From contig OX485806.1 of NCBI GenBank assembly GCA_950295325.1, positions 28,582,001-28,646,000 on the forward strand: a DNA stretch of 64,000 bases, given 5' to 3'. The notes under the pieces are model-generated. The model was not told the DNA's origin. It saw only the letters and a list, made by a program, of their open reading frames with translations, and ran no database searches. The stretch comes from Polytrichum commune. Taxonomy: Eukaryota; Streptophyta; Polytrichopsida; Polytrichales; Polytrichaceae. Of the stretch, positions 1 to 64,000 are shown piece after piece (the first letter of the stretch is position 1; each line of letters starts with the position of its first letter). The translations under genes were made by a program, and so were the position numbers.

Positions 1-3000
1 TGTCCAACACTGACATTGTAACCCTTGCAAGTAAATGGATTCTATATGTGTTCCAAACCTTTAGTTGCGTGGGGCGCCCTGAACATGAGGCACAACACTC
101 TAAAATATAATACATGGTTTGTTACCCCTATCATTATATGAAAATTTGGCATTTCAATTTGGGTTCATCATCATGAGTTTGCATTTTGATTTGAGGGGTG
201 AGGACCTAGAGGATGCGTGCATTGGTGATCTAGCAAGCAAGGGAATCATAGCGTTAGGAAAGAGAGGGTGTGGATAATCCATGAATGGAACTCCAAACAA
301 AGTGAATTATTATGTAGGTTTATCATTTGAATTAAATGTCAATGTTGAGATGTTAAATCATTCCAAATGGAGGTACTTGAATTCACGTCGATCAAAGTCT
401 ATCACTAGCTTGTCAATGGGTTTGACATGTCAATGAATTAGCATGAATTGTGTTGGCATTCAAAAATTGGGTGGAAGTTATTAGAATGTACACATTAATC
501 GTTGTGCAATATTTTGTTGTGTAGTGGTTGATGAGGTGGCTTGCAAGGTACCATTCCTCCTATGTCTAATTCAATTACTGGAGCACATAAACAAAACATG
601 ATTATTCAAAGCTAGTGGATAAGGAGGAAACGTTGTAGCTTCAACTGAATTATTCCAATAAAAATTTGGTCCCTCACTTTATTGGCCCCTCGTCAAATCA
701 CTGATGAGCTTCAATCACCTTATATATTGAGCCAACCTACATGACCTTCCATGTGGATGGCGCTGGTGGTTGCCACATGTGCCCAGAGACTACATAAGCT
801 ACCCCACAAAGGATCTTGAGTGTTTCTAGTACTGTGATGGTCAAGTTCCAAACACGCCGTTGATACTTGTTGGTTGACACCGGCCTTGAAACATCTTGGG
901 ACATTGTCTCGTGGAGTGAAGGGCATTCATGAAGGGCATGCACCACAACGAGACCTTGCCATGACACCATCAATTTTGCAAAGGAACACAAAGAAGGAAA
1001 ATGGTGAGTACAAGAGAGAAGGTAAGTTGGCCAATTGTTATGGTAAATACATATTTTTGTATCAAACATTCAATATGTTTTCTTCAAAATATTTGGATTT
1101 GTGTATGCATTATGAATTCCAACAAGGGCAAAAACATATTGTGTGAATTAAGTGTAGATGTGTGTGAGTGACGTATGGCTACCTTTGTACAATGGATAAG
1201 GAAGAGGGTGCCGGAGCTCGTGATGGAAGAGAAGGGAGCGGTGATGTTATCCTAAAACAAATGTGAAAGAAGTTAAGGAAAATGTAAGCATTACGTCCCT
1301 CTAAGTTTAAGGTGAATTGCGTTGCATATCCGAGTTTTGGGTGTCAAGACTTCGATGAATGTTACACGTGCCTCTAGTATTTCATAGGTTGTGGGTGTTG
1401 GGGTGAAATATAGAATGATTTTTGGTCATCCTTCATGCATATATGTGCTTAAGGTTGCCAAATTGGGACATCTTTTTTAATACATATGGAAATGGATTGT
1501 GTCCTAGCAATGTTGTGGTTGCTACAATAGTAATGGATTATGTGGAAATATTCAATCCACATTGTTTGGTAATTTTCATGTCATCATGTTTGGACTTTGT
1601 GTTATGGGTAGATGTGTTTGACATTAAGCAATGCACATGTCATTGTTGAAACCTAGTGTGGAATGGCAAGTGGTTGTTCGATGGGAATCTACAAAAATGG
1701 CAACAAAGGCTCCGTCCCAGCTAGGATATCGAGTTGGTTGGGTCTACGGTGGAGCTATTCCATCCTGATCATGACACAAAAATCATCATAAAGAGAAAAT
1801 GCGGCAAGGATTTCACCACAAAGGGCTTTCGAGTATGGGGGCACACTTTATGATTATCATTCAATGTGTGAAGGAAAGAACCCAAATGAATGTCCTAGCA
1901 AGCTGCTTTTATATGGACATTGAATGTGGGCGGAGATCCTTAATGAAGCATTAAGATACCAAATTTTTGTGGCCAATCATGTACTTGGAGTGAGTTCTTT
2001 CAAGTGATATAGTGGGATGTATTTGTGTTTTCAACTATGACTTTTAGAAATGCAAAGCTCATATGTATTAAAGGCTGCTAGAGAGGGTAAGTGGTGTGGT
2101 AAATGAAGGCCAATGTTACTTGCATTTAAAGGTAAATGTAAGCTACAGTTGACCTTGTGACGTGGCTTCCTTTCTAATTTTTTTACAAAAGATGTCACAT
2201 TAGATTAAGTACGTATGCCAATGTGTATTGATGGCCATTACACTTATCAATGCACTATAATATGATATGTTTATTCTCATTAAAAGCGACCATCCTTTGT
2301 CGGTTGCATATGGTGGTGTTGAGTGCTCTCTCTCTCTCTTGTTTCAATTAGTTCAAAAATGTAATTATGTGTTCTAGGAGAAAAGCAAAGCCACACAAGA
2401 AGCAATGAAATAAGCCCCCTAAACACAACATTTGCAAATATTGTGTTGATGACTTTGGTTGTCTAATACATACTCCAATTTGGTTCGATGATCATGTTCT
2501 CTCAAGCAATACGCATATGACCTAATAGGTTCTTACCCTAATTCTCTTAGCCTCATCCCTAGCTTTCATACCCCCTTTCCTCCCTTGCTCTCATTTGTTG
2601 CTTCTATTTCATTTCTTAGATGCTCATGAGGCTCCCAACACCAATCGGCCTCCTAAACGGAATAAGGCCCACATACGCAATGTTCTACCCTCCGGTCTAC
2701 GTACGCATGTTGTAAAATGTGGAACTTGGAGAGTCTAATTATAGGGTAGTTTGCAAGGGTTTGTTTTAGGGGCGGGGGGGGGGGCACTTGGAAAGGACGT
2801 TACCAAAACGTGTATGTACTATGTTTCGTAAATACAACATGTTCAAATTGCCGACAATCAGTGATGGAGATGATTGGGGTATGGAAGTCAAATCTACACC
2901 AAGTTTGTAACACCATGGCCTAAAGCTAAAGAAACATCGTCAATTGAAAGGCGCTCGAGGTTTTGTTGGTTGTGTGTATTAGGTATAGCTCACCTAGATT

Positions 3001-3559
3001 TTGGAACTTTGAATTACCAAGTATCGTGCCACTCTAGGCGAATGTTTGTGATAAGACACCGTAAGTGCATGGGATTTGACCACATCGGTCACTTTTTGGG
3101 AGTAAACTTAAGAAGCAAAATGTCTCAACAATGGAAGCCTTGAATGAGACTTTTACTTGTCATCTTCTCAAGTCCTCAATAGGGGATAATGACCACATTT
3201 GTCGTTTCTATGAAACGTCATGTTTAGCAAGAGTTGTGGTTGTTTGTGCTAGTTTGTAGAGCCAACAAAACGTGTATTATTTATGTTTATTTTGCATAAA
3301 CTACGAATCAATCATTTCGATGTTATTGAAATGTTTTGTTTGTTAAATATCATAATATTGTGGATTAGTTCACTAACAAGAAGAGGGGATGATAGGTTGG
3401 GGGAGCAACGAGTCATCCATCTATTCGACTTGGTTATTAGTCATAATCGATTAACTCATGAATAAGATATGAGAGTTAAGGATGTCGTCGGATGTGGGAT
3501 GAATGATTAAACCTTGTGTCAAGACTATGTTTGACTTTTGTTGACAAAAAATGAAGACA
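1..3559. other. AT-rich stretch without recognisable genes
   Basis: Only short, unrelated open frames (90 codons or fewer) occur here, with no domain I recognise and no consistent splice structure. A poly-G run lies near 2772-2784 and a short TC repeat near 2328-2339. The vocabulary is like the decayed repeats further right, so I read it as old transposon-derived DNA of unknown family. Confidence 0.5.
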
Positions 3560-3561
3560 TA

Positions 3562-3625
3562 AAGTATATAGTTGCATCGCTATGTAATTCCAAACAATAA
3601 GTGACACTAAATACAACATTTAGTG
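3562..3625. repeat. One end of a CACTAAATA foldback element
   Basis: The segment carries the subterminal block seen in the 5915-6135 element (GCATCGC, AATTCCAAA, AATAAGTGACACTAAATA) and then a small terminal hairpin CACTAAATA-caaca-TTTAGTG. It is followed directly by TA, the target dinucleotide of this family. The opposite end was not found, so it is probably a truncated copy. Confidence 0.5.
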
Positions 3626-3860
3626 TAGTTCTCAACCACTCCTTTTCTTATGGAATACATCCCCAATGACTTGCAACATTCCAAAGCTAAAATACTTCAA
3701 AAAATGATGTGGCATGACCATGCATCTCGTGCATTTCACATACTAATATTTGAGTTGATCGTGATTATTTCAAAGTTTTACTTGAATGACAACTTACAAG
3801 TGACAAGAGGTCCCTATGAAACGTGCTCTTTGTGCTATGAAAATTACATGTTATTGTTTA

Positions 3861-3980
3861 TGATACATCAGTGTCACTTACTATTTAAAGTTATGCAACA
3901 CTACAACTTTTTGCCGAGGATGTGACTTTTATAACATTGCATAATTCCAAATAGTAAAGCGACACTAAATACCATAAACG
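3861..3980. repeat. Short foldback MITE of the CACTAAATA family
   Basis: The two halves are inverted copies of each other. The left arm reads GTGTCACTTACTATTTAAAG and goes on to TTATGCAAC; the right arm, read on the other strand, has CGCTTTACTATTTGGAATTA followed by TGCAATG. The right end shows CACTAAATACCATA. The terminal mini-hairpins are decayed compared with the 5915-6135 copy. No coding capacity. Confidence 0.5.
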
Positions 3981-5489
3981 TGTACTCTTGTTTGGTGCTT
4001 AAAGACTTTTATATTTATTGACGTTCTCGCACTATAAGCATACGAGTCTTGGGCAACGGACTTGCGTCACTAAAAAAAACTGTCCTAGATACGGCCATAG
4101 GAAATCTGTAAACCTATTACTCACCAATATGCATTTCTCCCACCAACGCCTAGCGATTGCCTAGGACCTATATAACAATAATGTCAATTAGTGAATATAA
4201 AAAAACTTAGGGAACTTATCAATTTGTTTGTAAATCAATTTGGACGGGAGAGGTTTTCAACACCATGTTAGCCATTATGTGGCTTGATTCGCAAACCTTA
4301 TTGTGACACGTGTGCATCTATCTAACCGAATATCTCTATCACGATGACCATAGGGCCGTCGTGAGTTTCCAAGTACTCTATATTTCGAAGGCGATACTTT
4401 AAAAGGGCCCGCCGCCTCAAATAATGGTGGCTTACGATTGACGAGTGAACCATGTCAATTTCGTGCCCCCCAAAAAATCTCGAGGATCCAATATTAGTGC
4501 GAGTGACACCAATTGAGAATGAATGGTGGACGGTAGGTTGGTGGAACAAAAGGATATGTGGGCTCACCATGTAATCTATCCTCTTGCAAAGGGTGAAGTA
4601 GTATTATACCCAACGCCATTACCCTGGAGTATGGCCAAGGGTGTTCTACAAACAAACATTTTTTTCACTCCGGCCCCTATAAAAGGGACTGGAGTTCTTC
4701 TTCTTCTTCTTCTATCCTCTTGCTCGGACACTTGAATCAACTTGAGTCGATACATGGAAAGGAGGCATATGGCTCCGAACGGACACCGTTAAAAACACAC
4801 ATGCTACAATGACATCGGACACTATATGCTCGACATAAGGACGCCGTCTTGGGTTTAAGAACTAACACGGTCGGGAGGAGTATACTATGTGATCGTTCAC
4901 GAAGAACCTAAACATTCGCTTTTAACTTTGTAATGTGTTTTTGCATATCGAGTACGGTTAGAGGTTTGAAACGAGAATCATCACAATTCACATTTGTTGA
5001 GCAAAGGTGGAATTTCTAGATCTTGATGTAGTGGTCATAAAAAGATCTTTGGAGTTGGAAGTGCTCACAACAAGGGTGTATTGGTGTCTGAGACTGAAGA
5101 GACTCCAGATTGAGCAATCTTATTGTTGAGAAAAAGAAAGTATAGTTCAAGGTGTTTTACAGTAGGGTCCATGTCCAAGATTTGAGAAAACGAAGTGGCA
5201 CTAATGTGGCATGACTTCCCCGGCAGATCCCAGTGGTCCATATTTAAGAAAGTGCTCTTCTTGGATAGAAAACTATGCAATATCTACAAGTTTGGGTCCA
5301 AACTTGAATCCGAACATAAAGTCCATTTAAGGTTGCTTCCCACTTTTGATATTTTCATACAAATCCCAATCATCTCCAAATTGTATGGGTCATGAGTTTA
5401 TGGGTTGATATCCATGTTGGCTTGATATTCATAGTTATTTGATTGTGGATGAATGAGTTAGGTGGGGTTAATGCATGGAAAAAATAATT
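3981..5489. other. Gene-free stretch with a TATA-like core promoter motif
   Basis: No convincing gene is visible. Near 4678-4684 a clean TATAAAA lies about 10 bases upstream of a TTC-repeat pyrimidine tract (about 4695-4715). This could be a cryptic or fossil promoter, for example of a repeat element, but no coding region follows that I can identify. Confidence 0.35.
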
Positions 5490-5628
5490 TGCCAACCATA
5501 AATGGGTTGTTTGGACATTGAGGGGTTAAGAGAGTTGACATTTAAGTAAATTTGGCCAAACATGAATGGGTTGCTTGGGAAGTGAAGGGTTAAGAGAGTT
5601 GGCATTTAAGTATTTTTGGCCAAACCGC
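5490..5628. repeat. Tandem duplication, 64-bp unit, two copies
   Basis: Two adjacent units share AATGGGTTG(T/C)TTGG, then GGGTTAAGAGAGTTG(A/G)CATT and end in a TTTGGCCAAAC-like block. They start near 5501 and 5565 and differ at a few positions, so the duplication is not recent. Confidence 0.75.
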
Positions 5629-5914
5629 TTGTCCAAAAATCAGAACGGATGTACACTTGTAGTCTCAAAAACATCAAATGACAACAACAAAAGCAATAAC
5701 ACAACAACCACAACTTTGAATGGTTGTACTCCGTGTTTGCCAACCACCATATATTGTGTAGTTTTGAGGTCTTGTGTACATCATAGTAGTGGTTGGAATC
5801 GTCCAAAATTCAAGCATAAATCCAAATATACTTAAATTTAGACGTGTTTTGGATCACGTGTTTCTTGAACCTGGGACCCTAATGTAAACCCACCCTTACA
5901 TGTCTAACTTGCCG

Positions 5915-6135
5915 CACTAAATATCATATTTAGTGTCACTTACTACTTGGAAGTATGCGATGCTATATCTATTTATGGTATATCTCATATTGTTATCAAC
6001 AAATGTAAAATTGGTAATGTGGACACTATAGAGCATTAACAACGTTACTCGGTCAACAATTACATCAATGGTTAAAAAGACATGGCACTATGTAAATCCA
6101 CAAAAGTAGGTGACACTAAATACCATATTTTAGTG
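5915..6135. mobile_element. Foldback MITE with hairpin ends (CACTAAATA family)
   Basis: This 221-bp element begins CACTAAATATCATATTTAGTG and ends CACTAAATACCATATTTTAGTG-like, so each end is itself a small hairpin. Inside those, GTCACTTACTACTTGG is matched by an inverted CCACAAAAGTAGGTGAC. There is no open frame. The right flank is TA; the left flank is not TA, so that side has drifted. It is a non-autonomous element; its family matches copies near 3.6, 3.9, 46.2 and 62.4 kb. Confidence 0.65.
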
Positions 6136-6702
6136 TAGCTATTAGAGTCCATCTCCAAAAGGAGGCAAAGTGGCAAGTGGGTCTACTCCAAGGATAAATC
6201 TCGTGTTCTAGAACACGTGGTTAGGGTTCCGTTATAAACCATGCTCCAACCATACCCAAGATGAAGGGCTCTTGCATGTTGACCCGAAGTCAAAGCTTGC
6301 TAGAAGTTAGCCTATGTCGGACCATGACATTGCCGCTCCCATTTGTTTATTTGTTTTTTCTTTTCTTTTCATTACTTATTGTCTACCAGAAACCCTAAAA
6401 GCCCTTTGCCCACAACACTACGAATTCTTTAAGAGTATGATATTGGGTTCCATATCCGAGGCTTAGATATTTAGCGTGGTGGGACCCACGTGACCAAAAA
6501 TTGGCCGGAGGGAAAGGAGACTTTTCTATTATAACATCACCATGCCGATCTTCTATATTAACCCTTAAAAGGACAAAGGGGTCTGTACCAATTGCACATT
6601 CCAAGATGTGTCGTAATAGGATGTTTCCAAGAGGGTTATTAGAATTGTCACTAACGAGAAGTTTGGAGACGCATCAATTCATCACATCCACGCAATTGAA
6701 CT

Positions 6703-6905
6703 TTGGATTTTATTATTATTTTATTTGAGACAGAAGGCCGACAGGCCGACAGGCTAGTGCCAAAGCACAGGAGGCAGTTTACCACCTGACAAGTTTTCCG
6801 TCAAGTAGAGAGGTGATTTCACAGCCGGGATTCGGACCGCCAACCTCTTCCTTGAGATTTGGGTATCTCTCCACCACCATCCGGTAGTTTAAGGTCATCT
6901 CGGAC
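6703..6905 (-). mobile_element. tRNA-derived SINE (or SINE-like repeat)
   Basis: Read on the minus strand, an A-box-like segment (GGATGGTGGTGGAGAGAT, about 6865-6882) is followed about 27 bases later by a near-consensus B box GGTCCGAATCCC (6827-6838). These are the two internal RNA polymerase III promoter boxes of a tRNA gene. A tRNA-unrelated body of about 90 bp follows, with a duplicated GCCTGTCG, and ends in an A/T-rich tail with AATAATAATAAA. This layout is that of plant SINEs. The head does not fold as an intact tRNA by eye, so it is not called a tRNA gene. Confidence 0.6.
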
Positions 6906-9900
6906 CCTTTGGTAACATAATTCCAATCTTCTTCCTATGTTGAGTTTAGAAGGGAGTGGTTCTAGACCTTCTTATACACATAAATCTTGTTGTTTTGACG
7001 AGAATTATATTAGGATTGGCGAACGTCATACATACAATAGAATGATGGGACGTTGCGAGCATTCTATGTTCTTTGAGTGACATAGTAATTAAGACATCAT
7101 ATGAGATGTGAACACTTCACGAGGCATGAAGGTTATTACTAGTGATTATGTGGATATTGTTTTAGTGTAATAGAACAAACCATTTTGAAATAAGCTAAAA
7201 TTTCAATACCCAATTCAACTTAAGCAAATGTGTGCAGAATATACTCATTGGAAGTTGGAATCCCATCTTGGAACATGTAGGCATATAAGGCTCAAATAAA
7301 TGTTGTCGCAAAAGTCCCATTAGAAACACAACATTGGTTGGACAAGGTAGCTAAATTAGCCAAAAAAAAATGCCAAGGCGTAAGCCCAAAAATTACCACT
7401 ACACAAACCTCCCAAAATTGTAAAAGAGCAATAACAACACCATGTCCTCATGGCTACTCCCATGTACATGCTATCTATCAAGATGTTAATGTCCAACTCG
7501 ACTTAAACCTCATGTACTATGCATGTTAGGAGCCCACCCACATATAACCCACCCTTCACACACAACCCAAACCTCAAAGTACAAATATTTTACTTCATAA
7601 ATTGCAACGATAGATTCTCCACAAAAGCCACTGACCAAAAACTTGATAAATATGCCATCTTCCATCCACTCCTATCCCAACCAGGGAACTACCACCCATT
7701 ATAACCACATCAAGAATAAGGGGCACTATACATATAACAAATGTTAATCTCCTTCAAGACCTACAAATTTCCAACTCTAAAATCTATAACTAACGGAATC
7801 CTTCTCCAAGATTGCTATAAGGTACCTAATACACATAATCCTAAACAAAAAGGAAATTAGAATAGAAACAAGCCCCTGTCCCACTCGACTAAACACACTT
7901 ATTATCACTAAAACCCAAAATTAACATAGAACACATAGCCCTAACACTAAACGCATGATCCAACTATGAAATAAGGCACTAAACCACCCCCACTCTCATG
8001 CTTACACGGACATGCGAGGGAGACAGTGAACGGACATCGCATGTAAAGGTAAAAGACCATGACATCCCATTTTTCATTTTTGTTTTTATGAAGAAAGTTG
8101 TCAGAACTCACATTGGATAATTGTCATATAAATGCATCACAATCTCATCCGTGTTGTTATTCAAGTATGGGCCACATTGTATTCTCCCATGTTGCGATCA
8201 AAATTATTTTCTTTGTCACTCAACTTCAGGTGCATCATGCATTTTTTTCATGTTACATTCTTTAACACTCAATGTGGTCTAAGATGATTATTTTGAAAAT
8301 TTGTAAAGTCTAACACTTAATGATATACAACCATTTCTTCATAATCCAAAATATTAATATTGAGTTTAATTTAGCATCCATTTGGTTGGAGCTTTTATTC
8401 ACTCGTGTATTGTGGAGAAAATTCACACTTCACGACGTAATGTTAACATCGGGATGAAGGTCATATGCATAGTTATTGATTATATGTGAATAGTTAGAGA
8501 GAGAGAGAGATGTTTGCACTATATTGATTAAATATGCAATAATTCCACAATTTTTATTTTAGGTTGGATTTGGATATATGTTAATAGGTGTGGAATACAA
8601 AAGAATGTAAAGAAAGCCTCATAGGGGCCATGTACGTATTCATCATACTTCATACCTACAAGGCCAAATAATGTTTTATGTAGATTGAGATAATTTAGAA
8701 TGAACCATTGCCAATGCTCAAATGTTATTTGCATTGAAACCCTTGGACTGACAACCAAAATGATTTATATATGCATTTTCTCATCACAAGTCATAATGGC
8801 CAAGTCGCAATGGATGGTTATAATGGACAACTTTTTTTTCCCCTTTTTTTTCATTTTTTTTCTGGTTGGAACCTTGAAAACAAATAATATATTTGAACAC
8901 AATTTTCCTAATCCACACTGGCACTACAATAATCGATTGACATAACTTCTAATGAATCTCATGTTTCACAATATATTGTCTCTCTTTGGAAGATGTGATT
9001 GTTCACATCCTTTGCAAAATTAGATTATTCTATTTGTTCGTGCTGAAGACTTCACAATTAGAATATGGGATCCATGTCGTGCAATCACAAAATCAACATT
9101 GGTACTCACTACATAGGTGTGTTGTTGTTGAGATAGTTTCCCGTGTTTTTAAGTGCGGGGTATGTTTATTAGAACAAACTATTCCCATCATTTAGGAGGG
9201 CTAGACATAATAAAACAAGAAGGAAGGCTTCTAGGAAAATGTTGTGGGTGCGGGAAGAACAATTCATTCCACCCCGGTCCACTTATGCTTAAGTTATAGT
9301 TTTTGCACCCCACCCTTCACATGCCTCAAAACCATCCGTATTCCAACATCCCATTGATGATGCTAAAATATAGTCATATAACACTAGCTACTAATAGGGA
9401 TCGCCTTTGACAAGAGGCAGTAGCACTTGTCCCAATAGCCCTACTTAATAAACGTGTTCCATGCTCATGTACGAGCTCGTGTCTATAATCAAGGGGAAGC
9501 TTCCCATATTCACCACAATCCAACAATTGGCGTCGTCTCTCTCTTTGACACATACACACATGCACACACACAACTAACATTGGTAAAACATGTTTATCAT
9601 GGTAACCATTTTGCTCGATTGGCTAGCCTAAGCAAATTTTTGTGTTTGGGGTTTGTTGCGATAAACCTTGGTAAGCTAGATTCAACCTAAATATGCATGA
9701 AAACGGCTACTACATAGATTATATATATATTACAATAATAATAAATTATTATTATTTTATATGTTTATTATATATTTAACATTTAGGATTTCCTTTAAAA
9801 AGAGCTTAACAATGTCAAACAAGTTTAGATAGTCTCCTATAGTTTATACTGGATGTAAAGACATGAACAACAAATCCTAAACCCTAAAAACTTATTTTGA

Positions 9901-11683
9901 ATGATCTTTTTGCTACCAACATGTGCTATATTAAGAATGATGTAAATGTAAGTGCACCCTTTGACCATGTTGTCAATGTCCTTGCATACTTTGATACAAT
10001 CAAATGGCATATTCAATGTAATCATAGGAGAGGAAATCATAGTGATAATGTTCAATTATGTCGAGATGTTAAAACATATGATTATTTAACAAAGGATCAA
10101 TGATCTATTAAATGAGAATGTGTATGGGACTATGTTGTCTTCATTCATTCACAATGATGCATATGACACATTACTCAAACATAGTCCCCCCCCCCCTAAC
10201 CTTTCAAGGACGGCATGAAATGGTGGGGTGATGGTCTCACCACCACCATCATGTTATATATAAATATACCATGATTTGCAATCATCTTAATCAAAACAAA
10301 AATGAAACATATCCTCGTCGTGTCTCAATGTAAAAAGCTCAATGATGTGGATTATCCTATCACATTTATATGCATATCATGTGGAAATATAAAAAGAACA
10401 TGTGTACATTATTGAGTAATGTTATAAACTCGTATAAATTTCAAAACACCAATAAAAACTTTAGTATTATTCATGTACATTAGTTAGCAAACCACACACC
10501 CATTTCTCATACCATGTAAACAAGTAACATATTATGGACTTGGTCACCACATTAGTCCCCATTGTCTCTCCAAATTCTCTTGCTAACACCATTTTTTATG
10601 TTTGTAAAGGTATCACGACACTTTTTAAAAACTAAAAGTGTTGATTATCCACTTGTTATGCTGATGAGGACCTCCTTTTGGACCTATTGATTGAGAAATA
10701 TTATCATAGTTGCCCAGCCAACGTCTTAATAATAAGACCCGTTATACTATAATTGATGGGCAATGAAGAATTTTGTTTTTTAATTTATTTATAGTGAGAC
10801 AACCATCACAATCTCGCCTACACCTTAACTTGCATCACAAACAACCATGATCAACATTAGGCCAACATACTCACATTCATGCCAACACCTGGATACATGC
10901 GTTATTTATTCTTTTATTTTATTTTCAACAATCTTGTTTTATACAACTCAATTAGCCAAATGGTGGCAAGAAATATTGGCAAACATGGTGGGCATGTTGT
11001 AATGTAGCCATGTATGCACACAACAAGTCACCTATAATCCCCAAAATACCTATTACTCCATATAGAACATGCCAAATATTTACCTCTTGATTTATGTAGG
11101 GCTATTAGTTGGGGTGGGGATCCAGATGTTGTATATATAGTAGAGGCGTTTGTTCCCGATCAAGACCCCATCTGCAATCTATAGGGTACCGGAATTTTGA
11201 TAAGATGGGATGGAATTTCGAACATGCCATAACCTATAATGTCCTGGTTTTGAGTGCTAATGTGAGGAGGATTGAGCGGTTATGGCAAAATCTAGACATT
11301 GGTAATATGTTTGGTCCAACTTTTGGCTTAAAAAAATCACCATGATTTCAATATAAAGAATGAAATTACCATAAATAAATAAATTGTAATCCTCCTGATT
11401 TCTATCTTCATGCACGGGAGAATTTTGCACCGCATTATACTTTTCCAAATCTAGTGTAGAATATCTTGAGTGATCGGTTATGGGTGCCTCTACTCTAATA
11501 ATACCTTAAGTTGGAACAACCAATGGTATGAGGTAGAGAACGGATTAAGAGGCAAGGAAGGTTGAGGTTATGTTGAAGTTGAACCATCACTCTAATTTTA
11601 TTAATATTGCCCATGGCCTTTGCAAGTAACTTCCCTCACAATAGTTGCTTTAATAAATAGAACTATGAGCATTTTTGTGTGAA
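6906..11683. other. Gene-free, repeat-derived stretch
   Basis: No gene was recognised. A pyrimidine-poor, AC-rich block lies at about 7330-8060 and resembles in composition the block at 19.5-20.7 kb, suggesting one decayed repeat family. Short simple sequences include a GA run near 8501-8511, an AT-rich block at about 9715-9775 and a C run near 10186-10195. Confidence 0.45.
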
Positions 11684-12046
11684 CCACACCAACTAGCCTT
11701 GTTAATGTGTGCCACACTATTTCAATAGAACCCACACTAAATCTCATTATGAGAATCAAAGTGGGTCACATTAATTTTCAACCCATGTTAAATTTATAGC
11801 ATAAAATTAGCATGAGCCACATTAAGTATATTTTCTAGAAAATTAATGTGGGAGATTATTCATTTCTATCATACTTCTGATGTGAAACAACCATTTTATT
11901 CTATGTGAGGTGTTGGTCATAAGTTTTCATGGAGACTTAAGTGATCTTAGACCCACCAAAGCTCCACCTTGAGTGGAGAATTAGTGTGGCCCAAACTAAT
12001 AATGTCCACGCTAATTTTCCACCCACACTAATAAGTTTATTTAGTG
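11684..12046. mobile_element. MITE, second CACTAAATA-ended family
   Basis: The right end, read inward, is CACTAAATAAACTTATTAG and is followed outside by TA. The interior carries repeated blocks of the type GTGGGCCACACTAATTTTC and its inverse in both halves. The left end is decayed and placed by aligning with the related element at 14.0-14.4 kb. Non-coding; about 360 bp. Confidence 0.5.
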
Positions 12047-12286
12047 TAGTAGTTGTATGTGCCTTGTAGATAGAAACTCCAATCCCAATTTAAGGGGCCG
12101 GCGTGAATGAAGTGTCCGTTCGTATTTTCAAATGACCCGATGCCCGTCAAACAAGGGGATGTATGTGCCTTGTACTCATTGGTTATTCAATTGCTTCTTG
12201 CATCCCTCGCCATTTTGACTACATAACATAGGGTCATCATTTCGGAACTTTCTAGACCTTCAATTCACACAATGTTTACAGTATGA

Positions 12287-12785
12287 GGGCCACCTCATAC
12301 ACGAGACTGAGAGCCCATGACCGTCATACTGCAAGCACTCTCATTGGTGGAAAAGGCGGAGCTGGGCCAAGTTCACTTCACACTACGCTTGAGGGACCAA
12401 CGGAGTATGTGAATGCAAGATGGAAGTAAAGTCTACATAGATTCCTACATGGCATCCAATGGATCATGTTTCATGGTCGCTTGGATTATTTTCAAAAACC
12501 ACCTCTTGGAAGTAAGCCTAATACAAAACTAGGAGATCATGGCATTTCGAACGCTCACAACCATTGATTTATTCTATTTTATCATGTGTGAGGACCCGCA
12601 TGAATAGAAATTCATTGAAATAGCATTTGGTTGAGGGCCCAGTCACATATGGCTTCACGCTACATTAGAGAGTCCGTGACCACACTACATGATTTTGGAG
12701 GTGTGTTGGGACGGCCTTTGGACACTTTCTTTTGGGCTCTCACAATTTCATGGTCACAACTCTTGGCTTGTGTGTGAAGTGGCCC
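12287..12785. mobile_element. GGGCCAC-ended MITE, copy 1
   Basis: The element starts GGGCCACCTCATACACGAG and ends with the inverted form TTGTGTGTGAAGTGGCCC; TAA follows the right end and TGA precedes the left. Interior landmarks shared with copies at 15.3 and 61.1 kb include TTGGTGGAAAAGGCGGAGC, TTATCATGTGTGAGG and TTGGTTGAGGGCCC. About 500 bp, no open frame. A three-base TAA duplication is the hallmark of PIF/Harbinger (Tourist-like) MITEs, which is the inferred family. Confidence 0.7.
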
Positions 12786-13366
12786 TAAGGGCAAGTAAAG
12801 ACCCGGAGGAAGACACAATTTGGGAAGGAAGGGAGAGAGACATCATGGAGTGAGGGGGAAGCTAGAATTTACTTGGTCTTATTATACCGAGTTTAGTCAT
12901 ATTCAAATGAAGGATTCAAATGATGGTCTTCCCCACAGAAACATGTCATTTTTCAAATAATTATGGGAGATTGATGGAGAGGTCCATTTTTTAAAGTAAA
13001 GGTGGACATAATACTAAATATGGCACGTGTCATAATATATAGGTTGCGACATGTCATAGTCCTTTGTTGGTTTCAACAAAGTGGTGTTGGGTAAAAAAAA
13101 TTAATTCAAATGTTTCAAATTGAGTATTTATATGAATATTACCAAAAACCATACGAATCTTGTCTTGTAACCCAATGAGATTGAAATTTGACTTATTCGT
13201 AAGTAATTTAGCTGGAGAGAAAGCTTGTATCTTTCAAGGATTGGTGTGAGTGATTGGTGTATTGCCTCTTATAGTAGTCCTGCACCACTGTTATTATGCC
13301 CATAGGGTATAATACCAAAGGTGGGTCGAACGGGCATTTCAATCACGATGACCTATGGTCATCGTT

Positions 13367-13405
<39 letters not shown>

Positions 13406-14022
13406 TATTGCCTCTTACTGGGATGTGAAAATTGTTGTATCAGGAGATGTTGTGTCTTTATCTTCCCCCAAAGGCAAACCTCAAGGCCAAATCCACAACA
13501 TAATTAGGCAACTCGTTCACGTAAAGCACCCTACTATAGTTGCGTGGGATATTTGTGGTAGCACTAGCATGTTAGAGGAATTGAACTTTGATAAGTTTGG
13601 TGGCAATCACAAAGTCTAGTGTTGAACCAAACTACTCGTCAAAAAGGATTTAGTTATAGTGAAAGTTGGAAAGGAATACCGACATGCCGCAATGTATTGG
13701 CAAAGTGACTAACACTATAGGTCATTAGTAAAGGTAGGCAAATATTCCACAAAGGAGGAAGACATTCATCTATGTAGGTAGTGGTTGCACACACAACACA
13801 ATAACATTGGTGGAGCAACCATGTGGAAGGAGAGCTTTTTGGAAGCTAGTGGCATGACATTTAAATGTGAGGTGGTGAAAATTTTAAACATGAAAGGAGG
13901 TGTAACTTGCCGTTGGTTGCATTTGACCCCGTTACCTCCATTTAATATGTATTTTGTGGTTGCAAATACAACATAATAGTATTGATGGAGCAACCACGTG
14001 GAAGGAAATATTCTAGAAGGTG
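12786..14022. other. Gene-free stretch with a TC microsatellite
   Basis: A (TC)n run of about 36 bases spans 13368-13403; the open frame across it is a Leu/Ser low-complexity artefact. Two related segments near 13785-13855 and 13957-14015 (GGTTGCA, ACAACA, GGAGCAACCA(C/T)GTGGAAGGA) indicate an old local duplication. No gene recognised. Confidence 0.45.
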
Positions 14023-14369
14023 CATGAAATAGTCCTACTGTTGTGGGCCACAATAACTTTCTAGAGCCCACGCTATTCCTCATAGTTAGAAAATATGTGG
14101 GTCACACTAGTTTTCAACCCACGCTAATTGTTTAGTAGAAAATTAACATGGGCCACAATGATTGCTCTTCTGAAAAAGTAAAGCATGTGATTATTTGGTT
14201 TTGTACCACTTTTGATGTAAGATGGTGATCAAAAGTCATCACAAAACCTTATGGGAAGACCCAGGGTCTTGGACCCACGATGATTCCGTCTGGACTAAAA
14301 AATCAGTGTGACCCATGCTAATTATTTCCACGTTAATTTTCCACACACAGTAATATGACTATTCAATGT
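14023..14369. mobile_element. MITE, second CACTAAATA-ended family, copy 2
   Basis: Internal blocks such as GTGGGCCACA, TTTTCAACCCACGCTAATT and their inverses align along the length with the 11.7-12.0 kb element. The right end reads CATTGAATAGTCATATTACTG on the other strand, a drifted CACTAAATA terminus, and is followed by TA. Non-coding. Confidence 0.5.
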
Positions 14370-15342
14370 AGTAACATGTCGTTTAAATGTAAAGCAACAA
14401 CTCATTTAAGCATGAAAGGAGGTGCGATTAGAAGCCTTTGGTTGCAGTAAACCCCGTTCCCTCCATATACCACATGAGATCTTCATGTATGCAAGCAACA
14501 AAGGAGGAGTTTAAGCATCTCTAACAACGAGATGGAGCCATCAAGTTGCATGCCCAAGGATGGTTCAAAATGGCAAATGCGCATCTTAACAATACTAGGG
14601 TTATTAGTCACGCTCCCTTTTCTAAAAGGAGCAAGCTAGTGCCGAGCTTCAAGCCACCATGGGTTTGCCATCATTGATTTAGGATGATGATGTTCTAACT
14701 GATAATAAAACATTATTTTGAGCCACACAACATCATCACATTATTCAAAACTATAATGGTGTTCTATGGGACCGACAATACTTCACATAATATTTTCGGA
14801 TATTTTTCATGTCCAGGGTGAATGTGAAAAATATCCAGGAAAATTTTGTGAAATATTGTCAATCCCACAAAACATTGTTGTGAATTTGAATAATGTTATG
14901 ATGCGCCTTGTGAGAGTTGAAGTGAAGATTCACTTGGGGTGGAGGTCATGGATGTTGATCCGACTTGGTTACATGCACAAGCATAAATCACTATATTCGG
15001 TAATTGGAGACTTTTTCATGATTTTGAGGCTACTTAAGGACATGATTTTCAAATAAAGAACTAGGAAAACACACATATATATTCAATGTAACTTATTATA
15101 TTAATTTGCGTGGACAACACTAACCAATTTGGCACAAATACATGTCATCACAATAAGAAATTGGACCAAATATTGAACCATTTGCATTTATTTTGAGATT
15201 CTCCAAAGTGTCCGATTAACGAATATAGTGATATATTGAAACTTGCCTGAAAAAAAAAATAAGGAAAAAAAAACTTCACACAACCAATTTTTACATGGAA
15301 GTTGGCCAAATCGAACAACATAGCTTGGCTGAAGAATAAAAA
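14370..15342. other. Gene-free stretch
   Basis: Only a 96-codon open frame (14766-15056) without recognisable similarity, low complexity or splice context. I see no supported gene or repeat boundary. Confidence 0.4.
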
Positions 15343-15815
15343 GGGCCACTTCACACACGAGACTGACAGCCCGTGACCATTACACTTCAAGCATTCTCGT
15401 TGGTGGAAAAGGCGGAGCCGGTTCAAGTTTGCTTCACACTATGCTTGAGGGACCAACTACGAATGCAAGATGGATGTAAAATCTACATGGCATCAATCAT
15501 GTTTCATGGTCACTTGGATTATTTTCAAAAACCACTTTTTGGAGCTAGGCCTAACACAAAACCAGGGACCACGGCATTCCAAACACTCACGACCTTTTAT
15601 TTATTGTATTTTATCATGTGTGAGGGCTGGCATGAACAATTTTTTTGAAATAGCATTTGGTTGAGGGCCCGGTCACATAAGACTTCACACTACACTTGAG
15701 AGGTCCATAACCACACTACACGATTTTGGAAGTGTCTTGGGACAACCTTTGGACACTTTCTTTGGGCTTTCACAACTTCATGGTCAAGGCTCTTGGCTCT
15801 TGTGTGAAGTGGCCC
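15343..15815. mobile_element. GGGCCAC-ended MITE, copy 2
   Basis: It begins GGGCCACTTCACACACGAGA and ends in the inverted TCTTGTGTGAAGTGGCCC, followed by TAA. It runs parallel to copy 1 (12.3 kb) with the same internal landmarks and small deletions, giving about 473 bp. Non-coding, non-autonomous. Confidence 0.75.
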
Positions 15816-15834
15816 TAAGGTACACATACATCAT

Positions 15835-16245
15835 TTAAACATTTTCCTCTTTGCGTCCACTTCTTATAGGATATGAAACACACTATCAATGTTTGAGAAT
15901 TAACAAATCCAAATCCTACCCATAGTCAATTGCCTCATAATGTTTGAAGCTCGTATGAATATCATATTCATAATCACAATGATGATTCTTGTGCTCGTTA
16001 AATGGTCGTACATTGCCCCCTAATTATTGAACCTAGATTGGTTGGTATATGTTCAACACATGTCTCGTCTAAACATATTTCTCTTTGGTGTATGTTTTTA
16101 GATCCACAACTGACAACATACCAACTAAAATATAGGTATCGTGATTATTGCTATGTTGGATTTAGGCATGTCTACAATATGATCAAGACATCTTTATCCA
16201 CAAGAAGAACTTGGTCATTTCACTCACCCATTTGTAACGGAATAG
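15835..16245. repeat. Old dispersed repeat, related to 54.2-54.5 kb
   Basis: In the same order as at 54195-54480 it shows a TCCACTTCTT-like start, ATTGCCTCAT, GAAGCTC(G)TATGAA, GTGCTC(G/A)TTAA(A/G)TGGTC and CTAGA(T/C)TGGTT. Similarity is patchy, so the repeat is old. I cannot assign its family. Confidence 0.45.
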
Positions 16246-16686
16246 GTGCCATTACAAGAAAGAAATGAAGAACAAATATTGATGTTTATTTTACACTGAC
16301 ATCAAATGTATGTTCACTACATATAGTCCATGTCCGCATAGTCGCATGAACCATAGGTTGTAGCCATTCCAATGAATGACTCCAACCAAGAGGTTTATGA
16401 GATTCAATGGTTTGTGTATGCAACCACACCCACCTCTAAACATCACTACCACGTTTAGAGTAGTTAACAAATAATGAGCACATAGATAAGCCTGAACAAA
16501 GCAATTATATCCTATTTCAACTCAATTTGTGTGTGAGTTTGTTCTTGATTTGGACCAATATTTCATGCTTACAAAAACACAACATGTACTAGTTTGTATC
16601 ACATGAGACATTTTGGTGTTCAAAATAGGATGTATCAGTAAATGACAATGTCCACGTTTCATGAGACACCAATGTTGTCGTTGGAT

Positions 16687-17100
16687 TGCACCCCCCGGGG
16701 GTGCATTCCATTGTCAAGTTGAACACTACGTGCGATAGATTTCTTTTTTTGACATAAACCATCACCACAAAGGGTCATAATTTTATCAAATTTTTTTCAT
16801 GAGTAGATATACAAAATATCTATTACATAGTTTTAAAAAATGACAACGGATTTTGATGATTTTTTTAAAAACATACCGTTTCTAGCTAGAATGACACATA
16901 ATTGAACTAAAATAATTACTACATAAATTCAGATGTCTAAATTTTTTTTAAAACATACAAAAGATACTATCTATGGTTATGCATACAGAGAAAAAATATC
17001 ATAAAATTTAAATTATTTATGGCATATAATATAGGGTAGCAAACTTTTGTCGCATGTGATTATGAAATGTAAGGGGGTGTGATCACCCTGAGATTGCACC
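16687..17100. repeat. Possible element bounded by GC palindromes
   Basis: A palindrome TGCACCCCCCGGGGGTGCA (16687-16705) and, 370 bases on, GGGTGTGATCACCC with GATTGCACC next to it bracket an AT-rich interior. GATTGCACC occurs at both ends. This could be a transposon with hairpin termini, but the ends do not pair cleanly and no target duplication is visible. Confidence 0.3.
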
Positions 17101-17132
17101 ACAACATGTCACCTTCATCAATATATGAATTA

Positions 17133-18075
17133 CCGTAGTTTAATAGCAGGTTCGGCACAAAATAATTCTAAAAAAAGATGCCTAAAATTTTGGAATATTA
17201 TCGGCAATTTTTGCCGAATATAAAATTAATTACTTTCCAAAATTGCCAAAAAGTAAGAAATTTTTACTTCTCACTAGAGTTTTACTTACAGTGGAAGCAT
17301 ATTTGAATTTTGAAGGAGAGAAGGTGCTCTTTTTGTAATCAAGCTCACTTACATTAGTCCACAAAGAATATGGGTTAAGAAGTAGCAAGACTCTAGGTGA
17401 GGCTTTTCAAATGTGTTGCACACAAATTTTTGGAGTCCAATTGAGCATAGAAGATGAAGTTTTATAGAATTTTGTCCAACTAACAAAAGTTGAGAAATCA
17501 ATCCTTCTTCCACCTCCAACAAGTTTTGTGTCAAAATAAGTCTTTATGCAAATGATATGGACAAAACATTGTAGCCGTGTAAAGATCAAAAAATTAAAAT
17601 GCGTTCATAACAGTTTTTTGGAGCTCATTTGTGCATAGAAGATCAACTTTTGTAGAATTTTCTTGGTCTAAGAAAAGTTTAGAAATCAAGTAATCTTTCA
17701 CCTCCAACAAATTTTATATCATTTCAAGACTCTATGCAAAAGTTATGCGTGTTATAAAAATGAAGTCTAACTCGGTGCTTCACCTCAAAGTTTACATATC
17801 CCATATGCATTGTTGAACACAACTCCACTCTACTTGCATAAAGCACAGAGCATTCTCAACTCTTCACTCACATCTTACTTGTCATTCAATGCAAGAGAGA
17901 TGTACAAGATATAAGCTTAAATAGAAAATTTAAAATGAATTTAAGTCAAAATTTTAAAAATTAAAAGAGAAAATTGGTGAAAATATGAATATACTATTTT
18001 TAGGTGTCGAACCTACTTTTTGAACTTTAATTAAATATTAGGCAGCAAGTTGCCGAACCTGCTAGTAAACTACGG
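17133..18075. mobile_element. 0.94-kb terminal-inverted-repeat element
   Basis: The left end CCGTAGTTTAATAGCAGGTT is matched by the inverted right end, which reads CCGTAGTTTACTAGCAGGTT on the other strand and continues with CGGCA. TA lies outside both ends, consistent with a TA target duplication (Tc1/mariner type). The interior holds a diverged tandem duplication of about 195 bp (TTTTTGGAG...GCATAGAAGAT...CACCTCCAACAA, near 17429 and 17615). No transposase frame; a non-autonomous element. Confidence 0.7.
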
Positions 18076-18746
18076 TATGCTAAGTCATACGACATGTCAT
18101 GCGACTTATAATTTTGTTGAGGTGGTCCACTATAATCATTATCCACACTAAGAAAGAAAGAAAATGATTTTAACATACTTAAATAATATATGTTTTGATC
18201 CCAAAACTAGAAATGAATGTAGCAAATCATTGGAGATGCTTGAAGGTTTGCACATCGGCGTATTCAAGCCTAAGGTAGCCGAGCCCAAAAGTGCGACTTT
18301 CATAAACTTTGGCTATTTCATGCAGGTAAAATAGCTTGGATCAAACATCCATAAAATAGCAAATCTTCATTTAATCTTCTTATTTTGATGCACATCAATT
18401 TATTTATATAATGTAAACCGACCCTTACGACGGATGCATGAAATCGTTGGTCATACTTATGAGCTATCCAAAACACAATCTTGTTGTACTCGAAAAAATG
18501 TATAATTGATTTGGACTAGTCGGTACTCGACGTGTTTGGTTTCCCATCCACATGTGTGAATTGTGACTTTCTACTAAAGCATTGTACCTAAGCATCGGAT
18601 GTCTCATATAATTTGATGTCGCAACCTTTTTAGGGTTTAGGGTTTGAGATGCTACTTATTGAAAAACCAAATGTTCCGAAACATCATATGTAAAAACATG
18701 CATGAGCGGTGTATTAGGACACATGAGGCCACATAACATTTTTATA

Positions 18747-19231
18747 GGCCACTTTATACTAGAGATTGAGGGTCCTTGACCCGTGATATACAAAGTTATG
18801 TGATTGGTCAAGAAGTTAGAGACTGTCTAAGTTCATTTTAGACTATATCTCGAAGGCATGAGGGATCAAAGACATATGAATGGATGATAAACCTACATGG
18901 TATGTTACATGATAATAAGTAAATATTGTTTTTGGGTCTACTGGATATTGAGTTAGGCCCATCAAAAGGAGGTGGCTCTAATGCAAAACCAAGTGTTGTG
19001 ACAGTCAAATGCCATTGGCTCTTAGAAATATTATATTACCACAATGGAGACCTAAACCCAAACATGTATTGCGGTCCTTCAACAAGGTCCACTTTCACTT
19101 TCCACTAATCTAGAGGTTCCATTGATTGCAAAAGTTAATTTTAAATATCCATGGTAAAGCCTTTGGATGAGTTTCATGGACCCGTAAATATTCATGGTCA
19201 TGATTCTCGATTTGTGTGTGTAAAGCATCCC
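18747..19231. mobile_element. GGGCCAC-ended MITE, copy 3 (decayed)
   Basis: It starts GGCCACTTTATACTAGAGAT and ends GATTTGTGTGTGTAAAGCATCCC, followed by TAA. Interior order follows copies 1 and 2 (GAGGGTCC near the start, GCATGAGGGATCAA, CATGGTCATGATTCT near the end), but with many substitutions; it looks older. Confidence 0.55.
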
Positions 19232-21169
19232 TAAGGGGCAAGCATGACATGTTGCAACATACATAACCATACAACATTCCCTTTTCAATTTGTACACAAA
19301 AAAATTTCCCACAATTTGAGCATATCATGTTGACATGCACTTTTTAATGTCTTCCCACGAACTCAAATGAAGCTCAGGCGGAAGAGATTTCTATTCTTTC
19401 AAAATGCACCAATATGGGATCCACATATAAAGACGAGACAATTATATGATCTTATGCATGTTCATGATTGGGCTCAATAGGTATTTATTAGTGACAAATA
19501 AAGGAACCACTTGCAACAAACATACCCCCACACTCCACGTACGCATCGCACACACCATACCTTATTGGCTCAATGGAATCCCAATAAGTGAACATCATGG
19601 AGATATCCACAACCTCTAAGCATACATGAACAAATACCACCGCAAACAAGACCTAAGAATTGCAAAATCCAAATTCGCACACGTTGACAAATGGGTGTCT
19701 AATGAGCAAATCAATCAATATTTCTCAAACCACTGATGGAAAGCCTCAAGCATATTTGATGCACAAATTACGCAAATATGGGATATGGGAAACCACCAAA
19801 ACATATGTCCATCAAAAGAATGTATTCTGGCCACTAACATTTCCCAATCCCAACTCCACACTTAGCTCGAAACATGAAATTGACAAGTGACCACACGTAC
19901 TCTCCACTTGCACCCACCCACACATAAAAGGTCTTTGCATAGCCCGACACAACAAAGTAGTACACCAAATAACCCACACACTCCAATCCAACAAACATAC
20001 AAGGTGCTATACCCTAGTAAATGTCGGCAACCAACACAACTAGCCCCAAGACATCACCATTACGGACTGGTTAATACAATGCACACGCATGGCCCGGCTA
20101 AGACCCGACATATTATGTCTACTAGGGGTCCCCACAGATAGCCATACACCCATCCCCCCATCCCCCCAAACCCATCAAACACCATAAAAACCATAGAAAT
20201 CACCTATTGCCACGATAGATTCCCAAATATTGCCATAAGAGAAAAACAAACAAACAAAAATGACCCCCTCATTCGAATGTTAAAAATTGTGGGATGGAAT
20301 GTAAACCCCCTTATTATTGTCATAGTGGAGGTATAAGGAGCCGTGCACAAACAATCACTTGAAGCCCTAGAAAAACCTAAAATACCCCTGAGAAAAGTAA
20401 AAAAACTCATGAAACACACACATCAAATAGCCATAGAATACCTCACATACCTTGTCTTAGATAAATAAACAAACTCAACAACATCCAAACCCCAATCGAC
20501 CTGCCTCCATGAACCCAAACATCCACACCTAATTCACTAAAAACTCATAAATGACACTTCCCTAAAACTATTATTTGAAAGAGCCCACCTTCCATAAGGT
20601 AGGAAGTACACCTACCTTGTTACTCAATAAAATGGGATTAGGGCAAGGAAGGACATGCTCCCATTCACGTCAGTGCCAAAAAACACCGATGTCATTTTTC
20701 TTTATTTTACTATTGACCCTATGTATATATTATATGTAAACATCTAATAAAGATAATATGAATGTTGTGTAAAATTACTTGTATGATCATAGATTTGCTA
20801 TGCATAAGAATAACATGTCATGAAAAGTTGCGAGAAGAAAACTATCAAATGTGTAAAAAAAATTGTCATTTTTGATAATCCCTTTTGTTATTTGCTACAC
20901 TCCCATTACACATGTGGTGTGCCTAACTCTCACAAGGCATTGAAAAGAATTGCTTGGTCCCATTGTGGTGGTGGTGGTTGTGGGAGATGGGCAAGCTCAA
21001 CTAAATCTCGAGCCTTCACCCTACCCAACAAAAAATAAACTTCCAATCATATCAAAGCTACCCTTGAACCCCGAACTTGCTTGCGAAGGTGAATGAAAGA
21101 CCAAAAATGGTCTCTTAGGCGCTTAGGGGTTAAGACCATCAACTCAATAGACTAGTTCGACCCATGGCA
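19232..21169. other. Gene-free, AC-rich stretch
   Basis: The + strand is rich in A and C (runs such as CATCCCCCCATCCCCCC near 20150). No open frame has recognisable similarity. The composition matches 7.3-8.1 kb, suggesting copies of one decayed repeat. Confidence 0.4.
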
Positions 21170-24100
21170 TCCCAACTTGTTGCACTTGTGGCACCATGCC
21201 ATTCTCAAACGGTGGACAACAACGGGAGCGGTGCAATGATGACATGAACGTCTATGCATGTATTATGTTGTATATAGGCTACATTGGACCCGTGCCATTC
21301 TAGCCCATTGCATCTATGGATGTGGATCAATATCATGGTAACCCTATACATGTGCATCTTGCTTGTTACACCCATGCACATGACTTATATCCTGGGTGAA
21401 CCCAACCCCATACGTCCATGCAACCATATGCCCCCTATGCCCATGTGTACCCTCCATATGTATGTATGCTCAAAGTCCTTCGTGACCTACCATCATACCA
21501 TCATACCATTGCCCATGCCATACCCACATCCTTGTGCACTTGGAGTCCCTCATCTTTTATATTTGTTTCGTGCTTGTTTTTTTTTGTTTTTTTTGGTCAC
21601 ATGTTTGTTTGTTTTTTGTTTTGGGGCGGGAGAGGGGGGGGGGGGTTGGCAAGAAACCCTCTTTCTTTGGAATGTTATTGTTTTAAAGACAAGAACAATG
21701 AAGAATGGTTGGGTGATGGCCACCACCAACACTATGTCTTCCATTGTACATGAATTTTACATTTTTTGGGGGGATCGCTTTAGAATTGGTATCCGTTTGA
21801 AGACCCACTTGGAATGTCTTCATGTTGGTAGGGTAGGGTAGGGTAGGGTAGGGTAGGGTAAGGTAGGGTTCTCTCTCTCTCTGGGCACATGGCATGGGCT
21901 TCCACAACCCAAGAGGCCCTTGGAGGACGTAGGCTACAAAAGTGACAAGTATAAATATGAACATAATGGTAAAAAGATGCAATACAAATATATATTCTTA
22001 CATATAGGTAAGACATATGCAATGTATTTATTGCATTGGGGTAAAACACATGTTGTATTTTTACTACAATATGCAACATGTGTGGTGCCTTGCCGTAGAT
22101 GTAACATGGATTTAGGTGCACATTGTTGCCGCCCAAGCGACTACATACAACTTTAGCAGCCCATTTTTAGGCCACATGCCCATGTCTTCTCTCTCTCTCT
22201 GGTTGACCATACCGTCGCAATGATTGATTCATAAACAAAACTAGTTGGGAATGATTTTCAATATACGACACTCCTAAATTTGCATCAGGACATGAAAATA
22301 AGACAACATATCATAGACAATGTGCCATTCTAGTCCATTACACAATCACATACAAATCAATGTCATGGATCATTCATGCACACGATGTCCAACATCCTTG
22401 CCATTGACAACTAACCATTTTGCAAGTTTGGAATGGTGAGTGCGTCAACACCCATGCAACCCTTGCCATTCCAAGTTGTACAAAATATACTAGTTTTTTA
22501 ACTCATGCCAACCCAACTTCTTGTATTTGTGGTGCTCCGCCCTTCCTTTCCAAAATGGTGGATAATGATGGGAATGGTACAACAATTGCCTTGATGTCCA
22601 TGTATGTACGTCTTAAAATGTTACTTTTTCAAAAACTCAAATCACTCTAAAAATCCATTGGTGTCCGTTTAGAAATCCAATTGAGATGCATCCATGTTCA
22701 TGGTGTCTTCTAGGTAAGTAGGTAGATAGAACGGTAGATAGGTGAGTGGGGTAGGGTAGGTCTTTGTCTCTGTCTTTGTCTCTACCCTTGTCTCGTGCTA
22801 CCTGAGGGTGACCATATTGTTGCAAAGGTCGAATTATAAACATAGCTAGTTGTGCAAGAAATGTCCGTAGCTAATCAAAACAGTGGACAATGGTGGGGAA
22901 CGATACAATGACGGCCTTGACACCCGTGTACATATGAAATTGTTACATTTTCAAAAACTCAAATCATTTTAAAAATCCATTGGTGTCCGTTTAGAAATGC
23001 ACTTGAGATGCAACCATGTTCACGATGCCTTGTAGGCAAGTAGGTAGATAGAAAGGTAGATAGAAGGTAGATAGTGAGTGGGGTAAGAAGGTAGGTATTT
23101 GTCTTTGCCTTTGTCTCTACCATTGTCTCTACCATTGTCTCGCACTAACTAAGGCCGGCCATACTATTGCGAAGGTTGATTTGTAAACAGAGCTAGTCGT
23201 GCAACAAATGTCCACCGTAGCTAATCAAAACAATGAACAATGATGGGGACTAATACAACGACAGCCTTGACACCCGTGTACATCTTAAAATGTTACATTT
23301 TCAAAAACTCAAATCACTTTAAAATCCGTTTAGAAATTCACTTGAGATGTAGCCATGTTCATGGTGTTTTGTAGATAAGTAAGTAGATAGAAAGGTAGAT
23401 AGGTGAGTGGGGTAAAAAGGTAAGTCTTTGTCTTTGTCTTTACCCTTGTCTCACGCTACCTGAGACTGACCATACTGTTGCGAAGGTCAATCTGTAAACA
23501 TAGCTACACTAAATAAGTAGATTAGTGTTAGATGAAGATTAGTGTTAGATGAAGATTAGTGTTAGATGAAGATTAGTGTTAGAGCCAATAGTTACCCAAA
23601 ACACTAAATGTCACTTGAAAGTACAATTAGTGTTATAATTTCCTTTGTCTTTATTTTGCATTGTCAAAGTTGAGTTCCATTAAGTTTAAATTTTGTAATA
23701 TCAAATTCCTAGCATATTACATTTTCTATGAGGCTCACATATTCTACCTCCAATTCTTCATTTGAAGATCTACAAAAATGTCATCTAACACTAAATGCGC
23801 TTTTGTAAACATTCAAAGTTACTAATTGGTACAAATAGTGTTAGAGTTGACATTTAGTGTTCTAACACTATGAAGACAATTGACATTTAGCGTTTTCGTC
23901 GACTATTAGTGTTTCCAACACTAATCTACCTATTTAGTGTAGTCGTGCAACAAATGTCCACCGTAACTAATCGAAACAGTGAACAACGGTGGGGAACGAT
24001 ATAACAACGGCCTTAACACGCATGTACATCTTAAAATGTTACATTTTCAAAATTTCGAATCACATTAGAAATCGGTATGTGTTTCAAATTCCACTTGGAA

Positions 24101-24300
24101 TGTAGGCATGTCCCCGGTGTCTTTGTAGGTAGGTAGATAGGTGGGGAGGATAGGTGTCTCTTTTCCTTTTCCTTTTCCTCTTTCTCTTTCTTCTCTCTCC
24201 TCTCTCTCCACCCTTGTCTCGCGCTGCCTGAGGCCGACCATACCGTCGCGATGGTCGATCCGTAGACAGAGCTAGTCGTGCAGCGAATGTCCGTAGCTGA
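21170..24300. repeat. Decaying tandem array upstream of XLG
   Basis: A unit repeats at least four times. The anchor TTACATTTTCAAAAACTCAA (or a variant) recurs with its ACTCAA part near 22631, 22952, 23302 and 24047, and is followed each time by a short GGTAGATAG block, a TCTTTGTC/TCTC block and GA(C/A)CATAC...GCTAGTCGTGCA. The last four units are about 310-350 bp; the upstream ones are longer and more diverged. A GGGTA pentamer run lies at 21827-21870. The third spacing is enlarged by a 433-bp insertion (23507-23939). Confidence 0.75.
23507..23939. mobile_element. TA-flanked MITE inserted in the tandem array
   Basis: It begins CACTAAATAAGTAGATTAG, and the right end read inward is CACTAAATAGGTAGATTAG; inverted repeats extend to about 26 bp. 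TA lies on both sides (23505-23506, 23940-23941). Sibling array units read GAGCTAGTCGTGCAAC without interruption, so this copy is an insertion that duplicated TA. The left interior has a 17-bp unit (ATTAGTGTTAGATGAAG) repeated about three and a half times. Non-coding. Confidence 0.85.
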
Positions 24301-25805
24301 TCAAAACCTAATGCGCCATGTGACCCAAGCGTCACTCGAACGACTCAACCGTGGAGGAACGGATACTTTATTTAAGTATAATACTTACTGTGGCGATCCT
24401 CGCAGCAGTCATCCAGCCCGCCTCATCACCCAGCCAACCCGCCTCACCGATGATGATGGTGGTGGTGATGATGCACAGTCAAAAACAGATGAAGTCATAG
24501 CTGACGCTTTTGCGCACCGACCGACCTACCTCTATCTAGAAACACTACTCCATACCCTCACACTCGGACTAAGCTTGTACTATTTCTTACTAGCAGCACC
24601 CGATCGTTGTCTCCCTAAGTTCGGGCGCTGATCGCCACAGTAGCGTCACCACAATTCTGTTCGGGCGGTACTCTTATTATTAGCTCACATAATACTTAAT
24701 CCCTTCATCGTCGTCATCATCATGGTGGCTATGGAAGCCCGCTATGGAGAGTCGAGTCGACTCGAAGCGAACTATTGCAGGGGGGAGTTGAGCTTGGTCT
24801 AGGTCTTGGGGCGAACGCCTTCCTTGACTCATTTTGATATGCATTTCGGTGCTATGTGGCCTGCCGTGGCAAGGTGCACGTGGATAGGGGAATTATTGTC
24901 CCTGAATGCGCATTTGCATTTGTATTTGTGGACAGGCGGGTTGGGGTCTGGAGGATTAGGAGCGGAGGAGGTTTTGTTTCTTCGGCCAAAAACAGAAACA
25001 CATCTAGGTGGGTTGAGATGAGATGAGATGAGTTGAGGTAGGAGTGTCTGTGTTGCCGTTAGGCATGCACATCGTGGTTGTGATGAGTATTTTGTAGTTT
25101 TTAACCTGTTACTTACTCGGGGGAAGTTTTTGTCAGAGTTTTGGCGAGAGAGAGGAGAGAGTTTGTTTGTGTACGTGTAGAGGAGAAATAGGTTTGATGT
25201 ACTTTTGGGGAAATCAATTGCGTTTCTCGATTCAGTCGTACGAGGGAACAGGCACAGGTTTATTTGGATGCATCAAAGGGGCTGCTGTTCTAAATGTGTA
25301 AATGTTGGAGATCGTGAGCCGCCAACTGCCGTTTCAAGCTTTCAATCCATCAATTCTGGTTGTCTGGATCGAACAGGGGGTTTGGCCATAGAGTATATAG
25401 AGTGATGTTTACGAGTTTTTAGGGAATGTTGCAATGCCCTCCGTGCTTGAATGTGTAAATTTAACCTCTAAATACTTTTGGAGTCCGATTTTGAAATTTC
25501 AAAACGTGAATGTAAATTGTGATGTGATTTTTTGTTTTTAAATAGGAATAGCTTGCTGTCTTGCAAGACTAGTCTTCTTAACACCCACACTAGGTAACTT
25601 AAGAGGGTTTTTTTGAAGATTTCATATCATCTAGTAGAAAGAGACAGAGAGAATACATAATTAGTATGTACATGCTAAAAGCGTGTACGGGTTAAATTGT
25701 CCCCAGCAGCAGCAGGGATCATTATTATTATAATTAAAATGCTATCGCATTGCAGGTGTGCCGTGCACCTGATGTAGGAAAAGCATCGTGTCGGATGTGG
25801 ACTGT
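24220..25805 (+). promoter_or_regulatory. CpG-rich upstream and leader region of XLG
   Basis: From about 24.2 to 25.1 kb CpG sites are frequent, in contrast to the decayed DNA to the left; GA-rich and GAGAT-repeat tracts follow (25010-25160). This is what an unmethylated plant promoter plus 5' leader would look like. A likely leader acceptor TTGCAG ends at 25755, 50 bases upstream of the first XLG ATG. A TGA in the same frame lies at 25770-25772. No TATA box or start site is assigned with confidence. Confidence 0.5.
24386..24642. repeat. 13-bp perfect inverted repeat, 257 bp apart
   Basis: TACTGTGGCGATC at 24386-24398 is exactly inverted at 24630-24642. The enclosed segment is GC-rich with two AACCCGCCTCA-like copies. 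No target duplication is clear. It may be a small transposon derivative or a promoter hairpin. Confidence 0.55.
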
Positions 25806-28800
25806 ATGGAGAGGCAAAGGAAACTCGCGGTGGATGGGAAAGTGATGGAGGGTGCTGTGGCCGTCCAGAGCGGTCCACCGGTGGAACATGATGAGCCTTC
25901 GAGAGGTGATGAAGTCAGAGATGGTGATGGTAGTAAGGAGATGCCGAGTGGCAGCTCCCGACTTGGGTGGAAGCATCAGAATTTAGTGTCTGCCCCAGGA
26001 TGTTCAAATGATGAAGGTTAGTATCTGGTTTAAAGCTCACGATGTTTCCTTGTTTTCAATCAATTTCTGTTTTCACGTTTGATGTTTTTGGTGCTCTGGA
26101 ATTGGAGAGCGTGCAGTTACTTGGCATTTGACTTGACCTAAAGGTCTTACTTGTAACGCCTTCTATGCAGTGGTTGCTACAGAAATATTAGAACCTAATC
26201 CCCATCCGTTCTAGTGTTATGTTCTTGTCCATTCAGAAGCGTGGAATTCTACTTACTCAGAAATGTAGTAGTAGGGTTATTCCAGAGCTTCTCGCTTTTG
26301 GTTTGCAACTTCTTCTACATCTAAGCATGTGTCAGAAGCATCTTTGAAGCAGGTTGGACAGTATAGTGGAGGATTCTAGAGGCAAGAATAGACAGCACTT
26401 TAAAGTGTGCAAAAGCTGGACTTCCATAATCCAGTGGACTTGATTCTGCACAAGTGATTCTCTATTTGAACTGAAAGTTGGCGATGTAGGTTGTCACAGA
26501 AGGTGAATGATAGTAGTTTTGTGATGAAAATGTGTATGGGAGCAGGATGCGCGTTTTTCTTTTGCAATGGTTGTTGAGGACTGAATTGCCGCTTACTTCA
26601 TAGGGCTTTGAAGGACCCCTCAAATTTCTAAGTGGGGAGCTCGGTCGGTCATCGATCTGAGGAGGAAAGTGTATCATGCTTATAGTTTGAAATGATAACC
26701 TTCCTGCAGGTTCTGGTTCTGAGTATCCACAAACAGACATTTCCAGCTTTTCATCCCCACATCCTTCTCATGACATTCCTGAAGTATCTCCGCCTAGTTT
26801 GGTTCGAAAAGATCCCACATTTCTGGGGCCTGATCATTGTAAGTACTGGCTCTCCGGTAATTCGAGTGAGGAGCCTGACCCTTCCAGTGTGGCAGCCAAG
26901 CTGAGAAAGGAGGCTCTTGACAATCCTCAAGATGAACCATCTATTGAAGAGCTCTTGAGCTCAATGGGAGTCTCTTTACCGACTGAGCCCCACATGCTGG
27001 ATTACTCGTTGGCAGTTGAGTATCAGGAACCATTCATCAAAGAAACCGTCCCAGATAGTAAATCTCTTCCGGTTGACTCCAGAGATTGTAAAGTGTCAGA
27101 TTTTGTAAGTTCGCTTCCTGTAGCATATCCAATGGACAAGGGGCTCCTAGAGATTGGATCCAAGCCAATGTTGCAGCTGAATATGGAGCCCCAAAGAAGC
27201 ATAACCTTGATGCCTACAGAGTTGGAATCTTCTTGTGAAGGTTCAGAAACTCCCTCTTTATTCACCTCAGACTCTGCTGCTGCATCAATTCAACAACAAG
27301 AAGCATGTCTCAGAAGTGGCCCTGAAAATTCGTCCTGTACTAGTTCTTCTGGTAATGGAGTTCTGCATGAATCTCCCCTAGTTGCAGACACAGGGGCTTT
27401 ATCATGCAAGGGAGCAGAGACATCATTGCATCCTTCTACCAGATTATCAGATGTTTCATGTGTGCAAGGGACTAACGTCTGTGAAAGGCAAGAAGATGGC
27501 AGCTTGAGACTGGAATCTAACTTTACCAGAGTTCGTGACTATGTTGGTGATAGGTCAGCACCTTTGATGAAAGGTCCCTCGACATCCTCACCAATTGGTG
27601 TTGCAAGCTCTGCTGGGCTATTACGGGCAAGCTCTGAGCCTGTGTTAGACAGAAGATTATCGTCAAACAGTGGTGGCAGTCTCGCTTCCTCCCCTTCCTC
27701 CCCTTCCCCGTCTGAATTGTCAAATTTTTCAGGGCCTGTTCTATTGTCTTCTATGGAAGAGAATTTTGTAGAGCCCTACAAATCTGGTGAAGATGCTGAT
27801 GTGGCACATTATGGGCGCAACCCTCGTGATTCTGTGAGCACATCATCTAAGAGAACCTTGGATACTGGAACTTTTGCTTCTGAAATTCTGAAGCCGGAGG
27901 CTGTAAATGTGAATATGGCCGAGACTGGAAGCAACACACCCATGACTCCTGTAATGTTACACCGAAAGAAAGGTGGTTGTTCTGGCTGTGCAAAAGGCAA
28001 CCTCTTGCAGGAGAAGGAGAATTGCATGGTTTGCAGTGCTAAGTACTGTAGCAGTTGTGTAGTTTCAGCAATGGGGTCCATGCCTGAGGGTAGGAAATGC
28101 ATTACCTGCCTTGGCCAGCCCATTCATGAGACGAGAAGAGCTTACATAGGAAAACCATCAAGACTGCTGAAGAAATTCTTAGGGCCTTTGGAAGTGCAGC
28201 AGATCATGAAAGCTGAGAGAGAGTGTCCAGCCAACCAGTTGAGGCCAGAGCAGGTGGTGGTGAACAAAAGCAATCTGTCTCATGAAGAATTGACAGCATT
28301 GATTGGCTGTAGTAAACCTCCTCCCAAATTGAAGCCAGGAAGATATTGGTACGATACTCAGACAGGACTTTGGGGAAAGGTAAAGCATATATCAGTGCAG
28401 AATTTGCAATTAGTCCATAGCTTTCACGTTGATCACCTGTTAATGCAAGGACAGGGAGTTTGAGAAATTTCTGTCAATAGTTTATACCAGGGTCAATGTC
28501 CAGAGCTTGTGATTCATAGAGCAACAATGAAACCTGTCATATGGTATTTAAGTCTTATCGGCTGACTTTGTGAAATGATTTAGTCTTTATGGACTTGTTT
28601 ATGAGTATAGTAGGTTACCTTCATCGTAGGGGTTTTCACTAGTTCTTTACTCTAGGTACCCATAACATAATTACTTGGTAATCCATTTGTGGTGGATCAG
28701 AGAATTGAAGAACTTTGTGACACTTGTGTTCCTACAGGAGGGCCACAAGCCAGAAAGAATAATCAGTCCGTCTTTGAAAGTTGGCGGTAATCTTCAAGCC

Positions 28801-31800
28801 AATGCCAGCAATGGGCAGACAAAAGTTTATATGAATGGCCGTGAACTTGGCAGACTGGAACTGAAGATGCTAAAGGTGAGGTTTAAAATCAGCAATGCAG
28901 AAAATTTGAGGCTGTTTGATCTAGCTTGCCACAACCATCTAGGAAACTAAGACTAACTATAACTGCTAGTTTTTGAGCTCATCAGCACATGTGGGACTCG
29001 TTATTCCAAGAAGTGCTCTGTTTCAACACATACAGAGAACCTGGCTTATTGTATTACTTCAATTTATCCAAATTTGCTGGCCCTTCAAGCCTACCTTTCT
29101 AGTTATGATGTTTTTTGTTGGCTCATATCAGGCTCACTGGAGATCCGAGTGGAGCTCTTTGTTGGCTTCAATGACAGTTGAACTTCCACATTTCCAAAAG
29201 TGTATACAGCTCCTTGGAGCAGGGCTGCTAAAGAAGCTCTCCACATTGCTTAATGGGGTACTTGTGCTTACTGATTGAACCTTGTGTAATTGGTGCTCTT
29301 TCTGGCAGTTGGCAGGTGTGAATTGTCCTCCTGATACTCATCTGTGGGTGAATAATGATGGGAGCTACTCAGAAGAAGGTTTTAAACAAATAAAAGGCAA
29401 CATTTGGGGAAAGGACGGCAATCTTTTTGGGAAGGTGTGATTTTTCCCGATAAACTTTGGGACATTCTGCATCCGCATACAACTCAATACTAGTGTGTGG
29501 TGAAAGTAGGTGTCCTGGGTGAGGGCTTATATTTCTCTTTATGCAGGACATTGCAAGTCTTTGTCTTTGTTGCTGAGTTTCTGGTTTCAGGCAAGAGTAA
29601 GCACAAGTGTGCCAAAGTTGAACTCATATCCTGTAAATTGAGGAGATTATGCACTTTCTGGTTAGCTATTCCTTCCGAGTGCCAGCTAATAGAATCGATT
29701 TGGTCCTAGCACTTCTGTAAGATGGTCAGAAGAACTGTTCAACTACTCTATGAACATTTGCTTACTGTTTTAGTATGGGTATACTTTCTGATTGAATCTG
29801 ATGTCATTGTGGAAGGAGTTGTGGCTTTTTGTTTCTGCCATGTACGATATGAGTATGTTTAGATGGATGGTGAGTGATGATCACGAGGTTATGTTTTCTT
29901 TGTATCTGGATTTCCATCAGAATGATACTCTGAGACTTTTTCCTGGTGGTCGAGTTGATATTTTTGATAGAGCCTGGGTTTCCTACCAGTGCAGGCCTCA
30001 CTCAAGCTGTTGTATCCATTCTTCTCGTTGCCAACACCACAATCTAATACACGAGGAGGCAATGGCACTGCCAATCAGCAATCAAATGCATTCCCAGATT
30101 TGTATCAGACAAAGATTCACAAGCTTCTACTACTTGGGCATGAAGGCTCCGGGAGGAGCACAATTTTCAAGCAGGTCAGTTTGCAAAGTGATATTTTTGC
30201 TTGAACAAAGAGCTAACTACCTCTAGGAATTATTGAGCCATCAAAGGTTACCTTCTCTTCAGTCAATTCCAGTTGTCTGATGTTGCCACTGGGCATTGCA
30301 AGATTCCTATAGAACTAAGAATTGCTGTCGTTTGTGTTTGATATTATGCAATTGTGTTCCAAGGGTACTTGGCAAGGGCAAGGTCCTAGCCTTTCAATTC
30401 ACACTTCTCTTATTCATTTTCTTGTTTCAGGCAAAAATATTATACAAAGATGGATTCACAAAAGAAGAAGTGGCGAGTTTCAAATTTCTTATTCAAGCCA
30501 ATATCTACAAGTACATGGCCATATTATTGGAAGGGCGAGAACGCTTTGAGGATGAAGAAGATGACTTTGCTGAAACCTCTGTCTCCAACTTTGGAGAGAG
30601 CACATCATCTACAGCAGCTGCAGGTATGATGTTTATGATTCTGGGTTGTATTGGCATTGATGTTCTCAGTTTATGTGCTATTGCAGTGCTGTTGTGAACA
30701 CATGTTTTTCAGCCCTAACATTGTTATCAGCATATTGCAGGCATTTTTAATCGGAATGAGAGAAAAAAGAAGTCCACATCCAAGCAGGATAATGTATACA
30801 GGCTAGAGCCAAATATGAAGCAAGTCAGCGACTGGTTCATGGAGAACATACCAATTGGAAACTTGGAGTCATCCATTTTCCCAAATGCTTCTCATGCACA
30901 AGAACATGCAGCCAAAATTGAGCAATTGTGGCTCAACCCAGCAATCCAAGCGACGTATAAGCGAAAGTCAGAGCTGTATCTTCTCCCTGATGTCGCAAAC
31001 TACTTCTTGGATAGGGTATGCAGTTATTTCAAATTGCCCTTTAAGTGCTAGTCAAAGTCTAGCCCCTCTAAATTGAAATCACAATTAGTGCTTGAGATAA
31101 TTGCATATCATTTTGCATCTGAAAGGGCTTGAGTAAATTACTATATATGTGCAAATCTTTAAGGGGACTCTGAAATCAGTAATGGCAAGCTGCCATTGCC
31201 ATCCATGACAGGGTTGGAGTGTCTGACAAACTACATGACATTGTTTGGATCACCTGTAGGTGGTGGAGGTCTGCAGGAGTGATTATGAACCAGTTGAGAT
31301 TGATATTCTGCAATCAGAAGGACTTAGCCAAGGTTCTGGGTTGGTGCAAGTTGAAATTTCCTTGGAGGAGAAGCTACCATATTCTGGATCATGGCAAGAC
31401 ACGGATGTCCCTTCTGGACGTGACAGGTGATTCAAGGAACTTTATTCCAGAAAATCTGTGTATGCATGTGATAATGTTTTCGCGACTTGTAAAACAAAGA
31501 ACTCCATGCATTTCAGTTTCTCTGTTCCACCATTCCTTTGCTTTGCTTTCTTAGTTGGCTCAAAGACAATGGAATTCTTATAGACTGTGAATGGGTTTAA
31601 GATGGAAATAGAAAGTTTCTGATTGCTTCATAAGGCTACAAAGTTGCTGAGAGATGACACAGGCAGATTTGATCTAAACAAAAATATGATCCCTGAAGAA
31701 TGTGAAGTATGATCTTGTCTTTTTTCACTATCCCAGGCGTTCTATGCACTCTATGGCTTTTGAACCTTAACTGAAGAATGTAGATCATTGGTCTTTGTTG

Positions 31801-32823
31801 ACATTAATGATCACCATTCTCCAGCATGTGAGATGGGATACATTTTGCAGCAGCCCTGATGAATGGAAATGATCTTCTTAATAGTCTACTGTACATGGAA
31901 TATTTCAAGAATGGTTTCAGTTTCAGCACCATCACTTTGGTTAACGATAAAAATGAACAACTGGCAGTTTCCAACAAAAAGAATGGTTTGTTTGCCATCA
32001 GTTCTTTTGATTCATGATTTTTGTTGTCATATCAGTTCTTTCAATGACATACTCCTTGCAATGCAAATTGATCAGGTCCAGATTTGATATTGTACTGAAA
32101 GAACTAAATCAGGAAAACTCTGTAATTTGTCCAAAAGATTATATATTTTCTTTGACTGCTCTTTTTCAACTCTTGGATTTTTTTGACTCAGCTATTTCCC
32201 ACTCCAGGTACCAAGTCATACGAGTTGGGGGTAGAGGCATGTCTGATCGGCATAAATGGCTGGACATGTTTGAAGATGTACGCGCTGTAGTCTTTTGCGT
32301 TGCTTTGAGTGACTATGACTCTTTATGGGTCGACTCGTCTGGTACAGCGAGCAATAAGATGATCCAAACACGGGATCTGTTTGAAAGTATCCTCAGGCAT
32401 CCTTGCTTCCAGGATACTCCGTTTGTGCTACTGTTAAACAAATATGACATGTTTGAGGATAAAATATTTAGAGGGGTCCCCCTAACCGATTGCACTTGGT
32501 TTTCTGATTTCCGTCCCGTGGGGACCTCTCATTATACCCCACAAAACCAAGCTCAACAGGCTTACCAGTACATAGCGCATAAATATAAGGAGCTTTTCAC
32601 CAGCATCAACTGTACAGGCCGCAAGCTGTTCACGTTCCAGCTGAATGCCCTTGACAAGATTACTGTCTCCCGAGCATTTCAATATGTCAAGGAGATCCTC
32701 AAGTGGGAAGATCAAAAAGCCTCTGCTTGGGGCATGATCCCTGAAGACTTGTCATACAGTACAGATATTAGCTCTTTCTCTCACCCCTCCGGGACACGTC
32801 AACCTGATGACCCAAAGAGGTAA
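25806..32823 (+). CDS. XLG: Extra-large G protein alpha-like subunit (XLG)
   Basis: XLGs are plant G-alpha relatives that pair with G-beta-gamma at the plasma membrane and nucleus in immunity, hormone and growth signalling. Nine coding exons with GT-AG borders and consistent phases: 25806-26016, 26710-28379, 28738-28875, 29309-29434, 29995-30174, 30431-30623, 30741-31015, 31260-31426, 32208-32823; predicted 1191 aa. Residues 1-480 are Ser/Pro-rich, with the family motif LDYSLAVEYQ. A Cys-rich zinc-finger-like block follows (about 494-537: CSGC, CMVC, CSSC, CITC), then the YWYD...GLWGK region. In the G-alpha-like domain I see the P loop GHEGSGRST (about 763), with Arg where classical G-alpha has Lys; RVGGRG for the switch II DVGGQ (about 992); and NKYD (about 1064). 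The C terminus has STDISSF, as in seed-plant XLGs. The protein is longer than Arabidopsis XLGs (about 850-890 aa), all by its N-terminal part. The start is the first in-frame ATG after a TGA. Exon borders are by eye. Confidence 0.9.
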
Positions 32824-35230
32824 TTCTCAATCACTTCCTCCCACTTGTAATTTGGTTGTTGGAATTTTGGAAGCCTGTTCTGTTGCTGCAATTGTTAGTT
32901 TCTTCTGTTAATGCCTGGATTCCATCCATGCTTGTCAAAAATCATCACTTTATATAGTAAAGTTATCTGTGAAGTGGCAAAAGGAGGGTCGAAACCATTA
33001 GTGTTAGGGGAACCTTCTCAGAATCTCATCTTAAATCCTTAAAAACACAAGGAAGATTGAGTTTTGGGTCAATAAGAGAAAATTTGTGAGTTTGGGCCCA
33101 ATCTTGAGTGAGTCAATGCCCCACCCCTGGAATAGACTCTAATTACTTGAAGTCTAAAAGAGAGTCCATGGTTTAGGCTGCACAAGTCACATATAAGTCC
33201 CTAAAGTGCCTTCGCACATAAACTCGTTCTCACCCCTAAACCCACTTAGAGGGTCCTGATTCCCCCAACACATATAGTTACTTTAAGGATAACTACTGTA
33301 GCAATAGAGATGATTCTATCTTCATATGCTTAAGCTGCAGAATTAAGCTCGGAAGCAGTTGGATGCTACATGTACAGCTCAATAGACAGTATTTTTAACG
33401 CGGTCAATTGAGCTTGTCCGGGTTATGATTTTGAAGTTGTGAATGTTGTGTTGACAGGGAACATTATTGAGCTGCTCCACAGTTTGTATCAAATTCAAAA
33501 CCGAAGTAAATGTGAGTAAGCTTGAAGTAAACTGATGTCATAGGTGCTCCAGGATTCACCATCGGATCCTACCATCATATTTACCCCACCCAATCAGGGA
33601 AGGAGATAACAGATGAATCAGCTCCTGTTGTTATTGGGGTTTTGGGTGGGCATCAGGCATGAGTTGGTCAATCTTTTCCGCCCTGGTTATAATCCTCAAG
33701 AAGGGAAGTGACTCATTTTTAGGAAAGTGAGGGGTTTGTGCCCACTCTTCTCTCAAGGTGAGGCTGTACAAAGTCCACTTTGACTCAACATTTTAGTTAT
33801 TTGTATCCAGAGTTCACGGCTCACTCATATTGTCACATAGCAATGCTACAAGATTTAGTCAGATTCTTTCAATATCAAAGAGAGTAAAAATATTCTGCGA
33901 TCATTTTTCAAAACTTTTATCCTGTCCAAGGGCTACATGAGCTTTATCCGAACGGTTTGTAGAGAACCTGATCACATAAATTGCATTATCACTGTACTTA
34001 CTACTTGTGTTGAAGAATGTGACAGTTTACGTTCATTTTCTGCTGTTGAAGTTTGCACACTTACCAGGTGTTTGGTGTTCTTTGGTTGTGAATAATGTTG
34101 CAATATTGTCCAAGTTATATCGGAGCCCCTTCCTCTGAGCCTTTGTTATGATTTCATTGTCATTTTATTCTCTTTGGGGTCAGAATATCTCATGCAGATC
34201 TAACTTAGGTCGTCTGAGTTGGGGGAAAGGCAAATATATTTCAGCTGAGCCTGCCAATGCTGTTGTTTTGAAGCTTTTTAGGGTTAGTGTATTTTGTTAA
34301 CTCGGTGGATTTTGTAAGGTTAGCCATGTAGAATTTAGTAGATGGTTGTCTGTTTGCGGAGAGGAAATTACATACAAGCATACTTCTCATCCATCCAACA
34401 TTAAAACTTGACTCCTATAGGTTAGTGTGGGATTCATCTCAAATGACTTCCACTACTTAGACCAATTCGGGGTACTTGAAGCTGATTCCGATGTAGAATC
34501 AACTAAAATACCCATGCACTTAAACTTTTAGTTGATTAAGCTTCAAGTCTGGAATTAGTCCCTATGAAGAAGCTCTGATAAAAACAAGTGTCCATACTAC
34601 TTGAGGGCTGATTTATTCCAACAAGACTTTCGTAGACTAACTCAATCTTTGATGGTATTTCTGAACATCCAAATATAATCATGTTTGTGGTCAGTGTCTG
34701 GGGAGATTTTAGGCATAATCGATTGAGATACTAGTGTTCCCAACTTCCCAAGCCCAGCCAGTTATGTGTTGACAACTTTTGGTTATTTTTGGTCAAATGG
34801 GGATATATTCTCTAGATTCTCTAAATCGACAGGTAATATCCTGAAGTCTTGAACTTCAATTGGTTGCTTCTCAAACTCAACTGGTTCATCTGTAACTAGC
34901 CGCTGGTTCTCCCCATTCATTGTTGTGGTATAAAATAGTTTTCTTTATTGTCACATTCATGATGAATGAGTTTACACAGGCACCAATAATCCCTAGCCCT
35001 GATCCAGGGCACCTTCACACCTCCATGAATACAAGGGTCTGTGAGTGTAGCCTGGTGATCTGGAGGCTGCAACGGAAAGGAACTTACGGATGCTTGCTTT
35101 ACTTGAGCTTTACTCTTGCAAATCCATTTCCATGTTTGATTTCTGAATGTAAGAATGCATGTTGGGATTACATGATCAATAACCAGCATCCCAAATTTTC
35201 AAGAGGCACTTTATAACAGTATGTCCCTGA

Positions 35231-35302
35231 TGTGTTTGAGGAATGAGGAGCATAAATGATGACTCACCCCTTCCTTAGCCTCTCATCAATTATATCACCA
35301 TG
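35231..35302. repeat. Direct repeat, left copy (partner at 35949-36024)
   Basis: TGACTCACCCCTTCCTTAGC and the following CTCTCATCAATT are identical in both copies, preceded by TGTTTGAG(G/C)AATGAGG in each. The copies lie about 720 bp apart. They may be ends of an element or an old dispersed duplication. Confidence 0.65.
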
Positions 35303-35948
35303 GAAATTTTAACTTGAGGTAGACCGGTGTTAATCCTACATAGCAAATATAGAGTGGTTTGGAAAGAGATGAGAGTTTTCCTATCAAGAAGGACTCCTCA
35401 TGTTGCCAAGGAATATTGACTAGTGTGGGCATGCTATTATTACAAGTTGATAGTAGGATGGGCAAAAATTACCCAATAAATTATTATTCAAGAAAAAGGT
35501 GGGGCGGTCCGTAGAAACAATTATGAAAGATGAGGCAAATATGTACGTATGTACACATGTACACACACACACACGCACGCACGCATGCACACATGCACAT
35601 GACATATCCTATCTAGATTTTTCCCACATTTCTCTAGTAGACTCCACTTCTCTCAAGCTTTTAGGACTCTTGTTTTGAGATGTTCAATTCGTAATGCATG
35701 AACGCCAACTTCAATTTGTGTGAATGTCATAGTGAATGTGCATGATAGGTACAATAGTATTATTCATGCATGCGAGGTGTTGACTTTGGCCTCATTCCAA
35801 TTTACACCAAATTATCTAACATTTAGACATATTGTTGATTATTTTTCAACCAGTTAGACCATCTAACTCATTAATTTCCAAAAAATTAGGCTTCTAATTT
35901 TTGAAATTATTTTCCATCCATCTTGCATTAGCCTACAATAGTCCATAA

Positions 35949-36024
35949 CATGTTTGAGCAATGAGGGGCATTTGGAATGATGACTCACCCCTTCCTTAGC
36001 CTCTCATCAATTTTATAACCATGC
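35949..36024. repeat. Direct repeat, right copy (partner at 35231-35302)
   Basis: It shares the TGACTCACCCCTTCCTTAGC core and flanks with the left copy; weaker similarity continues a few bases beyond (ACTTGAGG against ACTTAGGG). Confidence 0.65.
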
Positions 36025-37019
36025 AAAACTTTGCTAACTTAGGGCCTTGCCGCACTTGCCGAACCTACTGGTTATGTAACCAACATGTCTTGTAACCGCC
36101 ATGCCTGCCCTCGGGAAAGGATGGCATGGTCAACAGATTGGCTAACCGGCTTGCCTTGCCACCATTCAGCAACACCCTGTAGTCAAGGTATGATAGTGGT
36201 TAAAAGCTGCGAAGCTTGGCCAATTAACACTTAACTTTCATTGAACTCCAAATTTTCTACATCTAGTAGGTACAAACCCAACCAAGTTATCATCAATTCG
36301 GTAACAACAACAAATGCTCATTTTGCCTAGACTCAATAGCTTGTTGCTCGCTCTTCAATATGCACCCATCAAAATTCCATTGCCTAGCCAAACATTGACA
36401 ATCTGCACGTCAAAACCCATTGAACATTTTGGTTGCATTTTGTGGGAATGTGCAATTAAAGAGTGTTAATGCCAATGGTGATGAGTGAGCCCTCACACTT
36501 GCACTCGGAGCTGCAACATTCTTCCGGATTTCATGGTGGCAATTTAGCTTGCGTAAGCTGCACCCACTAGTTGTAGTTGTTTGGACTCGGAGGAATGGTT
36601 TCATTAACAAGATTATGTGCAACTTTGTTGTTGGATCCTTGCTTTGACTCAATGGGTCTGCATCGTAGATTGTTTGCATTGGTAGCTCTTGACCATTGAT
36701 TCTAAAGCCATTGTTTAGAAATTAAGCGTTTGTGCTATTGAAACGGACAACGAGTTGCAAACTTGTGGTTTTGGGTAAGGCTAAGATGATTTGTGCATAC
36801 TCAAAATAATGCTCTTGACTGCATTGTTGTAATGTGCTGGGTAGGTTGGAGGATTTTTGGTTTGGATACATATTCTTTTGCTATGCTTATTCATGTTTAG
36901 TGAGTCTAAACTCGGTAAGTACAACTCTTGAACATGCAGTTGGGGAGGTTTCAAACAACATGAATAATATTCAATTAACATTTGGTGGCTCATGCTTGTG
37001 TGCTTGTCTTGGATTATAG

Positions 37020-39265
37020 GTCAACTCAAGTTTGAGCAACATGAGAGGCTTCCACTCCATAGACGTCAAAATGCTAAAAAAACAACTATGGATGTTCTAC
37101 CTCTCATTGATATGCACCTCAAGTTTGCGCAAGGAGTGGATTGCAACAATATTATGTTGCCACCCATCCCAATCTATCCACATCGCTTCATGATAACCCC
37201 TACAGTCAATTGATTTGCATAGCATATGTGAATCAAAGTATGTTTCCAATGTCAATATCATTACTCACGCAAGCATGTGTGTGACATTAAAGCACTTGTG
37301 ATGGCCTACGATGATATCCACGAGCTCCATACTAATATGTATGGCAAGTTAATGTTGCAAATGATAGAGGTATGCAATTCTATAACTTTTGTTGCACTTT
37401 CATTCTTGATGAACTTATTGCACTCTCAAACTTGAATATTGGATTCACCTATGAACTAATTCCAGTTTGGACTTGCAGGGCGATGAATATGGACTCCAGG
37501 GTCCACAAGAGGCATCAACATCATTGAAGAACATAATCCATTTCAAGAAGTGGGAGATCAGTTGCACAATTTGGGAGATGCCATGGCATCATTGGGCAAT
37601 CATGTAAGTATATAACCAAATAGGATTGAAATGTGTTTTTGCAAGATTCGATATCCGGTTTGACAAAAATAAAAATGAAAAATCTAACACACATGTGTCT
37701 ACAACTCTTGTAGGTTGGAACTCATTATAGTTGCTCACTTGCAATCACATTCACTGGCCCCTTCTCCCAACCTCTTTTTGACCCGTGGAGTCCTCCTCCA
37801 CCTCCACCTCTGCCTTCGCGTGAGGTGCCAATGTGTGTTGCACCGGATGTCACAACCAATGCTACCAACACCATCCCTCTTCACAATTACAACTTTGTGT
37901 TTGAGCATGGGCTGAGTTTCAAATTGTTACTGGAAATATTGCTTTCAAGCATTGAGGTTGCTTTCTTAACCATCAAAAAGTTATAAAGGACGTCAAAAGA
38001 CATGCCATCAAATAAAATGAGGTAGGTGGTCAATGTGTGCACTATTATGGGATGGGAAAAGATTACTCAAAGTGACAAAGATAAGGACATGAAATTAGTG
38101 CCATTAGTTGAAATAAATTGAGACTTGATTACATAGAATGTGGATGGGTTAATAGCTGTATGCTATGTTAAACCTCGTTCTACTTGTTGGTTTGATGAAT
38201 ACCTCTTTGACATATACACCTCCGAGCAATGGTTTGATGTGATTAGAATGAGATGAAGAACATTGAAAGGTTATGCGGTGACCTTAGCTTCACATTAGTG
38301 GACAATATACTAGGTGCAGAGAGCTTATTTTCATCGAGAAGAAGGTTGTGGTCACACTATACAAACTTATACATGGACACACATTGGGTGAAATTGCTTG
38401 CAAGGCGGATATTGGATGGTCTACGGTTCATGACATCTTACGAATGGTTATTCTTGGAACTATTGAACATTGGGCTATATTATATCATGGCCACAAGGGA
38501 AGAGGTTGAATAGGATCACATTGACTTTCCAAAGTAGACCAATGACTCTCCACTTGCATTGGAGCAATTGATGGAAGTCACAGAGTAATTTGGGCTCCGT
38601 GTGATACAATCATTGTGACGGACCACCAAAATAGGATGAAGACATCCTCAATGCTATTGCAAGGTGTGAATGATTTTAATTGCTACTTTACAAGTATCAA
38701 TACCAGGGTGCCTAGATCAATGCATGAAAGTTATCACCTCAAATGTAGTGAATTGTATCCGGAAGCGGAAGCTGGGAACACGACTGGATTGAATCAAGAC
38801 CCTTATATGCATCGTAGGTGACCGTGGCTATCCCCTCACAAAATGTTTGATAACGTTGTTCAAGATGAATGCTTTGGGTGCTCCTCACACATTAGAGGAG
38901 CAATGATTTAATCATAAACATAGCTCCAATAAGATGTGCATTAAATGAGTTTTCAACATTCTCAAAGGATAATTCAAAGAGCTTGATCCTTAATAAAGCT
39001 AGACTTCCTACCCAATAAGGGTCATTGTTGTATATTGCACAACATTCTTCTTGCATCCAAAACCAAGACTCTTGACGAGATTTTTTATTGAATGTAACAT
39101 TTGCACAATGTCAGACAATGAAGACGATGACAATGGAGGACCACACCCTGATATGTCTAAAGCTATAGAGCAATGATGGAGGAGATAACGTTGCGTGAAG
39201 GCACAATGGCTAGGGAGGACATCTTAGACTACGTAGTTCACATGCAAAATGATAGACATGGATGT
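37020..39265 (+). mobile_element. PIF/Harbinger DNA transposon remnant (DDE transposase)
   Basis: The + strand encodes, in broken frames, an ALP1/Harbinger-type DDE transposase. Landmarks in order are ERLCGDLSFTLVDN (near 38260), GAIDGSH with the first catalytic Asp (38570-38572), TDHQNRMKTSSMLLQG and YFTSINTRVP, VGDRGYPL with the second Asp (38820-38822), FNHKHSSNKMCI, and a C-terminal AREDILDYVVHMQNDRH near 39210. Several stops and frameshifts interrupt it, and the expected third acidic residue reads Lys, so it cannot be active. Upstream, three open segments with GT-AG-like borders (near 37285-37371, 37480-37604, 37714-37985) may be remains of the second (DNA-binding) gene these elements carry; that is inference. 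Terminal repeats were not found. Confidence 0.8.
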
Positions 39266-41279
39266 TGATATAAAGTGTGAGCATTAAACCAAAATGCCAA
39301 AGAGTATGAGAGATTGAGATTGGTCACCTAGTTAGTGCTTGCATAGATGAGGGCATGATGAGCAAAACTTGAGTCATTTGTGTCATGCTCGCGGTCTTTG
39401 ACACCTCAAGCTCATAGAGTTGTTGTTCCATGTATGAGTGACTTGCTTATTTTGTGGTAATTATTGAATATTTTTCTCTCTCAACTGGATATATGTTAGC
39501 ACGATGTACCTTCTTCTCATTTTCTTGCATCTCCACCTTTGACAAGTAATCGTGATTAAAATCCTTTACAAATTTCACTAGAATGTCGGATCCACATTAG
39601 CGTCACTTCCTACCTAATGATCCCGAGGTTTAGGCATAGTGTTAATACGCATGCCTGAATTGAAGTCGGAGTCGCATAGTAGAGACGCTATAGGGGCCAA
39701 GGGCCAAAAAACAATTGCACATTTATTGGAGGAACAAAAGATTGCAACATCGAAGGTGATCTATTGTTTCACCTTTGTCTAGGTCAACACTTTGTTGACT
39801 AGAACTTGGTAAGTAGAATGTCCACGCAATTAGTTTGCCACCTCACCCTCCCCCTTCCTGCTTAGTTTGGGTACTTACTGGTTTTTGTTTGAAAGGTTCT
39901 TGAAGTGGTTTGAAAGATTTCTTGAAGAGGCCTTCCCTCACTTTGTAATGATCTCATCTCTCTCCCCGGTACTCTCTTAGTATGTTGTGAAGCGTCTTTG
40001 CGTGTGTGTGTGCACATGAAGGTTAGGGGTGATGTATGTATGTGTCTAGAGCTCCTGCCTAAGAGTGTATGGCTTGGTGTTGCCTATGTGTTAAGGCCTA
40101 TGTGATACTGCGACCTTGTAGTACACAGTGCGGTAAAGAGGGAACTTATTTCATCATGTTTGTCTAAGGCTTGCTTAAGATTCTCAATTTTTTTTTCTAA
40201 TATAAGTTCAAGTCTTAGATTATGTTGAGGTCTTTTATGTAAGCCACATGCATTCTGGTGTAGAAGTCTTCCAATACCATCAAAATTACTCCGCTGAATT
40301 GAAGGCACTCAAGTCAAGATGCTCTAAGCCAAGATGCATACACATGCACACACCTTTGATTCCTCCCACATTAGATGTACATCAATGCCAAAACCTTGAT
40401 GTGCAAGATTCCAAGATAAATTCTGAGATGCGAGGAGGTAGTGTAGGGTTGTAACAAACTGGACAGCTCACCCCCACCTATTTCACACCCTTAGCCTTCA
40501 ACACTCCCACCTGTGCACTCCCTCCGCTTGCAAGTCTCACAAGGGCGATTCACAACATTCCCTCTTGGCACAATTCCCTCTTGTGTTCAGGAAAAACGTA
40601 AGAATTCCCTTCAAAAGTAGGGAATTATGTCAAAGTGGGAATATTCATAGTGGGAAAACCATCCCTTTTCCCATGCGGGAATTTCCCAAATGCTCCTTGT
40701 GTCTTTGGAGAATCCACTTCACAGGTGCCTCTTCTCGCATTTGAAATCCTCACATCTTCCAACCTTCATAAGCATGAGAAGGAGGTTTAGTGGCAACACT
40801 ACGAAAACGTGAAGCGGAGACATAATCCACAATAACGACATTGCCTTGCCGCGACAACATCCACCCATTTTTTGTGCAACTACAGGATGAATCATCCTCA
40901 ACCTGCCTCCCTCAATCCTTAACCGACCTCCCTCTCTACTTCTGAAAACTGGACTAACCAGAGGCTCAATCCGGTTAAGAGCCCCAACAAACCTCCCGAT
41001 AAAGGTACATGGACCAAGGAGAAGACTGGGCATGTGCGGCAACGGTTAGGCCCAAACCCCCGGTTACCAAGCTATTCTGGTTAGCTAACCCCCTTGTGCG
41101 GCCGGGCCCTAATTTGGTGTGCTTGATACCTACTCCTCCAAGTTGTGCTTTCTTTGCTCGTAATCTTCGCCACGTGTCCTGCCTTGTCATGCAAAAGCCA
41201 CCCTTCATAACAAGACGGTAATAGGTACATGGATGAAAACAAGGTTCATCCATATGCATAAACTACACGTCCATCCATT
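39266..41279. other. Gene-free stretch upstream of the phosphatase gene
   Basis: Short open frames only, none recognised. From about 40.7 kb the DNA becomes GC-richer, with CCGGTTA-type motifs and CpGs, and may form part of the distal promoter of the phosphatase gene. Confidence 0.4.
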
Positions 41280-41520
41280 TTCCTCCTTTCACCGACCCTC
41301 GCCTTTCCCAAAGAGCTCGACGGAGCTTCGTTGATGCTCTTGGTATTTCTCGCGGCGAGGCGGTGCGAGCACTTCATCGCAGCAATTCATTTGGTTCGCG
41401 ATGGGCGCGCAGCCTCTTGACCCGCCGTCCGGCGTTATGCGCAATTTCTGGTAAGCGGAATTTCCCTTGTACATGATTTCCTTTTGGCTGCACCGTCTCT
41501 GCGGTGCGTGCGGATTGGAT
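41280..41520 (+). promoter_or_regulatory. CpG-rich leader region, possible first exon of the phosphatase gene
   Basis: A CpG-rich block contains an ATG at 41401 in the frame MGAQPLDPPSGVMRNFW, interrupted after 50 bases by a strong donor (TG|GTAAGC at 41451). If spliced to an acceptor at 42361-42362 it joins in frame to the phosphatase exon (giving WESKMANAN). It could instead be a 5' UTR exon carrying an upstream ORF. No TATA box was recognised. Confidence 0.5.
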
Positions 41521-42372
41521 TGCCTTCAATTGCAATCAAGCTCGTCGGTGCTTCTGTTGTGTGACTTTGGTTGTAAATCTGAAGCCCTTCACAATTTATG
41601 TGAAGGTGATGGATCTTGTGGTACCTATATTGCGGTCATCGATATCTTGGTGTTGAACAGTGTCGTGGTTTGGTTTGAGTAGCTCTAAACATCGTGGATG
41701 GAATTTTGACAGGTTTGTCCAATTTTGGCAAAAGGTTTTGTAATCCTCCGCTGGAAGAATGATTTTTTTAAGTCTAGTTATTTTGTGTCGATGTATTGTG
41801 CGGGATTTGCGTGATTGGGGTTTGAAGGTTAAGGTTGGGGTTCGCCTGTTGTGAGCGGTAGAGAATTGTGCATCAATTAGGGTTCTTCTGTTGCTGCTCG
41901 GATTGTATACATTGTTAAGCTTCATAGGATTGTTCCATGGGACTGTGAATTAAAGGCACTATTGTGGAATCATGAAAACCAAGTAAGAGAATATTGTGCA
42001 TTTTTAAGGCTTAATGGTAGTATGAGAATGTGTGAAGGCTTTTCGTCTTAAGATAAGATGTGAGCACTCATAGAAGCATGCCGCTTGACTATGCACCACA
42101 TTCATTCCTACAAGTGAGGACCGGAATTTGTTCGTTGAGTCCAAATAGAAAAGAACGAGCTCACAAGGAAATGTTATGTTATGTTCATAGTCTGATGGCT
42201 AGCAAGGAAGGATTGAGTTTTGATGGTATGTTTTATTCCAATATGTTGTCTGCAATTCACAATTTCGCTGCGAAAATTAGTTTGAGGGTGTCAGAATAGT
42301 TGTGGTGTGCTATTAAGTCGACCTTACTAAATTTTTGCCTCGAATTTGACTTGTGGTTGAAGGGAATCGAAG

Positions 42373-45300
42373 ATGGCGAATGCTAACATAGTGAGGTCAT
42401 GGAGGTTCCGGAAGGTGATTCTGGCGGCCGTGGCGGCAGTGCTTTTTGTTTGTTTAGCCCTGGAGGCTACCCAGTGTATCGCCACCAAGACAATTATCCA
42501 AGCTGAACAGGTGAGCACATAAGTAGATTGGTAGCATTTCCTTTTCCTGAAATTCAGCTTAGGGTCACAATCTTGTGCGATCTAGTGTCTGGCCACACCT
42601 GGAACGAGTCATGGAATTGCACATCATTTCAGTAGGTTCAACTTTACAGGCAAACTCGCATATGAGCATCAGGCACTCGCAGCTTCCACAATACAAACCT
42701 TCAGCTTTTTCACTCTGGTTTGAATAGCCCTGAAAATGGGTTCTCTTGCATTCCCAAGAGAAACCAATCTGAAGTGTGGATGGTAGAGCTTGAAAGCATA
42801 AGCCTTGGTCAAGAGGTTGGGGGCTATCAAACTAATTCTTCAAAAGTGGTGATCAACAATTTCGTGGATATCAGCATGACCTCTTGCAAGTGCTCTCCAT
42901 TTATTTGATGCGGTTAGCGATGGAGGGCCATTGCAATTGCAGACTTGCTAGAATTTGGTGGATGTGTGAGGCTTTTCTTAGCCCTGTTTGTTAAATTAGT
43001 GCCTTTTAAAACATTTTGTGGAAATTGAATCCTAACCTCAGGAGTTACACATTAGCTCAGGATATGACACTTTGACAACGTTGTTTAGTGATCTCCTATA
43101 AGTGCTCTCCATGGGGTTAGCCATGGAGAGCCAATGCATTTGTAGACTTGCTGGAATGGTGGTGTATGTGTGAGGCTACTTTTTAGCATGATGTGTTGAA
43201 TTCTTATGCTTTCTGAACATTTTGTGTGTCTTGGATCCTAACCTCAGGAGTCACGCACTATCTCAGGATCTGACACTTCAACAACATTGCTTGTCAGATC
43301 CCTCTCAGAAGAGAAGAGTATAACCCTGACCCATTTCATGATTTGTATGGCCCTGACATATTTTTATTGTTTCCTGCTTCAGGTCCATGTGTCATTGGCA
43401 GGAGCAAACCACATGAGAGTTTCTTGGATGACCTCGGTGAGCAATGCAAATGGGGCACCAGTTGTGCAATACGGATTAACATCAGGGTACTATAATTTCA
43501 CAGCTATTGGAGAATCGCTTGCTTACTCTTACATGCTATACAGATCAGGGACGATGAACCATGTGGTCATAGGTCCTCTGGAACCCAGCACAACCTATTA
43601 CTACAAATGTGGAGGTGTTGGCAGAGAATACAAGTTCACCACCCCTCCTCCTGCAGGTCCAGATGTCCCTATCAAATTTGCAATTGTTGGTGAGCTCCAC
43701 ATCTTGAATCTGTGTATTGGTTTACGCTATAAATATAGAACCAGAATAACTGTGGATTGCATCTGGTGCTGCAATATGTTGTAATATACGGTAAATCGTG
43801 TACCGTCCTGGTGGGTGAAATTAGGAGTATAAAAAGAATGAATAGTTGTATTTGTGGTTTTTGTAAACTGCTGTTTCAAAACTCTGCATTAGCGGCTCGC
43901 AATAAGATTAGAAATCTATCATGGGTTGGGGAGGGATTGAGAAGTGCAATTGCAAAATTAGAAATAATGATAAAACAGGAAATAATTCTTATGTGCTCAT
44001 GGACTTGATCATTAATCGTCCGAGAGGGCCTCTCCATGCACAAATACCTGTGTTGAGCTACATAAAGCTATTTAAAGCTCATTGTGTTAAAAGTGACCTA
44101 TCTAAGATTATGTCATCCTTCAAGTGCGCTTTTTAAATTGGTTGAATACCTTAAGATTATTGAAGATTTTGGTTCAAATACACAACAGGGGTGCCCTTGG
44201 CTGCAAATACATGAGTATAGTTTTCTTTTTCTCTTTGACATAAGATACTGTATCAAATAAGCATTCGAACTCATTAATAAATAAATAAATGATTTCATGA
44301 CTTGGTGAGGCCTGGAGAAATTGTTTATGTAGTCCGTACATTGAGCCCCTTGGTCCTTTAAGAGTCGAACTTTGGCAGTAGTGGACTTGGGGTTTCAGAT
44401 TCATGAGTTTAGATTTGTTCACAGGCATGTGTTTTCTATTTAACATGTAGCATTAGTTGTAGTGTATTTATTGTGTAACTAAGTGCTCCTATTCTACACA
44501 GGTGACCTGGGTCAAACTGAATGGACAAAATCTACTTTGAAGCACATTGGTAACTCCAACTATAATGTTATGCTTCTTGCTGGAGATCTCTCGTACGCTG
44601 ACTACTACCAACCTTTATGGGACTCATTTGGGCAGCTTGTTGAGCCTTATGCTAGTGCCAGACCATGGATGGTCACTCAAGGAAACCATGATGTGGAGGT
44701 GCTACCCCTTGTAGTCGAATCGTTTCGGGCTTACAACACGAGGTGGCAGATGCCATACAGAGAGAGTGGGTCCAACTCCAATTTGTATTACTCATTTGAA
44801 GTTGCTGGGGTCCATGTTATTATGCTTGGTTCATATACAGACCATGACATAAACTCAGCTCAGTACAGGTGGCTACTGGTAAGTTACTGTCAACTTTCTC
44901 CTCACTGATATCTACCTCGTTGGGAATAATCATTGACTTCCTAGAAGGTTGAGTTTGAAAAGTGTCATCCTTGTCTTCGCTCAAATTTCATTTGGTAGGA
45001 TTTAATAAGCATCACTTCACAAGTGTGTGATGTTGCGGATGGCCAGTAATTTATGAGAATATTATGAACGTGATACCCATTAATACTTGATCTTAAGCAT
45101 ATGTAAGGGTGTTCTCTTTCTATTCTAACTTCAAGAATAATAATTCAAGAATCAAGGTCCTTGAGGACATGCATAAATACTGAGCATAGTCAAGTGCAAG
45201 CTATCATCAATTGACATCTCATCATTGTCTATCTTCGGACACAAGGCCTTCTTTCATCTACCAAAATTCTATTGAAGAGGTGTGTCTCCACTGGAATAGT

Positions 45301-47071
45301 TCTTAGGTTATCTGGATCACCTAAGAATCATTCCATCTTCTTCAGAACCTAAATTGGCTACTTAAGAATGTTAGGGTGGTTGCAAGGTAGTCATCAATTT
45401 TTGTGAATATTTTTGTTGTGTTAATCTGGTTCAGGCATTATTATGTTACAGAATGACTTGGCGAAAGTGGACCGCAGCAAAACACCATGGCTTATAACTA
45501 TTCTACATGCTCCATGGTACAATACGAACCACGCCCATCAGGGTAATGGAGATGCCATGAAGGCTGATATGGAGGAAGTGCTCTACAATGCCAATGTTGA
45601 TCTTGTTGTGGGTGGTCACGTTCATGCGTATGAGCGCAGTGTAAGTTCAATCATGTTCCTTCCTTCCTCTCCACTCACTCTTTTACTCATATGTCTCTGG
45701 CTGAAATCGATCTGGAGACTATCAAAGAATGAGAATAATATGGTGCATGAAAAGATGTACTGGATACATTCTTGTTACAATCTAGTGGTCATGGATTAGG
45801 AGTGCCAAGATGTGGTGTTAGTTAATTCTAGGAGGTTCCTTTGATCAGTCTATCATAATGGGAGATTGATGTCACACCTGCATTACTCTTGTTTTCTAGA
45901 TGTAATGAAGTTGAAATTATGATTGTGGGTACATGTAAATCAGACGAGAATCTTTGACGGCAAATTGGATTCATGCGGAATAATGCACATTACTGTTGGA
46001 GCTGGAGGGAACCGAGAAGGTCTTGCCAAAAGGTTTTTCTCTTCAACTTCGTAGATTTGGTCAGATTGTCTTTGCTCTGGTGATTTGGAAAATCTTCAAA
46101 CTTAATACTATGCTCGAATCAAATGCCGGAATGTAAGCTTCTCAACTACAAATTTGACTTGTGCTTGAACCACAGAGCTTAGTCTGACAACTTACTCAGA
46201 GGATTTCAAACCAGAGCATACATTACACTGATTATGGTAAATAGTGTGGGGATATGTATACTGTGGCTTACTCTAGGCAACCCTATAGTGTGAGCCACAG
46301 TATACACCATCATGCAAGAAATAGTGTGTAATCTTAGGTACGCTTGTGATGCCCCCATGATATACCCACTCCCTTCCCCTTGTTTGGAAGTTTATAAATG
46401 CACACTATTTTTCAGTCCATTAGCAGTACACCGTCTATGGCATTAAGGGTCACTTATTGTTTGGAGCTACATTGTGCTCTAACTATTTTACTGAGAATAT
46501 AAGTTCTTACCAAGCGTAGATGTTAATGTTCTATAGTGTCCAAAAACCAATTTGACCTTCGTTGGTCAAAATGGTGATCTATAGTAAATAGTTATAGCAT
46601 CGCGTAATTTCAAAGAGTAAGCGAGTGTAACCTACAATGTGGATCTTTGACTTTAAGCACTGTGGGCTGGTAAATAGTGTACCCATAGTATTACCCTTGA
46701 TGTCTTTTGTGTGGAAATAAACTCAATAGTGTGGCCCACAGTATTTACCATAATCAGGTTAGGAAATCTTACTCATAGTTACAGTATGCTTATGTGTTTT
46801 GTGGAATATGATGTGTAGGTTCTTTGATGAACCACCTGAATGGTCTGTATATCGAGAGGCAAGCTTTGGGCATGCCGAGTTGGAAGTTGTAAATTCTACA
46901 CATGCCCACTGGACATGGCATCGAAATGTTGATGATGAAGCGGTTATAGCAGATGACATTTGGTTTACCAGCCTCAGTGTGCGACAAGGGAAATCTGCCT
47001 GCACTCCACTTGAGGGAAGTATCCGCAGAAAATTGAAACCTGTCTCATTAAGGGTAGGGAAAGGAATGTAG
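42373..47071 (+). CDS. Purple acid phosphatase, low-molecular-weight plant type
   Basis: A secreted or vacuolar dinuclear Fe-metal phosphatase releasing phosphate from organic esters. Six coding exons with GT-AG borders and matching phases: 42373-42510, 43383-43689, 44502-44878, 45452-45640, 45944-46032, 46819-47071; predicted 450 aa. Residues 10-39 form a signal peptide or anchor. An Ig/fibronectin-like N-terminal domain follows ([15 protein letters not shown]). The five ligand motifs are present: GDLGQT (D150), GDLSYADYY (D177, Y180), GNHD (N210, H211), ILHAPWY (H293) and GGHVHAYER (H330, H332). WHRN near the C terminus and the size match the Arabidopsis PAP18/PAP22 group. Candidate N-glycosylation sites include NFT and NST. 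Intron 1 holds a tandem duplication and intron 5 a transposon-derived element. A 20-residue N-terminal extension from an exon at 41401 is possible. Borders are by eye. Confidence 0.9.
42887..43310. repeat. 211-bp tandem duplication in phosphatase intron 1
   Basis: AAGTGCTCTCCAT recurs at about 42889 and 43100, and the copies share GCCAT(T)GCA, AGACTTGCT(A/G)GAAT, GTGTGAGGC, ATCCTAACCTCAGGAGT and AGGAT(A/C)TGACACTT. The second copy ends just before the branch-point and acceptor region of the intron. Confidence 0.75.
46226..46759. mobile_element. TIR element in phosphatase intron 5
   Basis: The left end CACTGATTATGGTAAATAGT is matched by the inverted right end CCACAGTATTTACCATAATC. TA precedes the left end. 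Inside lies GGGTCACTTATTGTTTGG near 46447 with the inverse AATTTCAAAGAGTAAGCGA near 46609, the subterminal block of the CACTAAATA foldback family, so one such element may be nested in another. The right end lies about 60 bases upstream of the exon 6 acceptor. Non-coding. Confidence 0.7.
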
Positions 47072-48684
47072 GTGCCTAGTGGGTTTTCCCTTGAGCTGTA
47101 GAATAGCCTTGTATAGCTTCTAGGTTATGGAGTATTAGGATTTAGTGGCTTGGGCTGAAGGAAATACATGTAGATAAGGAGTGCTGGAATAGATGCAAGT
47201 AGTAGTGATTTTTAATTCTTCAGAAGATATATTAACCACCTCCAAAGGCTAGCAAGCACTCTTTGTGCATCTTACGCAGTATCAGGATCAAATTAGGATT
47301 ACTGAAAGAATATTACACTATCTTATGTCTAGTTCGAGAAAATTCCTGATTGCTCAAATTATCTGTCATGGCTTTCATTGAGGAAATGCCTTGGTAATAC
47401 GGGCTTCCCTTTGGAGATCTTGGACACCATCCTTTAACATCTTTGGCACTGTAATATATTGCAAAACTTGATTCATCTTGTTGCACATTCCCTAACTTCC
47501 ACTAGGTTCTGAAGGTTGTATTCCTCAAAATCTATAGGTAACATTGTTGTTGGAGACAACTAAAAGACACCAAAGTTTCATTCCCAACCACTTAGGAACG
47601 ACATTGAGGCCCCTTGACGTCGGCTAGTGTGGCTGGGGCTTCAGAACTCAACTAGAACACCCCATTCAATTTTTTGGCAAATGCACAATATATCAAAGAT
47701 TTTCATTCCCCATTGATTAGGAATCGTCCCAAATTTTGAGTTCTATATGCAACAATTACATGTCATATTCATGGGTCTGGATCAATGCCAGTCGGGTATG
47801 GTATATAGGTGAATGCATGGCATCAATAATCAACATCAATAATGGTGTCAATGAAATTTCAATACCTCTGGGCATTGAAATTGTAATATCATCCAAATAT
47901 TGATATTTGGTGGGTATCTAGAAGTGAGAACCTTTGTATGCCCGAGCTATCACTTGGGTTGATATTGGCATTCTAAACCATATTCATACATGGACGACTC
48001 TACCTTGGATATGAAGGTTCTTGCATGGTACATAGAATTGAATGGTATTGAAAATAAAGACATTGTCAAATACTCATACCCTATTGACATCTGAAAATGT
48101 GAAATTTTTCTTATTGGAGATGCTTGAATGGTATTAAAGAAAGTTTACCATGTCAGAAGAACATTTTCATATGAATACATGTTGTATTTTGAGCATAACT
48201 CATGTTGGATCCCTTAAGTATGCATTAAAACATGTTGGTTGTTCAATGTTTTGGATCTAAATTGTTAGAATTACGGGTTGACGAAGAAAAGAAAGCTATT
48301 GTTGATCTATGTGTGCCAAAACCCATGTCTCTTTAACCCTTAATCACATGGGGAGCCCCTTGGGAGCTTTTCGTTGGGTCAAGATTAAATAACACGCTTA
48401 AGACGATTTATGGTATTGCTAAGCTCATCTGATGACATGAACTTTTTTGAAGTACACTACCTTTTGTGACTTTACATCACTATAGGAAACAAGGGGCGTT
48501 ATCAACACCTTCGCCTTTATATCAATGTTTATGAGTGATAGTGTTTTTTGGAAGAAATTGTACCTATTCAGTCAAGAGAGGGTTGATTTAACACATGTGT
48601 AGTTGTTATAATAAGCCATAGTATTGGAGTAAAAGCTTCCCGATCTTTTAGGTCTGAAAAGGGGCTTCTTGACAACCTAGCGAC
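47072..48684. other. Phosphatase 3' region and gene-free DNA
   Basis: The first few hundred bases are probably the phosphatase 3' UTR. From about 47.4 kb I see no open frame of note and no recognisable element. Confidence 0.4.
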
Positions 48685-49242
48685 GCTATCTTGTGAGCGG
48701 TGAGCAGTGAACGGCGAGCGGTGAGCAAAAAAATTGATTTTTTAAAAAAAAAAATCAGAATATTTGACTTAATTCTTACACCGAGTAGGACTCTTCGTAT
48801 AGTCTCTTTACAAATATGACTAAAAGTAGATGGTACGTTTAACTGTGGATGGTGCCTATAACCGTGGAGTGGAAGAAATTATAAACTTTTGAAAAAACCA
48901 TCCATAAAAAGAAACGGAAGAAAACGAAAAAAAAATTTAGAAAAAAAACTTCCAAAATAATAGGGAACATAAAATAAGGGATAAGAATGTAAATTAAAAT
49001 TTTAAGTATTTATCCACGAAAACTCAAAAAAAGGAAAACAGATAATAAAAAAAAAAAAATTTTTTTGTCAAGGTCCTTTCGGATCCGAGACAAGAATATT
49101 CTATAGTCACAATTGAGAATAAAAAATAGAGAAAAATGGTCATAGGGTCTATATCATACATTTCATTGAAAAATTTGAAGAATAAAAATTCAAATTTTCT
49201 GCTCACGGCTCACTGCTCACCGCTCACCGCTCACAAGATAGC
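48685..49242. mobile_element. TIR element with 7-mer-repeat ends
   Basis: The left end GCTATCTTGTGAGCGGTGAG and the inverted right end (CACCGCTCACAAGATAGC) pair over about 43 bases. The repeats consist of consecutive seven-base units of the type GTGAGCG/GTGAGCA. The interior is very AT-rich with A and T runs and no open frame. No target duplication is evident. Superfamily unknown. Confidence 0.7.
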
Positions 49243-50225
49243 ATTCCTGTGTAGTGGACTAGATAGATACATTTTGCATTAGAACATGAAGGTTGGGGAT
49301 TAGACTCCAAAGCATGGGATAAGTGAAACCATACAAATGGGTAATGAAAACCATTTGTTCACAAAGCATGTAAATGAGGCACTCATCATTGCAAGGCAAG
49401 TTAGGATATGGCATAGAATACTTAGGTGATCCAATACACCCATCAATATATGATTGCAAAGGACTCTCTTATGCAAAGCATTATGTAATGGTGAAATAGG
49501 GCAAGGTAAGTGACTTAGAAAGAGTCTTGTAAACATTCCCACCCACCCACCCTTGCATTACAATGAAGAAGAACTTGAAGGATTTGGCCTCTGAAAAGAG
49601 GAAGTTCAAACTTTGTGAAGGTTTTGAAAAGTCAGCTCTCTCTCTCGTCTTCGAACCCTCACGGCCCCTCAAACCCTAGTAAGTATGCCTTGCCCTATAT
49701 CCCTTTGTAAGCTGCCTTATCATAAAATGTTAGAATAAAAATATATAAATTACTATAAATCATAAGAACGAAATAAAAAGTTGGAGAATTTGAACCTCAT
49801 CGGTCACTTGATATCAAATTTGTTACGAGGAGGCATTCCCTTGAAGCCCAAAAATTTAGCCTTTAATACATCTAAGGTCCATCCATGATAGCCAATATCT
49901 AAATTTAATGACTTTTAGTCAATTGAGACAATTTTGCATCCAAACCAAAGATGTTCATTGAACCTAGATAAATTCTTCATTCCTCCAAATATTACAGACC
50001 CATGGAATACTACCTATACTTTTCACCTACCCTATTTTAGATATAGTAGTGTATGGGTCATTTCATCCAAGCTACATTATTCAAAAATTTGTATAAATTC
50101 TTGCTCTATTGATTTAAAAGTACCATATATTTTCTCTCACGTGGTTTAATAAAAGTTCAACAGTGCCCTCATCGTGGCAACTACTTGGATGAGTAGATCA
50201 CTAATTTTAGGTAATAGTAATTTGT

Positions 50226-50565
50226 CTCGGGGGGGGGGGGGTAGTGTGTTAAAAAGTTAAGGATATAGGTGCGAACAACCACTATTTTATAGGGGGGTAT
50301 TACTTTCAATTTTTTTTTTTTTTTCACATGCTATCATTATGTAAACTTCTACTTTGGGTTAATAGAAAAATGGCTTGCCTTACTTATACTTCCAAATTAC
50401 CTATTATTTCATACCCTATAGTACTTTAAAGATGTCCAATGCCATTTTTGATACCCTATATTACTCTTAAGTCCAATTATAATTTTTTGCCCTCATGTTT
50501 TTTAAATACCCTATCATTTGTTCGCACGTGTATTGCTACTCCAACCAATGACTACCCCCCCCGAG
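50226..50565. mobile_element. hAT-type MITE with perfect 8-bp target duplication
   Basis: The ends are CTCGGGGGGGG...GTAGT and its inverse ACTACCCCCCCCGAG; further in, GGTGCGAACAA is inverted as TTGTTCGCACG. TAATTTGT stands directly outside both ends (50218-50225 and 50566-50573). An 8-bp duplication is typical of the hAT superfamily. 340 bp, non-coding. Perfect flanks suggest a fairly young insertion. Confidence 0.8.
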
Positions 50566-50950
50566 TAATTTGTAATGGTTTTCTTACTCACCTTTAATTG
50601 CACACTTACTGCCCAAATGCAATCCACCATCATGTGATGAATCACGGTAAGTAATATTTATTGGACATGTTATTATTTTAATTCATTGATGTACGTAAAT
50701 GTAAGAATTTGTTCATAACATTCCACTATAAGATATTTCAAAAACATTAAAACCAAGCGGAAGCATAGCATGGTCTAAGTATGTATATGTATGTACGCAT
50801 GCATGAAATGTCGAACATGTAGCACATTATAACATAGACAGATTGAAGGTATAATGAAGTGCACAAAAGCATCATATGTAACATGATTTTTTAAAACTTT
50901 AAGACCAAGTGGAGGCATAGCATGATTTGTGTATATATATGCACGTACAT

Positions 50951-50986
50951 GATAATGGATGGGAGTTGAGCCCATCCATTATCATA
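50951..50986. repeat. Palindrome copied from the pogo transposase region
   Basis: GATAATGGATGGG (50951-50963) is inverted at 50971-50983 with a 7-base loop. The segment 50959-50986 is also a 28-base exact inverted copy of 51206-51233, which lies at the second catalytic Asp motif of the transposase remnant. Confidence 0.75.
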
Positions 50987-51179
50987 TCCCTAAACCAATA
51001 AATAATTATTTAATTTGAGAATTGTAATTTATATATGTAGTAGAGGCATTTATTACATTACATTGAAAAGCTTAGTATAAATACATGAGTCTATTTTCTA
51101 GCATGCCGTTAATATGCATGCATTTGTTTTTCTTTATAAACTTCTCGTATGTCGGGGGTTTCATTTCATAGCGACCCAC

Positions 51180-51885
51180 GCATATACATACACAAATCAT
51201 ACGTATATGATAATGGATGGGCTCAACTCCCATGTTACCCTAGATGTTGCGCATACGGCCAGAAAAGTAGGTCTAGACCTTTTTACCATTCCTAGCCACA
51301 TATCTCATGCCATCCAACTTTTGGAAGTTAGTATTTTCAAACCATTCAAAACGGCCTTTAGAAAATATCGGGATTTTTAAACCATTAGAAATAAGGGTAA
51401 AGGTGTCACAAAGGAAGCCCAACAAAGTGTTTGTTAATGCTCCGGATGTGCTTGCTGAAGAAGAGGTAGATGATGAGCATGTGGAGGAGGTGCTCGGACA
51501 AAAGGTACCACAAACTCAAGGAGATGGAACTCAATATATGGTGATATTGAGAGATGATGAAGGAGACACAATCCATGGTGTGCATGAAGGGGTGGAGATG
51601 GGGCGCAAGATACGGACGATGTATGTATGATTTTACAAGAATTGGATGGAGTTAATATGAATGCAACATTAAAGTTAACATCAATTTTGACCCTTCCACA
51701 AACGGTGGCGATTCCTCGACGGAATCGTGACACACCATTTATAGATTATCCAAAGTTTATAATTATGACTAGTGATGAATATATTACCGCTTTAGAACAG
51801 AAGCAAGAGAGACGTGAGGAGGTAGCAAGAGAAAAATAGAAGAGAGAGGCTGACCTTGAGATTAATAAAAGTCGAAAGACATAAG
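51180..51885 (+). mobile_element. pogo-like (Tc1/mariner) transposase remnant
   Basis: The frame from about 51204 reads MIMDGLNSHVTLDVAHTARK, then TIPSHISHAIQ and LEVSIFKPFKTAFRKY. This matches the DDE_1 domain of pogo/Tigger/CENP-B-like transposases, whose usual form is DGH.SH...LPPHTSH.LQPLDV..F.PLK. The second catalytic Asp is present; the third position is Glu where pogo has Asp. After a frameshift near 51380 an acidic linker follows (AEEEVDDEHVEEV), and after another break the C-terminal DYPKFIIMTSDEYITALEQK with a charged tail. The N-terminal HTH part was not found. An inactive fragment; TA is the target of this superfamily. Confidence 0.75.
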
Positions 51886-52777
51886 ATAAAAGACAAAAGA
51901 CGGAGTAAAATAAACTGAGCCCGAGGAATGTGCGGAAGAACATGAAGTAATAAGGCCAACTAAACGATGCATTGAAGTTGGGGTAAAATTATATGAGGCA
52001 ATAAGAACTAATGAACCTCTTGGTAGGGGGACATACCGAGCCCCATGTTGTGGTACGATGCATCCACTGTTCAAGTGAAACAATAAAATGTGGATGTGGA
52101 TGAGGGTTATGAAAAAAAAAATGCCCAGTAAAAAATTATGTCTATTGCAAGAGCCTATTTGAATACATTACCTTGGAGCCTCTCGTAGATAGTGGCTAGC
52201 AACATGATCATCGTTACTACTTGTGGTTCAACACACTGATCTGACAACTCATACACACCATTCAAATGTGCAAGTAAGAACCACACGTATCGGAGATTCA
52301 TTGGACCAAACGTCTACATTGGAGATGGTATGCATTCCAAACACCCAGTGAACGACCTCAAGTCGTCTTCAAATTAACAATGTGGGCGGTGAAAATCTTA
52401 TGTCTGATAATCAAGGTATGATTTTCAACCTTATATGTGTACTTAATTAAAATTTACATCTTGTTGAACTACAAAGAAGGTATGCAAGATCGATTTGTAT
52501 ATTTTTTTACAATTTTATTTTGAACAATTAGAATAAAAATGATTATTAGAAATTATTTATTTTAAGACCATCTACCTTAATGGAAGTTTAAATTTATTGC
52601 AACATTAAATGGGTTGTTATAATGACTATTTGGAGTAACTTGATTGTATTTTGTACTAACTTCTTGGTAACCAATGGTGAAAACGCAAGTTGTTATCCAA
52701 GGTCAAGGTTGTTGCCAAAGGGGTAGGCCCACAAAGCCAAAGAGGTTGGTTTATGGTACGAAGGAGATTGAAATATG
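51886..52777. other. Gene-free stretch after the pogo remnant
   Basis: May include the 3' non-coding end of the pogo-like element; no terminal repeat was identified. No gene recognised. Confidence 0.35.
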
Positions 52778-52985
52778 TCATGTAGGTATAGTGGTTAAAG
52801 TGTAGGGCTTGTTTGCTAGACTTACTAGGTTAGTATCTTGGCACGCATTCATTAGGATCAGCTCATTATTACACTTGTGTTGGTTTACGGCTTTGCATGG
52901 TGGGGCTTAATGAGAGCATAAGCTCGGTTCCCGGTGTAATGTAGGCCTAGTATGTATTTGGTAGAGGTTGAAATTATATAATAAA
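52778..52985 (+). mobile_element. Possible second tRNA-derived SINE
   Basis: TATAGTGGTTAAAGTG (52787) resembles a tRNA A box, and AGGTTAGTATCTTG, 40 bases on, a weakened B box; the spacing fits a tRNA-like head. A body with a GGTTCCCGGTG segment and an AT-rich end (ATTATATAATAAATGAG) follows. No second copy is in the window, so this is tentative. Confidence 0.35.
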
Positions 52986-53227
52986 TGAGTTGGTCCTCGG
53001 GTTTCTCCCTCACTTTATTTGTCTGGCCTAGCTAGTGGAATTAAGAAGCTACTAATTCTGACTTTGCCAATTCACGGAATATTATACTTTTATTAAAAAA
53101 AGTTTTTTTTCTTTGAGGCTACTTTGGGTCGAAATGCTAATATGATGCACTATTTTTTTTCCCGTGACATGGCCACGTGTACCTGCAATGGCTTAAAGTG
53201 TTGGTTTAAGCACTCTCTACCTTAGTG

Positions 53228-53296
53228 AACACTTTATAGAGCACATTTTTGTGAAGTTCTCCCCCAAAAAAGGCCTTCTTTGAGGGCCAGACAATT
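53228..53296. repeat. Short repeat shared with 60254-60326
   Basis: Both copies contain ACTTT(A/G)TAGAGCACATTT, then TTGTGAAGTTC and GGCCTTCTTTGA(G/A)GGCC. In the right-hand copy the last block is a perfect 7+3+7 hairpin. Confidence 0.65.
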
Positions 53297-53399
53297 GTTT
53301 TCAAAATAAGGTCTGTACAGTGAACTCAATTGCACATGGACGTGGCTGGTATCGCCGGAACTATGTCTGCAAGAGTGTCTTGTAGTCAGCGAACGATCA

Positions 53400-53860
53400 T
53401 CGCATTACATTGCATAACCTCGCATCGCCATTTGTAGGCACTCATTTTCATGATTCTCCACCCTGCATCCTCTCTCAAATCGATCTCTCAATCTGCCCGC
53501 AGGATCAGGTCCAGGCTCAATCAAGGTTAGAGCTAGGCTTCAGGAGATCCATCACCACGTGCACCGGCCGGGGGTTTAATTGGCCGTAACTCTTCATTAC
53601 TCGGATCGTCGCCACAGACACCTCCCGTCCTCATCTCTCTCTAGTCGCTCCTGCAGGTGAATTCAGTGCCGATTGCTTTTATGATTGATGAGGTAGAGAT
53701 GCTAGCGCCAGATTGCATTTGTTACTTGCCACAGGGTGGGTGCTTGCGAGTGCAGGTTAAGTTGGTAGAGACTAGTGTCATGGTGGGAAATGCTGCTGCT
53801 GCTGCTGCTCCATGTGGTGAAGTTCTTGAGCTGGGGGACATTTGTAGAGGTTCCTTCTGA
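53400..53860 (+). other. CpG-rich block with a 59-codon open frame; possible small transcription unit
   Basis: CpG-rich, CT-rich DNA at 53400-53660 looks like the promoter or leader regions of the recognised genes. An ATG at 53681 opens a 59-codon frame (MIDEVEMLAPDCICYLPQGG...) containing a run of six Ala encoded by GCT repeats. I do not recognise the product. It may be a small gene, a leader exon of a lost gene, or chance. Confidence 0.25.
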
Positions 53861-54194
53861 CGCAAGAAGCAATACAACAGTAGTGCTACCCTCTTGTGCA
53901 TTTGCTTTGTGGTTGGTTTATAGTGGAAATGTATGCTACCCCTTCTCTTGACCTGTGTGAAATACTTTTGTAATAGGACTGTGTGATTGTTTTCCCCTGT
54001 GGAGGTTTGAGGATCAGAAAATTTTGACACTTTGAAATCATCCTGTGAGAAATGTCGACTTCCTGTTTCTGTGGGACAATGTAATTCCTGATCGTGTGCA
54101 TTGGTGTCGGTGTTGTTTTGAGATGGAAATGCATGTGACCCTTTGTTCTCGACCTCTGGAAACTTAAGGTAGACTTGTGTTAACTGGATACTTT

Positions 54195-54540
54195 TTTTCT
54201 CTCTGCGCCCACCTCTTGTCGGCTATAACCATCATGCAATTATTTTGTGCGAGATGATTAGCAGATCCAAATGGTGCCAGTAGTCATTTGCCTCCTCATT
54301 TTTGGAGCTCATATGAACATCTTATTCACTATCGAAGTGGAGATTTCCGTGCTCATTAAGTGGTCATATAGGTCCCCCAATCATGTTGACTTCTAGACTG
54401 GTTAGGATATTTTGAGTGTATGAAGCATGACTCCATGTCCTCATCATGTTTGGTGAGCACTGGGCCGGAGTAGTCCATACCATAGCGCCTAAAACAAGGG
54501 GGATTGATTCTTCTGCAACTTGCACAGGTTGCTTGCAATT
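54195..54540. repeat. Old dispersed repeat, related to 15.8-16.2 kb
   Basis: The order of shared blocks (ATTTGCCTCCTCAT, GGAGCTCATATGAACAT, GTGCTCATTAAGTGGTC, CTAGACTGGTTAGGAT) follows the 15835-16245 copy. No family assigned. Confidence 0.45.
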
Positions 54541-55277
54541 TCAAAAATAAAACTCTAAGATTCTATATGAAGCCATATTTCAGAGAAAACCTATTTTAAT
54601 TAAAACCCCGGGTACGCAACTCCCATATTATACGCAGGGGGCATCGTACTTAAAACGGCTTAGAGGATAGCTTTTGTAAAAATTATATCAAATTAAAATG
54701 ATCAAAAACTTGGGTGAAGACCAAATTAAATAAAATGAGATGAAAAAAAAGTTGGGTAAAGACCAAATTAAACAAAATGAGATGAAATTTTTTTTGGGTA
54801 AAGACCAAATTAAATAAATGAGATGAAAAAAAAGTTGGGTTGCATATTTATTAAGCCTCCCATTAAAATTATAAGCCACGAATAGTTGCCTCCCATTAAA
54901 ATTATAATTCATTCACAATGTTAAAATATTATTAAAAAGTCCAAAAAGTTGGGTAGTTTGACCTATGGTACCTGTATTAAAAAAATCATATAATTAGGTT
55001 TTTAATGCAATTATATGCTTCAAAATATATTCATTTCCTATATATAATTTCATTTTTGGATTCCTTGTTAGAAGGGCTACAAGGGTTTCCTACATTAAAA
55101 AAAATAATATCACTCAATATTGGACTAAAACGCATTATAAGTGATTATAATTAGGACCATATAATACGGGAGTTGCGTACCCGGGATTAAAACCACAAGA
55201 AAATTCAAAACATTTTAATGACAAACTGAGTGATAATATAGAAGTAAGGATAGTCATGAAGCACGTCTGCGACTAGC
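54539..55277. repeat. Repeat copy interrupted by an insertion (partner at 63538-63688)
   Basis: TTCAAAAATAAAACTCTAAG opens both copies, and CCACAAGAAAATTCAAAACA and TGATAATATAGAAGTAAG continue them. Here the two parts are split by the 54607-55185 element; at 63.6 kb they are contiguous. The family is unknown. Confidence 0.8.
54607..55185. mobile_element. 579-bp TIR element (hAT- or Mutator-like) with an empty site in the window
   Basis: The ends CCCGGGTACGCAACTCCC and its exact inverse enclose AT-rich DNA. ATTAAAAC(C) flanks both sides (54599-54606/7 and 55186-55193/4), an 8- or 9-bp target duplication depending on one ambiguous C. Eight would indicate hAT, nine Mutator. The interior has three copies of a 42-bp unit containing AAAGACCAAATTAAA (54719, 54761, 54803). 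Non-coding. Confidence 0.85.
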
Positions 55278-55962
55278 CCACAATGTATATGAGCCACAAA
55301 GCCTACATGCCACATGTATATGAGCATCATATGGCTCCCTCTTAGACTTTTTTTTCCTAGCAAGCTAATAATATCGTTAACATACATTCTAATATTTTCA
55401 AAATTTCTGAATAATAGAAGTAAATTGAAAGAATTGTAGAATTCTACATCAAATCATAACAATTGTGAAACTAGTCCGAAAATCACAAAACATTCACACC
55501 CTGTGTGAGGTATGTATAAGAATACCGCGATAAAGACCATGCGTGGGTATATTATGGAATGCAGAAGAGCTTCCTTAAAAATAGGTGAAAACTATGTGGG
55601 CAGAATATAAAATTGTGAAGCGTCACACATTAAGTGCATTACCGCTTGCCCAGCAAATATATCCTATAACCTAGGAAGTTTCAAGATTGTCATGTGCACT
55701 ACATAGTGGCCAACTCTGACCATATAGGATGTATGAACTTCTTGAGGGACAATCTATGTAAATGGATTGGATTGAATACAGAACAGATCTTAAAACATTG
55801 ACACCTCTGTCAGATGTAGCATACATATAAAGTAGGCAACCAAACCACAAATCTGCACAATTGTTGCACAAATGAGTCAATCCCTGTAACAAATCATGCA
55901 ACTCAAATTGCGTACTTTGACACCAGCAACAAACCACACAAGACATATGTGAGGGGTATTTC
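55278..55962. other. Region downstream of the Bles03-like gene
   Basis: Presumably holds its 3' UTR on the minus strand (55.6-55.96 kb), judged from composition; the rest is AT-rich with no gene recognised. Confidence 0.4.
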
Positions 55963-57613
55963 TTACCATGCACTGTAACAGGAGGCAGGAATTCTCCACT
56001 TGTTGTTTGGATACACACCACAACAGGTAAAAGCATCGGGCTTGTACTTCAGCTGCTTGGTAAAACCGAGACTTCGCAACCCTTCCCTTACTCTCTTCAC
56101 ATCGTCCATATCCAGGTAATTCTTTGTGTACACACATGTCACACGCATGTCATAATTGTCATTAGTTTTAGGCGCTACCTTGGCCGCGATCCCAAGAATG
56201 CCACTTGTAACACCTTCTGCAACCTGCACAGTTTACCACTAAATACTTCATTGAGTACATGCTACAGCTATTTAGTGGTAAACTGTGCACATCACCTAGG
56301 ACCTAGGTATACTGTGTATACATACCACTAAATGCATACAACTACATGCACAGCACCTAGGACAAAATTTGTCACAAAGCATACTCAAGTCATGCTTTCT
56401 TTCCATGCCAAAAAGCAGCAAGAGATAACACTTCACCATACTACACAGAACTGTCATAGGGAAGCGTAGAGAATTCCTCTTCAATATGCACAAAACTGAG
56501 TCGTTTGTAAAACCCTGAGATTGTGGATTTGGACATAAAAGAGAACCTGAGATGAAGAAATAAATCTCACATCTTACAAGACACTCATATGACGCACGTG
56601 ATTCTATTCCTCAGTGAACAGGGTGGTGGAGACCTTCATAGCATATTCCAATAAAAGCAAATATAGCAGGCATGGTAGGTGTAACCATGAAAAAGTTGGA
56701 CATAACCAAAATTGTTGATGTTATACAACTAAATACCTCAAAACCTTTTAATAGACTGATTGGTGATAAGAGGTGCATCCCATTTCCAACAAAGCAAGGT
56801 CACCCATACACCTGGAAAGACCTTGTGCTTTCCACGTGAATTAAATAAGCACAAGGCCACTGTCAACACTTCCCAGAACCAACCTCAATATCTTCACTTT
56901 ACCACATTGTACCAGAATAAGTTCACTGACTCCATTCTATCACTTTGTCCTCACCATCCAAAAACACAGCAATAAAATTTACAGGCAATCAAGACAATAA
57001 CATAATCTTCCAGGACAATTGGCATTACATTATAAAATCGTTCGACATTTTCCCTTATTGAAGTCTAAAAACTCTTAAGAGGCTACTTGCATATGACCTG
57101 CAACTATGCATTAGTCACAGATAACATCACAATACAGAGAAGATAATGATGCAAATTACACGCTTTTTGGGAAACTATAAACCCTAAACCATAACCATAA
57201 ACCATAAACCTCCCCACAAACTTTCCACCTCAACACCAAATTCAAATTGCAGGGACTAAACTGAATAGGATGAACATCACAAACATTTGAAATAGTTTGA
57301 AACAAACCTTTGACCAATCCATATCAACAGACGCAGGATCGGAGAAGATCATCCATTTGCCACATAGTACACTGTACTCGACAGCGAGCGCATCCAAATC
57401 TGTACAAGACACAGCATCATTTCTGCTCAAGCAGAGGCTGCTCCATGCTTCGGAAAGCCCAACACTATCCGCCTCTGACTCTTTGGTTGCAGAATCACCA
57501 GCAGGATTTCTGACATAAATCCAGGAGTCACTTGGAGCCGTGGTGCTTGAGGGTGGCCATCTTTGTAAGAACTCTTGCAGGCTCCGGAGTTTCGGCTTAT
57601 GGGTGATGAACAT
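55963..57613 (-). CDS. Bles03/UPF0696 (C11orf68-like) protein
   Basis: Two coding exons on the minus strand, 57613-57308 (102 codons) and 56223-55963, split by a 1084-bp GT-AG intron in phase 0; predicted 188 aa. The family (Bles03, DUF1917) has an eIF4E-like fold in its human member; its cellular role is not established. Family features seen are SWIYVRNPAGD near residue 30, GKWMIFSDPASVDMDWSK before the splice, GILGIAAKV, VCVYT-like VTCVYTKNYLDMDDVKRV, and LKYKPDAFTCCGVYPNNKWR near the end. The start ATG follows a telo-box motif. The stop TAA overlaps a good donor (TG|GTAAGA), so the last residues could differ by splicing; a trial acceptor at about 55891 would also stop at once. A hairpin covers the acceptor of the intron. 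Confidence 0.8.
56225..56289. repeat. Perfect 21-bp hairpin abutting the 3' splice site
   Basis: 56225-56245 (TGCACAGTTTACCACTAAAT and one more base) is the exact inverse of 56269-56289, with a 23-base loop. On the minus strand the A of the acceptor AG is the last base of the stem and the G directly follows. The stem contains CACTAAATA, the terminal motif of the foldback elements in this window. Confidence 0.9.
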
Positions 57614-57614
57614 G

Positions 57615-57650
57615 TCTGGGGTTTAGGAGGTAGGGTTTAGGGTTTAAGCC
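57615..57650 (-). promoter_or_regulatory. Telo-box in the leader of the Bles03-like gene
   Basis: On the minus strand TTAAACCCTAAACCCTA (57631-57647) lies about 20 bases upstream of the ATG. AAACCCTAA telo-boxes are known in leaders and promoters of plant translation and growth genes. An imperfect AAACCCTAAACCATA run also lies inside the intron (57180-57212). Confidence 0.6.
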
Positions 57651-57899
57651 CAGAGTAAAAGCTGCCTGCAATTCCCAGCATCAACAACAAGCCATGCCAC
57701 CTCTTCGCATACCAACACGCACTATTTACTTGTCGTAAGTTGAAAGTTGTAAAACGAAGGCCAACAATTAACACAGGCCACCGTACATTCAAGAAAACTG
57801 CACTCACCCATGTGAATTGAAATACAATTCACCCCAGAAACAAACTCACCATAATCATGCCACACGGCAGCTAAGAATTGCAACAAACACCCTTACCAA

Positions 57900-58230
57900 G
57901 TTTTGGTAGAATTTACACCCACCTCAAACCTCTGTGCAGTTTGTTTCTATTTCGATGGTCAGATCGCCCCCTTAGCCTTCTGCCGAACCTCACTCACTCA
58001 ACGCCTGGATCAATATTTGCAACAGAAAGCTTCGATCAAACTGAGAAACGCTTCAAATCATCGCGTGGACAGGACGCGAAAAGTTTGGGGACAGAGGCGG
58101 TGGTGGCGCCACCAGCGCCCCACCACGCCGGCCAGAGCTCCAGCGCCCCACCACGCCGGACAGGGTCCCTTTAGCGTCCGGCATTCTTCATCTAGGCCAC
58201 GAAAGTGTGATTTGAACGAGTACTCGTCGA
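57900..58230. promoter_or_regulatory. CpG-rich region upstream of the Bles03-like gene
   Basis: CpG-dense DNA with a 28-bp unit (CCAGCGCCCCACCACGCCGG...) duplicated at 58112-58139 and 58140-58166. It resembles the unmethylated promoter regions of the other genes. An open frame spans it on the + strand but is compositionally driven. It may serve a divergent transcript. Confidence 0.4.
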
Positions 58231-59857
58231 TACTCCCTATTTACATCCAAAATTGCTGCTTTGTGATGGCTGGGCACCGTCTTTATGTGCCGCTGTTTTG
58301 AATAAACCACCAACAGATCCTGAAATAGTTGAATAAACGTCACAGTGATTACAGTTGTCTTGTTGATCTTTTGCAATAGGAGCGTCGCTTGTTCTAGCTG
58401 ACGCCTTGCTTTTTGTGGAGAAGTCGACGACATACTTGTTGTGAATGTGGTTGCCTTGAAGAAACCACCAACAAAACCTGAGACTGTCGCATCAAGCACA
58501 GTATCACAATTGATTTTGTGTGTTCATGGTCATCTGTGGCTATGATCAGCCAAGATAGATTCGTGTGTAGTTGTGATCGAAGATGCATGCTCAGTTGGGT
58601 GGGCTGCACGTATTTATAAATGATTTGGAAGTGATTGTTGATTGATTGCAGCATCAGCTACTCAAGGTTGCAACAATGACAGACGGCGAAGGTGGATACG
58701 AAGCTGACGCAACCCCGACCCTCGCTGGAACCCATCTCCAAACCCACCACCTACAGAAAGTTCCCGATCCTCATCAGGAGCCTCGACCTACAAATGCAAG
58801 CCAGAAATTATGACCATGTTAACCCGCACAGACTAATGCAGCATGATGCAGACATTCAAGTGTGTAATCATATGTTATTAAGAGCCTGTTGAGGGTTAGG
58901 AACATCAAGTACTTCTTCCATGCGCACCTTTTGATACACTAACGGCCTTAGTCCTGCAGATCGCCTTGTTTGAATGATTTATAAGTCGAGGTTTGAGTAT
59001 TTGACGGATACACCCGAGTTTCTTGGAAGCAATCTATCCAACAATGTTGTAGAGATAATATTGATAGATTGTGGTATCTGCCATCAGCTGGGAAGCTGGG
59101 AAGCTGGGAAGCTGATTCCTTAAGCTGGGAAGGGTACCTAACTTAGCCTTCGAGGATATATAGCGGTGGCGCTTTTCGGCTGATGATTATGCTACGATGA
59201 TCCGTAGGTGTTCTTATCTACATGTTGAGCAGATCCATGTAAATGAAAACTACTTTTGTATGTGGCAGTGTACAAATGTGTCGTGGACTCATGAATGTTC
59301 TATTGCAATAGAGTCAACCGTGAGTTTGATCCCTCTTTGAGAAAACTTTCTATCGAGAGCTCGTTAGCTCTTAATGTATCAGAGGCTTGGAGCCTATTTT
59401 CAAAGTTGGGTGAAACTTATAAGATCTCCTCTTTCCACCTGTCAGATTTGGAGAAGCCATCGCCTTTAGCAGTGTTTAAGATTGAAACCCTCATATGAGT
59501 TTCATTTTGAAGGGCTTTCAAATTTCAGCCCTTCATCTAAAGGGTTAGTTCAAATCCAAGACGTCAATCCAAGAATATAGAAATGAAATACAAAACTTAT
59601 ATTAAACTTGTGCATGAATTATATGGATACATGAATTATATGGATACATGAATTATATGGATACATGCATTTCAAGGTGAATGGCTTCCAAATAATCACA
59701 CTTCACTCGAACTTTCAAACCTTTTTGCAACACTTCACCAAACAAAAACACCAACTTGATATCGACCATTTTGTATTAAATATGAAAATGTTATGATGTC
59801 TCACTATATTGAATAAGTACATGCAATAAAACGATGCACTAGAATTATTTCAATTCC
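58231..59857. other. Unassigned stretch with short tandem repeats
   Basis: Near 58296-58325 and 58459-58485 the block GAA(T/G)AAACCACCAACA recurs. A minus-strand frame at 58188-58499 (MLDATVSGFVGGFFK...) is hydrophobic and then charged, but I do not recognise it. AGCTGGGAAG decamers repeat at about 59087-59140, and ATGAATTATATGGATAC repeats three times at about 59614-59667. Confidence 0.4.
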
Positions 59858-60190
59858 CTACATAATGCATTGATTCATCATCCAACTCCAAAGGCAAAGC
59901 CCCCGGTTTTTGGTCGATTTCCAAGTGTCAAAAATTCTAGCCCAATCTATATTTTCCATCGGAGGAATGTATAATGACACTCGCATTAATGCATCCAATG
60001 TGTCAAGTTTGAATCGACTTCTACAATCACTCTTCACCCAATTTTGTTTGGAAAATCCACCTTCGCATATAGTTGTGCTTGCCAAGTTGAAGTTCCAATC
60101 GGCGCCAAGTCGAATTTGTAGAGTCGAAATTGCAGGAGTTATTGGAATTTGGAAGTGTCTACTAGAGTGCCAAGATTGGAGTCCCACTAG
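59858..60190 (-). mobile_element. hAT transposase C-terminal remnant
   Basis: Minus-strand translation contains TTICEGGFSKQNWVKSDCRS, then LDTLDALMRVSL, PPMENIDWARIFDTWKS and TKNR. This matches the hAT C-terminal dimerisation domain, in which CERGFS and LD.LMR(I/V)S are hallmarks; Gly replaces the usual Arg in the first. Only this domain is preserved, with the catalytic part absent or unrecognisable upstream, so it is an inactive fragment. Confidence 0.7.
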
Positions 60191-60253
60191 GTTTCTATTT
60201 GCAAATTGGAGTCCCTTTTATTTTGTGACAAGCGATTTTTGGAGGGGCCTTCA

Positions 60254-60326
60254 CTGGATACTTTGTAGAGCACATTTTTGTGAAGTTCCCATGAAAAGAA
60301 AAAGGCCTTCTTTGAAGGCCAAAATG
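60254..60326. repeat. Short repeat shared with 53228-53296
   Basis: It carries the TAGAGCACATTTTTGTGAAG block and a GGCCTTC-TTT-GAAGGCC hairpin. It lies just outside the hAT remnant and could be part of its non-coding end. Confidence 0.6.
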
Positions 60327-61115
60327 ACATTTGACACGTGTTGAAGACTTCAATATTGAACATTGTGTGCGAGCGTGTGGTTTAAATTCTTTAGTGGTTT
60401 ATTTTAATGTGAAAACCTATGATATATGGGAGGAATATGTGACAATAAGGAATGAGATTCAAACCGAGAACATCCGTTTCCCTAGGGGCTCGATTAGTTT
60501 CTGCTGAACAAGGAATGAAAAACATAATAAATACAGGAAACAAGTGAGGAGTGCCATTAACGAGGTTGATATGACGGAATTTAGAATTATAACTGCTATT
60601 GCTAGCACAGAATGTTCATTTCCTTTTTCACTCTTACTTTCCCGACAAATGAGAACCGATGTCTGCCCCTTTTTACACAGCCCAGAATTGGCATGGTATT
60701 GTCTGGTGCAATTGCTGAAGAACTGCATTTGAAGTCATGACCATTCTCTCACAATGCATGGATGCTCGGTCAACAAAAACTAATTTGGCATAGTTGTCAG
60801 TAATGTCGTTGATTGTAGTATCTGCAACATGCACGTTCACATGAGCTTTATATATAGGGAAAGGGTGAAAGATGGCAACAGAATGGTCTAACATTCTCTA
60901 TTACTAAATCATTCTCATTCAATAAACCATCAATCAATCATTCTCAAGTTGTTACTGCAAAAGATAGTTTGCACCTATTTTTGATACCTAAAGCTACTGC
61001 ACACAGGTAATGGACACAAATCACATGCTACATGTATTCCCACAACCAAGTGAAAGCATAGCATGATGTGCATTGTATGTGTGCAATGACACATTCACCA
61101 AGATATTATTGTTAA
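60327..61115. other. Gene-free stretch
   Basis: Contains short open frames on both strands (60459-60894) without recognisable similarity. A GGTTTGAATCTCATTCC block on the minus strand near 60448 resembles a tRNA B box, but no A box or tRNA fold accompanies it. Confidence 0.35.
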
Positions 61116-61617
61116 GGGCCATTTCACACACGAGCCAAGAGCCGTGACCATGAAGTTGTGACAGCCCAAAAGAAAGTGTCCGAAGGCCGTCCAAGACACC
61201 TCCTAAATCATGTAGTGTGGTCACGGATCCTAAGGTGTAGTGTGAAGCCATATGTGACCGGGCCCTCAACCAAATGCTATTTCAATGAATATCTATTCAT
61301 GCGGGTCCTCACACATGATAAAATAAAATAAATGATTCAACGGTTATGAGCATTCGGAGTGCCATGGTCTCCCGGTTTTGTGTTAGGCCTACTTCCAAGA
61401 GGTGGTTTTTGAAAATTGTCCAAGCGACCATGAAACATGATCCATTTGATGTCATGTAAGAATCCATGTAGACTTTACATCCATCTTGCATTCACATACT
61501 CCGTTGGTCCCTCAAGCATAGTGTGAAGTGAGCTTGGGCCGGCTCCACCTTTTCCACCAATGAGAGTGCTTGAAGTGAAATGGTCGCGGACTCTCAGTCT
61601 CATGTGTGAAGTGGCCC
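61116..61617. mobile_element. GGGCCAC-ended MITE, copy 4 (inverted), clean TAA duplication
   Basis: It begins GGGCCATTTCACACACGAG and ends CATGTGTGAAGTGGCCC, in opposite orientation to copies 1-3. TAA lies directly outside both ends (61113-61115, 61618-61620), giving the clearest target duplication in the family. The interior shows the landmarks of copies 1 and 2 in reverse complement. 502 bp, non-coding. Confidence 0.85.
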
Positions 61618-62391
61618 TAAGTTTCACTTACTGCTTACTTTAGGTGGGGTCCAGGTAGAGGAATAATGTGGCTGAGGGTTGGGAATAAACATATCATGAT
61701 TCTCAAAGGACGATGTCTTTAATCTTGATGTCATTTTAACGTGTGCGCCATGTTTTTTGTGCAACATTTACAACTTAGCTGGATCTTACAAATGAATTAT
61801 CAAATATGATCATGCTAAATAACATGTTTTGGAGTACTCTGACTTAAAATTTCCGTAGGAAGAAATTGAGATATGTTATAATGTTTTCAAGTTCATGGTT
61901 TTGGAATCCACGTTGAAAAGAGAATTCAACAAGATACCTAATCGGATCTAAATTGGATCACTCTAAGTACCCAAACTTGACAAAATGTGAGGAATAGATG
62001 TGACTATCTTAACCATATCATATCATCACCATTCTTGTTGTCCTCAATGATCCAATATTCCAATTGTAAGGCTCACAACTACAATCTTTCTTCTATATGG
62101 TGTGGGCTTCATTTTTCAGAAATTATTTAATAATTTACTTATCTCGATTTGATGTTAAACACACTATAGTAGAATGTTACATTAGTGCGCAAAATAAAAG
62201 ATATGAATGTACTATGCATGACATTACATTTCACAATTTTACATGGGGTAAAGTCCACATGCACACACCTAACCGCAAATCTAAACATACAAATGAAAAC
62301 CCAGAAACACAATTTTCAAGTCAAGCAGTGATGGCTTCAAGACATGACAAGCCACTCCATATTTTTGGACTTGTTGTTCACTTTAAAGCTA
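61618..62391. other. Gene-free stretch
   Basis: No gene or repeat boundary recognised. Confidence 0.35.
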
Positions 62392-62596
62392 CACTGATTA
62401 TGGTATTTAGTGTAGCTTACTATCTGGAATCTCTTAAGGCTATAACATGTTACTATAGATGTCATTTTTAACCATCAAAGACTAAATAGGTTGTATGGAC
62501 AATATACAACATAAATAACTTTACTTGGTATAAGCATACATTCTTAGCAAAAAATAAGTTATAGCATTGCATATTCCCAATAGTAAGTGAACATTG
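62392..62596. mobile_element. Foldback MITE of the hairpin-ended family
   Basis: The left end CACTGATTATGGTATTTAGT is followed by GTAGCTTACTATCTGGAAT; the right half carries the inverse (GTTATAGCATTGCATATTCC, then AATAGTAAGTGAACATTG). TA lies outside both ends. The left end matches that of the phosphatase intron 5 element. 205 bp, non-coding. Confidence 0.65.
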
Positions 62597-63537
62597 TAGT
62601 GGTGACCATGTACAAGAAACTATGATGACCTTGTGCAGGCAATGGTGACCAAATAATAGTGGTGTAAGCCCACGCAATAACAACATAGTATTTGTGAAAA
62701 ACGTCATATTCACGTGCGACTTTTTCTTTTTTCAAGACCGACTCAAATTCTAGTCTTGTGGAGTGCACTTCACTGACTTTGGACAAATTTGCATTTGAAA
62801 CTAATTTTTCAATGGGCACCTATAGTGCAAGTTCATAGAGTAAAGAAGTCTTTTTGTACCACGAATGTGACATTTGATTGTTATCAAGAGTGTTTGAAGT
62901 AACAATGAAGAACATAACATTCATGATATCAAAAAACTTCTTCCCTCATTATCACTTGCATAAGCTACTAGCACTTTGTAAACACATTCAAATATAGTTG
63001 GCAAAAGTTACCTCCAAAGACCAATTCAAGCATGCCTTACTTGTATTCAAAAAAACGGCATTTTGTCACATTTTTACATGCCGTGTCATGTTTTCACGAA
63101 TGCCATGTTCAATTCATGCGGACAACAATTATTCTATTGAGCCACTTTGTTTCCCAAAACTCTTCAATTGAAGAGAGCCGTCCTAATATAGTGGTACACT
63201 ATTTAGGAGCCCACAATAGATAGAAGAAAGTGTAGTCTAGTATGCCTTATTTTTTTCTTTTTTTATTGCGAATGCTTTGTGACCGTAACTTTTAAATTGT
63301 CTCCACTTCATTTCAGTGCAGGGACATGTACCTAATTTAGTGTGTATAGGGTATATTTTTGCAAGTTTTTTACTTGGGACTTGGGATGCTAAGTGAAGTG
63401 GTCCTAAGTACCCACCACCCAAAATATTGAACTCTAGCTTTCAAATGAAATAGGTTGCTAAGACTCATCACCAATGAACGGGGAGAACCAACAACAACCA
63501 AGAACAAACGAACTAGTTTATTTTCCCAAATTACCAA
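62597..63537. other. Gene-free stretch with one stray MITE end
   Basis: AAGTGAAGTGGTCCTAAG at 63392-63409 looks like one end of a GGGCCAC-family MITE with its TAA flank; no partner end was found. Otherwise nothing recognised. Confidence 0.4.
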
Positions 63538-63688
63538 TTCAAAAATAAAACTCTAAGATTCTATTTGAAGCCATATATCAAAAAAATCCTATTTTAGTTA
63601 TAACCACAAGAAAATTCAAAACATTTTGATGACAAACTGAGTGATAATATAGAAGTAAGAATAGTCAAGAAGCATGTCTGAAATTACC
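63538..63688. repeat. Uninterrupted copy of the 54.5/55.2 kb repeat
   Basis: The sequence runs from TTCAAAAATAAAACTCTAAG through ATTTTAGTTATAACCACAAG to AAGAAGCATGTCTG without interruption, giving the empty site (63596-63604) for the 54607-55185 insertion. Confidence 0.8.
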
Positions 63689-63764
63689 CCACAATGTCTC
63701 CACTTGTATAGTGTTACACAATTTGTGCATTGTAAACAAGGAAAACATAGAAGAAGATTAGATA

Positions 63765-64000
63765 ATGGAGACAAAAAATAAATTGAATAGAAGGATTGGT
63801 GAGGGAGAAAGAGGAGAAGGTAGTGAATTACGGGGCGAAAGGGCTGGAATTGCTGAAGTGAAGAGGAGGATATTAGCCACCGAAGATGCTCCAATTGTAG
63901 ATGAAGTAAATGATGAAAAAACAGATTTCTTTTTATTAAAAGAAACCAAAAACGCAAATGACCTTCTGCGGGAAGCCACAGTAATGTACGAATTGATGGC
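63765..64000 (+). CDS. Unidentified open reading frame, cut by the window edge
   Basis: An ATG at 63765, with an in-frame TAG just upstream at 63759, opens a frame with no stop before the window ends (78 codons). The product starts METKNKLNRRIGEGERGEGS and continues hydrophilic with ILATEDAPIVDEVNDEKTDF and LLREATVMYELM. Composition is more protein-like than the shadow frames opposite it. I do not recognise it. It could be the first exon of a host gene or part of a transposon. Confidence 0.45.
   Translation, partial: METKNKLNRRIGEGERGEGSELRGERAGIAEVKRRILATEDAPIVDEVNDEKTDFFLLKETKNANDLLREATVMYELM

Follow-up and report, generated by a model that had tools for sequence, protein, structure and literature searches.

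The intron of a Bles03-like gene in Polytrichum commune ends, on the minus strand, in a perfect hairpin whose last paired base is the A of the acceptor AG. How did such a stem come to lie flush with a splice acceptor, and does splicing make use of it or merely put up with it? We analysed the window in which the gene lies (a 64-kb stretch of DNA, to which all positions below refer unless another sequence is named), together with the neighbouring sequence and the whole genome.

The gene and the hairpin at its acceptor

The features of the gene and of the hairpin are the following (a slash marks an exon-intron border).

57308..57613, minus strand: coding part of exon 1 of gene copy 1, 102 aa (ending ...DWSK), from the open frame and a PF08939 match
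56224..57307, minus strand: intron of 1084 nt, AAG/GTTTGT ... TGTGCAG/GTT, from the continuity of the protein across the junction
55963..56223, minus strand: coding part of exon 2, 86 aa and stop, matching PF08939 positions 182-252
56269..56289, minus strand: 5' arm of the hairpin (inverted copy), 21 nt, holding CACTAAATA, from an inverted-repeat scan
56246..56268, minus strand: loop of the hairpin, 23 nt, holding TACTCAATG at 56249-56257, with a candidate branch-point A at 56252
56225..56245, minus strand: 3' arm of the hairpin, terminating in the CA of CAG, with a decoy TTTAG at 56239-56243, from the inverted-repeat scan and the fold
56224..56225, minus strand: acceptor AG, the A being the final stem pair and the G immediately outside

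PF08939 (Bles03) matches were found on either side of the intron. The junction CAG/GTT (56224/56223) joins two open exons with intact frames in each of three gene copies, yielding proteins of 188, 187 and 187 aa that match PF08939 with E values of 8.5e-37, 2e-33 and 1.1e-34, respectively. The joined copy-1 protein also aligns with human BLES03 (1ZTP; E 6e-20), gap-free at the junction, and because of this continuity the sequence makes it very likely that CAG/GTT is the correct acceptor. An alternative acceptor, GTTGCAG/AAG, shifts the frame, and the decoy TTTAG/TGG inside the stem leads to a stop codon if used. An upstream acceptor-like site, TTGCAG/GTC at 57098, is found in copies 1 and 2 and is absent from copy 3; it runs into a stop after four codons. 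The original prediction described the intron as the only coding one, which is true of the present gene model. A donor-like GGTAAGA (55961-55967) overlaps the exon 2 stop codon, and hence the C-terminus might be longer and involve another splicing step. The genome itself reads as that of a plant, with TTTAGGG repeats where C1 begins and 58 chlorophyll a/b-binding matches, 14 of them with identical scores within 95 kb (C5, 1751760-1846160).

The two arms of the hairpin (56225-56245 and 56269-56289) are complementary at 21 of 21 positions (100%) and are separated by a 23-nt loop, so the exact stem and loop sizes first proposed are correct. On the minus strand, the last 65 bases up to the acceptor A are the hairpin itself (21 + 23 + 21). 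The proposed placement of the AG at the foot of the stem, with the bases upstream of it inside the stem, likewise stands: pairing ends at the A and leaves the G just outside. With loops of 3-60 nt allowed, this is the longest perfect inverted repeat in the window, the runner-up having 15 bp. Perfect inverted repeats in eight dinucleotide shuffles of the window did not exceed 12 bp, and thus a 21-bp perfect hairpin is far beyond chance for random sequence.

Genomic sequence holds other such structures. The adjoining 37 kb contain another 21-bp perfect hairpin with a 3-nt loop, besides those of the paralogues, and one 23-bp perfect hairpin was found in 60 kb sampled from 20 other loci, a non-random sample since the loci were chosen via a 14-mer match. 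Altogether, three distinct perfect hairpins of at least 20 bp occur in the ~161 kb examined, which as a rough inference corresponds to thousands in 408 Mb; some would then be expected to lie flush with acceptors by chance. Long perfect hairpins being this common, the register with the acceptor may be a coincidence. Elsewhere in the window, a possible MITE-like element at 50922-51233 is suggested by long inverted repeats (34 nt at 94% and 21 nt at 95%) together with a perfect hairpin of 15 bp (50949-50985).

Three tandem copies

The Bles03-like gene forms a tandem array of three (C4 28638200, 28651857 and 28665084), with units spaced 13.2 and 13.7 kb. A 30-kb contig, C47, repeats two of the array units with 99.993% identity to C4 over 30 kb and is probably a haplotig or an assembly duplicate. 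All 15 PF08939 matches in the genome fall in the array or in C47. A distant Bles03 paralogue was considered as an outgroup and discarded, the only other protein match being weak (E 0.6, 33% identity, with an internal stop).

The hairpin is present in all three gene copies. Its stem is perfect in copies 1 and 3, the latter showing a single change in the loop. In copy 2, a C to T change in the 5' arm converts a C-G pair into a U.G wobble, which preserves pairing in the RNA. As this is the one variable pair of the stem among the copies, it is uninformative for covariation, and hence on compensatory changes. Perfect pairing had been read as a sign of recent origin or selection. A sudden origin or selection is, in our judgement, the right implication; 'recent', taken to mean that the hairpin arose after the gene copies did, is not supported, since all three carry it. 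Most simply, the hairpin predates the triplication, unless it spread by gene conversion. An assembly artefact is ruled out, as three diverged copies and contig C47 carry the structure.

The copies differ in other respects. The intron is 546 nt long in copy 3, compared with 1084 and 1128 nt in the other copies; about 530 intron bases (56735-57267) are missing in copy 3, and a TATTyAGTT-like match was seen by eye at the breakpoint. Just upstream of the copy-1 start codon, a 15-base telomere-type insert (AAACCCTAAACCC, 57634-57648) is found that copies 2 and 3 do not have, and adjoining it are 10 substitutions clustered in 50 columns that those two copies do not share. Exon 2 (55963-56223) diverges strongly among the copies, and that of copy 1 includes three in-frame bases absent from copies 2 and 3.

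Origin of the stem

A direct repeat at the end of the intron bears on how the stem arose. Its parts are as follows.

56302..56362, minus strand: unit 1, a direct repeat that matches the hairpin unit but lacks its 5' arm and presumably shows the state before the event, from alignment
56224..56301, minus strand: unit 2, the repeat unit containing the hairpin, from alignment
56260..56285, minus strand: 26 nt of unit 2 whose excision restores alignment to unit 1, taken as inverted copy and re-copied flank
56323..56333, minus strand: ATTTAGTGGTA of unit 1, a second, weaker partner (11 bp) of the 5' arm, from the inverted-repeat scan, alignment and fold

Unit 1 lies directly upstream of unit 2, and the two have in common TCCTAGGTG[C/A]TGTGCA at their start, as well as ATTTAGTGGTA. 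Aligned without alteration, they score 36.5, a value reached by none of 2000 shuffles (maximum 31.5). When the 26 nt are excised from unit 2, the score rises to 51, for a null maximum of 30.5 in 60 shuffles of unit 1 given the same freedom; three shifted versions of the cut score equally. The excised segment is made up of 17 bases from the 21-base inverted copy plus GCTGTAGCA; judged by eye, the latter looks like the flank copied a second time (compare GCTGTGCA in unit 1). An excision that restores the alignment in this manner is the signature of a template-switch mutation, in which the reverse complement of a nearby sequence is inserted in one event; here, the inverted match extends over 21 of 21 bases.

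Template switching has been reported to make perfect stems in a single event (PMC8794818). The hairpins described there by Monttinen and Loytynoja resemble the present one in their perfect stems, in being inverted copies of adjacent sequence and in that the presumed pre-event form can still be read, in our case in a repeat copy. The cases consulted from that study concern microRNA and rRNA genes; in contrast, the source here would be the final stretch of an intron, with a splice acceptor at the end of the stem. A narrow literature search with a single wording found no paper joining template switch mutation, splice and hairpin.

A template switch is thus the best-supported account of the hairpin, although we infer both the switch and its direction from the sequence. 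The only stand-in for a stem-free ancestor is the internal repeat unit 1, and this unit could conversely be a former hairpin unit that lost its arm. In the favoured direction, the event would have occurred in an ancestor of the three gene copies, while the end of this intron was being replicated. Within one direct-repeat unit, replication would have switched template at a TGCA palindrome for about 17-21 bases and then returned to a point a few bases upstream, so that a single event wrote the final intron bases in inverted form and thereby made a perfect hairpin flush with the acceptor.

The original prediction saw in the stem a possible minimal foldback element that supplied the acceptor. The hairpin does have inverted terminal repeats flanking a short spacer and a palindromic TGCA at both ends, as a foldback or MITE-like element might. 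However, a mobile element should occur in multiple dispersed copies, and our DNA searches and 21-mer pattern found copies only in the tandem array and in the duplicate contig. DNA searches of the genome with 111 and 141 bases revealed no family outside these two places; such searches omit very common words, so that an abundant family could escape them, yet the motif counts were below those of reversed controls. With up to three mismatches, the 21-mer has 16 matches in the whole genome (reversed control, 26), 10 of which are the array and duplicate contig; the other six each have three mismatches, and none is closer. The 14-mer, with at most one mismatch, has 251 matches, 10 of them in the array, and is rarer than its reversed control (428). 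At 20 of the 14-mer loci outside the array, we looked for a partner arm within 400 nt: three loci offer one with three mismatches, and no locus offers a closer match. No target-site duplication was seen by eye, the only candidate being the 4-base palindrome TGCA, itself part of the stem. In addition, unit 1 has part of the acceptor-side sequence without an inverted arm. We therefore consider a mobile origin of the acceptor highly improbable.

Folding, splicing and constraint

The hairpin alone has a predicted folding energy of about -32 kcal/mol (-30 in copy 2), and none of 200 shuffles of the 221-nt intron end folds as well as the native sequence (z -4.71). In the copy-1 fold, the probability of being unpaired is 0.0 for the acceptor A and 1.0 for the G; the TACTCAATG segment of the loop is 47-94% unpaired and TTTAG is paired. 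In both copies 1 and 3, the acceptor A and the bases upstream are predicted to be fully paired, and the helix is predicted to extend beyond a mismatch into the first exon bases, which is not the case in copy 2. An RNA switch through the second partner of the 5' arm in unit 1 was also considered; it is possible during transcription, but the alternative fold is 12 kcal/mol worse at equilibrium (-37.4 versus -49.6), and we rejected it.

No strict CTRAY motif occurs within 150 nt of the junction, and the branch point can therefore only be guessed from the sequence. CACTAAATA, part of the 5' arm, is 48 nt away from the junction. The loop offers a nearer YTNAN candidate, whose A at 56252 precedes the junction by 28 nt, and this is our guess.

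The idea that the hairpin 'occludes' the 3' splice site goes beyond what the data show: the A is predicted to be paired, yet the loop contains the likely branch point. To go by the title of a 1995 article by Liu et al., hairpins placed at a 3' splice site are reportedly not inhibitory in Nicotiana. Nuclear SHAPE data from Arabidopsis associate splicing with open branch sites; spliced and unspliced introns were alike at 3' splice sites in that comparison, which left out the last two intron bases, and reactivity was generally low immediately upstream of the AG (PMC7784297). The same article also cites, as helping, stem-loops that lie between the branch site and the 3' splice site of yeast introns. 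Those stem-loops, like the present hairpin, are structures at the intron end with the AG at their base, but their stem lies past the branch site, whereas the putative branch point here is inside the loop. In human transcripts, in contrast, CAG sites sequestered in longer stems can act atypically (PMC11802449). Weighing these reports and the predicted fold, we think that the stem is tolerated and may help to choose the CAG; occlusion is a conjecture.

If the stem hid its acceptor, splicing would be inefficient or conditional, with intron retention or use of the upstream TTGCAG/GTC. The fully paired A and upstream bases of copies 1 and 3, the site at 57098 available in copies 1 and 2 and the atypical human CAG sites (PMC11802449) speak for this view. 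Nevertheless, copy 3 is devoid of the upstream site, the plant SHAPE data gave no 3' splice site effect (PMC7784297) and the branch-point candidate is open. We regard a hidden acceptor as decidedly unlikely.

A 21-bp stem fits plant dicing, and the hairpin might instead belong to a 5'-tailed mirtron, from which splicing, debranching and 5' trimming would release a 65-nt hairpin to be diced to 21-nt small RNAs. Plant mirtrons have been reported, in a study limited to introns under 300 nt (PMC3278437). Several features agree with the 5'-tailed type: the hairpin abuts the 3' end of an intron of about 1 kb, with the stem ending at the A of AG; its 65-66 nt equal the mean distance from the intron end (-65) at which such mirtrons start in human and mouse; and each arm begins with U, a feature of most 5'-tailed mirtron arms (PMC4556696). 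In contrast, the 5' arm is G-poor where mammalian 5'-tailed mirtrons are G-rich (PMC4556696), the stem is perfect and the loop has 23 bases. No known RNA family could be assigned, since no Rfam model was above threshold over 55900-57700, where all miRNA families fell below the gathering score (best mir-7563, 28.7 of 80 bits). Neither is there an excess of near-complementary sites in the genome (six outside the array, all with three mismatches; reversed control, 26). A mirtron thus appears very unlikely.

Variation among the three gene copies is low around the hairpin. Units 1 and 2 together have 4 variable columns of 139, fewer than the upstream intron (34/314, p 0.005), exon 2 (33/258, p 0.0009) and all other homologous columns (118/1406, p 0.02), but not different from the 3' UTR (18/383, p 0.46). 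For the 65-base hairpin alone (2/65), the difference has a p value of 0.06 against the upstream intron and 0.02 against exon 2. By site shuffling within 1545 homologous columns, a 208-column stretch with four variable sites has a p value of 0.0065, the lowest of five settings of this test (0 to 4 variable sites allowed: p 0.29, 0.13, 0.27, 0.02 and 0.0065), three of which were not significant. The low variation may reflect constraint or gene conversion. The copies are mosaic, copies 1 and 2 being identical throughout the 3' UTR but strongly diverged in exon 2, and gene conversion therefore accounts for the low variation as well as selection does. In exon 2, dS and dN are 0.117 and 0.109 between copies 1 and 2, 0.019 and 0.058 between copies 1 and 3 (with one synonymous change) and 0.146 and 0.125 between copies 2 and 3. 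With dN near or above dS, on small numbers, the coding part is likewise without clear constraint.

A template-switch hairpin may relate to splicing in several ways. We favour, with a probability of about 0.5, a template switch that left a splicing-compatible stem. The RNA stem would form (about -32 kcal/mol) and yet allow splicing at the AG at its foot, with the loop leaving the likely branch point open, the AG sitting where the helix ends and the stem covering the decoy TAG that leads to a stop codon. The same hairpin might also be a pure passenger that landed at the acceptor by chance, is ignored by splicing and was kept intact through gene conversion. The frequency of perfect hairpins of at least 20 bp (three in about 161 kb), the mosaic identity among copies and the wobble tolerated in one of them are consistent with a passenger, whereas the 208-column stretch of low variation (p 0.0065, best of five settings) and the exact register with the AG argue against it; on balance, we find a passenger possible but doubtful. 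It is unlikely, in our assessment, that the single switch made a structure-defined 3' splice site since kept by selection, a reading in line with an intron end that changes less than the coding exon.

The splicing-compatible stem that we favour would be a new RNA structure that appeared suddenly at a splice site, any control of splicing by it being only hypothetical. If the stem is used, a single copying error would have produced, in one step, either a whole structured splice acceptor or an intron end shaped like a mirtron, and the three paralogues would be natural test variants. If it is unused, the locus would show what strength of hairpin is tolerated by a plant 3' splice site.
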